Assembly (NCBI GenBank): GCA_020831885.1
Contig: JAFIFU010000012.1
Span: forward strand, 1 to 64,000
DNA: 64,000 nucleotides
DNA from: Ectothiorhodospiraceae bacterium
Lineage (GTDB): Bacteria > Pseudomonadota > Gammaproteobacteria > Nitrococcales > Aquisalimonadaceae
Reading direction: 5' to 3'
Below are positions 1-64,000 of this stretch, piece by piece (position 1 is the first letter of the stretch; every line of letters begins with the position of its first letter). Position numbers and translations under genes: made by a program. Under the pieces are notes generated by a model, which was not told the DNA's origin, ran no database searches, and worked only from the letters and a program-made list of their open reading frames with translations.

Positions 1-123
1 AGCCGCGCCTTGCCCCCGAACACGCTGCAAAGCCAGAGCACCATGGGAATAGATCCGTGCTTTCTTAAGGCTCCATGCTAACGGATTCCGGCCACGGATT
101 CGCGCACGGGGCAGCGCGCGCAG
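1..123. other. non-coding left edge
   Basis: No reading frame with coding character, no RNA gene and no convincing terminator is visible between the window edge and the uvrB stop codon. Confidence 0.6.
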
Positions 124-2145
124 TCAGACGGCGCGCACATCCGGCCGCCCCAGGGCGTGCTTCTCCAGCCTGCGGATCTCATCGCGCAGCCGCCCGGCTT
201 CCTCGAACTCCAGGTTGCGGGCGCGCTCGTACATCTGCTGTTCCAGCTCCTTGATGCGCTTCACCGCCTGGGCGGGCGTCATATGTCCGTAGGCGGCGCC
301 CTCTTCGGCCACCCGGCGGTCCCGGGTCCGGGAGGACACCCAGCTTCCGTCCCGCTGCATCACGTCCGCCACGGCCTTGCGGATGCCCTGCGGGGTGATG
401 CCGCGCTCCTCGTTGAAGAGGATCTGCTTGTGGCGCCGGCGTTCGGTTTCATCGATGGCCGCGCGCATGGAATCGGTTACGGTGTCCGCGTACAGGATGG
501 CCTTGCCGTTCACGTTGCGGGCGGCACGGCCGATGGTCTGGATCAGGGAGCGGGTCGACCGCAGGAAACCTTCCTTGTCTGCATCCAGAATCGCCACCAA
601 GGAGACCTCGGGGATGTCCAGCCCCTCCCGCAGCAGGTTGATGCCCACCAGCACGTCGAACTCTCCGAGGCGCAGATCGCGGATGATCTCCATCCGTTCC
701 ACCGTGTCGATGTCCGAATGCAGATAACGCACGGCCACGTCGTGCTCGGTGAGGTACTCGGTCAGGTCTTCGGCCATGCGTTTGGTCAGCGTGGTCACCA
801 GCACCCGCTCGCCCGCCTTGGTGCGAATCCCCACCTCGGAGAGGAGATCGTCCACCTGGGTGATCGCGGGCCGCACCTCCACCTGCGGATCCACCAGCCC
901 GGTGGGGCGCACCACCTGTTCCACCACAGCCGCGGAGTGCTGCTCCTCATAGGGGCCCGGAGTGGCGGAGACAAACACCATCTGCGGCGCGATCGCTTCC
1001 CACTCGTCGAAGCGCAGCGGACGGTTGTCCAGGGCCGAGGGCAGGCGGAAGCCGTACTCCACCAGTGTGGTCTTGCGGGCCCGGTCGCCCCGGTACATGC
1101 CGCCGATCTGCGGCACGGTGACGTGGGATTCGTCGATGAACAGCAGGCAATCGCCGGGCAGGTAGTCGAACAACGTGGGCGGCGGCTCTCCCTCCTTGCG
1201 TCCGGAGAGATAACGGGAGTAGTTCTCGATGCCGTTGCAATAGCCCAGCTCCTGCATCATCTCGATGTCGAACCGTGTCCGCTGCTCCAGCCGCTGCGCC
1301 TCCAGCAGCTTTCCCCCCTCCCGGAGCTGTTCCAGGCGCCAGCGCAGTTCGTCCTTGATCTGCTCGATGGCGTCCAGGATGGTGGCGCGCGGCGTCACGT
1401 AGTGGGTCTTCGGGTAGATGGTCAGGCGCGGCACCCGGCGCACCACGTCGCCAGTCAGCGGGTCGAAATGGCTGAGGGTCTCCACCTCGTCATCGAACAG
1501 CTCGATGCGGACGGCCTCCTCGTCCGCTTCCGCCGGGAAGATGTCGATCACTTCACCGCGCACCCGGTAGGTACCGCGCTTGAGTTCCATGTCGTTGCGG
1601 GTGTACTGCAACTCTGCAAGCCGGCGTAGCAGGGCCCGTTGGTCGATCACGTCCCCCTGGACCAGGTGCAGCACCATGTTCAGGTAGGACTTCGGATCCC
1701 CCAGGCCGTAGATGGACGACACGGAGGCCACGATGATGGTGTCCCTGCGCTCGATGATGGCCTTGGTGGCGGACAGGCGCATCTGCTCGATGTGTTCGTT
1801 CACCGAGGCATCCTTCTCGATGAAGGTGTCGGAGGACGGCACATAGGCTTCCGGCTGGTAGTAATCGTAATAGGAGACGAAGTACTCCACGGCGTTATCC
1901 GGAAAGAACTCCCGCATCTCGCCGTAAAGCTGGGCCGCCAGTGTCTTGTTGGGCGCCATGACGATGGCCGGCCGCTGCAACTGCTGGACGATGTTGGCCA
2001 TGGTGAAGGTCTTGCCGGAGCCGGTCACGCCCAGCAGGGTCTGATGCCGATGTCCCGCCTGCAAACCGGAAACCAGGGCTTCGATAGCCTCGGGCTGGTC
2101 ACCCGCCGGCTGGTAGGCGGACTGCATCTGGAAACGCTTGCTCAT
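124..2145 (-). CDS. uvrB: excinuclease ABC subunit UvrB
   Basis: UvrB is the helicase-like damage-verification subunit of nucleotide excision repair. It is loaded by UvrA and recruits UvrC. The 673-residue length is normal. Walker A GVTGSGKT is at residues 39-46, the Tyr-rich beta-hairpin that clamps DNA ([15 protein letters not shown]) starts at about residue 92, a DESH Walker B box follows, and a C-terminal UVR domain that contacts UvrC lies at about 632-667. The start gives the family-typical MSKRFQ N-terminus, but no clear Shine-Dalgarno precedes it. It is divergent from the aminotransferase gene across a 124-base gap. I saw no LexA-type CTGT-N8-ACAG box there, so SOS control is not supported by the sequence. 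Confidence 0.98.
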
Positions 2146-2269
2146 GGAAATTTTATGGCCGCTGGGATTTGAATTATCATGTCGGGCTGGATGCGCGCAG
2201 AATCCCGGCGCGGCTTCGGCCCGCGCTGACCTGCTGCGACACCCTTACACACCATGATCGGAGGCTCAC

Positions 2270-3457
2270 TTGGACATCAAACTCGCAGACCGGGTTCAAC
2301 GCGTAAAACCCTCTCCTACCCTGGCCGTCACCGCCCGTGCCGCCGAGCTGCGCGCCGCAGGCAAGGACATCATCGGCCTGGGTGCCGGCGAGCCTGATTT
2401 CGACACCCCCGAGCATATCAAACAGGCTGCCATCCAGGCGATTCAGCAGGGCCAGACCAAGTACACCGCGGTGGACGGCACACCGGAGCTGAAGAAGGCG
2501 GTACAGGCCAAGTTCAGCAAGGAAAACGGGCTGGACTACGAACTGAACCAGATCCTTGTCTCCGCCGGCGCCAAGCACAGCATCTACAACCTGATGTGCG
2601 CGCTGCTGAACGCCGGTGACGAGGTTGTGATCCCGGCCCCCTACTGGGTGTCCTACCCGGACATGGCCAAGCTGGCCGACGGCGTGCCCGTGATCATCGA
2701 GGCCGGTCAGGATCAGCACTACAAGATCACCCCGGAACAACTGGACGCGGCCATGACCGGGAAGACCAAGCTGGTCATTCTCAACAGCCCGTCCAACCCC
2801 ACGGGGGTGGCCTACAGCAGGACTGAACTGCAGGCCCTGGGCAAGGTGCTGGCCGCCTATCCGGAGGCGGTGATCATGACGGACGACATCTACGAGCACA
2901 TCGTCTGGAACGATGAAGGCTTCGTGAACATCGTCAATGCCTGCCCGGAACTGAAGGACCGCACCGTGGTGGTGAACGGCGTCTCCAAGGGCTACTCCAT
3001 GACCGGCTGGCGCATCGGCTATGCGGCGGGGCCCGTTTCCGTGATCGGGGCGATGAAGAAGATCCAGTCCCAGAGCACCTCGAACCCCACGTCCATCGCC
3101 CAGGCGGCCGCCACGGCGGCGCTGACCGGCGATCAGGGCTGCATTCCGCCCATGCTGAAGGCCTTCAAGGAACGGCATGATTTCGTGGTCAAGGCGCTGA
3201 ACCACATGCCGGGCATCGAGTGCCTGCCGGGCGACGGCACGTTCTACTGCTTCCCGAAGGTGCAGGGCGCCATCAGGAAACTGGGCCTGAAGGATGACAT
3301 GGCCTTCGCCGAGCACCTGATCAACGAGGCCGGCGTGGCCCTGGTGCCGGGTTCCGCCTTCGGCCTGGAGGGCTATGCCCGCATTTCCTTCGCCACCAGC
3401 ATGGAGAACCTGGAGCGGGCCATGGAGCGCATCGCCGGCGCTCTGGGCCGGAACTGA
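2270..3457 (+). CDS. class I aspartate aminotransferase (possibly also prephenate aminotransferase)
   Basis: A 395-residue fold-type I PLP enzyme that moves the amino group between aspartate and 2-oxoglutarate. The Schiff-base lysine is K240 in VNGVSKGYSMTGWRIGY, and SPSNPTG and the C-terminal ARISFA arginine motif for the substrate carboxylate are present. The sequence is of the 1-beta bacterial type, some members of which also transaminate prephenate. That alternative is inference. The start is TTG: GGAG lies 6 bases upstream, and the nearby ATG at 2253 is out of frame. A strong intrinsic terminator follows, so it is probably monocistronic. Confidence 0.93.
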   Translation: MDIKLADRVQRVKPSPTLAVTARAAELRAAGKDIIGLGAGEPDFDTPEHIKQAAIQAIQQGQTKYTAVDGTPELKKAVQAKFSKENGLDYELNQILVSAGAKHSIYNLMCALLNAGDEVVIPAPYWVSYPDMAKLADGVPVIIEAGQDQHYKITPEQLDAAMTGKTKLVILNSPSNPTGVAYSRTELQALGKVLAAYPEAVIMTDDIYEHIVWNDEGFVNIVNACPELKDRTVVVNGVSKGYSMTGWRIGYAAGPVSVIGAMKKIQSQSTSNPTSIAQAAATAALTGDQGCIPPMLKAFKERHDFVVKALNHMPGIECLPGDGTFYCFPKVQGAIRKLGLKDDMAFAEHLINEAGVALVPGSAFGLEGYARISFATSMENLERAMERIAGALGRN

Positions 3458-3472
3458 CGCTACCCGGCCAGC

Positions 3473-3510
3473 AGAGCGGGCGCTGCCGTGGGCGGGCCCG
3501 CTCTTTTGTT
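3473..3510 (+). terminator. intrinsic terminator of the aspartate aminotransferase gene
   Basis: Perfect 9-bp stem AGAGCGGGC / GCCCGCTCT (3473-3481 and 3496-3504) followed by TTTT, 16 bases after the stop codon. Confidence 0.85.
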
Positions 3511-3544
3511 TATGGGTACCCTCGGAAGGAGACCGACCCGGGGT

Positions 3545-6500
3545 TCAGCGCACGAGCCAGGTCCGGGCGAAATCCTCCGCCGGCAACGGCCGGCCGTAGA
3601 GGTAGCCCTGCCCCAGCTCACACCCCATCTCCCGGAGCAACGTCGCCTGCTCCCGGGTTTCCACGCCTTCCGCCATGGTCGCCACGCCCAGATTGCCCGC
3701 CATGCCGATAATGGCGGCCACGATGGCCCGTTGCCGGGAATCCTCCAGCATGCCGTGCACGAAACTCATATCGATCTTCAGGGTATTGGCGGGGAAGCGG
3801 CCGAGATAGGCGAGGGATGAATAGCCGGTACCGAAATCGTCGATGGATACATCAAAGCCCATGGCATTGAGGCTGTGCAGAACCCGGCGCGCCTGCTCCG
3901 GGTCGCGCATGAGCCCGGTTTCCGTCACCTCCAGTCCGATTGCCGAGGGTGCGAGGCCCTGGGCGCTGACCGCATCCTGCATCACATCGATCAGCTCGTC
4001 GTTCTCCAACTGCTGGGCAGCGACATTCAGTGACATCGGCCCGGGCAGAGCGAGGCCATCGGCCCGCCATGCGGCCAGCTGCCGGCATGCCGCGCTGACG
4101 ACGTAGTCCCCAACGCGCCCCATCATGTGCCGCTCCTCGGCCACCGGAATGAATCGGTCCGGGCTCACGGCGCCCCACTCCGGATCACACCAGCGTAACA
4201 GAGCCTCGACGCCGATGAGCCGGCCCGTCTCCAGACGAACCTGTGGCTGATAGTGGAGCTCGAGCACCCCGCCGCGCAGCGCCATGGAGAAGCGGCGGGC
4301 CAGTGCCAGCTTCTGCTGCAGCTCTTCGCTCATGTGGGTCTCGTACAAGCGGTACCCACAATCCGCGGCCTTGGCAACACGCATGGCGATGGCGGCGCAT
4401 TGCAGCAACTGATCCGGCGTTCCGGCATCCTCCGGGTAGCGCGCGATACCCGTGCTCAGCTCCAGTTCCACCCGCTGCCCCATGAGCGAGAGGGGGCGGG
4501 CGACCAGCGCGCCCAGACGATCGGCAACGGCGCTCACCCCCGCATCATCCAGACCCTCGACGATGGCAAGGAACTCATCGCCGCCCAGCCGCGAGACGAA
4601 CACCTGATCCTGTTCAAGCAGACGGAAACGCTCACCGATCCATACCAGCGCCTGGTCACCCATATCATGCCCCAGGCTGCTGTTCACATCCTTGAAACGG
4701 TTCAGGTTCAGCATCAGGACATGCAGCCGTCGACCTCGCGCGGCCGCCTGATCCACAGCCTTGGTGAGCCGCTGCAGTCCGTTCACACGATTGGGCAGCC
4801 CCGTCACGCTGTCGAAGTAGGCGAGCTGATGAATACGGGCCTCATCCCGCTTCCGGTCGGTGGCATCGGTGCCGATCTGCAGAATGCGTCGCCCCCCGTC
4901 CGCATCGGCGGGAGCCAGCGACCAACGGGTATCCATGACCAGGCTGCCGCCGTCGGAACGGACCATGCGCAGTTCGCCGCTCCATTCGCCGGTGCGCTCC
5001 AAGGCCTGCCGTGCCGCCCGGAAGGCGTCCGGCTCCACCGCAAGCAACTCCGGGAAACCGCGCCCTTGAGCCTCCGACGGAGAATAACCGTAGGTCCGGG
5101 CCGCGCCCTGATTCCAGAAGAGAATACGGCCATCCCAATCCGAAAGCAGGACCGCATCGCGGGTGAGTTCCAGCAGCGCCGCCTGCTCCCGGGTGCGCTG
5201 CTCGTTAAGCTGGCGCTCCATCTCCGCCGCAGTACGGACGGCAAAAATGCGAAGAGTGGAGCATGGGGTTTCCGTGTCCTGGACCGGAGAGCGGAACGCC
5301 GCGTAAATCAGACCCAGCGGCCTCCCGGCGGCAGATTCCAGCCGTTGGGCGATATAGCTTCGCGCGCCCATGGCGGCCAAACCCTCATCCTCCGGAAACA
5401 GCTCAGCCACGTCATCCAGGCATAGAGAATCGGACTGTAGCCAGGCCTGTGCGCAAGGCGTCCCGGACAACGGATAGCAGCAGTTCGGTAGCGTTTCCCC
5501 ATCCAGGACAACGTGCAACGTCTGCACCACCGGGCCCCGTACCGGATCCTCCAGCACACGGACAATCCCCACGGAATCAGCGCCCAGGTTTTCCGCCATG
5601 GCGCAAGCCAGGACGCCGAAAAAATCCTCGCCGGGGCGTGCGGAAAGTGCTGCCGCGACACCGGCCACAGCCTGTTCCAGCCGTTCCTGACGACGCCGGC
5701 TACGCAGGGTACCGATACCGAAGGCCAGATCATCGGCGAGATCCTGCAACAGCTTACGCTCCGCGGCCGGCAGCTCCAGCACATCGCCCGTGAAGAACAC
5801 CACCACCCCGATGCTGTCACCCTGGTTCAGCAGCGGAATACACACACACCCGCGATAGCCCTGCTCCCTGGCCCGCTCCAGCCATGGTTGAAAGCCCGGC
5901 TCCTCAAGAATATCCGCAACGAACACCGAGCGACGCTCCCGCACCGCCACACCCGCCGGGCCACGCCCGAATTCGGACTGCCCCGACCAACTGTACCGGT
6001 TACCGAACGCATAGCCCCGGTCATTGCCCGCCACGGCCACCGGGCGTAGCGTGCGGAAATCATCCTGTTCCGCGTAACCGGCCCAGGCCATCCGGTAACC
6101 GCCAATATCCACGGCGATGTCACAGACCGCCTGAAGCAGCTCGCTCTCGTCCACCGCGCGGATCAACGCCTCGTTACAACGGCTGAGCATGCGCAGGGCG
6201 CGGTTGGTCTGTTCCAACCCGGTGCGTGCCCGATGATGTTCCACGGCCACCGCCACCAGATGCGCCGCCCGGTGGAGCAGCGCCTGATCCTTGTCCCGCG
6301 GTGCGCCGGGCTTCCGGTAATACACGGCAAACGTGGCCAGGACCTGGCCATCCCGCCCCAGCACGGGGATGGACCAGCAGGCCGCCAGTCCATGGGTATC
6401 CGCAAGATCCCGGAAATCCTTCCAGAGTGGGTCGGTGGCAGTATCCTCAACGATGACCTGACGGCCCCGGGCTGCCGCCGTTCCGCAACTGCCCACTCCC

Positions 6501-6772
6501 TCGGCAACGGGCAGCGGATCGATGGCGGCCGTGAATGCCTCGGGCAGGCCTGGTGCCGCCCCATGCTCCAGATGACGTCCATCCGCGCTGACCAGCAGGA
6601 CGGAAGAACGGCCACCGGGAATGGTCCGGTCGATGGCCATGGTAAGCTGCTCCAGGATCTCCGGAAGCTCGGCACCGGTGGCGATCTGCTCCAGAATCTC
6701 GGACTCAGCCAGCGACCAGCCCACCTGGGACAGGTTGGACGCCATTAGTCTTGAGCCCGCTGGAAGCACCAT
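3545..6772 (-). CDS. GAF-PAS-GGDEF-EAL cyclic-di-GMP protein, probable phosphodiesterase
   Basis: A 1075-residue protein with no membrane segment. Three GAF-like sensory modules lie at about residues 15-190, 195-365 and 370-535, then PAS (about 545-665), GGDEF (about 675-830) and EAL (about 840-1070). The EAL domain has EALLRW, the NVAAQQLEN asparagine, LEVTET, SIDDFGTGYSSL, the lysine of LKID and EGVET, so c-di-GMP hydrolysis is expected. The GGDEF loop is intact, but the metal-binding segment reads LNLNRFK where LDxDxFK is usual, and no RxxD inhibitory site precedes the loop. The cyclase half may therefore be inactive or regulatory. A start at residue 10 (ATG at 6745) is also possible, because neither start has a strong Shine-Dalgarno. 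Confidence 0.92.
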   Translation of the reverse strand: MVLPAGSRLMASNLSQVGWSLAESEILEQIATGAELPEILEQLTMAIDRTIPGGRSSVLLVSADGRHLEHGAAPGLPEAFTAAIDPLPVAEGVGSCGTAAARGRQVIVEDTATDPLWKDFRDLADTHGLAACWSIPVLGRDGQVLATFAVYYRKPGAPRDKDQALLHRAAHLVAVAVEHHRARTGLEQTNRALRMLSRCNEALIRAVDESELLQAVCDIAVDIGGYRMAWAGYAEQDDFRTLRPVAVAGNDRGYAFGNRYSWSGQSEFGRGPAGVAVRERRSVFVADILEEPGFQPWLERAREQGYRGCVCIPLLNQGDSIGVVVFFTGDVLELPAAERKLLQDLADDLAFGIGTLRSRRRQERLEQAVAGVAAALSARPGEDFFGVLACAMAENLGADSVGIVRVLEDPVRGPVVQTLHVVLDGETLPNCCYPLSGTPCAQAWLQSDSLCLDDVAELFPEDEGLAAMGARSYIAQRLESAAGRPLGLIYAAFRSPVQDTETPCSTLRIFAVRTAAEMERQLNEQRTREQAALLELTRDAVLLSDWDGRILFWNQGAARTYGYSPSEAQGRGFPELLAVEPDAFRAARQALERTGEWSGELRMVRSDGGSLVMDTRWSLAPADADGGRRILQIGTDATDRKRDEARIHQLAYFDSVTGLPNRVNGLQRLTKAVDQAAARGRRLHVLMLNLNRFKDVNSSLGHDMGDQALVWIGERFRLLEQDQVFVSRLGGDEFLAIVEGLDDAGVSAVADRLGALVARPLSLMGQRVELELSTGIARYPEDAGTPDQLLQCAAIAMRVAKAADCGYRLYETHMSEELQQKLALARRFSMALRGGVLELHYQPQVRLETGRLIGVEALLRWCDPEWGAVSPDRFIPVAEERHMMGRVGDYVVSAACRQLAAWRADGLALPGPMSLNVAAQQLENDELIDVMQDAVSAQGLAPSAIGLEVTETGLMRDPEQARRVLHSLNAMGFDVSIDDFGTGYSSLAYLGRFPANTLKIDMSFVHGMLEDSRQRAIVAAIIGMAGNLGVATMAEGVETREQATLLREMGCELGQGYLYGRPLPAEDFARTWLVR

Positions 6773-6932
6773 GTATCACGCCCGTTCGGATGAACGATGA
6801 AACAAAACGCCGCAAAGCACGGCCGGGAAGGCCGCCGAGACGGACCAGCGTCAAGCCTAACCGGCGACCCCCGAGCGCTCAAGCGAAACACCGGATGCCG
6901 CGCACCTCGCCGCACCATGCCGGCCTTCGGTA

Positions 6933-6960
6933 TTGACCTTCCAGGCCCGATCTGTAGAAT
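6933..6960 (+). promoter_or_regulatory. sigma-70 promoter of tRNA-Asn
   Basis: -35 TTGACC (6933-6938), 16-bp spacer, -10 TAGAAT (6955-6960), then a GC-rich discriminator (ACGCGCC), the pattern of stringently controlled stable-RNA promoters. The mature tRNA begins 14 bases after the -10 box. Confidence 0.75.
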
Positions 6961-6973
6961 ACGCGCCTGCAGT

Positions 6974-7049
<76 letters not shown>

Positions 7050-7057
7050 GAAAAATC

Positions 7058-7090
7058 AAGGGCTTGCAGGCAACTGCAGGCCCTTTTTTT
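7058..7090 (+). terminator. intrinsic terminator after tRNA-Asn
   Basis: A 12-bp stem AAGGGCTTGCAG / CTGCAGGCCCTT (one G-T wobble) with GCAA tetraloop, running into a stretch of T, 8 bases after the CCA end. Confidence 0.92.
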
Positions 7091-7401
7091 GCCTCGCATC
7101 CAGGGTCAATCCACCACCGTTTTACCCCGCATCGCGGCTGACCGATCCCGTGATCCCATGGGATGGAAACATGGCTGCTGGATCAGCGCTTCCTTTAGAG
7201 CGGGTCCATAGCGGACGTCCCCGCGGTCCCATTGCAGTATACCGGGCCCAGGCACATGCGCCTTGCATGACACGTCCGGATCAAACTCCGCTGACGGTGG
7301 CCGTTATCCAGCAGTGAATCAAACAGTGACAGCGATCACGGCGGCCCGGCTCGCCGTGTGTAGGATTCCGGCTGCCAAACGCGAGGACAGGAAAACCCGC
7401 A
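7091..7401. other. non-coding region upstream of the chemoreceptor gene
   Basis: 311 bases without a credible gene. I found no clear sigma-70, sigma-28 or sigma-54 promoter. The chemoreceptor promoter must be here but I cannot place it. Confidence 0.5.
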
Positions 7402-9051
7402 ATGACCCGATATCTCAGACAGTTCCGCATCAGTTTCCGCATCTGGTTCGTGCTAGGAGTGGCCGCCGTGGTCTTCACGGTCGCAGCAACCGTTTCTCTG
7501 CGCAGCGCGCATCACAACCTGACGGAGGAACGGCTGGGCCAGGCCACCGCCGCCGTGGAGGCGGGGCAGGCGATTCTGGCGCACTTCCACAGCCTGGAGG
7601 AAAATGGGACCATCACCCGCGAGGTTGCCCAGGAGCAGGCCGTGGCGGCCATTGGCGCCATCCGGTACCTGGGCGAGGAATACCTCTGGGTGAACGACAT
7701 GGATGGGGTGATGCTGATGCATCCGTTCGCACCCGAACTCCACGGGCGGGACGTATCCGGGCTGGAGGATGAAACCGGCTCACGGTTTGTTCAGCTCATG
7801 ATCGACGGCGCCCGTCAGCACGGCTCCACCCGGGTGCGCTATTACTGGCCACGCCCCGGAGGGGAGGAGCCGCTGCTGAAAGAGTCGGAAGCCCAGCATT
7901 TCCAACCCTGGGACTTCATGATCGCCAGCGGCGTCTACATGGACGACGTCCGGGCCGCGGCCTGGCGGAGTCTGCAGGGGCAGATCGTTGCCCTGGGAGT
8001 GGGGCTGATCATTCTGATCACGGTGGGCTGGAGTGTCGTCCGCAGCATCACCGGCCCCCTGGAGAGCACCACCGAGGCGATCCGCAATGCTTCCCGGGAG
8101 CCCATTGATCTGGGCTATCGCCTGCCCGTTTCCGGACGCGATGAGCTGGATATTCTGTCCGATAGCATCAACAGCGTCTTCGACACGCTGGAGCATGTGG
8201 TCAATGATGTGCGCGGGAGCAGCGATCAATTGCTGGCCTCATCCGCTCACCTCACCAGCCTGGCGAATTCGGCCGATCAGACCATGCGCTCCCAGGAAGC
8301 GGATACCGATGACCTGGCCAGCGCCATGACGGAAATGGCCGCCACGGTCCAGGAAGTGGCCCGCAACGCCAGCGATGCTGCGGCGGCGGCCAACGAGGCC
8401 TCCGGTCAGACGGGGTCAGGCAAGGAAACGGTCATGGCCACCGGTGCCTCCATCGCCGCGCTGGCGGATCAGTTGGAGGAGGTGCGCAACGCCATGGAGC
8501 GGCTGAACGGGGATACCGCCAACGTTGACAAGGTTCTGGACGTGATCAACGGCGTTGCCGAACAGACCAACCTGCTTGCGCTCAATGCCGCCATCGAGGC
8601 GGCGCGGGCCGGCGAACAGGGGCGGGGCTTCTCGGTGGTGGCGGAAGAGGTCCGCACGCTCGCGCTGAGAACCCGTTCCTCCACCGACGAGATCCGCGAC
8701 ATTCTGGAACGGCTGCAGGGTGGCGCGGCGGACATGACCGACGCCCTTCGCCAGCGTTCCGAGGAAGCCCGCCAGACCAGTATCCAGGCGAAGGAGGCGG
8801 AACAGTCGCTGGATGCCATCAGCCAGTCCGTGGATGCCATCACCGACCGCAACAACCAGATCGCCAGCGCCGCCGAGGAACAGGCGGCCACGGCTGAGCA
8901 GATCAACGGCCGGGTGACCGGCATACGCGATGCGGCGCAGGCCGGCACCCGGACCCTGAGCGAAGTCCGGGATGCCGCCGATGCGTTGCAGGACGTGGCC
9001 GCCCGCCTCCAGCAGGGTGTCTCCCGTCTGAAGACCCGGCAAGGGGGTTGA
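7402..9051 (+). CDS. methyl-accepting chemotaxis protein with periplasmic sCache_2 domain
   Basis: A 549-residue transmembrane chemoreceptor that would signal to CheA/CheW. TM1 is at about residues 14-33. A periplasmic single-Cache domain (about 40-185) carries [15 protein letters not shown] and [14 protein letters not shown], typical of sCache_2 sensors of small organic acids. TM2 is at about 193-215, HAMP at about 214-268, and the cytoplasmic coiled coil carries the conserved tip [20 protein letters not shown] at about 388-407. It ends in LKTRQGG, so there is no C-terminal CheR/CheB-tethering pentapeptide. No che genes are nearby. The ligand cannot be told from sequence. Confidence 0.95.
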
Positions 9052-9118
9052 TCGCCCGCGCGCCGGCTGAAAGCCTGATCGCCTGGGGGGACTCGGGCTC
9101 CGGCTTGCGGCGGACGTA

Positions 9119-10312
9119 TCAGACGTCCCGCAGCCGGTGCCTCCCCAGGTGGAGTACGACACTGGCCGTACCGTTCAGCAGGGCGGCGAACACCGCCACC
9201 GCCAGATAACCCTGCGCGGAGAACACGGGGGCGAACAGCGCGGCTCCCGCAAACACGCCAATATAGGTGGTGCAGGTAAAAAAAGCCATGATGGCGCCGC
9301 GCCCGTGGTCGCTCTGGTGGCTGCACAGCGTGGACTGCCCCACCAGGGCCGCCCCTTGCACGATACCCACCCAGAACAGGGCCAGCATGACCATGGCCGC
9401 ACTGGTGCCCAGGGCCACGGCCACCCAGCCCGCCATGAGGCCCAGATGGGCCAGGTAGAGCGTGTGACGGTGACCGATACGATCCAGAAGGCGGCTGTTC
9501 AGCGTGGTCAGGGCCAAGCCCGCGCCGTAGGCCAGGATCACGAGCCCGGCACCGTCACTCCCCAGGCCGAGTCCGTTGCGCAACCAGGTCCCCAGGTACG
9601 TGTAGGCACCATAGAACGCGGTCATGTTGCAGACGTTTACGAACAGAATGAAGCGGGCCCCCGGGTCCAGGAACACTGCGGCGGAGAGGCTGCGCAGGTT
9701 CGGGGGCGGCTGACCGGAGGCGCCAAGGGGGCTGTCGGGGAGCAGACGGCTGGCCAGCAGGGCCAGTGCCGCAACGGCCGCCAGCAGGAGGAATGCTGAA
9801 CGCCAGCCCGCCACATCCGCCAGATACCCTCCCAGCGGGACGCACAGCACGATGGCATAGCCCCAGCCCGCCATCACCAGCCCCATGACACGCCCCCGCT
9901 GCTGGAACGGCACGTGATCGCCCACCAGAGCGTAGGCAGTGGGCACGTACATGCTGGCGCCGATACCTGCAAGCACCAGCGCCAGCACCAGCAGGGAAAA
10001 CCCCGGGGCCAGAGCGGCGCCCAGCAACCCCAAGGTGAAGACAGCCAGGCCGGATCGGATCAGCAGCAGCCGGGAGAACCGGCCACCGAACAGCCCTACC
10101 AGCGGGGCCACAACGGCCAATGCGGCGCCGAACAAGCTCACGGCCCAGGACGCCCGGGCCGGCGTCAGCCGGAACGTGCTGGCGATATCCGGGAGCAATG
10201 GCGACAGAATGAACGGTACGGACGCGAATGCGACCACCAGCAGCACCAGCGTACCGATACCGGAAACGGCCAAACCCGGCGCCCGTGCCGGTGCCTGGGA
10301 TTCCCCATGCAT
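9119..10312 (-). CDS. MFS transporter (12-TM, drug/metabolite efflux-like)
   Basis: A 397-residue, very hydrophobic protein with about twelve predicted membrane segments. The loop after TM2 has the MFS-like GLFGGRFSRLLLIRSG, and the segment from residue 138 (GRVMGLVMAGWGYAIVLCVP) resembles motif C of antiporters. AraJ/Bcr-like exporters are the closest impression. The substrate is unknown. The start has AGGA a few bases upstream. It converges on the chemoreceptor gene, and the next gene upstream is a second, unrelated MFS protein on the same strand. Confidence 0.85.
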   Translation of the reverse strand: MHGESQAPARAPGLAVSGIGTLVLLVVAFASVPFILSPLLPDIASTFRLTPARASWAVSLFGAALAVVAPLVGLFGGRFSRLLLIRSGLAVFTLGLLGAALAPGFSLLVLALVLAGIGASMYVPTAYALVGDHVPFQQRGRVMGLVMAGWGYAIVLCVPLGGYLADVAGWRSAFLLLAAVAALALLASRLLPDSPLGASGQPPPNLRSLSAAVFLDPGARFILFVNVCNMTAFYGAYTYLGTWLRNGLGLGSDGAGLVILAYGAGLALTTLNSRLLDRIGHRHTLYLAHLGLMAGWVAVALGTSAAMVMLALFWVGIVQGAALVGQSTLCSHQSDHGRGAIMAFFTCTTYIGVFAGAALFAPVFSAQGYLAVAVFAALLNGTASVVLHLGRHRLRDV

Positions 10313-10498
10313 TCAGTCCTGCCCCCCTTGATAACGCGCAGGGCCCCAGGTTCCGCCCATGGGATGAAGCATCCGTGGGGCGGCTCCACGGCGTGGTCAG
10401 TGCCCACCCGACCGATTCCCGGGAACAACGCTACTGAGCGCAGGTTACCGCAGGCAAGGCAACCGGACCACGACATTGCCATCCATTGGGGCGTTCAA

Positions 10499-11752
10499 TC
10501 ATTCTTCCACCGGCCCGGCATCGCTCACCAGCAGGGCAGCCCACCAGAATGCCGCAGCCAACAGAAGGGCTGCGGCGAACAGGGTACCCAGCACCGGCGC
10601 ATAGGACTGGGAGATGCCCCAGAGGCCAGCCGCCGCCAGCGGCGCCAGCGCGCGGGCGAACATGGAGGGTGCGGTCAGCGCGCCGTTGATGGCGCCGTAT
10701 CCACGGCGCGAAACCATTTCCGGCACGGCGATTCCGCGAATGATGGTCATCACGCCGTTGGCCGCCCCATAGATGGCCGCCACGGCCAGGAAAGCGCCGA
10801 AATGGGCCGGGGCCAGTCCCAGTAGAGCCACCGAAACCGGGAACCCCAGGACGACAAGCGACCCCAGCAGACGTGCCGAGGCATTGGGGGCGAGCAGGCG
10901 CATCAGCACCCGCCCGACCACCTGGGCAGGCCCGATCACCGCCAGCACCGTCACCACGCTTGCGGCGGACAGGCCGCGCTCAAGCAACAGGGGGTAGAGA
11001 TGGTAGGTCAGCACGGAGAACGTCGCGGCATGAGCGGTGAAGCTCACGGCGATGAGCCAGAAAACCGGCATCCGTACCGCGCTGGCCAGCGGCCCCGAGG
11101 ATCGCGCCGCAGGCTGTTCCGCCCGGACACGGTTCATGGACTGGACGGCGTCTTCCGCCGGGCGGATCAGCCATGCGTACAGACCCGCGCACAGAACCAG
11201 GTTCACCATGCCCAACACCGCCAGCGCCCAGCGCCACCCGCCCAGCATGATGAACCACTCGGTCAGCGGGATAAACACCGTACTCGCGAAACCGGCCCAG
11301 AGGGTCAATGCGGTGATGCCGTGCCGCGCCTGGACGGGTCCTTCCCGACGCGCCACCACCGCAAATGCGGCTTCATAGAGGATCGCCGCCTGGGTGAGAC
11401 CAAGACCGGCGAGAATCAGATAGTAGAGCGCCAGCGTCTGCACCTGGGACCAGGCCACAAGCAACAGGCCGGCCAGAATGGAGCCGCCCACCATGAGCCG
11501 GCGACCGAAGCCGCGGTCTATGGCCTCGCCCACCGGATAGGCCGCCAGACCGGATAGCAGGATACCCAGGCTGGCCGCGCCGTAAAGCGCGGAGCGGGAA
11601 AACCCGAGGTCGTCCGCCATGCCGTTGGCGATCTGGGGAAAGCTGTAGACCACACTCCCCCAGGAAGCGATCTGGGCGATACCCAGGCCCGGGATAAACA
11701 AGCTGAACCGCAGCTTGTGCCCGCGACCTCCCGACCCCGCGTGTCCAGCCAT
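10499..11752 (-). CDS. MFS transporter, monocarboxylate/oxalate-formate-like
   Basis: A 417-residue, about 12-TM major facilitator. The N-terminus GLGIAQIASWGSVVYSFPQ and the central loop of about 25 residues between TM6 and TM7 resemble the MCT/OFA group, whose members carry small carboxylates. This is a fold-level impression and the substrate is unknown. AAGG lies just upstream of the ATG. A 186-base gap separates it from the other MFS gene, so co-transcription is possible but not shown. Confidence 0.83.
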   Translation of the reverse strand: MAGHAGSGGRGHKLRFSLFIPGLGIAQIASWGSVVYSFPQIANGMADDLGFSRSALYGAASLGILLSGLAAYPVGEAIDRGFGRRLMVGGSILAGLLLVAWSQVQTLALYYLILAGLGLTQAAILYEAAFAVVARREGPVQARHGITALTLWAGFASTVFIPLTEWFIMLGGWRWALAVLGMVNLVLCAGLYAWLIRPAEDAVQSMNRVRAEQPAARSSGPLASAVRMPVFWLIAVSFTAHAATFSVLTYHLYPLLLERGLSAASVVTVLAVIGPAQVVGRVLMRLLAPNASARLLGSLVVLGFPVSVALLGLAPAHFGAFLAVAAIYGAANGVMTIIRGIAVPEMVSRRGYGAINGALTAPSMFARALAPLAAAGLWGISQSYAPVLGTLFAAALLLAAAFWWAALLVSDAGPVEE

Positions 11753-11798
11753 GGTGCCTTACCGCCCTTTACCCACCACCGTCTATGGCCACAATAAC

Positions 11799-11832
11799 GC
11801 AAACGGGCCGGCGGTTGCCCTGCCGGCCCGTT
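11799..11832 (-). terminator. terminator hairpin downstream of the ComEA-like gene
   Basis: Perfect 11-bp inverted repeat AACGGGCCGGC / GCCGGCCCGTT (11802-11812 and 11822-11832). On the minus strand it is followed by TTTGCGTT, a weak T tract. It probably ends the long gyrA-to-comEA gene series. Confidence 0.7.
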
Positions 11833-11869
11833 CAGGGGGCAGGCCCCACGAACTTGAGGCAAGCGGGCT

Positions 11870-12145
11870 TCAGTCCACCAGGATCCGCTCCCGGTTTGCC
11901 TCCACCGTGTTCTGGCCGATGCCCGACACCCTGGTCAGCTCATCCACACTGGCAAAGCGTCCATTGGCCTCCCGGTACTCGACGATGGCTTCCGCACGCG
12001 CCTGACCGATGCCCGACAGGGCCGCAGCCAGCTCCTCGGCGGTGGCGGTATTGATGTTGACCGTCTCTTCACCGAAGACCGCGCCGGCGGAAGCGGCCAG
12101 CAGCAGAACGGAGAGGAAAAGGGTACGAACGATGGAATAGCGCAT
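11870..12145 (-). CDS. ComEA-family helix-hairpin-helix protein
   Basis: A 91-residue exported protein. The signal peptide MRYSIVRTLFLSVLLLAASAGA is followed by a ComEA-type double HhH unit with VNINTATAEELAAALSGIG and FASVDELTRVSGIGQ. Such proteins bind DNA in the periplasm during uptake, or are short homologues of unproved role. The start at 12145 was chosen because AAAAGGAG lies 7 bases upstream and the signal peptide begins there. An upstream in-frame ATG would destroy the signal sequence. It is the last gene of the minus-strand series. Confidence 0.9.
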   Translation of the reverse strand: MRYSIVRTLFLSVLLLAASAGAVFGEETVNINTATAEELAAALSGIGQARAEAIVEYREANGRFASVDELTRVSGIGQNTVEANRERILVD

Positions 12146-12246
12146 TGCATGCTCCTTTTGCAGTGGATTCAGGACCGCCAATCCCGACGGCCCTGCCCTG
12201 CCATCCCGGCGGGGCACTCCGAATCTAAAGCGGTAGCCAGATCATG

Positions 12247-12963
12247 TCAACGCATCCCAAGCTCAGCATTGATCTCCGCCAGTGCCGCCTGCGGATCCAG
12301 GGCTCGGGTGATGGGGCGCCCCACCACCAGGTAATCGGCGCCGGCCCGGATCGCCTCCGCCGGGGTCAGAATCCGCGTCTGGTCATCGGCCCCGCTGCCC
12401 ACGGGCCGTATGCCAGGCGTCACCAGCAGCGGCGTTTCGCCCACATGGGTCCGGATCAGGGAGGCCTCCCGGGCCGAGCAGACCACGCCGTCGAGCCCGG
12501 CATCCACGGTCAGCCGCGTCAGGCGGAGGACCTGGGCTTCCAGGTCCGTATCGGCTCCGGTCTCGGCCAGCACGGAGGGACCGCTACTGGTGAGCACGGT
12601 AACGGCGATCAGCTTCGGCACACGGTGGCCGGCCGCCCCGGAGTGCACGGCATCGGCGGCCGCCGCCATCATGGCCCGCCCGCCGCTGGCGTGCACGTTG
12701 ACCATCCAGACACCCAGTTCCGCAGCGGCACGGCAAGCGCCGGCCACGGTGTTGGGTATATCGTGGAATTTGAGGTCCAGAAACACGTCGAAGCCCTTGG
12801 TGACGCAGGCTTCCACCACAGCCGGCCCGGCGCGCACGAACAGCTCCTTGCCCACCTTGACCCTGCACGCCGCCGGGTCCAGATATTCGATCAGATCCAG
12901 TGCCTGCCGCAGGCTCGGGAAATCCAGGGCCACGATGACCCGGGGCTGTTCAACCCGGCTCAC
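12247..12963 (-). CDS. pyrF: orotidine 5'-phosphate decarboxylase
   Basis: Catalyses the last step of UMP synthesis. 238 residues, with VALDFPS at the N-terminus and the catalytic [11 protein letters not shown] segment containing the Asp-Lys-Asp network, then VTPGIRP and VVGRPIT near the C-terminus for phosphate binding. The start is GTG with GGAG 6 bases upstream, one base after the lapB stop, so translation is probably coupled to lapB as in E. coli. Confidence 0.97.
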
Positions 12964-12964
12964 G

Positions 12965-14137
12965 TCATTCTCCTTCTATACCGTGAATGGGCTTCACCGT
13001 GCTCCAACCCCGGCAACTGGGACAATGCCAGTGGAGCGTCCGACCGGTGAACCCGCACCGTCCACAACGGTAGGTGGGCTTGGCCGCCAGCAGGGCATCG
13101 AACAGCTCCTGCAATACCGGCAGCACGGTGTCGCGACCGACCTGCTCCTCACCCAGTTCCAGATTGAGTTGCAGCAGCCGGTTCAGTCCACGCACTGAAG
13201 GTCGGCGGCGCAGTTGCTGCTCCAGGTAGTCCGCGGCGGCCTTTTCCCCTTGCCGCCGGCGGATCTGTTCGGCGATGGCCAGTAACAGCGACGCGCCGTG
13301 ATAATCCTGCTCCACGGCCTGGAGATAGGCCAGATAGTCCTGCTCACGGTCCAGCGCGGCGTAGCAGGCTTCCATGGGCTGAAGCACTTCGGGCAGGTAA
13401 TCCAGGTCCTGGTAACGGACGCGCTGATAGGCCTTGAGCGCAGCACGATGATTGCCGGACTCCCGCTCGAGCCGACCCTGAAGCAGGCTTGCCCGCACGC
13501 ACGAGGAATCGGTGCTCAGCGCCCGTTTGACCAGCGCCCGGGCCCGGCCCCGGTCTCCGGCGGCAATGGCCTGTTCCACCTGCTCGCAGTAGAACTGGGC
13601 GATAATCTGGGAGTTGTCCTGACCGGTGAGCACGCCCAGACGCTCCGCCACGGTGCGCGCCTGCTCCCATTCACGTTCCTGCTGGTAAAGATCCAGCAGG
13701 TGGGCCAGCGCCTGGACCACGTGTTCCCCGGATTCCACCACCTCCTGGAACAGGCTCTCCGCCCGGTCCAGCAGACCGGCACGCAGGTAATCCTCACCCA
13801 GCGCCAGCAGAGCCTGAACACGCTGCGCACGGGTCAGCGACGGCCGGGCGATGAGGTTCTGGTGAATGCGGATGGCGCGCTCCACCTCGCCGCGGCGACG
13901 GAACAGGCTGCCCAGCGCGAAATGCGTCTCCACGGTGTCGGCATCCACTTCCGCCATGCGGGTGAATACCTCGATCGCCTTATCCGGCTGCTCGTTGAGA
14001 AGGTAGTTCAACCCCTGGAAGTAAGCATCAGGCAGCCCTTCGCGGGGCGGGGTGCCGCGGGTCCGGTTACCCCGCCGCGCAAGGTACCAGCCGGACAGCG
14101 CGGCAAGCGGCAGCAGCAGCCAGAACAGCTCATTCAT
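12965..14137 (-). CDS. lapB: lipopolysaccharide assembly protein LapB
   Basis: LapB (YciM) is an inner-membrane TPR protein that with FtsH controls LpxC and so LPS synthesis. 390 residues: one N-terminal membrane helix (residues 3-20), a run of TPR repeats through about residue 340, and a C-terminal rubredoxin-like metal knuckle with CGRCG and CPSC that packs on the TPRs. Only two bases separate it from lapA upstream and one base from pyrF downstream, the conserved lapA-lapB-pyrF unit. Confidence 0.96.
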
Positions 14138-14139
14138 CG

Positions 14140-14433
14140 TCAGGGTTGATCTTTCAGGGGAAGCCGACGCAATTCATTGAGTTCCTTCTCGATTTCCGCC
14201 AGCTTGCGCCGCGCGCGGCCGAGTTCCCGCTGGCGGCCCAGCATCATCGCCAGCGCGGCCACCACACCCAACACCGCGCCGACAATCAGCGCCAGAACCA
14301 GCAGAAGGGAAAGGGGAAGGGAAACCGTACCGAAATAGTAATCCAGTTGCACGGAGCCGGCGTTAAGCAGGGCGAAGCTGAGCCCGAACAGCACCACGAG
14401 CAAGAGAAGGAAAAGTCCGATAACTCGGCGCAT
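14140..14433 (-). CDS. lapA: lipopolysaccharide assembly protein LapA
   Basis: A 97-residue membrane protein with two N-terminal transmembrane helices (about residues 4-25 and 40-64) and a basic coiled-coil tail, as in LapA (YciS), partner of LapB. Three ATG codons cluster at the 5' end. The one at 14433 has AAGGAG 7 bases upstream, whereas the ATG six bases earlier lies almost on top of that site. Confidence 0.93.
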   Translation of the reverse strand: MRRVIGLFLLLLVVLFGLSFALLNAGSVQLDYYFGTVSLPLSLLLVLALIVGAVLGVVAALAMMLGRQRELGRARRKLAEIEKELNELRRLPLKDQP

Positions 14434-14540
14434 GCGCATTCTCCTTGGCATCAGCCACGTGAGGCAATCCGTACTTGAACAGACCCACGGGAACAATACG
14501 TGTGTCCGGGGTTCGGGTCCACCGGCTGCCGCTGAAACAA

Positions 14541-14571
14541 GAAAAACGGCGGGTCCGGTCAACCCGCCGCT
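14541..14571 (-). terminator. intrinsic terminator downstream of ihfB
   Basis: On the minus strand, stem GGCGGGT / ACCCGCC is followed by GTTTTTC. It falls right after the ihfB stop and before lapA, so lapAB-pyrF may also have a promoter of its own. Confidence 0.75.
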
Positions 14572-14578
14572 TTCCTGA

Positions 14579-14875
14579 TCACCTGCCGGCCTGGTGCTCG
14601 CCGTTGACCCGCTGTCGCAGCTGCTTGCCCGGTTTGAAGTGGGGAACGTACTTGCCGGGCAATGCCACCGGTTCACCGGTCTTGGGATTGCGTCCGATAC
14701 GCGGCGGCCGGTGATGCAGGGAGAAACTGCCGAAGCCCCGGATCTCGATACGCTGCCCCGTGGCCAGGGATTCGCTCATGTGCTCCAGCAGTGTCTTGAC
14801 CGCCAGTTCCACATCCTTGTACGCCAGGTGCTGCTGCTTGGAGGCAATGAGTTCGATCAGCTCGGATTTCGTCAT
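14579..14875 (-). CDS. ihfB: integration host factor beta subunit
   Basis: 98-residue HU/IHF-family protein starting [17 protein letters not shown]. It contains [21 protein letters not shown], the flexible DNA-bending arm with the conserved proline, and [15 protein letters not shown]-beta pairs with IHF-alpha to bend DNA at sites such as sigma-54 promoters. The conserved start at 14875 is preferred to an upstream in-frame ATG. It follows rpsA as in most gammaproteobacteria. Confidence 0.97.
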
Positions 14876-14899
14876 CAGTGGTGTCCGATGTCTTCCACG

Positions 14900-14972
14900 C
14901 GCCCCTTCCCGCATGACGCGGCAAGGGGCGGTCCAGTCCAGGGAATGGGAACACGGGGAGCCTGGGCTCCCC
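14900..14972 (-). other. two hairpins between rpsA and ihfB
   Basis: Two perfect 8-bp inverted repeats: CGCCCCTT / AAGGGGCG (14900-14907 and 14923-14930) and GGGGAGCC-TG-GGCTCCCC (14955-14972). Neither has a T tract, so they look like mRNA processing or stabilising structures, not simple terminators. Confidence 0.5.
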
Positions 14973-14989
14973 GGCGGAGCCGAACAGGA

Positions 14990-16666
14990 TCAGTCGTTCT
15001 TGCCGTCCAACTGTTCCTTGAGCAGGTCGCCCAGGGTCGTGGTACCGGCACTGCTCGGGCGGCTGTACTCCTGAACCGCCTTCGCCTCTTCCTGCACGTC
15101 CTTGGCCTTGATCGACAGGCTGATCGCCCGATTCTTGCGATCCACGCCCACGAACTTGGCTTCCACCTGGTCCCCTTCTTTCAGGTGGCTGCGGACGTCG
15201 TCGACCCGCTCCCGCGCCACGTCAGCGGCCCGCAGATACCCTTCGATACCGTCACCCAGGTCGATGATGGCCTGTTTGGCATCCACTTCCTTGACCGTTC
15301 CGTACACGATGGAGCCCTTGGGATGCTCGGCCATCCAACTGGAGAACGGATCCTGCTCCATCTGCTTGATACCCAGCGAGATACGTTCGCGCTCGGCATC
15401 CACCGACAGCACCACGGCCTCCACCTCGTCGCCCTTCTTGTAATTGCGCACGGCTTCCTCGCCGGCCTCGTCCCAGGAGAGGTCGGAGAGATGCACCAGA
15501 CCGTCGATGCCACCATCCAGGCCGACGAAAATGCCGAAATCGGTGATGGACTTGATCGCGCCGGTGACCCGGTCACCCTTGTTGTGGGTGGCGGCAAACA
15601 GCTCCCAGGGGTTGGCCTGGCACTGCTTGATGCCCAGGGAGATGCGGCGACGCTCCTCGTCGATGTCCAGCACCATCACTTCGATCTCGTCGCCCACGGC
15701 CACGACCTTGGCCGGATTGACGTTCTTGTTGGTCCAGTCCATCTCGGAGACGTGCACCAGGCCTTCCACGCCTTCCTCGATTTCAACGAAACAGCCGTAG
15801 TCGGTGATGTTGGTCACCCGGCCCAGCACGCGCGTGTTCTCCGGATAACGGCCGGCAATGTTCTCCCACGGATCCTCGCCCAACTGCTTGAGCCCCAGGG
15901 AGACGCGGTTGCGCTCCCGGTCGAACTTGAGCACTTTCACCTCGATTTCCTGGCCGACCTCGACCACTTCAGAGGGGTGCTTGACGCGACGCCACGCCAT
16001 ATCGGTGATATGCAGCAGGCCGTCGATGCCACCCAGATCCACGAACGCGCCGTAATCGGTGAGGTTCTTGACGATGCCCTTGAGCACCTGACCTTCCTGC
16101 AGCCGCTCCAGCAGCGCTTCGCGCTCGGCGCTGTATTCCTCTTCAACCACTGCACGGCGGGAGACCACCACGTTGTTGCGGCGCTCGTCCAGCTTGATGA
16201 CCTTGAACTCCAGCTCGCGGCCTTCCAGGTAGGTGGTGTCACGCACGGGGCGGATATCCACCAGGGAGCCGGGCAGGAACGCACGAATGTGCGTGAGATC
16301 GACGGTGAAACCACCCTTGACCTTGCCGCTGATCATGCCGGTCACGGTATCGCCGGACTCGTAGGCCTTCTCCAGGTGCCTCCAGGCATGGGCGCGCTTG
16401 GCCTTCTCGCGGGACAGACGGGTTTCGCCGAAACCGTCTTCCACGGCATCGAGAGCCACTTCCACGTCATCACCGACGGTGACCTCCAACTGGCCGGATT
16501 CCCCGTAGAACTCGCTGGCGGGAATTACCGCCTCGGATTTCAGGCCGGCATTGACCACCACGTGGTCACCCTGGATCGCCACCACCTTACCGGTGACGAT
16601 GGCACCAGGACGCATGTCGGTCTTGGCAAGGCTCTCTTCAAACAGTTCAGCAAAGCTTTCGCTCAT
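14990..16666 (-). CDS. rpsA: 30S ribosomal protein S1
   Basis: 558 residues with six S1 OB-fold repeats, the normal architecture (E. coli 557). Repeats such as [22 protein letters not shown] and [22 protein letters not shown] are plain. S1 brings mRNA to the ribosome, and its gene is known to be autoregulated through its leader in other bacteria. A terminator-like hairpin lies in the leader here. The gene lies between cmk and ihfB, the usual order. Confidence 0.98.
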
Positions 16667-16723
16667 TGGTCAGTCGTTCCTGGACGGCAACGGGATGTCG
16701 CTGTCTCTGGTTGGTGGTTGAAC

Positions 16724-16753
16724 AAAAACCCCCCATGCCACCATGGCATGCGG
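16724..16753 (-). terminator. terminator or attenuator hairpin between cmk and rpsA
   Basis: On the minus strand CATGCCA-TGG-TGGCATG, extended by CCC/GGG across a one-base bulge, is followed by a G run and TTTTT. It sits about 20 bases after cmk and about 60 bases before the rpsA ATG, so it could end the upstream message or modulate rpsA. Confidence 0.55.
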
Positions 16754-16772
16754 GAACCCTACTTCATGCAAC

Positions 16773-17456
16773 TCATAATGATAGCCGGTTCTGGAGCAGA
16801 GACATCACGCGCTGGACCACGGCCTCAATGGACAACCCTGTTGTATCGATCAGTTCGGCATCCGGCGCCGGCACCAGCGGAGCCACGGACCGCGTCCGAT
16901 CACGCTCGTCACGCTCCGCGATCTCCCGTAAAAGATCGGGAAGGTTACCATTGACCCCCTGTTCCTTCAACTGCTTATGGCGCCTTCTGGCCCGTTCCTC
17001 GGGGCTGGCCGTCAGGAACACCTTGACGTCCGCATCGGGGAACACCACGGTGCCCATGTCCCGACCGTCCGCCACCAGGCCAGGGGCCTTCCGGAAATCC
17101 CGTTGCCGCTGGAGCAGCGCCTCGCGCACGTCCTGCAGGGCAGCCACCTGGGAGGCCAGGTTCCCCGTGCGCTCCTCCCGCAATTCGCCGGTGACATCCA
17201 CCCCGTCCACCAGAACCCGCATCCCGCCATCCCCGATGGGCCGGAAATCCACGTCCAGCTCCCGGGCCAGGCCCGTCAGCGCCTCACCCGCGCCGGCATC
17301 GAGACCACGGCGGGCGGCAGCAACGGCCAGCGCCCGGTAGATGGCCCCGCTGTCCAGAAGGTGCCAGCCGGTGGCCCGCTGCACCGCGCGGCACACCGTG
17401 CCCTTCCCCGCGCCGCCGGGGCCGTCCACGGCCAGCACCGGAACATGCCCGCTCAC
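16773..17456 (-). CDS. cmk: cytidylate kinase
   Basis: 227 residues. Phosphorylates CMP and dCMP. It has the P-loop [24 protein letters not shown], and [21 protein letters not shown] for CMP binding, then RARRRHKQL of the lid. Its ATG overlaps the aroA stop by four bases, so the two are probably translationally coupled. Confidence 0.97.
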
Positions 17457-18787
17457 GCCGGCACCTCGTCCACGGTGAGCTGCAGGCCGACCTCCGCCGC
17501 CAGCCGGTGAAACCCGGGAAACGAGGTGGACACGTTGGCGCAGTCGTCGATGACGATGGCATCCCCGGCCCGGAGACCGGCCATGGCAAAGGCCATGGCG
17601 ATGCGGTGATCGTGATGACTGTTGATGCGGCCACCGCCCATGGGACCACCCCGGATCACCATACCGTCCGGCGTCGGCTCGGCGGCCACCCCCAGCGCCT
17701 GCAAGCCGTCAGCCATGACGGCGATCCGGTCGCTTTCCTTCACACGGAGCTCTTCCGCCCCGGTAAGCACGGTGGTGCCCTCGGCACAGGCAGCGGCGAT
17801 GAATATCGCCGGAAACTCGTCGATGGCCAGCGGCACCAGCCGCTCCGGAATCTGAATCCCCCGCAGGGAACTGCCATGGACCCGGATATCCGCCACCGGC
17901 TCACCACCGACCTCGCGCCGATTGCGCAACTCGATGTCGGCCCCCATCAGCGACAGGATGTCCAGCACGCCGGTGCGGGTCGGATTCACCCCCACATGCT
18001 CCAGCACGATTTCCGAGCCCGGGGCAATGCAGGCCCCCACGATGAAAAAGGCCGCAGAGGAGATGTCCGCCGGCACGTCGATGCTGCTGGCACGCAGGGT
18101 GCCGCCGCCGGAGACCCCAACCCAGCCCTCCTCGCTCAGCACCGGGTAACCAAACCCCTGGAGCATGCGTTCGGTATGATCACGGGTGGGGGCCGGCTCG
18201 CGCACCCAGGTCTCCCCTTGGGCATAAAGACCGGCCAGCAGAAGACAGGATTTGACCTGCGCGCTGGCCATGGGCATTTCGTAGCGGATGCCCTGAAGTC
18301 GCTGGCCGCCCCGGATGCGCAGCGGCGGCGTACCCTCGGCGGCCGTCTCCACCACGGCACCCATCCTGGCCAGCGGTTCCGTGACCCGGCGCATGGGCCG
18401 GCGCGACAGGGAGGTATCACCCGTCAGTTCGGCATCAAAGGCCTGGCCCGCCAACAGGCCGGTCAGCAACCGCATGGAGGTCCCGGAGTTGCCCATATCC
18501 AGCGGCCCGTCCGGGGCGCGGAGCCCATGAAGCCCCACCCCCTGGATTTCCACCCGTCCGGCATCGGGACCCCGGGTCTGAACCCCCATGGCGCGAAAGG
18601 CGTCCAGGGTGGCCAGCGCGTCCGCGCCCTCGAGAAAACCGCTGATCCGGGTCACGCCCTCCGCCAGAGCGCCGAGCATGACCGCCCGGTGAGAGATGGA
18701 TTTGTCTCCCGGCACCCGGAAACGCCCGTGGAGGCTGCCGCCGGGGCTTACGGTATACCGGATGGTGTTCGCGTCGATACGACTCAA
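17453..18787 (-). CDS. aroA: 3-phosphoshikimate 1-carboxyvinyltransferase (EPSP synthase)
   Basis: Sixth step of the shikimate pathway, joining PEP to shikimate 3-phosphate. 444 residues with [31 protein letters not shown] and ELRVKESDR. The LDMGNSGT form of the glycine-rich motif (serine or alanine variants matter for glyphosate sensitivity) suggests a class II-like enzyme. The start is TTG at 18787, giving [11 protein letters not shown], with AAGGA upstream and 22 bases after the tyrA stop. A longer in-frame start would run back into tyrA. Confidence 0.95.
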
Positions 18788-18809
18788 TGGAGTACGTCCT
18801 TCCTCAGGG

Positions 18810-19691
18810 TCAACTCTCCAGCATGGCCAGGAAACGCTCCCTGGCCCGCCGGGCATTCTGAAAAACCGTCATCAGCTGCTCGCCGTCGCGGGCACGGACC
18901 GCTTCCATCAGCAGTTGCAGATCCGCTGTATAACGCTCCAGCGCGTCGGTCAGCGCTTCGTGGTTGGCCAGACAGATATCACGCCACATGACCGGGTCGC
19001 TGGACGCGATCCGCGTGAAATCCCGGAAACCGCCGGCGGCATACTGGAAGATCTCATCCCTGTCCGACCACCGGGACAGGCTGTCCACCAGACCATAGGC
19101 CAGGACGTGGGGCAGATGCGAGGTGGCGGCAAGCACGTCATCATGGTGACGGGCGTCCATGGAACTGACCACGGCCCCGGCAACCTGCCACACGGCGCGC
19201 ACCCGCTCCACGGCCTCGGCCCGGGTCTCGTCCAGCGGCGTCAGGATCACCCGCCGCCCCCTGAACAGATCCGGAAACGAGGCCTCCACACCGCTCTTCT
19301 CGGTACCCGCGATGGGATGACCGGGCACGAAGTCCGGCAGCCGCGAGCCCAGTTCCGCCCGGGCATCGGCGATCACGGTCCCCTTGGCACTGCCCACGTC
19401 CGTCACCACTGCATCGGGCGCCAGGGCCGGGGCGATGCGGCGGAAGACCGCGGCCATGGCGCCCAGGGGGACGGCCACGACAACCAGATCGGCCTCCTGA
19501 ACCGCCTCGGCCGGGTCCAGCGCGTAGGAATCGATCACCCCCAGCGACACGGCCCGCTCCAGATTCTCCGGTGTGCGCCCGCATCCAACCACCTGGCCCA
19601 CCTGCCCGGCGCCCCGCAGTGCCCGCACCCAGGATCCACCGATGAGCCCGACCCCGATGAGACACAGACGGCGAACCAACGGTCCCGTCAT
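18810..19691 (-). CDS. tyrA: prephenate dehydrogenase
   Basis: 293-residue monofunctional TyrA making 4-hydroxyphenylpyruvate for tyrosine synthesis. N-terminal Rossmann motif LIGVGLIGGSW, GSAKG, the catalytic HPIAG segment and a helical dimerisation half are visible. There is no fused chorismate mutase or ACT domain. The ATG overlaps the hisC stop by four bases. Confidence 0.95.
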   Translation of the reverse strand: MTGPLVRRLCLIGVGLIGGSWVRALRGAGQVGQVVGCGRTPENLERAVSLGVIDSYALDPAEAVQEADLVVVAVPLGAMAAVFRRIAPALAPDAVVTDVGSAKGTVIADARAELGSRLPDFVPGHPIAGTEKSGVEASFPDLFRGRRVILTPLDETRAEAVERVRAVWQVAGAVVSSMDARHHDDVLAATSHLPHVLAYGLVDSLSRWSDRDEIFQYAAGGFRDFTRIASSDPVMWRDICLANHEALTDALERYTADLQLLMEAVRARDGEQLMTVFQNARRARERFLAMLES

Positions 19692-20830
19692 GCCGCCCCC
19701 GCCAGCAGCTCGGACAGTTCGCGGATCAACCGCTGGTTCTCCGCCGGCAGTCCCACTGTCGCCCGCAGGTACCCGGGCAACCCGTAGCCGCCCACCGGGC
19801 GCAGGATAACGCCCCGGCGCAGGAGCCCCTGGTTGATGGCCTCGGCCCGGTCACCCAGCCCGAAGCTGAGGAAGTTCGCCGCCGAAGGGAGCACCGGCAG
19901 CCCCAGCGCTTCCAGTTCACCCTGCAGCCAGGTCCGCTGCTCCCGGTTCATGGCCACCGATTCGGCGATGTACTCCTGATCCGCAAGGGCCGCCTCCGCG
20001 GCCGCCTGCGCCACCAGGTTCACATTGAAGGGCTGGCGGACACGGTTCAGCAGATCGGCGATATCCGGGTGGGACAGCGCGTAGCCGACGCGGAACCCGG
20101 CAAGGCCGTAGGCCTTGGAGAAGGTGCGGGTCACCACCAGATTCGGGAACTCGGCCAGCCATTGCGTGGCGTCCGGACCGCCGGCGGGTTCGGCGTATTC
20201 GCAATAGGCTTCATCCACCACCACGATCACGCCGGCCGGCAGGGAAGCGATGAAATCCTTGAGCTGCCCGGATTCCACCCAGGTGCCGGTGGGGTTGTTC
20301 GGATTGGCCACGAACACCAGGCGGGTCGCGTCCGTGACGGCGGCCCGCATGGCCTGCAGATCATGGCCGTAGGGCATCTCCGCCTCGGGGAGGAACGCCG
20401 GCGCCACCTGCGCCATGGCCCCTGCCGCCTGGGTGGCGATGGGGTAGACCGCGAAGGCGTGCTCCGAGAACACTGCCCCCCGGCCCGGACCTAGGAACGT
20501 CTCGGCCAGCAGGACCAGGACGTCGTTGGAACCATTGCCCAGGGTGATGCACTCCGCGCCGATCCGATGGTGCGCCGCCAGGGCCTGCTTCAGGGTGAAA
20601 GCGCTCCCGTCCGGGTACCGGTGGACCTCGGCCAATGCCGCTTGCGCCGCCTCCATGGCCTTCTTGCCCGGCCCCAGCGGGTTCTCGTTGGAGGCCAGTT
20701 TGATGATCCCCGAGGGATCCAGCCCCAGCTCCCGGGCCAGCTCCGCCATGGGCTTGCCGGGCTGATACGGCTGCAGGCCGCGGACTCCATCCACGGCGAG
20801 CTTCTCGAATGTCGGCCTGTAGTCCTGCAT
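19688..20830 (-). CDS. hisC: histidinol-phosphate aminotransferase
   Basis: 380-residue PLP enzyme with LASNENPLGP at the N-terminus, NPNNPTGT, the Schiff-base lysine in TRTFSKAYGLAGFRVGY and the C-terminal FLSFGL segment. Copies in this aromatic cluster often also transaminate aromatic keto acids (phenylpyruvate, 4-hydroxyphenylpyruvate), which fits its position between pheA and tyrA. That dual role is inference. Confidence 0.93.
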   Translation of the reverse strand: MQDYRPTFEKLAVDGVRGLQPYQPGKPMAELARELGLDPSGIIKLASNENPLGPGKKAMEAAQAALAEVHRYPDGSAFTLKQALAAHHRIGAECITLGNGSNDVLVLLAETFLGPGRGAVFSEHAFAVYPIATQAAGAMAQVAPAFLPEAEMPYGHDLQAMRAAVTDATRLVFVANPNNPTGTWVESGQLKDFIASLPAGVIVVVDEAYCEYAEPAGGPDATQWLAEFPNLVVTRTFSKAYGLAGFRVGYALSHPDIADLLNRVRQPFNVNLVAQAAAEAALADQEYIAESVAMNREQRTWLQGELEALGLPVLPSAANFLSFGLGDRAEAINQGLLRRGVILRPVGGYGLPGYLRATVGLPAENQRLIRELSELLAGAA

Positions 20831-20881
20831 GACCCCCCCTCTGCATATGGCGTTGCCGCCGGCCGGAACGCGACCCGGACC

Positions 20882-21967
20882 TCAGAGCACCGCCCGTGGA
20901 TACGACCCCAGGATTCGGAACAGGGACGTCTGTTCCCGCATCTCGGCCAGCGCCTGCTGCACGTTCTCGTCGTCCACATGACCGACGAAATCGATGAAGA
21001 ATGCGTATTCCCACACGCCCTGCCGGGACGGCCGCGCATCCAGCCGGGTCATGTTGATCCCGTGACGCCCCAGGGGCTCCAGCAGGCGGCACAGCCCACC
21101 GGGCTGATCCGTCCGCGAAACCACCAGCGAGGTCTTGTCGTCGCCGGTGGCCGGCGGGGACTGCCGTCCGATCACCAGAAACCGGGTGGTGTTGCCGCTG
21201 ACGTCCTCGATGCTTTCCGCCAGGCAGGGCAGCGCATAGAGCTCCGCCGCCGCCTCGGATGCAATGGCCGCACTGCCCTCCTCGGAGGATGCCAGTCGCG
21301 CCGCCTCCGCGGTGCTGCTGACGGTCACCCGTTCCGCCCGTGGCAGGTTCTGATCCAGCCAGGCCCGGCACTGCGCCAGCCCCTGGGGATGGGAGTAGAC
21401 GCGCTTGACCGCGTCCAGCGACGCCTCCCGGCTCATCAGATGCTGCTGGATACGCAGTTCAACCTCACCGACGATCTGCAACGGAGAGCTCAGGAAACAG
21501 TCCAGAGTGTGATTCACCACGCCTTCGGTGGAGTTCTCCACGGGAACCACGCCGTAGTGCAGGCCACCGGATTCCACCTCGCGGAAAATGGCTTCGATGG
21601 AGCTCAGGGGCTGCAACTGCACGTCATGGCCGAACTGCTTGATGGCGGCGGCCTGGGTGAACGTTCCCTCCGGCCCCAGGTAACCCACCTTCAGCGGCAG
21701 TTGCAGCGCCAGGCACGCGGACATGATCTCGCGGAAAAAACGCGCGACGGTCTCGTCGGACAGGGGGCCGGAATTCTGCTCCTGAACCCGTCGCAGGATG
21801 GCGTGCTCACGCTCGGGGCGGTAGAAATCCCCCGTCTCCCCGGCCTCGCGCTTGATGCGGGCCACTTCCTTGGCCAGGCGACCGCGCTCGCTCAGCAGAC
21901 GCAGGATCTCGTCATCGATGGCGTCGATTCTGCTCCGTACGCCCTTGAGCTTTTCTGCATCGGACAT
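20882..21967 (-). CDS. pheA: bifunctional chorismate mutase/prephenate dehydratase (P-protein)
   Basis: 361 residues. An AroQ chorismate mutase domain (about 1-90, RSRIDAIDDEILRLLSERG and HAILRRV) is joined to prephenate dehydratase (about 94-270, VGYLGPEGTFTQAAA, VPVENSTEGVV, NTTRFLVIG) and a C-terminal ACT domain (about 280-355, RTDQPGGLCRLLEPL) that senses phenylalanine. The start at MSDAEKLKG was chosen because it matches the family and follows the serA stop by 19 bases. An upstream in-frame ATG would overlap serA. Confidence 0.96.
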   Translation of the reverse strand: MSDAEKLKGVRSRIDAIDDEILRLLSERGRLAKEVARIKREAGETGDFYRPEREHAILRRVQEQNSGPLSDETVARFFREIMSACLALQLPLKVGYLGPEGTFTQAAAIKQFGHDVQLQPLSSIEAIFREVESGGLHYGVVPVENSTEGVVNHTLDCFLSSPLQIVGEVELRIQQHLMSREASLDAVKRVYSHPQGLAQCRAWLDQNLPRAERVTVSSTAEAARLASSEEGSAAIASEAAAELYALPCLAESIEDVSGNTTRFLVIGRQSPPATGDDKTSLVVSRTDQPGGLCRLLEPLGRHGINMTRLDARPSRQGVWEYAFFIDFVGHVDDENVQQALAEMREQTSLFRILGSYPRAVL

Positions 21968-21986
21968 CTTGGCCAACCCCGTGACT

Positions 21987-23162
21987 TCAGTCCTGCCCCA
22001 GCACCCGGACTCCCAGCACCCCCTGGATGCGACGGATGGCGTCCACCACCGATTCGTGGATCCGGCCTTCCACATCCACCAGGGTGTAAGCCAGATCCCC
22101 GCGGGACTTGTTGTACATATCGTCGATGTTCAGCCCGGCGTCCGCCAGCGCCGTGGAAATCTGCCCCAGCATGTTGGGTACATTGGCGTTCACCACGGTC
22201 AGCCGGTCGCCCTTGTCGCTGCGGGGCATGATCATTTCAGGAAAATTCACGGAGTTGCGCACGTTGCCGTTCACCAGGTAATCACGCACCTGATCGGCCA
22301 CCATCACCGCACAGTTCTCCTCCGCCTCCCGGGTGGACGCGCCCAGATGGGGTAGCGTGATGCAGCGCGGATGGTCCTTGGTGAGGCTGGACGGAAAATC
22401 GTTCACGTAGGCGCTCAGATGCCCTTCTTCCAGGGCGTGCACCACCGCCGCGTCATCCACGATACCCTCGCGGGCAAAGTTCAGGATGACCCCGCCCTCC
22501 GGCATCATGCGGATGCGGTCGGCATTGATCAGGTTGCGGGTGTGTTCGTTGGCCGGCACATGCACGGTGATGAAATCCGATCGGCTGACCACATCATCCA
22601 CACTATGGGCCTGCATCACGCCGCGATCGAGCTCCCAGGCCCGGCTCACGGTGATGCCGGGATCAAAGCCCACCACATTCATACCCAGGGCGCGCGCCGC
22701 ATTGGCTACCTGCACACCGATGGCGCCCAGCCCCACCACACCCAGCGTGCGGCCGGGCAATTCGAAGCCCACGAACTGCTTTTTGCCGGCTTCCACCTGC
22801 TGGTGGATGGCCGCATCGTCACCTTCCAGACCACGGGCATAGGACCACCCCTGGCAGATGTTGCGGGCGGCCAGAAACAGGCCGGCCAGCACCAGCTCCT
22901 TGACCGCGTTGGCGTTCGCGCCGGGTGCGTTGAACACGGCCACGCCACGTTTGCTCATGGCCTCCACGGGAATGTTGTTCACGCCGGCCCCGGCGCGGCC
23001 GATGGCTTTCACCGTGTCCGGGATCTCCATATCGTGCATCTTGTACGAGCGGACCAGGATGGCGTCGGGATGTCCGATCTCGGAGGCGATCTCGAAGTGT
23101 TCCCGTGGCAGCCGTTCCAGGCCTTTTACCGAAATGTTGTTCAGGGTCAGAATCTTGTACAC
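21987..23162 (-). CDS. serA: D-3-phosphoglycerate dehydrogenase
   Basis: 391 residues, first step of serine synthesis. The NAD domain has VVGLGAIGVQVANAAR, the catalytic Arg and Glu regions (NFAREGIVDD) and the His in TLPHLGAST. A C-terminal ACT domain (about 318-391, VNANVPNMLGQISTALADAGLNID) suggests serine feedback. Its place between serC and pheA is notable, because the standard arrangement is serC-pheA. Confidence 0.95.
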   Translation of the reverse strand: MYKILTLNNISVKGLERLPREHFEIASEIGHPDAILVRSYKMHDMEIPDTVKAIGRAGAGVNNIPVEAMSKRGVAVFNAPGANANAVKELVLAGLFLAARNICQGWSYARGLEGDDAAIHQQVEAGKKQFVGFELPGRTLGVVGLGAIGVQVANAARALGMNVVGFDPGITVSRAWELDRGVMQAHSVDDVVSRSDFITVHVPANEHTRNLINADRIRMMPEGGVILNFAREGIVDDAAVVHALEEGHLSAYVNDFPSSLTKDHPRCITLPHLGASTREAEENCAVMVADQVRDYLVNGNVRNSVNFPEMIMPRSDKGDRLTVVNANVPNMLGQISTALADAGLNIDDMYNKSRGDLAYTLVDVEGRIHESVVDAIRRIQGVLGVRVLGQD

Positions 23163-23223
23163 GTCAGACTCCTGCGGTTGCGGGGACCGGGGCGCTGGGC
23201 GCGCCCCGACGGCGGTTCCGGCT

Positions 23224-24300
23224 TCAGCCGTGGCGGCGCTCGAATTCGGCCATGAACTCCACCAGGCGGTCGACGCCGGCCTCCGGCATGGCGTTATAGA
23301 TGCTCGCTCGCATTCCGCCCACGCTCCGGTGCCCCTTCAGCGTGGTGAGGCCCACCTCGGCCGCCTGCTTGAGGAAGCTGTCGTTGAGCGCATCGTCCGC
23401 CAGCACGAAGGGGACGTTCATCCAGGAGCGGCAATCCGGATCCACCGGATTGCTGTAGAAATCCGAACCGTCGATGGCCCCGTAGAGCTTTTCCGCCTTG
23501 CGCCGGTTGCGCTCGGCCATGGCTTCCAGGCCGCCCTGTTCCTGGATCCACCTGAACACCAGCCCGGCGATGTACCACGCGTAGGTGGGCGGCGTGTTCA
23601 GCATGGAGTCGCCCTCCGCCTGGGCCTTGTAGTCCCAGACCGAAGGGGTACCCGGTAGCGTCTCGCCCAGCAGATCCTCGCGCACGATCACCAGCGTGAT
23701 GCCGGCCGGCCCGATGTTCTTCTGGGCGCCGGCGTAGATCAGCCCGAACCGGGTGACATCCACCGGCCGCGAGAGGATCGTGGAGGACATATCCGCCACC
23801 AAGGGTGCGTCCACCTCCGGAACCCAGTGGAACTCCACGCCGGAGATGGTCTCGTTAGGCGTGTAGTGCACATAGGCGGCATCATCACTGAGCTGCCAGG
23901 TATTCCGCGGCGGGATGGTCAGCACATCCCCCGGGCTGGCGGCGGCCACGTTCACCTCGCAGTAGGTCTTCGCCTCCTTGATCGCCTTCTTCGACCAGGA
24001 ACCGGTGCTGATATAGTCGGCGCGCTTGCGCCCCCGCAGCAGGTTCATGGGGATGGCGGCGAACTGCCCGGTGGCGCCGCCCTGCAGGAACAGCACCTTA
24101 TAGTTTTCCGGGATGTTCATCAGCGCACGCAGCGTCTGCTCGGCCTCGGCGGCGATGGACACGAACTCTTTGCCGCGATGGCTCATTTCCATCACCGACA
24201 TGCCGGAACCGCGCCAATCCAGCATGTCTTCAGCCGCCTGACGCAGTACCGGTTCCGGCAGCATGGCCGGCCCGGCGCTGAAGTTGTAAACACGTGACAT
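23224..24300 (-). CDS. serC: phosphoserine aminotransferase
   Basis: 358-residue PLP enzyme converting 3-phosphohydroxypyruvate to phosphoserine. It starts with the canonical [15 protein letters not shown], has the Schiff-base lysine in [14 protein letters not shown] and the C-terminal [23 protein letters not shown] lies 8 bases upstream of the ATG at 24300, which rules out the longer in-frame start. Together with serA downstream it gives two of the three serine biosynthetic enzymes. Confidence 0.97.
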
Positions 24301-24350
24301 GCGTAATGCCTCCTCAAGATGCCAAGAATTCGGCTTGCGGGGGCGGCGCG

Positions 24351-26945
24351 TCAATCCTCGGTGGGCGCCTCGTCAGCGTCAGCCGATTCATCCGCGCCAG
24401 GCTCGTCCCCATCCTCGTCGTCCAGTCGCTCCAGCCGTTCCAGCCCCACCAGGGTCTCGCCCCGGTCAAGGGAGATCAGCTTCACACCCTGGGTATTGCG
24501 GCTCATGCGGGAGATGCCGTCCACCGGCGTCCGGACCAGCGTGCCCTTGCGGGTGATCAGCATGATCTCGTCGTTCTCCACCACCTGGACGGCACCCACC
24601 ACCCCGCCGTTGCGCTCGCCGGTGCGAATGGAGATCACGCCCATTCCGCCGCGGCCGCGCAGCGGGTAATCCTCCAGCGGGGTGCGTTTGCCATAGCCGT
24701 TTCCGGTGGCGGTCAGGATATCGCCTTCACCCAGGATCAGCAGGGCGATCACCTCCTGGTCGTCTTCCAGACGCATGCCCCGCACCCCGGCGGCGGTCCG
24801 CCCCATGGCACGCACTTCATCCTCCCGGAAGCGAATGGCCTTGCCCGCATTGCTCAGCAGCATCACGTGGCGCTGCCCATCGGTGATGCCGACATTCACC
24901 AGCCAGTCGTCGTCGCGGAGGTCGACGGCAATGATCCCGGTGGACCGGGGCCGCGAGAAATGGGACAGCGGCGTCTTCTTCACCGTCCCCTTGCGGGTGG
25001 CGAAGAACACGAAGTGGTCCTCGTCGAACTCGCGCACCGGAAGCACGGCGTTGATCCGCTCGTCCGCCTCCAGCGGCAGCAGATTGACGATGGGCTTGCC
25101 GCGGGACGCACGGCTTCCCTGGGGAAGCTCGTAGACCTTGAGCCAGTAGCACTTGCCGCTGCTGGAGAAACACAACAGCGTGTCATGGGTATTCGCCACC
25201 CAGAGCTGGTCCACGAAATCCTCGTCCTTCATCGCCGTGGCACTCTTGCCCCGTCCGCCCCGGCGCTGTGCGCGGTAGGTGTCCAGGGCCTGGTACTTGG
25301 CGTAGCCATGATGGGACAGCGTCACCACCACGTCTTCCGGCGTGATCAGATCCTCCATGGTGAGATCCAGGTGGTTGGCCAGGATCTCCGTGCGGCGATC
25401 ATCACCGTACTGTTCCTTGATGGCCAGCAGTTCCTCGCGGATGACCTCCATCAGGCGGTCGGTGCTGTCCAGGATCTCGATCAGATCGGCAATGCGGTCC
25501 AGCAGCCCCCGGAACTCGTCCAGGATCTTGTCCTGCTCCAGACCGGTGAGCCGATGCAGACGCAGGTCCAGAATGGATTGGGCCTGGGTCTCGGTCAGGC
25601 GATAGCCGCCTTCCACCAACCCGTACGCGCGGTCCAGCCCCTCGGGGCGGGAGGCATCGGCGCCGGCACGGTCCAGCATGTCCACCACCATGCCGGGCTG
25701 CCACAGACGCTCTATCAGTCCCTGCTTCGCCTCCGCCGGGCTGGGAGAGGCCTTGATCAACGCAATGACCGGGTCGATGTTCGCCAGTGCCACGGCCAGG
25801 CCTTCCAGCACGTGGGCCCGCTCACGGGCCTTGCGCAGGTCGTAAATCGTACGGCGGGTGACCACTTCGCGCCGATGGCGCAGGAACGCATCCAGGATGT
25901 CCCGCAGGTTCAGCAGTCGGGGCTGACCGTCCACCAGGGCCACCATATTGATGCCGAACACCGTCTGCAGTTGGGTGTGCTGGAACAGATTGTTCAGCAC
26001 CACCTCGGCCACCTCGCCGCGACGCAGCTCGATGACCATGCGCATGCCATCCTTGTCCGACTCGTCGCGCAGCTCGGTGATGCCCTCGATGCGCTTTTCC
26101 TTCACCAGCTCGGCGATCTTCTCCAGCAGCCGTGCCTTGTTCACCTGGTAGGGCAGTTCGGTGACAACGATGGTCTGCTTGCCGGACTTCGGATCCTCCT
26201 CGATCTCGGTCCGGGCCCGCATGATCAGCCGGCCACGGCCGGTCCGGTATGCCTCGTGCACCCCGGCGGTGCCGTTGATGATGCCGGCGGTGGGCAGATC
26301 CGGCCCCGGAATGTAGCGGATCAGATCATCGACGCTGAGATCGTCGTCATCGATCAGGGCGATGCAGGCATCCACCACCTCACGCAGGTTATGGGGCGGA
26401 ATATTGGTGGCCATGCCCACGGCAATGCCGGAACCACCATTGACCAGCAGGTTCGGCACCTTGGTCGGCAGTACCACCGGTTCCTGCTCGGAGCCATCGT
26501 AGTTGTCCCCGACGTCCACCGTTTCCTTGTCGATATCCGCCAGCAGCTCGTGGGCGATCCGCGCCATGCGCACTTCGGTGTAACGCATGGCGGCCGGGGA
26601 ATCACCGTCCACGGAGCCGAAGTTACCCTGCCCGTCCACCAGCACGTAACGCATGGAGAAGGGCTGGGCCATGCGCACGATGGTGTCGTATACGGCGGAG
26701 TCGCCGTGGGGATGATACTTACCGATCACATCGCCCACGACGCGGGCGGATTTCTTGTAAGGCTTGTTCCAGTCGTTGCCCAGCTCCCGCATGGCGTGGA
26801 GCACGCGACGGTGTACGGGCTTGAGCCCGTCCCGCACATCCGGGAGCGCCCGACCCACGATCACGCTCATGGCGTAATCGAGGTAGGACTGCTTCATCTC
26901 GTCTTCCAGATTGACCGGCAGTATCTCTTTCGCGACGTTCGCCAT
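24351..26945 (-). CDS. gyrA: DNA gyrase subunit A
   Basis: 864 residues. The cleavage-religation subunit has active-site Tyr122 (AAMRYTEVR) and quinolone-region residues Ser83 and Asp87 ([14 protein letters not shown]), i.e. the sensitive wild-type form. The C-terminal beta-pinwheel carries the GyrA box QRRGGRGK that wraps DNA, and the protein ends in an acidic tail ([12 protein letters not shown]). It is the first gene of the series, with 50 bases to serC. Confidence 0.98.
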
Positions 26946-27097
26946 CGACGCTCTCTGTTTTGCTCAGATTCGACCTTGGTGCTGCCGCCGGACGGCGCAA
27001 CAGGACCTGGGGAAACGCTGGATCATATCACACGGCCGACCGCTGCGGGCATGCCGCCGACAGCGGCCGGACGCTGCCGGCGGCGGCTGGTGCCGGC

Positions 27098-27685
27098 TCA
27101 GTCCTTGCGGTAGGCGCGCTGCACCAGCACCGGTTCCCGCGGGACGTCCTGATGCCCCCGATGGGTGCCGGTGGGCACCTGGGCGATCCCATCCACCACA
27201 TCCATGCCGTCCACCACTCTGGCGAAGACCGCATAGCCGAAATCACGGGTGCCATGGTCCAGGAACGCGTTGTCGTTCAGATTGATGAAGAACTGGGACG
27301 TGGCGCTGTGGATCTGCTGGGTACGCGCCATGGACAGCGTCCCCCGCTCATTCTTCAGTCCGTTATCCGCCTCGTTCCGGATCGGGTCATGGGTGGGCTT
27401 CTGGTTCATATCGGCGTCAAAACCGCCGCCCTGAATGACGAAACCCGGAATGACCCGGTGAAATACGGTGCCATCATAGAAGCCGTCATCCACATACCTG
27501 AGGAAATTCTCGACGGTGACCGGCGCATCCTCCGGATAGAGTTCCAGCGTGATGTCGCCATGACTGGTTTCGAAGACCACCATGGGGGTTTCTCCCTGTT
27601 TAGCCTGGTCCGTGGCATGGACCGTGGAAATGCCGGCGATCAGCAGGATCGCCACCAGCAGTGGGAACACTCGTTTCATTGGCAT
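27098..27685 (-). CDS. ppiA: periplasmic peptidyl-prolyl cis-trans isomerase, cyclophilin type
   Basis: 195 residues with an N-terminal signal peptide ([22 protein letters not shown]) and a cyclophilin domain: [37 protein letters not shown] and [17 protein letters not shown]. Like other bacterial cyclophilins it lacks the cyclosporin-binding tryptophan. It resembles E. coli PpiA, the periplasmic form. An internal Met at residue 3 may be the true start. Confidence 0.93.
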
Positions 27686-27736
27686 ATCACCCTTCCTGAC
27701 ATATTGGCCTGTCGCGGCGCCATTGCGCAGCCGTGG

Positions 27737-28087
27737 TCACTCCCCGTCGGCCTGATTCCGCCGCGGCTCCTCCGGGACCACGTGGGGCTCCATGTGCACC
27801 CTGGTCACCCGCTGACCCAGGGTGCAGACCCAGCCACTGTAGCGGCGATCACCCCGGGTGGCGAACTCGAAGGCATAGCGCCGGGCCAGGCGCAGACCGC
27901 TACCCCCCCAGACCGGCCGGGTGCTGGTGCGGACCACGCTGTCGTCCAGAAACTGCACGCCGGCCCGACGGCAGGCCTGGCGACCGGCACGGCGGGCCTG
28001 CTCAAGGGCGCGGGTAGCCTGCCACCACCAGGCGACGGCGGCCCCGATCAAGAGCACGAACCAGAGTTCCGCGGGGATTCTACTCAC
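27737..28087 (-). CDS. DUF3301-like small membrane protein
   Basis: 116 residues: an N-terminal membrane helix (ELWFVLLIGAAVAWWWQ), then a basic soluble part with GVQFLDDSVVRT, RRYAFEFATRGDRRYSGWV and GQRVTRVHMEP. This layout matches the DUF3301 family of uncharacterised gammaproteobacterial proteins. The start is GTG at 28087, overlapping the stop of the NYN gene by four bases (GTGA), so the two are probably translated together. Longer in-frame starts would lie inside the NYN gene. Function unknown. Confidence 0.75.
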   Translation of the reverse strand: MSRIPAELWFVLLIGAAVAWWWQATRALEQARRAGRQACRRAGVQFLDDSVVRTSTRPVWGGSGLRLARRYAFEFATRGDRRYSGWVCTLGQRVTRVHMEPHVVPEEPRRNQADGE

Positions 28088-28917
28088 GAGCCGGCCGATA
28101 CCACGGCAATGTTCTCCGCCTGCAGCCCGCCTTCCTTGACCGAGGACTCGGCCAGATCGAACTCGAACAGATGCCTGTGACTGGGCAACTCCGACGGCCG
28201 CACCGCGTCCGGGAGATCCCCGTCGCGGAAGAACGCCGAGGCGTAGGGGGAATCCGGGTTGCGGGTATCGGTGATCCAGAGCGTATCGCTCACCGTGCGC
28301 AGAAACCGCATGAAGCCGAAACCCTCGTTGCTGTGGTGATAGCAGATGCCCCGCACCCGGGAACCGGGCTGCCCCCACGCCGGTCGATCGCCGTTGCGCC
28401 CGGTGGGCAGCAGGTTCGGCACCAGGTAACCGGACAGGTAGACGTCCGCCTCCCGCCGCAGCTCGGCGGACACGTTGTCGAAACCCAGCACTTCCACCCG
28501 GCAGCCCTGGTTCTGCAGTGCCCGGACCACCTGCACGAAATCCCCGTCTCCGGTGGCCAGCAGCACACGCCCCAGACTCCGGGACTGGAGCAGCGCATCC
28601 ACGGCCATGTCCAGGTCGGCATTGGCCTTGGCATACGGGGTACCTTCGTCATCCCGATACCATCGGTACTTCTTGACGATGACCTTGTAGCCGAACTCGC
28701 GGATGGTGGCGAAAAAATTATTGGCCCGCTGGGCGTACTGCCGGTCCCGGCGCCCGCGCTCCTCGTCATAGGTCACGTAGGCATTGAGCCGCACCGGCTC
28801 CGCATGTCCCCGGCAGGCGTATTCCCGCAGCACGTCGTACTGCATGCCGAAGCCGCCGTTGTTCTGGATATTGGCGGCATCCACGTAGATGCCCACCGCG
28901 GTTGTGTAACCCATCAT
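28084..28917 (-). CDS. NYN/PIN-like nuclease domain fused to a cold-shock-like OB domain
   Basis: 277 residues. Residues 5-165 form a LabA-type NYN domain, with acidic active-site candidates in GIYVDAANIQNNGG, ANADLDMAVDALL, LATGDGDFVQVV and LRREADVYL. The C-terminal part (about 190-272) reads as a divergent cold-shock OB fold: RGICYHHSNEGFGFMRFL, ASAFFRDGDLP, HLFEFDLAESS and GGLQAENIAVV. NYN domains are metal-dependent ribonucleases and CSDs bind single-stranded RNA, so an RNA-cleaving role is likely but unproved. It overlaps a DUF3301-like gene. Confidence 0.82.
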   Translation of the reverse strand: MMGYTTAVGIYVDAANIQNNGGFGMQYDVLREYACRGHAEPVRLNAYVTYDEERGRRDRQYAQRANNFFATIREFGYKVIVKKYRWYRDDEGTPYAKANADLDMAVDALLQSRSLGRVLLATGDGDFVQVVRALQNQGCRVEVLGFDNVSAELRREADVYLSGYLVPNLLPTGRNGDRPAWGQPGSRVRGICYHHSNEGFGFMRFLRTVSDTLWITDTRNPDSPYASAFFRDGDLPDAVRPSELPSHRHLFEFDLAESSVKEGGLQAENIAVVSAGS

Positions 28918-28922
28918 TCCCG

Positions 28923-29978
28923 TTATCCGCCCGAACCCAACCGGGTGTCGACTGTATCACGGCCGAACAGCGCCGCCATGCGGGCGGCATCCGGCGCATG
29001 AACCACGCCCCGCTCGGTCACGAACACATCCACCAGGTGCGCCGGCGTCACATCGAACACCGGGTTCCAGCCGTCGGCGCCCGCCGCCGCCACCCGCTGG
29101 CCGCCCAGAGACAGCAACTCCGTCGCCTCCCGATGCTCAATCGGTATGGCTTCCCCGTCCCGGGTTCCCATGTCCACGGTGGAGGACGGCGCCACCACCA
29201 TGAATTTCACCCCAAGATGCCGGGCCGCCAGAGCCAGCCCATAGGTACCGATCTTGTTGGCCACATCACCGTTGGCCGTGACCCGATCCGCGCCCACGAT
29301 CACCCACTGCACCCGTCCCTGGCGCATCAGCAGGGGCGCTGCGGCATCCGCCAGCAGGGTCACCGGGATGTTGTCCTGCAACAGCTCCCAGGCGGTGAGC
29401 CGGGCCCCCTGCAGCCACGGCCGCGTCTCGTCCGCATAGACGCGTTCCAACCGGCCTTCCGCCCAGGCCTGGCGGATCACGCCCAGCGCGGTGCCGAAGC
29501 CGCCGGTGGCCAGCGAGCCGGTGTTGCAATGGGTCAGCACCCCCGCCGGCTCCTGGATCAGGGCCGCCCCCAACGCCCCCATGCGGCGATTCGCGGCCAG
29601 GTCCTCCCGGGCGATGGCGTGGGCCTCGTCAAGGAGGCGCTGCTGCGGTTCCCGCCCCAGGGAAACCGAACGCATGCGGCGCAATGCCCAGGCCAGATTC
29701 ACCGCCGTGGGGCGGGCCGCCGCCAAGGCATCCAACGCCCCCTCCCAGCCCGCGGGATCGCCGGGCAAGTGCTCCCGGGCGGCCAGAACCGCGCCATACG
29801 CCGCCGCAATGCCGATGGCCGGAGCCCCACGCACCACCATGCCCGCGATGGCCCGGGCCACATCCCCGCTGTCCCGGCACAAAACCTCGTCCTCGGCCGC
29901 CGGCAAGCGGCGTTGGTCCAGCAAATACAACCCCTCGTCGGTCCAGCGCACCGGGCGCACCGTGTCATGACCGTTCAT
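28923..29978 (-). CDS. mtnA: S-methyl-5-thioribose-1-phosphate isomerase
   Basis: 351 residues. Isomerises methylthioribose 1-phosphate to methylthioribulose 1-phosphate in methionine salvage. Family motifs present: [15 protein letters not shown], the catalytic Cys in [13 protein letters not shown] and the catalytic Asp in [26 protein letters not shown] 6-7 bases before the ATG at 29978 fixes the start. It is divergent from a gene for an MTA/SAH deaminase. No other mtn gene is in the window. Confidence 0.95.
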
Positions 29979-30093
29979 CGCAGCCTCCTCATCAGGACCG
30001 GTATTTTCGCATAGGCGACGCGGCGATGGGCACCGGGGAATCCCCGAAGCCAGGGGAACAGCGGCCGCGTTATACTGGCCGCCGGAGGTACCC

Positions 30094-31416
30094 ATGGAAC
30101 AGATTGACACCCTGATCAACGCCCGCTGGATCATCCCGGTGGAACCCCAGGGCCAGGTGCTGGAAGAACACGCCCTGGCGGTACGAGACGGCCGCATCGT
30201 GGCGCTGATCCCCCGTGAAGCGGCCGCCCGGCGCTACCGGGCGGAGCACGTCATGGACCTGGACGCCCACGCGCTGATTCCCGGGCTCGTGAATGCCCAC
30301 AGTCACGCCGCCATGAACCTCCTGCGCGGCCTGGCGGACGACCTGCCCCTGATGCGCTGGCTGGAGGAACACATCTGGCCTGCAGAGCAGCGGCACGTGG
30401 GCCCGGAATTCGTGCAGGACGGGGTCGAGGCTGCCTGCGCCGAAATGATCCGGGGCGGGATCACGGCATTTAACGACATGTACTTTTTCCCGGAAATCGC
30501 TGCCCGGGTCGCCAACCAGGTGGGCATGCGCGCCTGCCTGGGCATGATCGTCATCGATTTCCCCAGCGCCTACGGCCAGGGCCCGGACGACTACCTGGAC
30601 AAGGGGCTGGCCATGCGCGACCACTGGCGGGACAGTCCGCTGATCAGCACCGCCTTCGCGCCGCATGCACCTTACACCGTGGGGGACGAGGCATTGCGCC
30701 GGGTGGCGGTCCTGGCCGGCGAACTGGACGCACCGGTGCACATGCACGTGCACGAGACCGCCTTCGAGGTACAGCAGAGCCTGGAGAGCACCGGTCAGCG
30801 TCCGCTGGCCCGCCTGCAGGCGGCCGGCTTGCTTGGCCCCGGCTTCATGGCGGTGCATATGACCCAGGCCAATGACCAGGACGTCGACGCGCTGGCCCGG
30901 GCCAACGCCAGCGTGATCCACTGCCCGGAATCCAACCTGAAACTGGCCAGCGGCTTCTGTCCGGTGCAGACGCTGCTGGATGCCGGCGTGAACGTCGCCC
31001 TGGGGACGGACAGTGCCGCCAGCAACAACGATCTGGACATGCTCGGGGAAATGCGGACCGCCGCCTTGCTGGCCAAAGGCGTGGCCGGTGACGCGGCCGC
31101 CCTGCCAGCGGCCACCGCACTGCGCATGGCCACCCTGAACGGCGCCCGGGCCCTGGGGCTGGCGGACATCACCGGTTCGCTGGAACCGGGCAAGTTCGCC
31201 GACCTCACCGCCGTCCGCATGACCGGCCTGGACGCGGAACCGGTGTTCAATCCCCTGTCCCACCTGGTCTATGCCGGAAACCGCAGCCAGGTCAGCGATG
31301 TCTGGGTTGCCGGACGCCAGTTGTTGCGGAACGGGGAACTGATGACCATGAACCGTGAAGCGGTACTCGGAAAACTACGGCGATGGCGGGCGATCATAGC
31401 CAGAAACGACCCCTGA
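30094..31416 (+). CDS. mtaD: TRZ/ATZ-family amidohydrolase, 5'-methylthioadenosine/S-adenosylhomocysteine deaminase
   Basis: 440-residue metal-dependent deaminase. Ligands are visible in [14 protein letters not shown] (HxH), MHVHETAFE (His and Glu) and [13 protein letters not shown] (Asp). The [10 protein letters not shown] segment is typical of MtaD-like enzymes, which turn MTA into methylthioinosine. As I recall, the P. aeruginosa homologue also lies beside mtnA, gyrA and ubiG. GGAGGTACCC precedes the ATG, and TATACT at 30071 may be the -10 box. Confidence 0.88.
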
Positions 31417-31498
31417 CCCGGTGCAGGGGAGTTTAAAATAATCTCCATACAGGCTACATTAACTCCATAGCCTTAGCACTTGATTTGAAAGGCCTCAG

Positions 31499-32230
31499 AT
31501 GCCAACGCATGCCAATGTCAATCCGTCCGAGGTGGCCAAATTCGAGGCCTCGGCCAGCCGTTGGTGGGATCCGGAAGGCGAATTCCGCCCGCTGCACGAT
31601 ATCAATCCCCTGCGGCTGGGTTACATCGAATCCTGGGCGGAGCTCGATGGGCAGGCAGTCCTGGACGTGGGCTGCGGCGGCGGCATCCTGGCGGAGAGCA
31701 TGGCGCTGAAGGGCGCGGACGTGACCGGCATCGACATGGGCGAGGCCCCGCTGGGCGTTGCGCGGCTGCACGCGCTGGAGACCGGGGTGGAGATTGCCTA
31801 TCGACGCACCACCGCCGAGGAACTGGCGGAGGAACAGCCGGGCGCCTTCCAGGTGGTGACCTGTATGGAGATGCTGGAGCACGTCCCTGACCCGGCCTCG
31901 GTGGTCCGGGCCTGTGCCCGACTGGCCGCACCGGGGGGCATGGTGTTCTTCTCCACCATCAGCCGCACACCCAAGGCCTACCTGCAGGCCATTATCGGCG
32001 CAGAGTACGTTCTCGGCCTGCTGCCGCGCGGAACCCACGACTACAGCCAGTTCATCCGGCCTGCGGAACTGGGTGCCTGGTGCCGGGACGCCGGGCTGAT
32101 TCTGCGGGACCTGAAAGGCATGAGCTACAATCCGCTGACCCGCCACTACCGCCTCGTCCGCCAGGTGGACGTGAACTACCTGGCCTGTTTCCAGAACCCC
32201 GAAGACGCCGACGGTGAACACCATGGCTGA
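31499..32230 (+). CDS. ubiG: UbiG, ubiquinone biosynthesis O-methyltransferase
   Basis: 243-residue class I SAM methyltransferase for both O-methylations of ubiquinone. N-terminal [23 protein letters not shown] is diagnostic, followed by SAM motif [26 protein letters not shown] and [12 protein letters not shown]. The stop overlaps the start of the next gene. An AT-rich stretch (31430-31470) upstream may hold the promoter, but I could not fix the boxes. Confidence 0.97.
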
Positions 32231-33026
32231 CACAGCCGCCATTCAGCACGCCTGCGGCATCGGCATCCCGCTGCTGCGGGGCCTCCGCCAGCGTGGCAGC
32301 GCGCCGGCGCGCCCGCAGCAGGGGCTGGACGCGGTTCTGTTCGACCTGGATGGAACCCTGCTGGACACCGCACCGGATCTGATCCACGCGGCCAACCAGT
32401 TGCGCGTGGAACAGGGCCTGGCACCGCTGGACGACAGCGCCTACGGCCCGGTGGTCTCCCACGGCAGCGCGGCGATGATCGAACGGGGTTTCAATCTGTT
32501 GGCGGATGACCCGCGCATGCAGCCCCTGCGGCAGCGCTTCCTTGATCTGTACCGGGCCACGGTAAGCCGCCGCAGCCGCCCCTTCGACGGCATGCCGGAG
32601 CTGCTGGAACAGATTGAGCAACGGGGGCTGCGCTGGGGGATCGTGACCAACAAACCCGGCTGGCTCACCCGTCCGCTGCTGGAGGATCTGGGTCTGGCGG
32701 ACCGGGCCGCCTGCCTGGTATCCGGGGACACTCTGCCTTGCCGCAAGCCCGATCCGGCGCCGGTGCGCCACGCCTGTGAACTGCTCGGTCTGGATCCGGC
32801 GCGGGTGGTTCTGGTGGGCGACGCCATGCGTGACGTGGTCTCCGGCCAGCGTGCCGGCACCGCAACGCTGATCGCCCTGTTCGGCTACATCTGCGCCGAG
32901 GACCGTCCAGCGGACTGGGGGGCGGACGGCCTGATCAGCCATCCGCTGGATCTTCTCACCTGGCTGGATCACCACCGGTCCGGCTCCAAGCCGGCTGCAG
33001 CGGAACCCCGCTCCGGTGCCGCCTGA
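32223..33026 (+). CDS. mupP: HAD-IA phosphatase, probable MupP (phosphoglycolate phosphatase family)
   Basis: 267-residue HAD hydrolase: nucleophile motif [15 protein letters not shown] (about residue 38), [19 protein letters not shown] and [11 protein letters not shown]. The C-terminal [21 protein letters not shown] matches my memory of Pseudomonas MupP, an N-acetylmuramic acid 6-phosphate phosphatase encoded next to ubiG, better than classical Gph. About 35 extra N-terminal residues precede the HAD fold. ATG at 32223 overlaps the ubiG stop by 8 bases. A GTG three codons earlier is an alternative. Confidence 0.82.
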
Positions 33027-33041
33027 TCCGGCCACGGCCTG

Positions 33042-34334
33042 ATGGCGTTGCCACAGGATCCAACACTGTATGCCCTGATTGCCCTTGCCCTGGCGGTCGG
33101 GCTGATCGCGGGCGGGCTGGTCGCCCGGGCCCGGACCCAGGGCCGGATACGGCGGCTTGAGTCGGACAACGCCGGACTGCGGGCGCGGCTTGAGGCCGAG
33201 CAGCGCATCGCCGAGGAGCGGAAACAGGCCTTCCATACCGCCAGGCAACAGTTGTCGGACAGTTTCCGCGCGCTCTCCGGCGAGGCCTTGCGCAGCAATA
33301 ACGAAGCGTTCCTGCGCCTGGCCCAGGAAAAGCTGCAGCAGTTCCAGGTACAGGCACACGCCGAACTCGGCGCCCGCGAGAAGGCCGTGGAATCCATGGT
33401 GACACCGATCCGCGAGGCACTGAACCGCACCGAGCAGCAGTTGCAGGCGCTGGAGAAGGAACGTCAGAACAGCCAGGGCATGCTGCGGGAACACCTGCAG
33501 CGCATGGCCCTGGACCAGGAACAATTGCGCCGGGAAACGCACAACCTGGTCAAGGCACTTCGCCGTCCGGAGGTCCGGGGCCGCTGGGGCGAACTCACCC
33601 TGCGCCGGCTGGCGGAACTGGCCGGAATGACCGAGCACTGCGACTTCGTGGAACAGACCGGCGTGCGGGGCGACAACGGCCAACAGCGGCCGGACATGGT
33701 GGTACGTCTGCCCAATGGCCGCGAGATCATCGTGGACGCGAAAACACCGCTGGACGCCTATCTGGATGCCATGGAGGCCGGCGACGGGGAATCCCGGGAT
33801 CAGGCGCTGCAACGGCATGCACGAAAGCTGCGCGACCGCGTGCGGGAGCTGGCGGCCAAGGCGTACTGGCAGCAATTCAGCAACACCCCGGACTTCGTCG
33901 TGCTGTTCATCCCCGGAGATCAGTTCCTGAGCGCGGCTCAGGATATGGACCGGGACCTCATGGAATACGCCCTGGAGCAGCGGGTGATTCTGGCCACACC
34001 CTCCACGCTGGTGGCCCTGTTACGCGCCGTGGCCTTCGGCTGGCAGCAGGAGGTGCTGGCGGAGCACGCCGAGCGGATCCGGGAACTGGGTGAACGCCTG
34101 TACGACCGTGTGGGCACATTCACCGAACACCTGGAGCGGGTGGGCCGCAGCCTGGGCAGCTCCGTGGACGCCTACAATCGGGCGGTCGGCTCCCTGGAAC
34201 GCCAGGTGCTCCCCGGCGCCCGCCGCTTCACCGAGTTGGGCCTGCGGCCACGCAAGACGCTGGGCGCCCTGGAGCCACTGGAACAGACCGTTCGTCCGGT
34301 TCAGGCCCCGGAGCGGGACCCGGACAGGCACTGA
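33042..34334 (+). CDS. rmuC: DNA recombination protein RmuC
   Basis: 430 residues: one N-terminal membrane helix (about 8-28), a long coiled coil (about 35-160), then the RmuC domain with RRPEVRGRWGELTLRRLAEL, RPDMVVRLPNGREIIVDAKTPL, PDFVVLFIPGDQF and ATPSTLVALLRAVAFGWQQE. The domain has a restriction-endonuclease-like core, and RmuC limits inversions at short inverted repeats in E. coli. It starts 15 bases after the phosphatase gene, so it is probably in the ubiG operon. Confidence 0.95.
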   Translation: MALPQDPTLYALIALALAVGLIAGGLVARARTQGRIRRLESDNAGLRARLEAEQRIAEERKQAFHTARQQLSDSFRALSGEALRSNNEAFLRLAQEKLQQFQVQAHAELGAREKAVESMVTPIREALNRTEQQLQALEKERQNSQGMLREHLQRMALDQEQLRRETHNLVKALRRPEVRGRWGELTLRRLAELAGMTEHCDFVEQTGVRGDNGQQRPDMVVRLPNGREIIVDAKTPLDAYLDAMEAGDGESRDQALQRHARKLRDRVRELAAKAYWQQFSNTPDFVVLFIPGDQFLSAAQDMDRDLMEYALEQRVILATPSTLVALLRAVAFGWQQEVLAEHAERIRELGERLYDRVGTFTEHLERVGRSLGSSVDAYNRAVGSLERQVLPGARRFTELGLRPRKTLGALEPLEQTVRPVQAPERDPDRH

Positions 34335-34419
34335 GCTTTCGCGAGGCGCGGGCAGGCGTTTTGCACCCGCGGCCCGCTTGTGGTTTCATCCCGGCGACGG
34401 TGCCCCCATGTAGAGAGCC

Positions 34420-35256
34420 ATGGATCCCATCCAGTACTGCCACGAGAAGGCCGCCCCCCCCGGTTCGGGCCCCTACTATGCCATCCGCATGGCGCCCGCC
34501 GAGGCAAGGCCCGGGCTGCTTGCCGCCCATGCTTACCATACGGAAGTCATGGCGATTCCGGTGGAGGTTTCCGACCAGGGGGTGGCCAGCGTGAAGCTCA
34601 ACTGGTGGCGCGAGGAGCTGGACCGGGCGCTGCGGGGCCAGGCCCGCCATCCGGTGGGACGGTTGCTCCAGGAGGCGATCCGGCGCCATGAACTCCCTGA
34701 ACAGCCCCTGCGGCATATCCTGGACGCCGCTGCCATGGATCTGGAATACGGCACCTACCCCAGCTTCCGGGAACTGACGGTTTACTGCCACCACAGCGGT
34801 GGCGCCCTGGCACACCTGCTGGTGGCGGTCTGTGGCTACCGCGACCGGGGGAGTCTGGATTTCGCCCATGATCTGGGCATGGCCTTGACCCTTGACGCCG
34901 GATTGCGCAATCTCCGCCGCGACGCCCACGCCGGCCGCGTCTACCTGCCCCAGGACGAAATGCGCCAGGCCGGTGTGGACCGCACCGCGCTGCTCCAGCA
35001 CGGGACCTCGCCCCCCCTGCGCCGACTGCTGGCGGAGCAGGCAGCCCGGGTGGAGCAGTTCTTTGACCAGGCCGAGCAACGGTTGCCGCCGGAGGACCGG
35101 CACCGGCAACGCAGCCAACTGGTGCTGGCCGCCCTCGCCCGCGCCCTGCTCCGGGAGATGCGCGAGGATGACTTCCCGTTGCTGGAGCAGGCGTACGATA
35201 TGACACCGATCCGCAAGCTGTGGATCGCCTGGCGCACCGCCCGCCGGGCCCGATAG
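34420..35256 (+). CDS. squalene/phytoene synthase family protein lacking key Asp residues
   Basis: 278 residues with the all-alpha isoprenoid-synthase look: GPYYAIRMAPAEARPGLLAAHAY at the N-terminus, WWREELDRALRG, and ALTLDAGLRNLRRDAHAGRVYLPQDEM. The first Asp-rich motif (DDxxD after helix B) is absent, replaced by YHTEVMAIP, and the second is reduced to LRNLRRD. Catalysis of prenyl-diphosphate condensation is therefore doubtful. It resembles NDUFAF6-like proteins, non-catalytic members tied to complex I assembly. No carotenoid or hopanoid genes are nearby. Confidence 0.8.
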   Translation: MDPIQYCHEKAAPPGSGPYYAIRMAPAEARPGLLAAHAYHTEVMAIPVEVSDQGVASVKLNWWREELDRALRGQARHPVGRLLQEAIRRHELPEQPLRHILDAAAMDLEYGTYPSFRELTVYCHHSGGALAHLLVAVCGYRDRGSLDFAHDLGMALTLDAGLRNLRRDAHAGRVYLPQDEMRQAGVDRTALLQHGTSPPLRRLLAEQAARVEQFFDQAEQRLPPEDRHRQRSQLVLAALARALLREMREDDFPLLEQAYDMTPIRKLWIAWRTARRAR

Positions 35257-35282
35257 CCCCCACCCAGGAGGATGCCAAGCGC

Positions 35283-36068
35283 ATGAGCAAGCAGGAAACG
35301 CCCGCAACGGACCGCATTGTGGACCTCCCCCGGGCCACGCCGATCGCGGACCAACAACTCCAGGATCGTGTGATCCTCGTCACCGGCGCGGCCCAGGGAT
35401 TCGGCCGTGCCATCAGCCGGGCCTGCGCAACGGCCGGCGCAACGGTGATCATGCTGGACAAGCAGCTCAAGGCCCTGGAGACCCTGTATGACGAGATCGT
35501 CGCCGCCGGCGGACCGGAACCGGTGATTCACCCGCTGAACCTGGAGGGCGTGGGTCCGGCGGAGTTCCTGGAACTGGCCACCGCCATTGATCAGCACTTC
35601 CGGCGCCTGGACGGCCTGGTGCACAACGCGGCGTTTCTCGGTGAGCTTTCGCCCATGAGCCAGTTCGATCCGGAAATCTGGGCACGGGTGCTGCATACCA
35701 ATATCAATGCGCCTTTTCTTCTCAACCAGGTCTGCCTGCCACTGCTGCAGCGTTCCGATTCCGCCCGTCTGATCTTCATCAGCGATGCCGTCGGGCGACA
35801 GGGGAAGGCATTCTGGGGCGCCTACGGTGCATCCAAGGCCGCGGCGGAGAACATGATGGAAACCCTGGCCCTGGAGCTGGGCAAGGGGCCGGTCCGCGTC
35901 ATGAGCATGGACCCGGGCCCCATGGCCACCGCCATGCGGCGTCATGCCTACCCGGCGGAAGGCCCGGACGGCCAGCCGGCTCCGGAAACGGTGGCGCCGT
36001 GGGTGGTTCACCTGCTCGGCCCGGAGGGGGCCGCTTACCATGGCTGCCGCACCCGGGTACCTGTCTGA
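35283..36068 (+). CDS. short-chain dehydrogenase/reductase, YciK-like
   Basis: 261-residue SDR. Nucleotide motif VTGAAQGFGRAIS (about residue 36), NAA in VHNAAFLGE, catalytic Ser in FISDAVGRQG and YGASK for Tyr and Lys. This matches the YciK group of unassigned substrate. AGGAGG lies 11 bases upstream of the ATG at 35283. A longer in-frame start would overlap the preceding gene. It follows the squalene-synthase-like gene by 26 bases and, as in Pseudomonas, lies downstream of ubiG and mupP. Confidence 0.9.
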   Translation: MSKQETPATDRIVDLPRATPIADQQLQDRVILVTGAAQGFGRAISRACATAGATVIMLDKQLKALETLYDEIVAAGGPEPVIHPLNLEGVGPAEFLELATAIDQHFRRLDGLVHNAAFLGELSPMSQFDPEIWARVLHTNINAPFLLNQVCLPLLQRSDSARLIFISDAVGRQGKAFWGAYGASKAAAENMMETLALELGKGPVRVMSMDPGPMATAMRRHAYPAEGPDGQPAPETVAPWVVHLLGPEGAAYHGCRTRVPV

Positions 36069-36230
36069 AGCGCTGATCGATTCCCTCGTGCCCCAGTATG
36101 GCGCGCAACCCATGACGTGTGTCACAGTACGTGGTGTGGAATTACGGTAAGTTTCGCGAAGTCGCGCTTCCTAAAGGAAATTGGATGGCGTCTTCAAGCT
36201 CAGGGAACGTGCAAGCAGGGAACAAGGATC

Positions 36231-36683
36231 ATGGCCGAAAGTCTCAGCCTCGCAAACGTCATCGAATCGGATTTCAGACTGGCCGCGCTGGAAACCGCCA
36301 GCCCGGAACGGGTTTTCGACGTCTTCAAGCGGCTGACGCTCACCACCGGCCGGGCGGTCTACGGGTGGTCCCCGGACAACGGCCTCTACCGGCTGGGGAC
36401 GGAGCGCATCTTCATTCCGCAAACCCGCAGCGTCGGTGATGCCTTGAGTTACATCGCCGCCAGCCGGCATTACGGCATCTACCTGATGCAGAACCTGGGC
36501 GACAGCCTCTCCAAGCCCAGCGTGCAGCGGGCGGTGAAGCGTATCCTGGAAAAGCAGGACAGTATCCGGCGGCTGGTGATCATGGTGGATGACAGTTGCC
36601 AGGTGCCGGCGGAACTCCGGCCTTACGTGGCACGCATCCGCCACAGTACGGGCAAGCGCCAGGCCAACAGCAACAGCGCCTGA
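36231..36683 (+). CDS. conserved hypothetical, resembles the N-terminal domain of Ycf46-type AAA proteins
   Basis: 150 residues with no signal peptide or membrane helix. RVFDVFKRLTLTTGRAVYGW, NGLYRLG, SVGDALSYIAASRHYGIYLM, LGDSLSKPSVQRAVKRILEK and SIRRLVIMVDDSCQVPAELR recall the non-ATPase front domain of Ycf46-like AAA+ proteins (vvyxWdxxxGL, DPxxALxxI, viLxDfhxfl). No Walker motifs or ATPase part follow, so it is a stand-alone module. AAGG lies 3-6 bases before the ATG at 36231. Function unknown. Confidence 0.65.
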   Translation: MAESLSLANVIESDFRLAALETASPERVFDVFKRLTLTTGRAVYGWSPDNGLYRLGTERIFIPQTRSVGDALSYIAASRHYGIYLMQNLGDSLSKPSVQRAVKRILEKQDSIRRLVIMVDDSCQVPAELRPYVARIRHSTGKRQANSNSA

Positions 36684-36701
36684 GGCCCGGCCACCGTCCG
36701 G

Positions 36702-36734
36702 CGGCATCCCATCGGACGGCAGGGCGGGATGCCG
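36702..36734. terminator. possible shared terminator hairpin between convergent genes
   Basis: CGGCATCCC / GGGATGCCG (36702-36710 and 36726-36734) lies between the convergent hypothetical gene and rluB. A competing stem CCGTCCG / CGGACGG overlaps it. The T tract is poor (GCGGTTTCC), so this is tentative. Confidence 0.35.
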
Positions 36735-36744
36735 GCGGTTTCCG

Positions 36745-37566
36745 TCAGCGCCGGCGCCGCACGCCTCCCGGGCGTCGCTTACGGCCCGGCTTGCGGCGCA
36801 ACTCCGGCTTACCCACCGGCTGCTCCGGATCCAACTCCACGGCCCGGCACAGCGCCGCCACCGCATCACGGTCCAGAAACCGCCATTCCCCCCGGCCCAG
36901 ATTCTTCGGCAGGGTCACTGGTCCATAGGCGACACGGATGAGCCGGCTGACCCTGACTCCCTGGGACTCCCACAACCGGCGGACCTCCCGCTGCCGTCCC
37001 TCGTGCAGGGTGACATGAAACCACTGATTCTCTCCCTGGGCACCGCCGGCCTCGATAGCGTCGAAGCGGGCGGGCCCGTCCTCCAGCTCCACGCCCTGGA
37101 GCAGGCGCCCGATCATGGCCTGATCCACCTCCCCGAAGACACGCACCGCATAGCGCCGCGGCATGCGATAGCCCGGGTGCATGAGCCGGTTGGCCAGTTC
37201 ACCGTCATTGGTGAACAACAGCAGCCCCAGTGTGTTGACGTCCAGGCGTCCGACACTGATCCAGCGCCCCGCACGCAGGCGGGGCAGACTGGAGAACACC
37301 GTGGGCCGGCCCTCCGGGTCGTCGCGGCTGGTGACCTCGCCCACCGGCTTGTGGTACATGATGACCCGGCGGTCCGGCCCGGCCAGTTTGTCCGGCGGGA
37401 CCAGATTCCCGTCCACCCGGATCTTCTCGTGGCCCGTCACCCGATCGCCCACCCGGGCCGGCTCCCCGTTCACCTGGACTCGGCCGGCTGCGATCATGGC
37501 CTCGATCTGCCGGCGGGACCCCAGGCCGGCCCGTGCCAGCACCTTCTGCAGCTTCTCATCACTCAT
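36745..37566 (-). CDS. rluB: 23S rRNA pseudouridine(2605) synthase RluB
   Basis: 273 residues. N-terminal S4 domain (KLQKVLARAGLGSRRQIEAMI) and an RsuA/RluB catalytic domain with Asp109 in GRLDVNTLGLLLFTNDGEL. A basic tail (RRKPGRKRRPGGVRRRR) follows. RluB modifies U2605 of 23S rRNA. RluE/RluF relatives are less likely given the S4 domain, tail and position. It overlaps scpB by 8 bases, the usual scpA-scpB-rluB order. Confidence 0.93.
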   Translation of the reverse strand: MSDEKLQKVLARAGLGSRRQIEAMIAAGRVQVNGEPARVGDRVTGHEKIRVDGNLVPPDKLAGPDRRVIMYHKPVGEVTSRDDPEGRPTVFSSLPRLRAGRWISVGRLDVNTLGLLLFTNDGELANRLMHPGYRMPRRYAVRVFGEVDQAMIGRLLQGVELEDGPARFDAIEAGGAQGENQWFHVTLHEGRQREVRRLWESQGVRVSRLIRVAYGPVTLPKNLGRGEWRFLDRDAVAALCRAVELDPEQPVGKPELRRKPGRKRRPGGVRRRR

Positions 37567-38164
37567 CGGCCGCCTCCGGGACGCCGGGTGCGGAGTCCTC
37601 TTCCGGGAACCGCAGATCCAGCTCCGGATGGACCTTGTCCAGATCCCGCAACTCCATCAGCGTGGGAAGCTGATCCAGGCTGCGCAGATTGAAATAGTCC
37701 AGGAACTGCCGGGAGGTCCCGTACATCGCGGGGCGACCGGGCACATCCCGATGCCCCACCGTCCGTACCCAGCCCCGATCCTGCAGGGTGCGCATGATGG
37801 ACGTGCTCACACTCACCCCACGGATCTCCTCGATCTCACCGCGGGTAACCGGTTGCCGATAGGCGATGATGGCCAGCGTCTCCAGCAGTGCGCGGGAATA
37901 GCGGCCGGGCCGTTCCTCCCAGAGCCGCGACACCCAGCCGGCGTACTGCTCCCGGACCTGGATGCGCCAACCGCTACCCACCTCCACCAGCTCCATGGCC
38001 CGCCCCTCATAGTCCCGGGCCAGCTCCGCCAGCGCCTCCCGCAGGCTGGCACGCTCCGGAGCACCGGCGTCGGCGAACAGGGCCTGCAGGTGGTCCAGGG
38101 ACAGGGGGCTCTCTGCCGCCAGCAGGGCGGCTTCCAGGATGATTTTCAGTTGCGGTTCCGACAT
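37559..38164 (-). CDS. scpB: segregation and condensation protein ScpB
   Basis: 201 residues, two winged-helix domains: KIILEAALLAAESPLSLDHL, ETLAIIAYRQPVTRGEIEEIRGV and GHRDVPGRPAMYGTSRQFLDYFNL. It forms the SMC-ScpAB condensin with ScpA and the SMC at 50995-54516. The start MSEPQLK at 38164 has GGGAGA about 11 bases upstream. The C-terminal end overlaps rluB. Confidence 0.95.
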   Translation of the reverse strand: MSEPQLKIILEAALLAAESPLSLDHLQALFADAGAPERASLREALAELARDYEGRAMELVEVGSGWRIQVREQYAGWVSRLWEERPGRYSRALLETLAIIAYRQPVTRGEIEEIRGVSVSTSIMRTLQDRGWVRTVGHRDVPGRPAMYGTSRQFLDYFNLRSLDQLPTLMELRDLDKVHPELDLRFPEEDSAPGVPEAADE

Positions 38165-38186
38165 CCGGCTCTCATCTCCCTGCGGA

Positions 38187-39002
38187 TCAGGCGCGGGCAC
38201 GCACATAGATGGGGGCGAACGGCTCCGCCTGCACCAGCTCGATCAATGACGCCTTGATCAGTTCCAGCACCGCGAGAAAACTCACCACCACCCCGAGCCG
38301 GCCCTCCTCCGGTCGGAACAGTGCGATGAACGGCGTGAACGTCTCGCTGTTCAGCCGTTCCAGGGTCTGGGACATGCGCTCGCGTACTGACAGCGCTTCC
38401 TTCCGGACATGATGGTGGGTGAACATCTCGGCGCGGCCCAGCACTTCCGCCAGCGCCCCCAGCAGTTCCCGCAGGCTCACGTGGGGCTCCTGCTGCCGTG
38501 GCGCCGCTCCGGGCGCGGGAACGGTGACCGGAAACACATCCCGACCCACCCGGGGCAGGGTGTCCAGATCCTCCCCCGCGGTCTTGTAGCGTTCGTATTC
38601 CTGCAAGCGGCGCACCAGCTCAGCCCGGGGGTCCGTCTCCTCCTCGTCCTCCACGGGAGCCCGCGGCAACAGCATGCGCGATTTGATCTCGGCCAGCATG
38701 GCAGCCATCACCAGGTACTCGGCGGCCAGTTCCAGCCGCAATTCCTTCATCAGCTCCACGTACTCCATGTACTGGCTGGTGATGGCGGCGATGGGGATGT
38801 CCAGGACATCCAGATTCTGGCGGCGTATCAGGTAGAGCAGCAGGTCAAGCGGGCCCTCGAAGGTTTCGAGGAACACCTCCAGGGCGTCGGGTGGAATGTA
38901 GAGATCGCGGGGCAGTTCAGTGACCGGCTCTCCCCGGACCAGGGCCCGCAGCCGGGCCGGGTCATCCCCCAGTCGCTCGACTGCATCCACCTGTTCAGTC
39001 AC
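38187..39002 (-). CDS. scpA: segregation and condensation protein ScpA
   Basis: 271-residue kleisin bridging the SMC heads. The N-terminal part has FEGPLDLLLYLIRRQNLDVLDIPIAAIT, AAEYLVMAAMLAEIKSRMLLP and an acidic linker. The C-terminal winged helix has VSFLAVLELIKASLIELVQ. It lies 13 bases after trpS and 22 bases before scpB. Confidence 0.95.
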   Translation of the reverse strand: MTEQVDAVERLGDDPARLRALVRGEPVTELPRDLYIPPDALEVFLETFEGPLDLLLYLIRRQNLDVLDIPIAAITSQYMEYVELMKELRLELAAEYLVMAAMLAEIKSRMLLPRAPVEDEEETDPRAELVRRLQEYERYKTAGEDLDTLPRVGRDVFPVTVPAPGAAPRQQEPHVSLRELLGALAEVLGRAEMFTHHHVRKEALSVRERMSQTLERLNSETFTPFIALFRPEEGRLGVVVSFLAVLELIKASLIELVQAEPFAPIYVRARA

Positions 39003-39015
39003 GGCACACGCTCAT

Positions 39016-40233
39016 CTATCCGTAGTCCAGCCCCATGGCCCGGCGCACGTCTTCCAGGGTCTCCCGGGCAGCGCTGCGGGCCGCCTCCGTACCCTCCGCC
39101 ACGATGGTCCGCACGGCTTCCGGGTCTTCCTCGTACTCCCGGGCCCGTTGCCGGATCGGCGCCAGTTCGTCCAGCACAGCGGCGATCACCGGTTTCTTGC
39201 AGTCCAGGCAGCCGATGCCGGCCGTGGTGCAGCCCTCGTGGACCCAGTCGCGGGTTTCCTGATCGGAATAGACTTTGTGGAACTCCCAGACAGGGCATTT
39301 TTCCGGTGTCCCCGGATCGTTCCGTCGCACCCGCGCCGGATCGGTGGGCATGGTCCGGATTTTCCGCTCCACCTCCGCCGGTTCGTCCCGCAGCGCAATG
39401 GTGTTGCCGTACGATTTGGACATCTTCTGCCCATCCAGCCCCGGCATCTTCGCCGCCGGGGTCAGCATGGCCCGGGGCTCGGGCAGAATGACCACGCCGC
39501 TTCCATCCAGGTAGCCGTAGAGCCGCTCCCGGTCGGCCAGGGTGATGTTCTGCTGGCCCTGAACCAGGGCGCGCGCCACCTCAAGGGCTTCATGATCACC
39601 CTGCTCCTGGTATTTGCGGCGCAGGCTTTCGTAGAGTTTCTGGTTCTTCTTGCCCATCTTGCGGGCGGCATCCCGCGCCTTGTCCTCGAAATCCGGTTCA
39701 CGACCGAACTGGTGATTGAAGCGCCGCGCGATCTCGCGGGTGAGTTCCACATGCGCCACCTGGTCCTCGCCCACCGGAACAGCGGTGGCGCGATAGATCA
39801 GAATATCCGCTGACTGCAGCAGCGGGTAACCGAGAAATCCGTAGGTGGCCAGGTCTTTCTCCCGCAGCCTCTCCTGCTGATCCTTGTACGTGGGCACACG
39901 CTCCAGCCACCCCAACGGCGTGATCATGGACAACAGCAGGTGCAGCTCGGCATGTTCCGGCACGCGGGACTGGATAAACAGGCGCGCCAACCCCGGATTG
40001 ACGCCGCAGGCCAGCCAGTCAACCAGCAGATCCCAGACGTTGTCGGCAATCACCTCGCGCTCGTCATAATGCGTCGTCAAGGCGTGCCAGTCGGCCACGA
40101 AGAAGAAGCACTCGTATTCCTGCTGCAGTTTCACCCAGTTCTTCAATACCCCGTGGTAGTGCCCCAGGTGCAGTCTACCCGTTGGCCGCATGCCGGAAAG
40201 CACACGACTCTGCCGTGACCCTAGCGAACTCAA
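39016..40233 (-). CDS. trpS: tryptophanyl-tRNA synthetase with four-cysteine motif
   Basis: 405-residue class I synthetase with HLGH (residues 22-25), KMSKS in GLDGQKMSKSYGNT, and MITPLGWLERVPTYKDQ. It is longer than E. coli TrpRS (334) and carries C-x21-C-x6-C-x2-C near the anticodon-binding region (39199-39297), a pattern like that of Thermotoga maritima TrpRS, which holds a 4Fe-4S cluster. The start is taken as TTG at 40233, with GAGGAGG 4 bases upstream. GTG at 40203 or ATG at 40191 have no ribosome site. Confidence 0.93.
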   Translation of the reverse strand: MSSLGSRQSRVLSGMRPTGRLHLGHYHGVLKNWVKLQQEYECFFFVADWHALTTHYDEREVIADNVWDLLVDWLACGVNPGLARLFIQSRVPEHAELHLLLSMITPLGWLERVPTYKDQQERLREKDLATYGFLGYPLLQSADILIYRATAVPVGEDQVAHVELTREIARRFNHQFGREPDFEDKARDAARKMGKKNQKLYESLRRKYQEQGDHEALEVARALVQGQQNITLADRERLYGYLDGSGVVILPEPRAMLTPAAKMPGLDGQKMSKSYGNTIALRDEPAEVERKIRTMPTDPARVRRNDPGTPEKCPVWEFHKVYSDQETRDWVHEGCTTAGIGCLDCKKPVIAAVLDELAPIRQRAREYEEDPEAVRTIVAEGTEAARSAARETLEDVRRAMGLDYG

Positions 40234-40347
40234 TACGCCTCCTCGCTGATGCGTTGCCAAGAAAGACCCCCACGCCTCACGATGCCAGGCACGGACGCCG
40301 CTGGCCGGTGATGATACCCCAGATTCCCGGCGCCGGCAGCGCCGCGG

Positions 40348-40971
40348 TCATTGCGCGAAAACCGAGACATCGCCTTTGCCCTGACGCAGCACCACGGGTA
40401 CGCCATCGTACAGATCCACGACGGTGGAGGGCTCCATGCCACAGGCCCCGCCGTCGATGATCAGGTCCACCAGCTTGCCGATGCGTTCCCGGATATCCGA
40501 TGCCTCGGTGAGCGGCAGTTCCTGGTCCGGCAACTGCAGGCTGGTACTCATCAACGGCTCGCCCAGCTCTTCCAGCAACGCCCGGGCAATGGCGTGATCC
40601 GGCACCCGGATACCGATGGTCTTGCGCTTGGGATGCTGGAGCCGGCGGGGCACCTCTCCCGTAGCGCGCAGCACAAACGTATACGGGCCGGGGGTAAAGG
40701 CCTTGAGCTGCCGGTAGGCGGTGTTCTCCACACGGGCATAGGTACCGATCTCCGAGAGATCCCGGCAGGCGAGGGTGAAATTGTGATTGTCGGACAACTG
40801 CCGTATCTGCCGGATCCGGTCCACCGCAGCCTTCTCCCCCATCATGCAGCCCAACGCATACGTGGAATCCGTGGGATAAACAATCACCCCCCCCTCCCGG
40901 AGGATCTTCACCGCCTGGTGAATCAGGCGCTTCTGCGGCGTCTCCGGGTGAATCTCGAAGTACTGGCTCAT
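40348..40971 (-). CDS. YciO-type Sua5/YrdC family protein (L-threonylcarbamoyladenylate synthase-like)
   Basis: 207 residues. KILREGGVIVYPTDSTYALGC and RQIRQLSDNHNFTLACRDLSEIG match the YrdC/Sua5 dsRNA-binding fold, and GIRVPDHAIARALLEELGEPLMSTS with IIDGGACGMEPSTVVDL follow. YciO lacks the Sua5 C-terminal domain and its own substrate is unsettled. The ATG at 40971 has GGAGGAGGC directly upstream. Upstream in the same direction of transcription are trpS and scpAB, 114 bases downstream. The gene is divergent from yciI. Confidence 0.9.
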   Translation of the reverse strand: MSQYFEIHPETPQKRLIHQAVKILREGGVIVYPTDSTYALGCMMGEKAAVDRIRQIRQLSDNHNFTLACRDLSEIGTYARVENTAYRQLKAFTPGPYTFVLRATGEVPRRLQHPKRKTIGIRVPDHAIARALLEELGEPLMSTSLQLPDQELPLTEASDIRERIGKLVDLIIDGGACGMEPSTVVDLYDGVPVVLRQGKGDVSVFAQ

Positions 40972-41108
40972 GCCTCCTCCTCTGCCATGTGATACCGGGC
41001 AGCGAACCTCGACGCTGCCGAGCGGTCCATCAAGCCGAGACCGGTGATGAAAGCCTGCCCCGTTGTGGGGCAGTCGCCCGCCGGTGACGGTGTGATAAGC
41101 TCTGCGGC

Positions 41109-41126
41109 TGTCAGATCCTCCTGACA
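41109..41126. promoter_or_regulatory. inverted repeat in the yciO/yciI divergent region
   Basis: Perfect TGTCAG-N6-CTGACA palindrome, 35 bases before the yciI ATG, within the 190-base divergent spacer. It could be an operator, but no regulator can be named. Confidence 0.35.
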
Positions 41127-41161
41127 CCGAACAGTCTGGCACAGGAAGGAGCCGGGAAACC

Positions 41162-41461
41162 ATGTACTACGTGATCATGTCCCAGGATGTGGAGAACAGT
41201 CTGCCGCTGCGCCAGCAGGCCCGTCCGGCCCACCTGGAGCGCATCGAGGAACTCAAGGCCGAGGGCCGCTTGCTGATGGCCGGCCCGTTCCCCGCGCTGG
41301 ACACCCCGGACCCGGGCGAGGCCGGCTTCACCGGCAGCCTGGTGGTTGCGGAATTCCCGTCGCTGGAAGCCGCCCGGGCCTGGGCCGACGCCGATCCTTA
41401 TGTGGCCGCCGGCGTCTACGCGCAGGTGACGGTGAAGCCGTTCAAGAAGGTACTGCCATGA
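41162..41461 (+). CDS. yciI: YciI family protein
   Basis: 99-residue ferredoxin-like alpha-beta protein of the YCII family. The conserved His/Asp pair lies in [22 protein letters not shown] and [16 protein letters not shown]. Substrate unknown for most members. GGAG lies about 9 bases before the ATG. The stop overlaps the bolA start (ATGA), so the two are translationally coupled. Confidence 0.93.
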
Positions 41462-41748
41462 ATGAACAGCGCGTGCGGATGATTCGGGAACGAATGCACG
41501 ACGCCCTGGCCGTGCAGCAGTTGGAGGTGGTGGACGAGTCCCACTTGCATGCGGGGCACGCCGGGGCACGGGACGGCCGCGGCCACTTCCGTGTGCTGGT
41601 GGTCAGTGACGCCTTTGCCGACAAATCGCCCCTGCAGCGCCACAGGCTGATCTACGAAGCCATGGGCGACGCCATGGAAACCGATATCCATGCGCTGACC
41701 ATTCAGGCCATGACCCCGCAGGAATACCAGCAGGCGTCCTCCGGCTGA
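41458..41748 (+). CDS. bolA: BolA/IbaG family protein
   Basis: 96 residues with the BolA fold: [50 protein letters not shown]. BolA proteins partner with monothiol glutaredoxins in Fe-S and iron handling. This one is of the short BolA-like group and the exact paralogue is not certain. It overlaps yciI by four bases and is followed 15 bases later by the PpiC lipoprotein gene. Confidence 0.92.
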
Positions 41749-41763
41749 AGGGTTCCGAACACC

Positions 41764-42621
41764 ATGCGCAACTGGTTCCTCTCCCTGAGCCTTCCCCTGC
41801 TGATCGCCTGCGGTCCGGGTGAAGAGCCGCAGACCTCAGGCCAGCCGGCATCCGGCATGCAGCCTATGGCACAGTACGATGCGGAGCAGATCCTGGCTCT
41901 GGTGAACGGCGAACTGATCACGGAGCCCATGCTGGTCATGCACGCGCTCCGCCGGACCGGCACCGCCCTGGAAGAACTCACCGAGGACAAGCGGGAGATG
42001 TTGCTCCTGGAGCTGGTGGAGCTGGTGCTGATCGCCCAGGACGCCCAGCAGCAGGAGCTGGATGGCGACCCCATGCTCCGGGCACGGATTCACAACATGC
42101 AGCGCGCCCTGATGGCCCAGGCCGTGCTGGAGGAATTGCGGGCACAGCCGGTACCGGAACAGGAGCTGGATACCCTCTACCAGCAGCACTACGCCGACCG
42201 GCAGGAAACCGAATACCACGCCCGGCATATCCTGGTGGACGATGAGGAAACCGCCCGTGAACTCATCAGCCGCCTGGACCAGGGTGCGGCCTTCACCGAC
42301 CTGGCCCGCCTGCATTCCACCGGCCCCAGCGCGCCCGACGGCGGCGACTTGGGCTGGTTCACCCCGGACCAGATGGTCCCCCCTTTCGGTGAGGCCGCCA
42401 CGCGTCTCGGTGTCGGCGAGCATTCCAGTGAACCGGTTCGCACCCAGTTCGGCTGGCACGTGATCCGCCTTGAGGAGACCCGCGAGCGGGCGCCCCCTCC
42501 TCCGGAGGCGGTCCGGGAGCAGTTGGAGCAGCTTGCCCTGCGCAAGCGCATGGAACAGTACGTCAAGGGCCTGCGCGCCCAGGCGGAAGTGCAGCTCTAT
42601 CGCCCTGCGGAAGCCGACTGA
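41764..42621 (+). CDS. peptidyl-prolyl isomerase lipoprotein (parvulin/PpiC type)
   Basis: 285 residues. Signal peptide with lipobox LLIAC, lipidated Cys16 followed by Gly, so sorting to the outer membrane is likely. A SurA-like N-terminal chaperone region (about 40-140) precedes one parvulin domain (about 146-245): YHARHILVDDEETA, GAAFTDLARLHSTGPSAPDGGDLGWF and TQFGWHVIRLEETRE. It probably assists envelope protein folding. It is the last gene of the yciI-bolA unit and converges on ligA with a 24-base gap. Confidence 0.92.
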   Translation: MRNWFLSLSLPLLIACGPGEEPQTSGQPASGMQPMAQYDAEQILALVNGELITEPMLVMHALRRTGTALEELTEDKREMLLLELVELVLIAQDAQQQELDGDPMLRARIHNMQRALMAQAVLEELRAQPVPEQELDTLYQQHYADRQETEYHARHILVDDEETARELISRLDQGAAFTDLARLHSTGPSAPDGGDLGWFTPDQMVPPFGEAATRLGVGEHSSEPVRTQFGWHVIRLEETRERAPPPPEAVREQLEQLALRKRMEQYVKGLRAQAEVQLYRPAEAD

Positions 42622-42645
42622 GCCATCACCGAACGCCGCCGTACT

Positions 42646-44888
<2,243 letters not shown>

Positions 44889-46829
44889 ATGGTGGACAAG
44901 TCTCGGGATCAGGATGCATTCGTCAACTCGCTGGTGAGTTACACGCAGGAACACAAGGCCCGGCACTGGGAGGGCACGTTCGACCAGTTCCTGCGCGATA
45001 TTTTTCCCCTGCAACCCAAGGAACTGGCTCGCACGGCCCACCAGTATTGCTGGGACATGATCCGCTGGCATGGCGCCGAGCGCCCGGCCACGGGCGAACA
45101 GTTTACCCGCTACGGGCTGTTCGAGCAGGACCTGTTCGGTATGCAGGAGGCCTTGGAACGGGTGGCGAATTACTTCAAGGCCGCCAGCGAAGGCTCCGAG
45201 GTCGGACGCCGCCTGCTCCTGCTCCTGGGTCCGCCCTCCGGGGGGAAATCCAGCCTGGTCACCCTGCTCAAGCGTGGTCTGGAGGAATACAGCCTCACGG
45301 ATGAAGGCGCCCTGTACGCCATCAAGGGCAGCCCCATTCACGAGAATCCCCTGCTGCTGATCCCGCACAGCAAACGGGCGGCGTTTCGGGACACCTACGG
45401 GGTCACCATCGAGGGCGAGCTCTCTCCCTACACGCGGGCCGTCCTCGAGGACGAGTACGAGGGTGACTTCACGCGCATGCCGGTGGAGCGGATCTTCATC
45501 AGCGAGGCCGGACGGGTGGGCGTGGGCACCTACGCTCCCCATGATCCCACCACCGCCGACATTGCCGACCTGGTGGGCTCCGTGGACCTTTCCAAGGTGG
45601 CGGAGTACGGTGACGAGGGGAACCCGCGGGCCTGGTCCTGGTCCGGCGCGGTGTACGCGGCCAGCCGCGGCATGCTGGAGATGATCGAGATCCTGAAGGT
45701 GAAGCGGGAGTTCCTGTACCTGCTGCTCACCCTCACCCAGGAGAAGAACATCAAGGTCTCGCGCTTCCCGCTGATTCACATGGACGAGACCATCGTGGCC
45801 CACACGAACCTGGCGGAATTCCGGAAATTCCTGCAGGAGAAGGAGAACGAGGCGCTGCTGGATCGCATGGTCATCATCCAGGTGCCGTACACCCTGTGCT
45901 ACACGGACGAGGCCCGCATCTACCACAAGCTCACCTCGTCCACCCCGACCTTCCAGGAGGTACACCTGGACCCCCACGCGCTCCGGGTCGCCGCGGTATT
46001 TGCGGTGCTGACCCGCCTGCGGCCATCCGAACGGGCGGATCTGGATCTGAGCAAGAAGGTACGCATCCACGCCGGCGAGGACGTGGAAGCGGTCTCCCCC
46101 ACCGATGTGGAGAAGATCCGCAACGAACATCCCGATGAGGGCATGGACGGGGTCTCGCCGCGCTTTGTGGTGAACGCCCTTGCCGGGGCCATCAGCCGCA
46201 GTGAGCACCGGAGCCTCACCGCCATCGATGTCCTGCTGGCGCTGAAGGACACCATCGACTCCGACGCGCGCATGGACGGGAAGCAGAAGAAGGCCTGGAT
46301 GGACCTGCTGGTCACCGCGCGGAAGGATTTTTACAACCGCTGGGTGAAGCAGGACGTCCACAAGGCACTGTTTGTCTCGTTTGAGGAAGAAGCCCAGGAA
46401 CTGCTGGAGAAATACCTGGACGAGGTGGAAGCCGTTCTGGACAACCGGCAGGTGACGGACCCCATCACCGGCGAGGAACGGGAGGCGGACGAGCGCTTCC
46501 TGCGCGGTGTGGAGGAGAAAATCGGCATCTCCGATGCCGGCAAGCATTCGTTCCGGCAGGAAGTGGTGCGCAAGGCCATGGGCGCATACAAGCGCGGCGA
46601 GCAGTTCAGCCTGACTAGCCATACCCGCTTGCGCGAGGCCGTGGAGCGCTACCTGTTCGAGGAACGGCGCGACGTGCTGCGCCTGGTCACCTCCTCGGCC
46701 CGCCCGGACGACGAATCCCGCCGGAAGATCTCCGCCGTGGAGGAACGCCTGGTGGCCGAATACGGCTATGATCAGCACAGCGCACGCGAGGCATTGGGCT
46801 ACGTCACCACGCTGCTGTCCCAGGAGTGA
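44889..46829 (+). CDS. prkA: PrkA serine protein kinase (AAA-type)
   Basis: 646 residues. An AAA domain with P-loop GPPSGGKSS (residues 114-122) precedes the PrkA C-terminal kinase-like domain, with LTLTQEKNIKVSRFPLIHMDE, FAVLTRLRPSERADLDL and VRKAMGAYKRGEQF. Homologues are stress- and nitrogen-limitation-induced kinases. A GGGGG run lies before the ATG at 44889, and nine further N-terminal codons are in frame but not needed. It opens the conserved prkA-yeaH-spoVR operon. Confidence 0.95.
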   Translation: MVDKSRDQDAFVNSLVSYTQEHKARHWEGTFDQFLRDIFPLQPKELARTAHQYCWDMIRWHGAERPATGEQFTRYGLFEQDLFGMQEALERVANYFKAASEGSEVGRRLLLLLGPPSGGKSSLVTLLKRGLEEYSLTDEGALYAIKGSPIHENPLLLIPHSKRAAFRDTYGVTIEGELSPYTRAVLEDEYEGDFTRMPVERIFISEAGRVGVGTYAPHDPTTADIADLVGSVDLSKVAEYGDEGNPRAWSWSGAVYAASRGMLEMIEILKVKREFLYLLLTLTQEKNIKVSRFPLIHMDETIVAHTNLAEFRKFLQEKENEALLDRMVIIQVPYTLCYTDEARIYHKLTSSTPTFQEVHLDPHALRVAAVFAVLTRLRPSERADLDLSKKVRIHAGEDVEAVSPTDVEKIRNEHPDEGMDGVSPRFVVNALAGAISRSEHRSLTAIDVLLALKDTIDSDARMDGKQKKAWMDLLVTARKDFYNRWVKQDVHKALFVSFEEEAQELLEKYLDEVEAVLDNRQVTDPITGEEREADERFLRGVEEKIGISDAGKHSFRQEVVRKAMGAYKRGEQFSLTSHTRLREAVERYLFEERRDVLRLVTSSARPDDESRRKISAVEERLVAEYGYDQHSAREALGYVTTLLSQE

Positions 46830-46858
46830 TGGTGCACCACCAGCCCCAGGGGGACCCG

Positions 46859-48028
46859 ATGGCAGGCGACGAGCGTACTGATATTTCCAGCACAGCCAGT
46901 CAGCACCGCTGGTACGAACTCTTCTCCCGGGGCGCCCGGGACTGGCTGCGACACAACCAGAAAGTCCGTGACGCCGTCCGGGAACAGTTGCCGGAACTGG
47001 TGGCCGGCTCGGACATTCTGAGCCGGCCGGGGGACCGGACTGTTCAGGTGCCCGTCCGTTTCCTGGAACACTACCGTTTCCGGCTGCGGGATCAGCACCA
47101 GCAGGGCGGTGTGGGTCAGGGACCGGGCGAACCCGGGGATGTGTTCCGTCGCGGCCAGCCCGGCGGCGGCGAAGGCCAGGGCGGTGCCGGAGGCAGTGGC
47201 GAGGGCGAACTGCGGTTCGTGCTGGAGCTGAAGGTGGACGACATCGTGGACTGGCTCTGGGAGGAGCTGAAGCTACCCGATCTCAAACCCAGAACCACCG
47301 ACGCCGTGACCGACGAGGATCTGGTGCGGGAGGGCTGGGACCGGCGCGGCCCCCGGGCCCGGCTGGACCGGCGACGCACGCTGCGCGAGGCCGTCAAGCG
47401 GCGCACGGCGCGACCGGAACAGCCCGCCTTCACCGACGATGACCTGCGCTACCGGCAACTGGCCCGCCGCCGGCACCCGGCGGTGAACGCGGTGGTGGCC
47501 TTTGTGCTGGACGTCTCCGCCAGCATGGATCCGGGCCGGCGCAAGCTGGCCAAGGCCTTCTTCTTCTGGGCCACCCAGGGTCTGCGCCGACGGTACGGTA
47601 ACCTGGAGACGGTGTTCATCGCCCACACCAACGAGGCCTGGGAATTCGATGAGGAGAGCTTCTTCCAGGTGGCGGCAACGGGCGGCACCGTGGCATCCAG
47701 CGCCTTCCGTCTGGTGCGCGAGATCTTCTCCGAACGCTACCCACCGGCCCACTACAACCAGTACGTGTTCTACGCCTCGGATGGGGACAACTTCGCCGAT
47801 GACCGCCAGGCGGCGGAAGCGCTGCTCCTGGAGCTGGCCGGCCAGGTGAATTTCATGGGCTTGGTGGAAACACCGCAGAACCGGTTTGAATCCTCCCGCT
47901 CCGAGACCGGACGCCTGTTCAAGGCGCTGGAGGCCCGCAATCACCCGGTAGGGAGCTTCACCGTTCATTCCGAGGCCGACATCTGGGAAGCGATCCGCGC
48001 CTTTTTCCAGCGGCAGGCCGCCGCCTGA
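46859..48028 (+). CDS. yeaH: YeaH/UPF0229 family protein (DUF444, von Willebrand-like)
   Basis: 389 residues. A charged front part (YELFSRGARDWLRHNQKVRDAVREQL, a glycine-rich stretch about 90-115) is followed by a VWA-like domain: VAFVLDVSASMDPGRRKLAKAFFFW, where the DVSAS approximates the MIDAS motif, TVFIAHTNEAWEFDEESFF, then ASDGDNFADDR. The ATG at 46859 has AGGGGGACC upstream. GTG at 46826, overlapping the prkA stop, is the alternative. It is always beside prkA and spoVR. Its biochemical role is unknown. Confidence 0.93.
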   Translation: MAGDERTDISSTASQHRWYELFSRGARDWLRHNQKVRDAVREQLPELVAGSDILSRPGDRTVQVPVRFLEHYRFRLRDQHQQGGVGQGPGEPGDVFRRGQPGGGEGQGGAGGSGEGELRFVLELKVDDIVDWLWEELKLPDLKPRTTDAVTDEDLVREGWDRRGPRARLDRRRTLREAVKRRTARPEQPAFTDDDLRYRQLARRRHPAVNAVVAFVLDVSASMDPGRRKLAKAFFFWATQGLRRRYGNLETVFIAHTNEAWEFDEESFFQVAATGGTVASSAFRLVREIFSERYPPAHYNQYVFYASDGDNFADDRQAAEALLLELAGQVNFMGLVETPQNRFESSRSETGRLFKALEARNHPVGSFTVHSEADIWEAIRAFFQRQAAA

Positions 48029-48044
48029 ACTGCAGGAGTGCACC

Positions 48045-49481
48045 ATGAGCGGAACCCACCACGGTCATCACCATCACGACGCCACCTGCCAGACGCCGGG
48101 AAACCCGGAACTGGCCCGGTATGTGCCCCGCTTCGAGCAGATGGCGCGGGACCATGGCCTTCAGTTCTACCCGGTGGATTTCGAGCTGGTGCCGAACACC
48201 TTCATGATGGAGGTGGCCGTCTACGGCCTGCCGGTGCGCATGCCCCACTGGTCCTTCGGGGTGCGTTACATCTACCAGTATGTCCAGCACCGCATGGGCA
48301 ACAGCCGGATTTTCGAAGTGGTATTCCCGGGCGACCCGAACCGGGCCTATCTGGTGGACGCCAATGCCCTGGCCGAGAACACACTGGTCACGGCCCATGT
48401 GCTCGGACATGCGGACTTTTCCCGCAATAACACGCTGTTTCAGCGCATGCAGCAGGAGGTGGGCTACCACATCGTGGAACAGGCGGCCGCCCGGGCCCAG
48501 CGTATCCAGGCGGCCATCCAGCAGCACGGCACCGAACAGGTGGAGGCCGTGCTGGATGCGGCGCTGGCGCTGGAGCAGCACATCGACACCAACCAGCCGC
48601 TGCACCGCCCCCCGTATCCGGAAACGCTACCGGCGGAACCGCAGCGCCCGCCCCGGGATGCGTTCGAGGCACGCTTCCGGGAATTGCCGGGGGAGCATCC
48701 GGCCCCGACGCGGGAGGCGCGACGCGCGCCGGTTCCGCCGCGCCCGGAGTACGATCTGCTCTGGTTCATCGCCAAGTACGCCCCGGACCTGGACGACTGG
48801 GAACGGGACATTTTCCTGGCTGTGCGGGAGGAATCCTATTACTTCTACCCGGTCTTCGCCTGTCAGATCATGAACGAGGGCTGGGCCAGCTACTGGCATG
48901 CGCGGCTGTTGCGGGAAGCGGATTTTCTGCCCGGGCAGGTCTACCTGGATGCCATCAAAACCCATTCGGATGTGGTGCGCCCGTACGCGGGGAGCCAGTC
49001 GGTGGCGTTGTCGGTGAACCCCTACCACCTGGGCTTCTGCCTGTGGGAACGGATCATCGAAGAGCAGGGGCTGGACCGGGCGCTGGAGATCCGCACCCAG
49101 GAGGATGATTTCAGCTTCATCCGCAATCATCTGGATCAGGACCTGGCCCGGGAGTTGCAACTGTTCAATTACCTGCGCCGCCCCGGCGCCGGCGGCGAGG
49201 AGCGCTATATCGTTCAGGACAGGAAACTGGACACGCTGCGCGAGGGCATTCTGCAGCCGAAGTTCAATTACGGCGCGCCCAGGGTCTGTGCCAGCCGGAT
49301 CAGCAGCAACGGGCACCTGACCCTGACCCACGATCACCAGACCGATGGCCGCGGTCTGGACCTGATGCGCGCCCGGAAGGTGTTGGATTACATCCATCGC
49401 GTCTGGCGCCGCCCGGTGATGCTGGAGACCGTGGATCACGCCGGTGAACGCAAGGTGGTGGAGAACAGCCGGCCCGCCTGA
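48045..49481 (+). CDS. SpoVR family protein (YcgB-like)
   Basis: 478 residues starting MSGTHHGHHHHDATC. SpoVR-domain motifs: YPVDFELVPNTFMMEVAVYGLPVRMPHW, ALAENTLVTAHVLGHADFS, FPVFACQIMNEGWASYWHA and HSDVVRPYAGSQSVALSVNPYHLG. The His/Glu-rich pattern suggests a metal site. It is named after a B. subtilis sporulation gene, but this organism class does not sporulate, and the E. coli relative is YcgB. AGGAG with an 8-base spacer precedes the ATG. It is the last gene of the prkA operon. Confidence 0.94.
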   Translation: MSGTHHGHHHHDATCQTPGNPELARYVPRFEQMARDHGLQFYPVDFELVPNTFMMEVAVYGLPVRMPHWSFGVRYIYQYVQHRMGNSRIFEVVFPGDPNRAYLVDANALAENTLVTAHVLGHADFSRNNTLFQRMQQEVGYHIVEQAAARAQRIQAAIQQHGTEQVEAVLDAALALEQHIDTNQPLHRPPYPETLPAEPQRPPRDAFEARFRELPGEHPAPTREARRAPVPPRPEYDLLWFIAKYAPDLDDWERDIFLAVREESYYFYPVFACQIMNEGWASYWHARLLREADFLPGQVYLDAIKTHSDVVRPYAGSQSVALSVNPYHLGFCLWERIIEEQGLDRALEIRTQEDDFSFIRNHLDQDLARELQLFNYLRRPGAGGEERYIVQDRKLDTLREGILQPKFNYGAPRVCASRISSNGHLTLTHDHQTDGRGLDLMRARKVLDYIHRVWRRPVMLETVDHAGERKVVENSRPA

Positions 49482-49491
49482 TCCACCCCTC

Positions 49492-49950
49492 TCACGCGCT
49501 GTGTCGCTCCGGCCGGCAGCGACTCTCCACCAGACAGCGCAGAGCATGGCGGCGCACGTGCGCCACCAGGGCGGTCAGCCCCAGCAAGCGCTGACAGGTG
49601 AGCCGCCCGGGCAACTGAAGTACCCGCACCAGGTCGACGTCCTCCACCAGGGCGTCTTCGGCAGGCTGACCGGCATAGATCCGGAACACCATGGCCACCA
49701 GTCCTGCATCGATCGGACATTCCGCGCAGCCGCGGAACTCCAGCCGATGGGCGCTGCCGCCGCTGCAGACCAGGACCAGCGATGCGCAGGCGCCGATGCG
49801 CTGGGGATGATCCCCCGGGCGCGGCGGCTGCAGCCGGGATCCGTGTTCGATGATGAAATGGTAGCGGTCCACCCAGTCCGGGATATCCAGGAACTCCGCC
49901 ACGAGCCGCTCGCGGGCAAGATGAATCGGCGCTGGAGGTGTGGCACGCAT
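49492..49950 (-). CDS. SufE-like Fe-S metabolism protein, Fur-controlled
   Basis: 152 residues. WVDRYHFIIEHGSRL and RIGACASLVLVCSG align with the SufE/CsdE pattern around the sulfur-accepting Cys (GCxSxVW), followed by IDAGLVAMVFRIYAGQPAEDALVEDVD and LTCQRLLGLTALVAHVRRHA. The usual GC is AC, and the LADS-type segment is FRGCAECPID, so it is divergent. GGGAG lies 8 bases before the ATG. The promoter contains a Fur box, so iron limitation should induce it. SufS and the suf cluster are not in the window. Confidence 0.82.
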   Translation of the reverse strand: MRATPPAPIHLARERLVAEFLDIPDWVDRYHFIIEHGSRLQPPRPGDHPQRIGACASLVLVCSGGSAHRLEFRGCAECPIDAGLVAMVFRIYAGQPAEDALVEDVDLVRVLQLPGRLTCQRLLGLTALVAHVRRHALRCLVESRCRPERHSA

Positions 49951-49980
49951 GTGATCTGCTCCCTGTGTATGAACAGGGCC

Positions 49981-50009
49981 AGATTAATGCGAATGATTCT
50001 CGTTATCAA
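49981..50009 (-). promoter_or_regulatory. sigma-70 promoter of the SufE-like gene
   Basis: On the minus strand: -35 TTGATA (50009-50004), a 17-bp spacer and -10 TAATCT (49986-49981). Transcription would start near 49974, leaving a leader of about 25 bases. The Fur box lies across the spacer. Confidence 0.75.
49989..50007 (-). promoter_or_regulatory. Fur box in the SufE-like promoter
   Basis: GATAACGAGAATCATTCGC matches the 19-bp consensus GATAATGATAATCATTATC at 15 of 19 positions, with the inner AATCATT intact. It sits between and over the -35 and -10 boxes, the classic repressing position. Confidence 0.8.
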
Positions 50010-50039
50010 TCCCTGGAGACGAATATCCCCCTGGAGTCC

Positions 50040-50978
50040 CTACGCGCGCCCCTTCCGGGCGGCCAGGTGGGCCAGGCGGCGATACTCCCGCAACTCCTCA
50101 CGAATATGCTCCACAGCCTGCTGCGTCAGGTCGCAACGCTGGGGATCCAGCAGGTAGCCGTCCAGGCTGTCCGCCAGGCGCCGCGCCGTCTCCAGCATCT
50201 GCTCGAAGGCCGTCAGCCCGTCGAAGGGTGCCGGCAGGCGCATGAACAATGCCACGCCCGGTGTCTCCATTTCGTCCACGCGGGACAGATCGAAGGTGCC
50301 CGGCTTGACCATGCTGGCCATGCTGAACACCGCCACCTCGCCGTTGCGGGTATTCATGGTGCGGTGAAAGATCTCGTGCCGGCCATGCCGCAACCCCACC
50401 TGCTCCGCGGCCTCCACCAGGGCGGGCCCGGTGAAACAGTAGCCGCGACCGGCCACCACGTGCAGCACCACGATCTTCTCCCCCGCGTCCTGGTACTCCT
50501 CATCCTGAATCCGGGGTTCATCGGCACCGAAGCCCGGGAACTCCCGCTGGGCCGGCCCCGGAGCGGGCTCCGTCTCCGGCTCGGGTTCCCCGCGCACCGG
50601 GGTACGGTCCTGCTCCGCCCCGGCGGACCCCGCTTCATCGGGACCGGATTCGGGCTGCGGCCGGGTGTAGCGCACCCGTGCCCGGGACACGGTCTGATCC
50701 GGATCGTCCAGGTCCTCGCTCCCGGCGGCGGCCGCCCGGGGCTCATCCACCGGAACGTCCAGGTCCAGGTCCACCGGATCGGCATCGGGATCGTCGATCA
50801 CCAGGTCGTCCAGATCCTTGAGGGCGCTGTCCACATCCGGATCGGAGCGCCGCCGGCGGCGCCTGGACGAGCGCCTGCCACCACGCACCGGGCCCTTCTC
50901 CTGCCAGCGGTAGTAGCCATACAGGCCGGCAACGACCAGTACGCCGAGCAGTAGGAGTATCCAGCGCAGCATATCCAT
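50040..50978 (-). CDS. zipA: cell division protein ZipA
   Basis: 312 residues. N-terminal membrane anchor (LRWILLLLGVLVVAGLYGYY), then a strongly basic stretch (RRSSRRRRRR), an acidic, proline-rich linker (about 60-165) and the C-terminal FtsZ-binding domain (about 170-295): IVVLHVVAGRGYCFTGPALVEAAEQVGL, FSMASMVKPGTFDL and TPGVALFMRLP. It anchors FtsZ to the membrane. The start MDMLRW at 50978 fits the family. The Shine-Dalgarno is weak. It lies 16 bases after smc. Confidence 0.95.
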   Translation of the reverse strand: MDMLRWILLLLGVLVVAGLYGYYRWQEKGPVRGGRRSSRRRRRRSDPDVDSALKDLDDLVIDDPDADPVDLDLDVPVDEPRAAAAGSEDLDDPDQTVSRARVRYTRPQPESGPDEAGSAGAEQDRTPVRGEPEPETEPAPGPAQREFPGFGADEPRIQDEEYQDAGEKIVVLHVVAGRGYCFTGPALVEAAEQVGLRHGRHEIFHRTMNTRNGEVAVFSMASMVKPGTFDLSRVDEMETPGVALFMRLPAPFDGLTAFEQMLETARRLADSLDGYLLDPQRCDLTQQAVEHIREELREYRRLAHLAARKGRA

Positions 50979-50994
50979 GATTTCGTCTGATCCT

Positions 50995-53900
50995 CTAGGC
51001 CACAGCCATCTCGGCCGCCTCGTCCACATCCACAGCCACCAGGCGGGACACGCCGGGTTCGTGCATGGTAACGCCCATGAGATGGGTTGCCACCTCCATG
51101 GTGGCCTTGTTGTGGGTGATGAAAATGAACTGCACGCGGTTGGACATCTCTTTCACCAACTGCGAAAAGCGGCCGACATTGGCTTCATCCAGCGGTGCGT
51201 CCACCTCGTCCAGCATGCAGAAGGGTGCCGGGTTCAGCTCGAAAATGGAGAAAATCATGGCCACGGCGGTCAGTGCCTTCTCACCCCCCGACAGGAGGTG
51301 AATGTTGCTGATCCGCTTGCCGGGGGGGCGCGCCAGGATCGTGATTCCGGTCTCCAGCAGATCGTCCCCGGTCATCTCCAGATAGGCCTCGCCGCCGCCG
51401 AACAGACGCGGGTACATCCGCTGCAGCCCGGCATTCACCTTGTCGAAGGTCTCGCGGAAACGCTGGCGGGTTTCCCGGTCGATTTTGCGGATGGCCGTTT
51501 CCAGTGTCTCCAGCGCTTCGGTGAGATCCGCGTGCTGCTGGTCCAGGTAGTCCTTGCGCTGGGCAAGCTGCTCGCTCTCCTCAATGGCCGCCAGGTTGAT
51601 GGAACCGAGGCGGTTGATGCGCTGTTCCACTTCGCTCAGGTGTTTCAGCCACTGGGCCTCCGTGGCATCCCCGGCCAGGTTCCGTTGCAGTGTCTCCAGG
51701 TCATACCCCATATCCAGCAATTGCTCGGCCTGGGTCTGACGACGCACCTTGCGTTCCTGTTCATCCAGACGGACCTGCTCCAGTTGCTCGCGAAGGGCCC
51801 CGACCGCCTGTTCGGCGGCGAGCCGGTCCCGGTCCCGGGCCCGCAGCCCCTCGTCGATCTCCCCGAGCCGGGTACGGGCCTCGTTCAGCTCCCGCTCCGC
51901 CTGGAGACGCTGCGCCAGCAACTGCTCCCGCTGTCCGGATAGATCCGCGTCGTCCCCCTCCTGATCACGTTCCAGGGCCTGGCGCAGCTCCTGGGACCGG
52001 GTCAGCAGCCGATCCCGCTGCGCCTCCAGTCGCCGCATCTGCTCGCGCAGGGAGTCTGCCGCCGTCACCGCACCTTCCTGCTTCACGGTGAGGCCGTGCC
52101 GGGTCTCCCGGCGCGTACGCATCTGCTCACGGGCCTCGGCGACAGCCCGCTGATGCTGATCACGCTCCGCCTGCAGCCGCTCCCGCTGCCCATCCAGGGT
52201 CTCGTTGCGCTCCAGCGCCTCCTGCAACCGCCGCCGGGCAGTGCGTAGTTGCTCGGAGGATTCGTCCGCCTCCTGGGCCAACTCCTCAAGCTGGCCCTGC
52301 AGGACCGCCAGCCGCTCCTCCAATTCCTCCAACCGCTGGGTGCGGCCGCCGATGCGGGCACGCAGGTCAACCAGGCGTTCCCCGAGCCCGTCCCGCTGTT
52401 CCTGAACGGCCTGCCGGTCTTCTTCCAGGTCCAGGCGCCGCTCCTGCGCCTCGCGCTGGCGCGTGGCGCAGGCTGCCAGCCGTTCCTGTAGCGCCTCCAG
52501 GGCGCCCCCCAGGCGCTGGATCTCCCGCTCCCGGGCGATCACACCCTGGTCGTCATCCGCCACCGGCGGCAGGCGCAGCCAGCGGCGGCCAAGCCAGTGT
52601 CCATCCAGACACACAATGGATTCGTGCGCCTGCAGGCCGGCACGGGATTCCAGCGCCGTCTCCAGGTCCGGGGCCAGGTAGATGCCACCGATCAGATCCT
52701 GCAGCGGCCAGGGCGACTCCACGGCCTCCAGCAGCGGTTCCAGCCCGGACATACCGCCAGCGGGCCAGGGGCCCGGTTCGGTCCCGTGATCCAACAGCAT
52801 CAGGCTGCCGCAACCGGCCGCCGCCAGCGCCTCGGAGGACTGAACCGTCCCGTCGGTGCACACCGCCTGCAACCGCTCCGCCAGCACGGTCTCCACGGCC
52901 CGCTCCGCTCCGGGCCGAACCCGCAGGCACTGGGCCAGACGCAATGCCCGGCCCAGACCCTGACGGGCAAGCCAGTCGGCAACGGCACCGTCCGTCTGGC
53001 CAAGCGCATCCTGCTGCAGGGTTTCCAGCGAGGTCAGGCGCGCCTCCTCCTGTTGCTGCTGCCCGCGGAGCGCGTGCAACTCATCGGCAAGCGCCTCTTC
53101 CAGTTCCCGTGCCTCGCCGCACCGCCGTTCCAGTTCTTCGAGTTCCTCCTCCAGCGCCTGGCGACGCTCGGCCAGTGCCAGCTCCTCTTCGCGAAGCTGC
53201 TCCAGCTCGTCCCGGCGCTCCGCCAGATCCAACCCGTCATGCTCCTGGCGCAGGCGCTGCCGCCGGCGCGCGAGATCTTCCTGGCGCTGCTCCAACCCCT
53301 CGATGCGTGCCCGCTCCACCTGGGCCGCCTGCACCGACTCCGCGCTGTCCTGGTTGAACCGTTCCCACCGGACTTGCCAATCGTCCAGGGCTTGCTGCGT
53401 CTCGATGACCCGGTCCGAGGCTTCCGCCTCCAGCTCGTTCATCTCGCCGATTTCCGCCTCCAGCTCTTCCAGCCGCTGCTCCAGCAGCGCCAGCTTTTCC
53501 CGATCCTCGTCCAGGGTGTGGTCCACCTCGGCCAGCGCCTCGGTGTTGGCCTGGAGATCGCGCTGGTGACGCTGGTGCAGCTCCCGGCGGTGGGCGATCT
53601 GCTGTTCGATGCGGGCGATCTCGCTACCCAGGCTGTAGTAGCGCCCCTGAATGGCGTTGAGGGTTTCGCTGAGTTCCGCATGCCGTTCCCGGTATTCAAC
53701 AAGCTGCCGCTCGGCCCCCCGCTGAGCGGCGAGATGGGCTTCCATGCCGTTTTCCCGCTCATGAATGGCCTGCCGGGCTTCGACAAGCTGCCGGTCCAGC
53801 TCCCGCAGCCGCATGGCCAGAAGCTCGGCCCGCAACTGCCGTTCCTCCTTTTTCAGAGCCTTGTAGCGCTCGGCGGTCTGCGCCTGACGCCGCAATTTCT

Positions 53901-54516
53901 CCAGTTGGACACCTACCTCGTCGCGTACATCGCTGAGGCGCTCCATGTTCTCCCGGGTGGTGCGGATGCGACGCTCCGTCTCCTTGCGCCGCTCCTTGTA
54001 CAGGGAGATACCGGCGGCCTCTTCCAGGTAGACGCGCAACTCCTCGGGCTTGGCCTCGATGATGCGGGAGATCATGCCCTGTTCGATAATGGCGTAACTG
54101 CGGGGACCCAGGCCCGTGCCCAGGAAGACGTCGGTGATGTCCCGGCGGCGGCAGCGCGTGCCGTTGAGCATGTACTGGGATTGCCCCTCGCGGTTCACCT
54201 GGCGCTTGACCGAAATCTCCGAGAAGCCGGCGTACTGGCCGCCCAGGCTGCCGTCGCTGTTGTCGAAGACCAGCTCGATGGAGGCCTGCCCCACCGGTTT
54301 GCGGCTACTGGAACCGTTGAAGATCACATCGGTCATGGACTCGCCCCGCAGGTAGCGGGCGGAACTCTCCCCCATGACCCAGCGCACGGCGTCAATGACA
54401 TTGGACTTGCCGCAGCCGTTCGGCCCGACGATACCCACCAGACTGCTCGGCAGATGCACCGTGGTCGGGTCCACGAAGGATTTGAAGCCGGCAAGTTTGA
54501 TCTTCTTCAGCCGCAT
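50995..54516 (-). CDS. smc: chromosome partition protein SMC
   Basis: 1173 residues. N-terminal MRLKKIKLAGFKSFVDPT and Walker A GPNGCGKSN (31-39), two long coiled coils (about 170-500 and 660-1010) around a hinge domain (about 510-640), and the C-terminal head with signature LLSGGEKALTA and Walker B FCMLDEVDAPLDEANV. With ScpAB it makes the bacterial condensin. Its presence means this lineage uses SMC and not MukBEF. The start at 54516 is the conserved one. A longer in-frame start is not supported by homology. Confidence 0.97.
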   Translation of the reverse strand: MRLKKIKLAGFKSFVDPTTVHLPSSLVGIVGPNGCGKSNVIDAVRWVMGESSARYLRGESMTDVIFNGSSSRKPVGQASIELVFDNSDGSLGGQYAGFSEISVKRQVNREGQSQYMLNGTRCRRRDITDVFLGTGLGPRSYAIIEQGMISRIIEAKPEELRVYLEEAAGISLYKERRKETERRIRTTRENMERLSDVRDEVGVQLEKLRRQAQTAERYKALKKEERQLRAELLAMRLRELDRQLVEARQAIHERENGMEAHLAAQRGAERQLVEYRERHAELSETLNAIQGRYYSLGSEIARIEQQIAHRRELHQRHQRDLQANTEALAEVDHTLDEDREKLALLEQRLEELEAEIGEMNELEAEASDRVIETQQALDDWQVRWERFNQDSAESVQAAQVERARIEGLEQRQEDLARRRQRLRQEHDGLDLAERRDELEQLREEELALAERRQALEEELEELERRCGEARELEEALADELHALRGQQQQEEARLTSLETLQQDALGQTDGAVADWLARQGLGRALRLAQCLRVRPGAERAVETVLAERLQAVCTDGTVQSSEALAAAGCGSLMLLDHGTEPGPWPAGGMSGLEPLLEAVESPWPLQDLIGGIYLAPDLETALESRAGLQAHESIVCLDGHWLGRRWLRLPPVADDDQGVIAREREIQRLGGALEALQERLAACATRQREAQERRLDLEEDRQAVQEQRDGLGERLVDLRARIGGRTQRLEELEERLAVLQGQLEELAQEADESSEQLRTARRRLQEALERNETLDGQRERLQAERDQHQRAVAEAREQMRTRRETRHGLTVKQEGAVTAADSLREQMRRLEAQRDRLLTRSQELRQALERDQEGDDADLSGQREQLLAQRLQAERELNEARTRLGEIDEGLRARDRDRLAAEQAVGALREQLEQVRLDEQERKVRRQTQAEQLLDMGYDLETLQRNLAGDATEAQWLKHLSEVEQRINRLGSINLAAIEESEQLAQRKDYLDQQHADLTEALETLETAIRKIDRETRQRFRETFDKVNAGLQRMYPRLFGGGEAYLEMTGDDLLETGITILARPPGKRISNIHLLSGGEKALTAVAMIFSIFELNPAPFCMLDEVDAPLDEANVGRFSQLVKEMSNRVQFIFITHNKATMEVATHLMGVTMHEPGVSRLVAVDVDEAAEMAVA

Positions 54517-54671
54517 GCCGCGATCCTGTCGTCCGGCCCCGCGCTGGCGGCGCCTGCATCCGTCTTCTCGCATATCATCGTGCGGCCATTATCCCGTTGC
54601 AGGGCCCACAAGGAAAGCCACACAGGGGAGTGCCGGGGCGTCGCCGGACAACGACGGTCGCCGGGCCATCC

Positions 54672-55835
54672 CTACCGCTGCAGCCACTCGGCCATCCTGT
54701 CCACCCCCAGTTGCAGGCGCTCCAGCGAACTGGTGTAGGCAAAACGGACATGTCCGGCGGCATCCATCCGACCGAAATCCAGCCCCGGCGTGATGGCAAC
54801 CCCGGCGTGTTCCAACAGCCCATGACACAGCGCCTGGCTGTCGGCCGCCAACCCGGAGCTGTCGGCGTAAAGGTAGAAGGCGCCTTCCGGCTCCGCCGGC
54901 AGCCGGAAGCCGATCTCCCGCACCGCCTGCAACAGCCAGTCACGCCGCTCCGCGAAGGCCAGCCGCCGGCGTTCGAAGATGTCCAGCGCGGGCTGTTCGA
55001 AACAGGCCAGCGCCGCGTACTGGGCCGGTGTCGAGGCGGCGATGAACAAATTCTGCGCCAGTTTTTCCGCATCCTGCTGCATACCGTCCGGCACCACCAG
55101 CCAGCCCAGCCGCCAGCCGGTCATGCCGAAGTACTTGGAAAAGCTGTTCACCACCAGAACCGACTGGCGTTCCGCCAGGATCGTGGGCGGAGCCGCACCG
55201 TAAACCAGCCCATGATAGATTTCATCCACGATCAGCACCCCACGCCGGGCCTCCAGCCAGTCATGGAGCGCCGCACCCTGTCCGGGGGCCAGCATGGTTC
55301 CGGTGGGATTGGCCGGGGATGCCACCATGGCGGCCACGCAGCGCGCATCCCAGGCCTTCTCCAGGTCGTCCGGGCCGGGCTGGAAGCGCCGCTCCGCGGT
55401 GGCCGGAACCGGGATGGCCCGGGCATCCAGATGCTGCACGAAATGGCGGTTGCAGGGATAGCCCGGATCCGGTACCAGCACGCCGTCGCCCGCATCGGCC
55501 ACCAGCGCCAGCGCCAGCAACAGGGCGCCGGAGGCGCCGGGCGTGATCAGGATGCGCGACGGGTCTACGACAACCCCGCTGGTGCGCCGGTAATGGGCGG
55601 CGATCGCCTGGCGCAGTTCCGGCAGGCCGCAGGCCGGTGTATAACCGGTCCTGCCCTCCCGCAACGCCCGCACGCCGGCCTCCACCACCGGCTCGGCGGT
55701 GGGAAAATCCGGCTCCCCCACCTCCATATGCACGATGTCCCGGCCCTGGGCTTCCAGCTCCCGGGCGCGGGCCAGCAGTTCCATGACCCGGAACGGCTTG
55801 ATGTGATCCAGTCGGCGGGCCCTGGGATATGCCAT
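54672..55835 (-). CDS. class I/II PLP-dependent aminotransferase
   Basis: 387 residues, fold-type I. DIVHMEVGEPDFPTAEPV, SPANPTGTM, IVDEIYHGLVYG and the Schiff-base lysine in VNSFSKYFGMTGWRLGWLV are clear, and the C-terminal VRFAYTSS arginine binds substrate carboxylate. Specificity is uncertain. It is distinct from the enzyme at 2270-3457. AAGGAGG lies 6-7 bases before the ATG at 55835. No partner gene in the same direction is adjacent. A 155-base gap separates it from smc. Confidence 0.88.
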   Translation of the reverse strand: MAYPRARRLDHIKPFRVMELLARARELEAQGRDIVHMEVGEPDFPTAEPVVEAGVRALREGRTGYTPACGLPELRQAIAAHYRRTSGVVVDPSRILITPGASGALLLALALVADAGDGVLVPDPGYPCNRHFVQHLDARAIPVPATAERRFQPGPDDLEKAWDARCVAAMVASPANPTGTMLAPGQGAALHDWLEARRGVLIVDEIYHGLVYGAAPPTILAERQSVLVVNSFSKYFGMTGWRLGWLVVPDGMQQDAEKLAQNLFIAASTPAQYAALACFEQPALDIFERRRLAFAERRDWLLQAVREIGFRLPAEPEGAFYLYADSSGLAADSQALCHGLLEHAGVAITPGLDFGRMDAAGHVRFAYTSSLERLQLGVDRMAEWLQR

Positions 55836-55879
55836 GATTCCTCCTTGTGATAACGGCTTCGATCCAGCGGGTGACGGGA

Positions 55880-55985
55880 TCGTGTCGCTGGACACGCCGT
55901 GAGTACGTCCCTGTAAGCTTGTCGGCGAGGTCCCTCTCGCCGACAGTCCGGAAGCAGCCCGCCTCCACACCGTCCGCATCGAAGC
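55880..55985. repeat. intergenic repeat-like element with a 10-bp hairpin
   Basis: The spacer between the aminotransferase and gluQ contains GGACACGCCGTGAGTACGTC, then a perfect hairpin TGTCGGCGAG-GTCCCT-CTCGCCGACA (55920-55945) and a GC-rich tail. It has the look of dispersed intergenic elements I recall from related GC-rich gammaproteobacteria. Only one copy is in this window, so repetition is not shown here. Confidence 0.4.
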
Positions 55986-56046
55986 CGAGATACGTCAAAG
56001 TCATTGCTGGATATGTCGCCACAAACTGGACAGAATAGCACTGGCC

Positions 56047-56988
56047 ATGGACCAGACGGCGGACATCTCCACATCTTCCGGCGGCCTGCCGGCCAGGTAC
56101 CGGGGCCGCTTTGCCCCCAGCCCAACCGGCCCGCTCCATTTCGGGTCGCTGGTGGCTGCCGCCGGCAGCTATCTGGAAGCGCGTCGCCACGGCGGCGAGT
56201 GGTGGGTACGGATCGACGATATCGACCCACCCCGGGAGCAACCGGGCGCGGCTGATGACATTCTCCGAACCCTGGAACGGTTCGGATTCCAGTGGGACGG
56301 ACCGGTCCGTTATCAGCACCAGCGTCAGGAGGCACATCTGGACGCCATCGAGCGACTCCGGACCCTCGGCGCCGCCTACTCGTGCGGCTGTACGCGAAAG
56401 GACATCACCGCGGCGGGCCACTTGGGGCCCAACGGGCTGGTTTACCCCGGCACCTGCCGCAACGGACTCCCCCCGGGGCGAAAGCCACGATCCCTGCGAC
56501 TGTGCACGCGAGGGATCCGGGTGGATTTCGAGGACCTGCTGCAAGGGCCGGTTCACTGTGACCTGGAGCGGGAACTGGGCGATTTCGTGATCCGCCGGGC
56601 AGACGGGCTGTTCGCCTATCACCTGGCAGCCGCCATCGACGATGGCGCCCTCGGCATCACCCATGTCATCCGTGGCCACGATCTGCTCTGGTGCACCCCG
56701 CCGCAGATCGCAATCCAGCAACGCCTGAGCCTGTCGTCTCCCACCTACGGACATCTACCCGTCGCGGTCAATGCCCAGGGGCAGAAGCTGAGCAAGCAGA
56801 CCTTCGCCCCGCCGCTGGAACCGAAACACGCCAACACGCTCCTGTGGCAGGCCCTCGCCTTCCTGCAGCAGATGCCTCCCCCCGAGCTGCGGAAAGCCCC
56901 GGTGAGCGAACTCTGGTCATGGGCTGCCGAAAACTGGGAGCTATCCCGACTGCGCGGCCACAGCCAGGCCCTTGCGCCGATGGTATGA
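56047..56988 (+). CDS. gluQ: glutamyl-Q tRNA(Asp) synthetase
   Basis: 313 residues. GluQ-RS puts glutamate on the queuosine of tRNA-Asp and has only the catalytic half of a GluRS. RFAPSPTGPLHFGSLVAA (HIGH-like), zinc ligands CGCTRKDI and YPGTCRNG, the RGHDLLWCTPPQI core and KLSKQT (KMSKS-like) are present. No anticodon-binding domain follows, which separates it from true GltX. dksA, the usual neighbour, is absent. Confidence 0.95.
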   Translation: MDQTADISTSSGGLPARYRGRFAPSPTGPLHFGSLVAAAGSYLEARRHGGEWWVRIDDIDPPREQPGAADDILRTLERFGFQWDGPVRYQHQRQEAHLDAIERLRTLGAAYSCGCTRKDITAAGHLGPNGLVYPGTCRNGLPPGRKPRSLRLCTRGIRVDFEDLLQGPVHCDLERELGDFVIRRADGLFAYHLAAAIDDGALGITHVIRGHDLLWCTPPQIAIQQRLSLSSPTYGHLPVAVNAQGQKLSKQTFAPPLEPKHANTLLWQALAFLQQMPPPELRKAPVSELWSWAAENWELSRLRGHSQALAPMV

Positions 56989-57013
56989 GATACTCGCCTC
57001 GCCGATGAGAACA

Positions 57014-57030
57014 TGCTACTTTCCGTAACA
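57014..57030. promoter_or_regulatory. TGTTAC-N5-GTAACA palindrome, site 1 (upstream of the cbrXAB-like operon)
   Basis: TGCTAC-TTTCC-GTAACA: right arm perfect, left arm one mismatch. It is 102 bases before the ATG of the first gene. The same 17-bp geometry recurs before and after acs. No sigma-54 promoter was found next to it. Confidence 0.6.
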
Positions 57031-57131
57031 CAAACAGGGAGTTCCACGGCCAGGCCCCGGAGAACCCGACGATAATACCGGCCGGCAGGCGCTGCGACAG
57101 GAAGGCCCCGCGCAGGCGAGGAGGAGAGACC

Positions 57132-57332
57132 ATGACACCGCCCCAGGAGTCCAGCCCGGGCTCTTACAGCCTGCTGATCTTTCTGTTCGGGCTGTTCCTG
57201 CTGGTATCGCCCTTTGCGAGCTGGTGGATGGGGGCGTTACTGCCCTGGTATTTCCCGTTCGCGCTCTGGCTGATGATCATTGTGCTGACCGCCGTGCTGG
57301 CCCGGCGCCTGGTGCATCGCAATGACCCTTGA
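57132..57332 (+). CDS. small membrane protein, CbrX-like
   Basis: 66 residues with two predicted membrane helices (about 14-31 and 38-57) and a basic C-terminus. GGAGGAGAGACC lies before the ATG, a strong ribosome site, and its stop overlaps the next start by 11 bases. A small gene, cbrX, similarly precedes and is coupled to cbrA in Pseudomonas, and I base the name on that position and layout, not on a sequence match. It may aid translation or membrane insertion of the kinase. Confidence 0.75.
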   Translation: MTPPQESSPGSYSLLIFLFGLFLLVSPFASWWMGALLPWYFPFALWLMIIVLTAVLARRLVHRNDP

Positions 57333-60255
57333 ACTGGGAACGCTGTTCAGCGCCGCGGTGCTGTACCTGCTGCTGCTGTTTCTGATAGCCCACGCCACGG
57401 AGCGGCGCTGGATCAGTACCCGGCTGACCCGGCATCCGGCGGTCTACGTGCTCTCGCTGGGTGTCTACGCCACCACCTGGAGCTACTACGGCAGCGTGGG
57501 CTTCGCCCAGACCCAGGGGCTGAATTACCTGACCATCTATCTGGGCGTGACTCTGGCCTTCGTGCTGGCGCCCGTGCTGCTGATGCCCATCCTGCGACTG
57601 ACCAACACCTACCAGCTCACCTCCGTGGCGGATCTGTTCGCCTTCCGTTTCAACAGCCAGCGGGCCGGGGTGCTGGTCACGCTGCTCATGCTGGCCGGCG
57701 TACTGCCCTATGTGGCACTGCAGATCCGCGCGGTCGCGGAGTCCACCGCCGTGCTCGCCGGCGACAGCTCCACGCCGCTCGGCGTGGCGTTCTGGTTCAC
57801 CGCCCTGGTCACCGTCTTCACGATCATGTTCGGTGCCCGCCACGTCTCGCCGCGGGAGAAACACGAGGGGCTGGTGACCGCGATCGCCTTCGAGTCCCTG
57901 ATGAAGCTGCTGGCATTGGCCCTGGTGGCCGTGGTGGCGGTGTGGATGGCCTTCGGTGGTCTCGGCGGGATGCATGACTGGCTGCGGCAGCACCCGGAAC
58001 ACCTGGAGGCCCTCTACCGGCCGGCGCTGGAGGGCCCCTGGTCCAGCCTCCTGGTCCTGGCCTTCGCCGCCGGCTTTTTGCTTCCCCGGCAGTTCCAGAT
58101 GCTGTTCACCGAAAACCTACAACCACGCCACCTGTACACCGCGAGCTGGGCGTTTCCGTTGTTCCTGCTCACGCTTGCGCTGCTGATCCCCCCGATCCTC
58201 TGGGCAGGCACGGCGATGGGGGCGGACACACCAGCCGATTACCACGTGCTCGGCCTGTCCCTGCTGAGCGGATCGCCGGCGCTGGCCATTCTGGCCTATC
58301 TCGGGGGCATCTCGGCGGCCAGCGCAATGATCGTGGTCACCACCCTGGCGATGTCCTCCATGATGCTGAACCACCTGGTGCTGCCCCTGGCCGGCCCCCG
58401 CCCGGACCGGGATCTTTACGGTTCCCTGCGCTGGCTGCGCCGCGTGATCATGGCGGCGGTCATCGCCGCCGGCTTCGGTTTCTACCTGCTGCTTGAGCCC
58501 ACCGGGGGGCTGGTGGGCTGGGGGCTGATTTCCTTTCTGGCCATGGCGCAGTTGCTGCCCGGCATCCTCGGCCTGCTGTTCTGGCAGCGTGCCACGGCGG
58601 CAGGGTTCATCGCCGGCCTGCTGGCCGGTGGCACGGTCTGGTTGTTCACCGTCCTGCTGCCTCCCGTGACCGGCACCAGCGCCATGGCCTGGCTCGGTTT
58701 CACCGCCGGCCACGGCACGCTGGCCATGGATCAGTCCGCCACCTTCTGGTCCCTGAGTCTGAACAGCCTGTTCTTCGTCGTGGGCTCCCTGATGACCCGG
58801 CCGGACCGGCAGGAGCGCGAGGCAGCCGCAGCCTGCCGGGAGCTCACACCGCTCCTGCCGGCAGGCAATGTCACCCAGCGTTCCCCGGAGCAGTTCGTGG
58901 AGCAGTTGAACAGCACCATGGGTCCGGCCGCCGCCCGGGCAGAGGTGGAGAAAGCGTTGCGGGAGCTTGGCCTGGGCTGGGAGGAGACGCGCCCCGACCG
59001 GCTTCACGCCCTGCGCACCCAGATCCAGCGCAATCTCTCCGGCATGATGGGGCCTGTGCTGGCCCGGATGATCGTGGACGAGCAACTGCAATTGGACCGG
59101 GAGAACCGCACCGCCCTGGCCCAGAACGTCCGCCTGATCGAGGACCGCCTGGAGACATCACAGACACGGTTGCGCGGCCTGGCGGCGGAACTGGACCGCC
59201 TGCGCCGCTACCACCGCCAGATCATCGAGAACCTTCCACTGGGTGTCTGCGCAGTGGCCCAGGGGGGGCGGTTGGTGCGCTGGAACCCGGCCATGGCCGC
59301 ACTCACGGGGATACCGGGAACCGATGCCATCGGGCGTCAGCTCCAGGAGCTGTCCCCTCCCTGGGGCCCGTTGCTGACCGCCTTCATCGACAGCGAAGAC
59401 AACCACCTGCCCAAGCAACCGGTGGAGACCGGATCCCGGCCGCGCTGGTACAGCCTGCACAAGGCCAAGGTGGCGCCTCCCGGTCGGGTGCGCACCGGCC
59501 ATGACACCATTCTGTTGGTGGAGGATCTGACCGAGCTGCAGTTGCTGGAGCACGAGTTGACCCACAGCGCACGCCTTGCGTCCATTGGTCGGCTCGCTGC
59601 CGGCGTGGCCCACGAGATAGGCAATCCCGTCACCGGCGTTTCCTGCCTGGCCCAGGAACTGCGGGAGGAGACCGACCCCGCCATCGTGCGCGACCATGCG
59701 GACGATATCCTGCAACTGGCCCATCGTATCAACAGCATCGTCCAGAGCCTGGTGCGCTATGCCCATGGCGGAGACCCGGAGCAACGGGGCAGCCGCCCGG
59801 TGGATCTCCATGAGGCGGTGGCGGAAGCGCTTCGGCTGACCATGCTGAGCCGTCGTGCCCGCCAGTTGCGCTTCGAGAACCGGGTACCGGTGGGCCAGAC
59901 CGTTCTCGGCGACCAGCAGCAACTGGTCCAGGTGTTCGTGAACCTGATCACCAACGCCGTGGATGCCTGCGGGGATGACGGATTGATCGCGGTGACCAGC
60001 CGCGACCAAAACGGTTGGCTGGAGGTCCATGTGCAGGACAACGGCTGCGGAATCAGCAGTGAATTCATGGACTGCGTACTGGATCCGTTTTTCACCACCA
60101 AACCCCCCGGCAAGGGCACGGGGTTGGGCCTGCCGCTGGCCTATAACATGATACGCAACATGGGCGGCGACCTGCAGCTCCACAGTGATCCTCGGGGAAC
60201 ACGGGTCACGCTGACGCTGCGCGCCTGTCGCCAGCAACAACCGGAGGAGGCCTGA
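57322..60255 (+). CDS. CbrA-like sensor histidine kinase with N-terminal sodium:solute symporter domain
   Basis: 977 residues, close to Pseudomonas CbrA (983). About residues 1-495 form an SLC5-type symporter domain with about 13 membrane segments (YATTWSYYGSVGFAQTQG, LLPRQFQMLFTEN). A cytosolic linker is next, then PAS (about 630-740), HisKA with His764 in GVAHEIGNPVTG, and HATPase (NLITNAVDACG, VQDNGCGISSE, FFTTKPPGKGTGLGLPLAY). It probably couples nutrient uptake or binding to carbon/nitrogen control. The ligand is unknown (histidine is reported for CbrA). It lies 76 bases before the response-regulator gene. Confidence 0.9.
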   Translation: MTLELGTLFSAAVLYLLLLFLIAHATERRWISTRLTRHPAVYVLSLGVYATTWSYYGSVGFAQTQGLNYLTIYLGVTLAFVLAPVLLMPILRLTNTYQLTSVADLFAFRFNSQRAGVLVTLLMLAGVLPYVALQIRAVAESTAVLAGDSSTPLGVAFWFTALVTVFTIMFGARHVSPREKHEGLVTAIAFESLMKLLALALVAVVAVWMAFGGLGGMHDWLRQHPEHLEALYRPALEGPWSSLLVLAFAAGFLLPRQFQMLFTENLQPRHLYTASWAFPLFLLTLALLIPPILWAGTAMGADTPADYHVLGLSLLSGSPALAILAYLGGISAASAMIVVTTLAMSSMMLNHLVLPLAGPRPDRDLYGSLRWLRRVIMAAVIAAGFGFYLLLEPTGGLVGWGLISFLAMAQLLPGILGLLFWQRATAAGFIAGLLAGGTVWLFTVLLPPVTGTSAMAWLGFTAGHGTLAMDQSATFWSLSLNSLFFVVGSLMTRPDRQEREAAAACRELTPLLPAGNVTQRSPEQFVEQLNSTMGPAAARAEVEKALRELGLGWEETRPDRLHALRTQIQRNLSGMMGPVLARMIVDEQLQLDRENRTALAQNVRLIEDRLETSQTRLRGLAAELDRLRRYHRQIIENLPLGVCAVAQGGRLVRWNPAMAALTGIPGTDAIGRQLQELSPPWGPLLTAFIDSEDNHLPKQPVETGSRPRWYSLHKAKVAPPGRVRTGHDTILLVEDLTELQLLEHELTHSARLASIGRLAAGVAHEIGNPVTGVSCLAQELREETDPAIVRDHADDILQLAHRINSIVQSLVRYAHGGDPEQRGSRPVDLHEAVAEALRLTMLSRRARQLRFENRVPVGQTVLGDQQQLVQVFVNLITNAVDACGDDGLIAVTSRDQNGWLEVHVQDNGCGISSEFMDCVLDPFFTTKPPGKGTGLGLPLAYNMIRNMGGDLQLHSDPRGTRVTLTLRACRQQQPEEA

Positions 60256-60331
60256 AGGCCCGTCCCATGAGACCAGCGGGCGCCACCCGGCGATCCGGAC
60301 CCGGGGCCAGGGCCGAATGGATTGAGCAACC

Positions 60332-61681
60332 ATGGCACGCATTCTGATTGTTGAAGACGAGGACATCATTCGCCGCTCCCTGCGGCGGCTGCTGGAGAGG
60401 CATGGCCACCAGGTGAGCGACGCCGCTTCGGTGGAGGAGGCGACCGCCACCTGCGACCCCACCAACGCCGACCTGATCATCGCGGATCTGCGTCTCCCCG
60501 GGGAGGAAGGCACACGCATGCTGGATCTGGCCCCGGAGGTACCCACCATCATCATGACCAGCTACGCCAGCGTGCGCTCGGCGGTGGACGCCATGAAACT
60601 CGGCGCGCTGGACTATGTCGCCAAACCGTTCGATAACGACGACCTGCTGCTTACCGTGGAGCGGGCCCTGAATGAATCCCGCCTGCGACGGCAGAACGCC
60701 GCGCTGAAGGCGGATGTGGCCCGTGCGTATCCGGTGGCGGGCATGGTGGGCGAATCCCCGGCCATGCAGGCGGTGATGGAACGGATCACACGGGTGGCGC
60801 CCACGGACACGACGGTGCTGATCCTGGGTGAGTCCGGAACCGGCAAGGAACTTGTCGCCCGGGCCCTGCACGAGCACAGCGAACGCCGGGACGGCCCCTT
60901 GATCGCGGTGAACTGTGCCGCCATTCCGGATTCCCTGATCGAGGCCGAACTGTTCGGCCACGAGAAAGGAGCATTCACCGGTGCTGTGGGCGCCCGGCAG
61001 GGCCTGGTGGAGGCCGCCGACGGCGGCACCCTGTTCCTGGACGAGATCGGCGAACTCCCCCCGGCAGCGCAGGCGCGCCTGCTCCGCGTGCTCCAGGAGG
61101 GCGAGATCCGCCGGGTCGGTTCCCCCCGCTCGCGCAAGGTGGACGTACGCCTGATAGCCGCCACCCATCGGGATCTGGCCAAACGGGTCAGGGAAGGCCA
61201 GTTCCGCGAGGATCTCTATTTCCGCATCAATGTCATGGAGATCCGCCTGCCTCCCCTGCGGGACCGGGGGGACGACATTCTGCTGCTGGCCCGACATCTT
61301 CTGGAGCGGGCCTGCCAGCGAATGAAACGGCCGCCCCTGCAGTTCAGCAGGGATGCATTGGAGCGCCTGCATGGCTACAGTTGGCCGGGCAACGTGCGGG
61401 AAATGGAGAACGCCATCGAGCGGGCCGTGATTCTGGCGGATGGCGCCTGGGTCACGGCGGAGTTGCTGGGGCTGTCCGGACAAGCGGAGGAACCCCGTGC
61501 TGCGCTACCGGCCGACCTGTCGTTGGAGGACTACTTCCGTCGCTTCGTGCTGGAACACCAGCAGCACTGTACCGAGACCGAGTTGGCGCGCCGGCTCGGC
61601 ATCAGTCGCAAGGCACTGTGGGAAAAGCGCCAGCGACTGGGGATTCCCCGCCCACGGGCGCATCGCGGCGCCCCCGGATAA
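60332..61681 (+). CDS. CbrB-like NtrC-family sigma-54 response regulator
   Basis: 449 residues. Receiver with phospho-acceptor Asp52 ([10 protein letters not shown]) and K98, sigma-54 AAA+ domain with Walker A GESGTGKE (166-173) and GAFTGA (213-218) for contacting sigma-54, and a C-terminal Fis-type HTH with [22 protein letters not shown]. It is the cognate partner of the upstream kinase by position. The candidate TGTTAC-N5-GTAACA sites around it fit a Fis-type HTH binding a palindrome, and a matching sigma-54 promoter lies before acs. This differs from the LuxR-type CrbR that controls acs in Vibrio. Confidence 0.93.
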
Positions 61682-61700
61682 GGCGGTGAGGAGAATCCCG

Positions 61701-61717
61701 TGTCACCCATGGTAACA
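61701..61717. promoter_or_regulatory. TGTTAC-N5-GTAACA palindrome, site 2 (acs enhancer candidate)
   Basis: TGTCAC-CCATG-GTAACA: right arm perfect, left arm one mismatch. It lies 66 bp upstream of the -24 box of the acs sigma-54 promoter, a normal enhancer distance, and 20 bases after the regulator gene's stop codon. Confidence 0.65.
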
Positions 61718-61782
61718 ACCACAAGGGCGTGGACCGGACCAGAGCTCGCTGCCGCCTACTGCATTCAGTGACTTGAGGCAGC

Positions 61783-61798
61783 TGGCAAGCGGCTTGCT
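61783..61798 (+). promoter_or_regulatory. sigma-54 promoter of acs
   Basis: TGGCAAGCGGCTTGCT matches the -24/-12 consensus TGGCAC-N5-TTGCA/T, with GG and GC exactly 10 bases apart. It leads into a leader of about 115 bases before the acs ATG. The enhancer-binding regulator gene is immediately upstream. Confidence 0.75.
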
Positions 61799-61922
61799 TA
61801 AACTATTGGTAAAAGGCCCGCCACACGCATGCCGTGAAGGGCCGGGAATTCGATCATTTCATTCAAGCGGAGCCCGGCGGGTACCGCCCCGCCATGGGCG
61901 CAGCCAATCAGGAGGAGTTCAG

Positions 61923-63860
61923 ATGTCCGACAGCAAGGTTTACCCCGTTCCGGCCGAGGTGGCCCGTGAGGCCCGGATCAGTGAGTCGGAATACAAACGG
62001 ATGTACGAGCGTTCGCTGGAGGAGCCGGATGCGTTCTGGGCGGAGCAGGCGGAGCGGTTGGACTGGTTCAAGCGCTGGGACAAGGTCAACGACTCGGATC
62101 TCGCTGAGGGGCGGATTCGCTGGTTCGAGGGCGGCAAGCTGAACGCGGCGTACAACTGCCTGGACCGTCACCTGGAGCGTCGGGGGGATCAGACGGCAAT
62201 CATCTGGGAGCCGGACGACCCGAAGCAGGATGCCGAGCACATCAGCTACCGGGACCTGCACGAACGGGTCTGCCGCTTTGCCAATGCAATGAAGGCCCGG
62301 GGCGTGAAGAAAGGCGACCGGGTGTGCATCTATCTGCCCATGATCCCGGAGGCGGCGGTGGCGATGCTGGCCTGTGCCCGGATCGGCGCAATCCATTCGG
62401 TGGTCTTCGGCGGCTTCTCCCCGCAGGCGCTGCAGGACCGCATTCAGAATGCCGACTGCCGCGTGGTGGTTACCGCCGATGAGAGTGTGCGCGGTGGGCG
62501 CCAGTTCCCGCTGAAAACCAATGCCGATCAGGCGCTCAAGCAGTGTCCGGGCGTGGAGACGGTGTTCGTGGTGCAGCGCACCGGCGGCAAGGTGGAGTGG
62601 CAGGACGGGCGCGACGTCTGGTACCACGAGGCGGTGGCCGCTGCCTCGGCGGACTGCCCGGCGGAGGAGAACGACGCCGAAGACCCGCTGTTCATCCTCT
62701 ACACCTCCGGCTCCACCGGCAAGCCCAAGGGGGTGCTGCACACTACCGGAGGCTACATGCTGGGCGCGAGCCTCACCCACGAGTATGTGTTCGACTACCG
62801 CGAGGGCGAGGTGTACTGGTGCACGGCGGACGTGGGCTGGGTGACCGGGCACAGCTACATCGTCTACGGTCCGCTGGCCAACGGCGCCATCAGCCTGATG
62901 TTCGAGGGCGTGCCCACCTACCCGGATGCGGGTCGGTTCTGGGAAGTGGTGGACAAGCACCGGGTGTCGATCTTCTACACCGCGCCGACGGCGATCCGGG
63001 CCCTCATGGGACAGGGGGACGATTTCGTCAAGCGCCATAAGCGCAGCTCGCTGCGGCTGCTGGGCACGGTGGGCGAGCCCATCAATCCCGAGGCCTGGGA
63101 GTGGTACTACAACGTGGTGGGCGACGGCCGTTGCCAGATCGTGGACACCTGGTGGCAGACGGAGACCGGCTCCATCATGATCACGCCGATCCCCGGCTGC
63201 ACGACGCTCAAGCCCGGCTCGGCGACGCGGCCGTTCTTCGGTGTGGAGCCGGTGCTGGTGGACAACGAGGGCCGGCACCTGGAAGGGGTGGCCGACGGCA
63301 ACCTGTGCATCGCGAGGAGCTGGCCGTCGATGATGCGCACCGTCTACGGCGATCATCAGCGCTTCATGGAGACCTATCTCTCCACCTACAAGGGCATGTA
63401 CTTCACCGGGGACGGGGCGCGACGCGACGCCGACGGCTATTACTGGATCACCGGGCGTGTGGACGACGTGCTCAACGTCTCCGGTCACCGTATGGGTACG
63501 GCGGAGATCGAGAGTGCGCTGGTGCTGCACCCGAAGGTGGCCGAAGCAGCAGTGGTGGGCTACCCCCATGATGTCAAGGGACAGGGGATCTATGCCTATG
63601 TCACTCTCATGAGCGGCGTGGAGCCCACTGACGAACTGCAGAAGGAACTCCACGATCTGGTACGCAAGGAGATCGGCGCCATCGCCAGGCCGGACTTCAT
63701 CCAGTGGGCCCCGGGCCTGCCGAAGACCCGCTCCGGCAAGATCATGCGGCGCATCCTGCGCAAGGTCGCCTGCAACGAGCTGGAGAACCTGGGGGATACC
63801 AGTACCCTGGCCGACCCGGCCGTGGTGGATGATCTGATCGCCCATCGCGGAAACCGGTAA
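61923..63860 (+). CDS. acs: acetyl-CoA synthetase
   Basis: 645 residues. AMP-forming acetate activation. ATP loop [11 protein letters not shown] at residues 260-270, [38 protein letters not shown] and the regulatory acetylation lysine K606 in [13 protein letters not shown]. The GWVTGHSY acetate pocket has the tryptophan-type Acs features. AGGAGGAG precedes the ATG at 61923. Control by the neighbouring sigma-54 system is inferred from the promoter. No actP is in the window. Confidence 0.98.
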
Positions 63861-63906
63861 ACTGCCGGAACCACGGACGGTGACGGGTGATCGGCTCGAC
63901 CGCACC

Positions 63907-63945
63907 CGTTACCGCCCGTAACATGCCACGTGTTGTTCGGTAACA
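63907..63945. promoter_or_regulatory. TGTTAC-N5-GTAACA palindrome, site 3, plus a half-site
   Basis: CGTTAC-CGCCC-GTAACA at 63907-63923 (left arm one mismatch) and a second GTAACA at 63940-63945, 22 bp from the first, about two helical turns. A gene or small RNA transcribed past the right edge is the likely target. The rest of the window (63946-64000) shows no gene or clear promoter. Confidence 0.6.
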
Positions 63946-64000
63946 GACATAAAGCCCGGAGCCCTGCCCCGCGGCCACCAACAGCCCCGGTCACGGGGTG

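Follow-up and report, generated by a model that had tools for sequence, protein, structure and literature searches.

The acetyl-CoA synthetase gene acs is very probably, judging from sequence, a direct target of phosphorylated CbrB (CbrB~P) and sigma-54, and its promoter occupies the slot that holds crcZ in Pseudomonas. The gene lies in the window, by which we mean the whole 64,000-nt stretch of DNA that was analysed. The literature presents CbrAB as confined to Pseudomonadaceae and as working for the most part through the small RNA CrcZ (PMC8871633). We find CbrAB to be wide in Gammaproteobacteria, with the same promoter slot placed before acs or other acetate-type genes. What is new is that CbrAB and sigma-54 are apparently wired straight to acetate genes from this slot; in the open-licence literature we found no paper that deals with acs beside cbrB or with CbrB binding at acs. 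The features of the locus are as follows.

57014..57030, + strand: CbrB-type palindrome TGCTACTTTCCGTAACA upstream of cbrX-cbrA, one mismatch
57132..57332, + strand: cbrX-like small membrane-peptide ORF, 66 aa, overlapping the start of cbrA, positioned as in Pseudomonas
57322..60255, + strand: cbrA, SLC5-STAC-PAS-histidine kinase, 977 aa (Pfam HisKA/HATPase_c/PAS)
60332..61681, + strand: cbrB, NtrC-family response regulator and sigma-54 activator, 449 aa (Response_reg and Sigma54_activat)
61701..61717, + strand: palindrome TGTCACC-CAT-GGTAACA, predicted CbrB binding site (upstream activating sequence) of acs
61783..61798, + strand: predicted sigma-54 -24/-12 promoter of acs, TGGCAAGCGGCTTGCT, 11/12 to consensus and in the same place in relatives
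61808..61922, + strand: predicted 5' leader of acs, about 115 nt, without CA (AANAANAA) motifs
61923..63860, + strand: acs, acetyl-CoA synthetase, 645 aa (TIGR02188, 1048 bits against a cut-off of 725)
63907..63945, + strand: third CbrB-type site CGTTACCGCCCGTAACA, with a further GTAACA after 16 nt, before the operon starting at 64014

By synteny, neighbouring genes and sequence, the locus is the CbrX-CbrA-CbrB orthologue of Pseudomonas. gluQ lies upstream of cbrX, which gives the order gluQ-cbrX-cbrA-cbrB as in Pseudomonas, where cbrX is a short ORF upstream of cbrA (PMC8871633). An end-to-end alignment with Pseudomonas CbrA gives identities of 49% in SLC5, 36% in the STAC region and 45% in the PAS-kinase part. 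Pfam SSF has no match on the sensor part of CbrA (window 57322–58900) even at an E-value of 10; the transporter part is recognised by this alignment despite the silence of the Pfam model. The lysine that stands in place of the Na2 site in CbrA, K196 (PMC13022988), is kept. The pocket positions S53, A56 and F71 are T, S and Y here. CbrB is 56–61% identical to its closest named relatives, the CbrB proteins of Pseudomonas, Halomonas/Halomonadaceae and Cellvibrionaceae. Its HTH hardly differs from the one in Pseudomonas, and its EKGAFTGA loop is intact, as is the GAFTGA loop of all CbrB proteins examined. The locus thus encodes the parts that define CbrAB, namely a regulator with a receiver domain, a GAFTGA activator domain and an HTH, and an SLC5-STAC-PAS-histidine kinase sensor beside it. 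An earlier note on this DNA had read the gene upstream of acs as encoding a CbrB-type enhancer-binding protein, and the domains and neighbours bear this out. By its TIGR02188 match the acs product is a genuine acetate-CoA ligase, and it is 43% identical to its best paralogue in the genome.

The predicted promoter TGGCAAGCGGCTTGCT agrees with TGGCACG-N4-TTGCW at 11 of 12 defined positions. GG (61784–61785) and GC (61796–61797) stand in consensus context and in exact -24/-12 register, as the earlier note had proposed, and the register predicts transcription to begin at 61808–61809, ahead of an acs ATG (61923) that is preceded by AGGAGG. Both rpoN and an enhancer-binding protein are encoded in the genome, and every one of the 38 genomes of the order with completeness of at least 90% and contamination of no more than 5% has rpoN. 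Across the 64-kb window, two one-mismatch sigma-54 matches were seen against 0.83 expected, which is near chance, so a window-wide motif search is not significant and comparative evidence is needed. When only the 241-bp cbrB-acs intergenic region is considered, the TGGCAAGCGGCTTGCT match and the palindrome at 61701–61717 each have P ~0.003, and the pair was never equalled in 300 dinucleotide shuffles of the region. We call a sigma-54 promoter at acs because of its position and conservation, not motif score alone. A sigma-70-type site was sought at 61600–61960 and a terminator between cbrB and acs; neither turned up.

The palindrome ends 65 nt before the -24 element, and its place upstream, at an enhancer position, had been correctly noted before. 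It differs from TGTTAC-N5-GTAACA by a single mismatch (TGTCAC), so that its arms otherwise equal the published CbrB half-sites TGTTAC and GTAACA. The Pseudomonas consensus is the non-palindromic TGTTAC-N12-14-GTAACA-N15-19-GTAACA (PMC8871633). Unlike that arrangement, the half-sites at acs are separated by N5 rather than N12–14, and the third subsite is absent from the acs promoter of the window. From its half-sites, conservation and genome-wide rarity, the palindrome is predicted to be a CbrB site.

By its relatives the organism is a gammaproteobacterium. Conservation in these relatives extends to both elements. Among relatives from the order whose locus reads that far, acs is almost always the next gene after cbrB; the exception (L099) has a DUF294-type gene in place of acs. 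We compared 30 cbrB-downstream regions, from the order and the wider class, with dinucleotide shuffles. A sigma-54 site matching at least 10/12 positions occurs in 21 of the 30, against 0.37 expected in shuffles, and the N5 palindrome, up to two mismatches being allowed, in 27, against 0.18. The palindrome followed by a sigma-54 site within 40–90 bp is found in 23 of the 30 (0.02 expected), and the shuffles never gave more than one such region.

Some relatives with the cbrB-acs arrangement have no good sigma-54 site: L085, L086, L091 and L094, which belong to the window's own family, L100, family f5 and genus g9. Loss of rpoN or of GAFTGA was rejected as the cause, since both are present in the relatives without a -24/-12 site. 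A second, strongly conserved promoter-like element, TGCTAGGCT, lies closer to acs, 67–195 nt before its ATG, in about 14 relatives (most of L084–L097), and in family f5 (L104, L108–L110) the sigma-54 site is replaced, with a TGCTAT[GC]CT element accompanying the CbrB half-sites. Both sequences are probably extended -10 elements of a second promoter. The TGCTAGGCT-type element is absent from the window and from its nearest relative, L083, both of which have the sigma-54 site only. Given the relatives that lack a sigma-54 site or carry a second element, sigma-54 control of acs would be frequent without being general, and a change of sigma factor at this gene may be under way in the lineage. In the small genomes of genus g9 (L106, L107), only 55 nt separate cbrB from acs; CGTTACATTCGGTAACC stands there just ahead of the ribosome-binding site, a place that rules out an enhancer role for any promoter within the gap, and it could be a relic or a site of repressor type.

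Sites of this kind are rare elsewhere in the genome. Only four sequences with at most one mismatch to TGTTAC-N5-GTAACA occur in its 4.13 Mb, starting at 57014, 61701 and 63907, all at the cbrAB-acs locus, and at position 32541 of contig C73. The palindrome at 57014 is a probable autoregulatory site for cbrX-cbrA, and 13 of 14 family genomes have a cbrX-side palindrome 3.18–3.35 kb upstream of where cbrB starts. The C73 site, which has a weaker tandem copy, lies 53 bp before the sigma-54-like AGGCACGATTCCTGCC and about 105–110 bp before a DUF294/CBS/cNMP-type gene, which is followed by a VC_2705-family sodium/solute symporter gene. We label the first of these genes DUF294 from 56–83% identity to same-position relatives and from likeness to Pfam-called DUF294 proteins. 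Outside acs, this is the only strong site in the genome with a sigma-54-like motif, and it stands at an acetate-uptake-type operon. Weaker palindromes in C15, inside a fusA-like ORF, and in C22, near rlmE-like and ftsH-like ORFs, were set aside as having no convincing sigma-54 site.

The motif was defined from the window, and the other genomes are independent of it. Across 14 family genomes there are 56 sites with at most one mismatch, against 28 for a reversed control. By our own assignment of targets, 40 of the 56 lie just upstream of cbrX (13), acs (9), DUF294 genes (9), an operon for a response regulator (RR) and an SLC5 kinase (6) or a second DUF294-like gene (3). DUF294 promoters of the family mostly share a like geometry, with a sigma-54-like site 50–53 bp past the palindrome. 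No sigma-54 site was found at the cbrX and RR palindromes, so CbrB may act in other ways too. The regulon here appears to be acetate activation plus uptake, unlike that of CbrAB-crcZ in Pseudomonas. A conserved CbrB-type palindrome also stands before a small 126-aa gene in genus g4 (L222, L223 and possibly L226), near a cobalamin adenosyltransferase-like gene and outside the acetate gene set.

The third site of the window, at 63907, precedes an operon just beyond it (C114:64014–69488, L176). This operon encodes a response regulator with a single receiver domain and no HTH (64014–64382), a fusion of an HK-like part with a DnaQ-type exonuclease, a small membrane protein and a second, CrbS-like SLC5-histidine kinase (66699–69488, 929 aa) 2.8 kb past acs. 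Other family genomes have the same site ahead of this operon, and where the RR-SLC5-kinase operon lies elsewhere, in other genera, the CbrB-type site is kept. With a second SLC5-kinase operon after acs, acetate sensing may have two inputs.

Several other accounts of acs expression were weighed against direct control by CbrB and sigma-54. Transcription could depend mainly on a sigma-70 promoter or on read-through out of cbrAB, with CbrB and sigma-54 merely adding to it. The second elements of about 14 relatives and of family f5, the lack of a detected cbrB-acs terminator and the 55-nt gap of g9 all speak for such an arrangement, but the window and L083 carry no TGCTAGGCT element, the searched interval around the acs promoter yielded no sigma-70-type site and the sigma-54 pair is kept in most of the regions compared; we consider this account rather unlikely, though it deserves serious weight. 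Much the same pair conservation answers the suggestion that the -24/-12 match is a chance occurrence in a GC-rich intergenic region. The number of matches expected across the window makes that suggestion natural, but the position and register of the site relative to the palindrome are constant in many genera, at a frequency that shuffles do not approach, which leaves coincidence very improbable.

Control by a CrbR-type regulator, with the palindrome serving as an ACTU motif, also seems improbable, although somewhat less so than coincidence. A second SLC5-histidine kinase does lie past acs, and ACTU is likewise an inverted repeat of about 17 bp at acs promoters (PMC5715377). However, the response regulator beside that kinase has no HTH, no LuxR-type gene was seen in the kinase's neighbourhood, and published ACTU sites such as TACTACCATCGTCGAAT are unlike TGTTAC-N5-GTAACA. 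ACTU moreover adjoins an RpoD promoter, whereas here a sigma-54 site follows the palindrome. The combination typical of CrbS/CrbR control, a LuxR-type CrbR with ACTU and an RpoD promoter at acs, was not found at the locus. The promoter might instead make a CrcZ-like RNA from which acs is merely read through, since precisely this slot is taken by crcZ in Pseudomonas and by crcZ-like genes in Halomonas and Cellvibrionaceae. Yet the stretch from promoter to ATG is short, contains no CA motifs and shows no terminator, and a search at the cbrB-acs locus gave no Rfam CrcZ match, so this account retains only the slightest probability.

Direct control by CbrB and sigma-54 suggests the following course of events. 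CbrA would sense a signal through its SLC5-STAC-histidine kinase architecture and phosphorylate CbrB. CbrB~P would then bind 61701–61717 through the TGTTAC/GTAACA half-sites, and its GAFTGA loop would contact sigma-54 RNA polymerase parked at 61783–61798. ATP hydrolysis would open the promoter, giving a presumably sigma-54-dependent acs mRNA from about 61808. Bending of the acs promoter DNA by IHF is plausible, and IHF is needed at crcZ (PMC3480352). CbrB probably drives the operon of the DUF294 gene and VC_2705-family symporter as well, and probably controls its own cbrX-cbrA-cbrB operon and the second SLC5-kinase operon. Acetate or acetyl-CoA status becomes a candidate for the elusive CbrA signal.

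The wiring of acs to CbrB and sigma-54 that we infer shares with CbrAB-crcZ of Pseudomonas the regulator pair, the gluQ-cbrX-cbrA-cbrB order, the slot, the half-sites and a sigma-54 promoter. It differs in the transcript, which there is the CA-rich small RNA CrcZ and here the acs mRNA, and in the half-sites, which are N12–14 apart there and form an N5 palindrome here. In P. aeruginosa, CbrB is needed for acsA expression and for growth on acetate, and it acts through CrcZ, Crc and a CA motif in the acsA mRNA (PMC3480352). The Pseudomonas path thus runs from CbrB to CrcZ, which counters Crc/Hfq, which in turn represses acsA. Here, by contrast, acs has a direct predicted CbrB site and no CA motif; as the acs slot is the positional equivalent of the Pseudomonas crcZ promoter, the branch from CbrB to acs would be direct, without an RNA.

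The second system for comparison is CrbS/CrbR (MxtR/ErdR) of Vibrio and Pseudomonas. In P. fluorescens, the CrbR regulon includes acs, actP and a putative signal-transduction protein (PMC5715377). An SLC5-STAC sensor kinase stands over acs and acetate-uptake genes there and probably here too, and the two gene sets overlap. We take PFLU5625, putatively, to be a member of the DUF294 family. CrbR is of LuxR type and works with the ACTU motif and sigma-70, whereas the regulator here is of NtrC type and is paired with a sigma-54 site. The earlier note had already, and rightly, set the LuxR-type CrbR against a CbrB-type, sigma-54 logic at acs. Two regulator classes without relation to each other would thus serve one set of enzymes, each under an SLC5 sensor kinase of related type.

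The slot after cbrB differs among lineages. In Pseudomonas, Halomonas/Litchfieldella and Cellvibrionaceae, it contains half-sites, a sigma-54 site, a stretch rich in CA motifs and then a pcnB-type gene, and Rfam CrcZ is called in three Pseudomonas-type loci. In the window's order, each region after cbrB has 0 or 1 CA motifs. In other gammaproteobacterial families, cbrB is followed by acs, by a gene of the DUF294 type or by one for an SSF symporter, and several of these loci share the promoter pair. Direct control of a crcZ-type small RNA, which was not found at this locus, is a trait of the Pseudomonas regulon and not of the protein family. In a tree of CbrB, the protein of the window groups with gammaproteobacterial CbrB, apart from the outgroups. 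A single nested clade (10 rows, 8 of them crcZ-linked, support 100/99) takes in the crcZ-linked proteins, and linkage to acs, DUF294 and SSF genes appears on several other, deeper branches of a backbone with moderate support and an uncertain root. It is possible, at slightly less than even confidence, that the earlier function of gammaproteobacterial CbrAB was to control acetate genes (acs, DUF294, SSS symporter) directly together with sigma-54, and that the CrcZ-Crc branch of catabolite repression in Pseudomonas came later, by replacement of the gene behind this promoter. The locus opens to test how a promoter acting directly on metabolism and a carbon-hierarchy switch built on RNA could have traded places beneath one conserved sensor.

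Five loci outside Pseudomonadaceae, L002 and L009 (Halomonadaceae) and L004, L006 and L008 (Cellvibrionaceae), have, after cbrB, CA-rich crcZ-like genes below the Rfam CrcZ threshold, accompanied by CbrB half-sites and sigma-54 promoters. Crc was considered as a yes/no marker and set aside: the Crc homologue of the present genome is 42% identical, against 86–89% within Pseudomonas; that of Halomonas, which has a crcZ-like gene, reaches only 47–49%.
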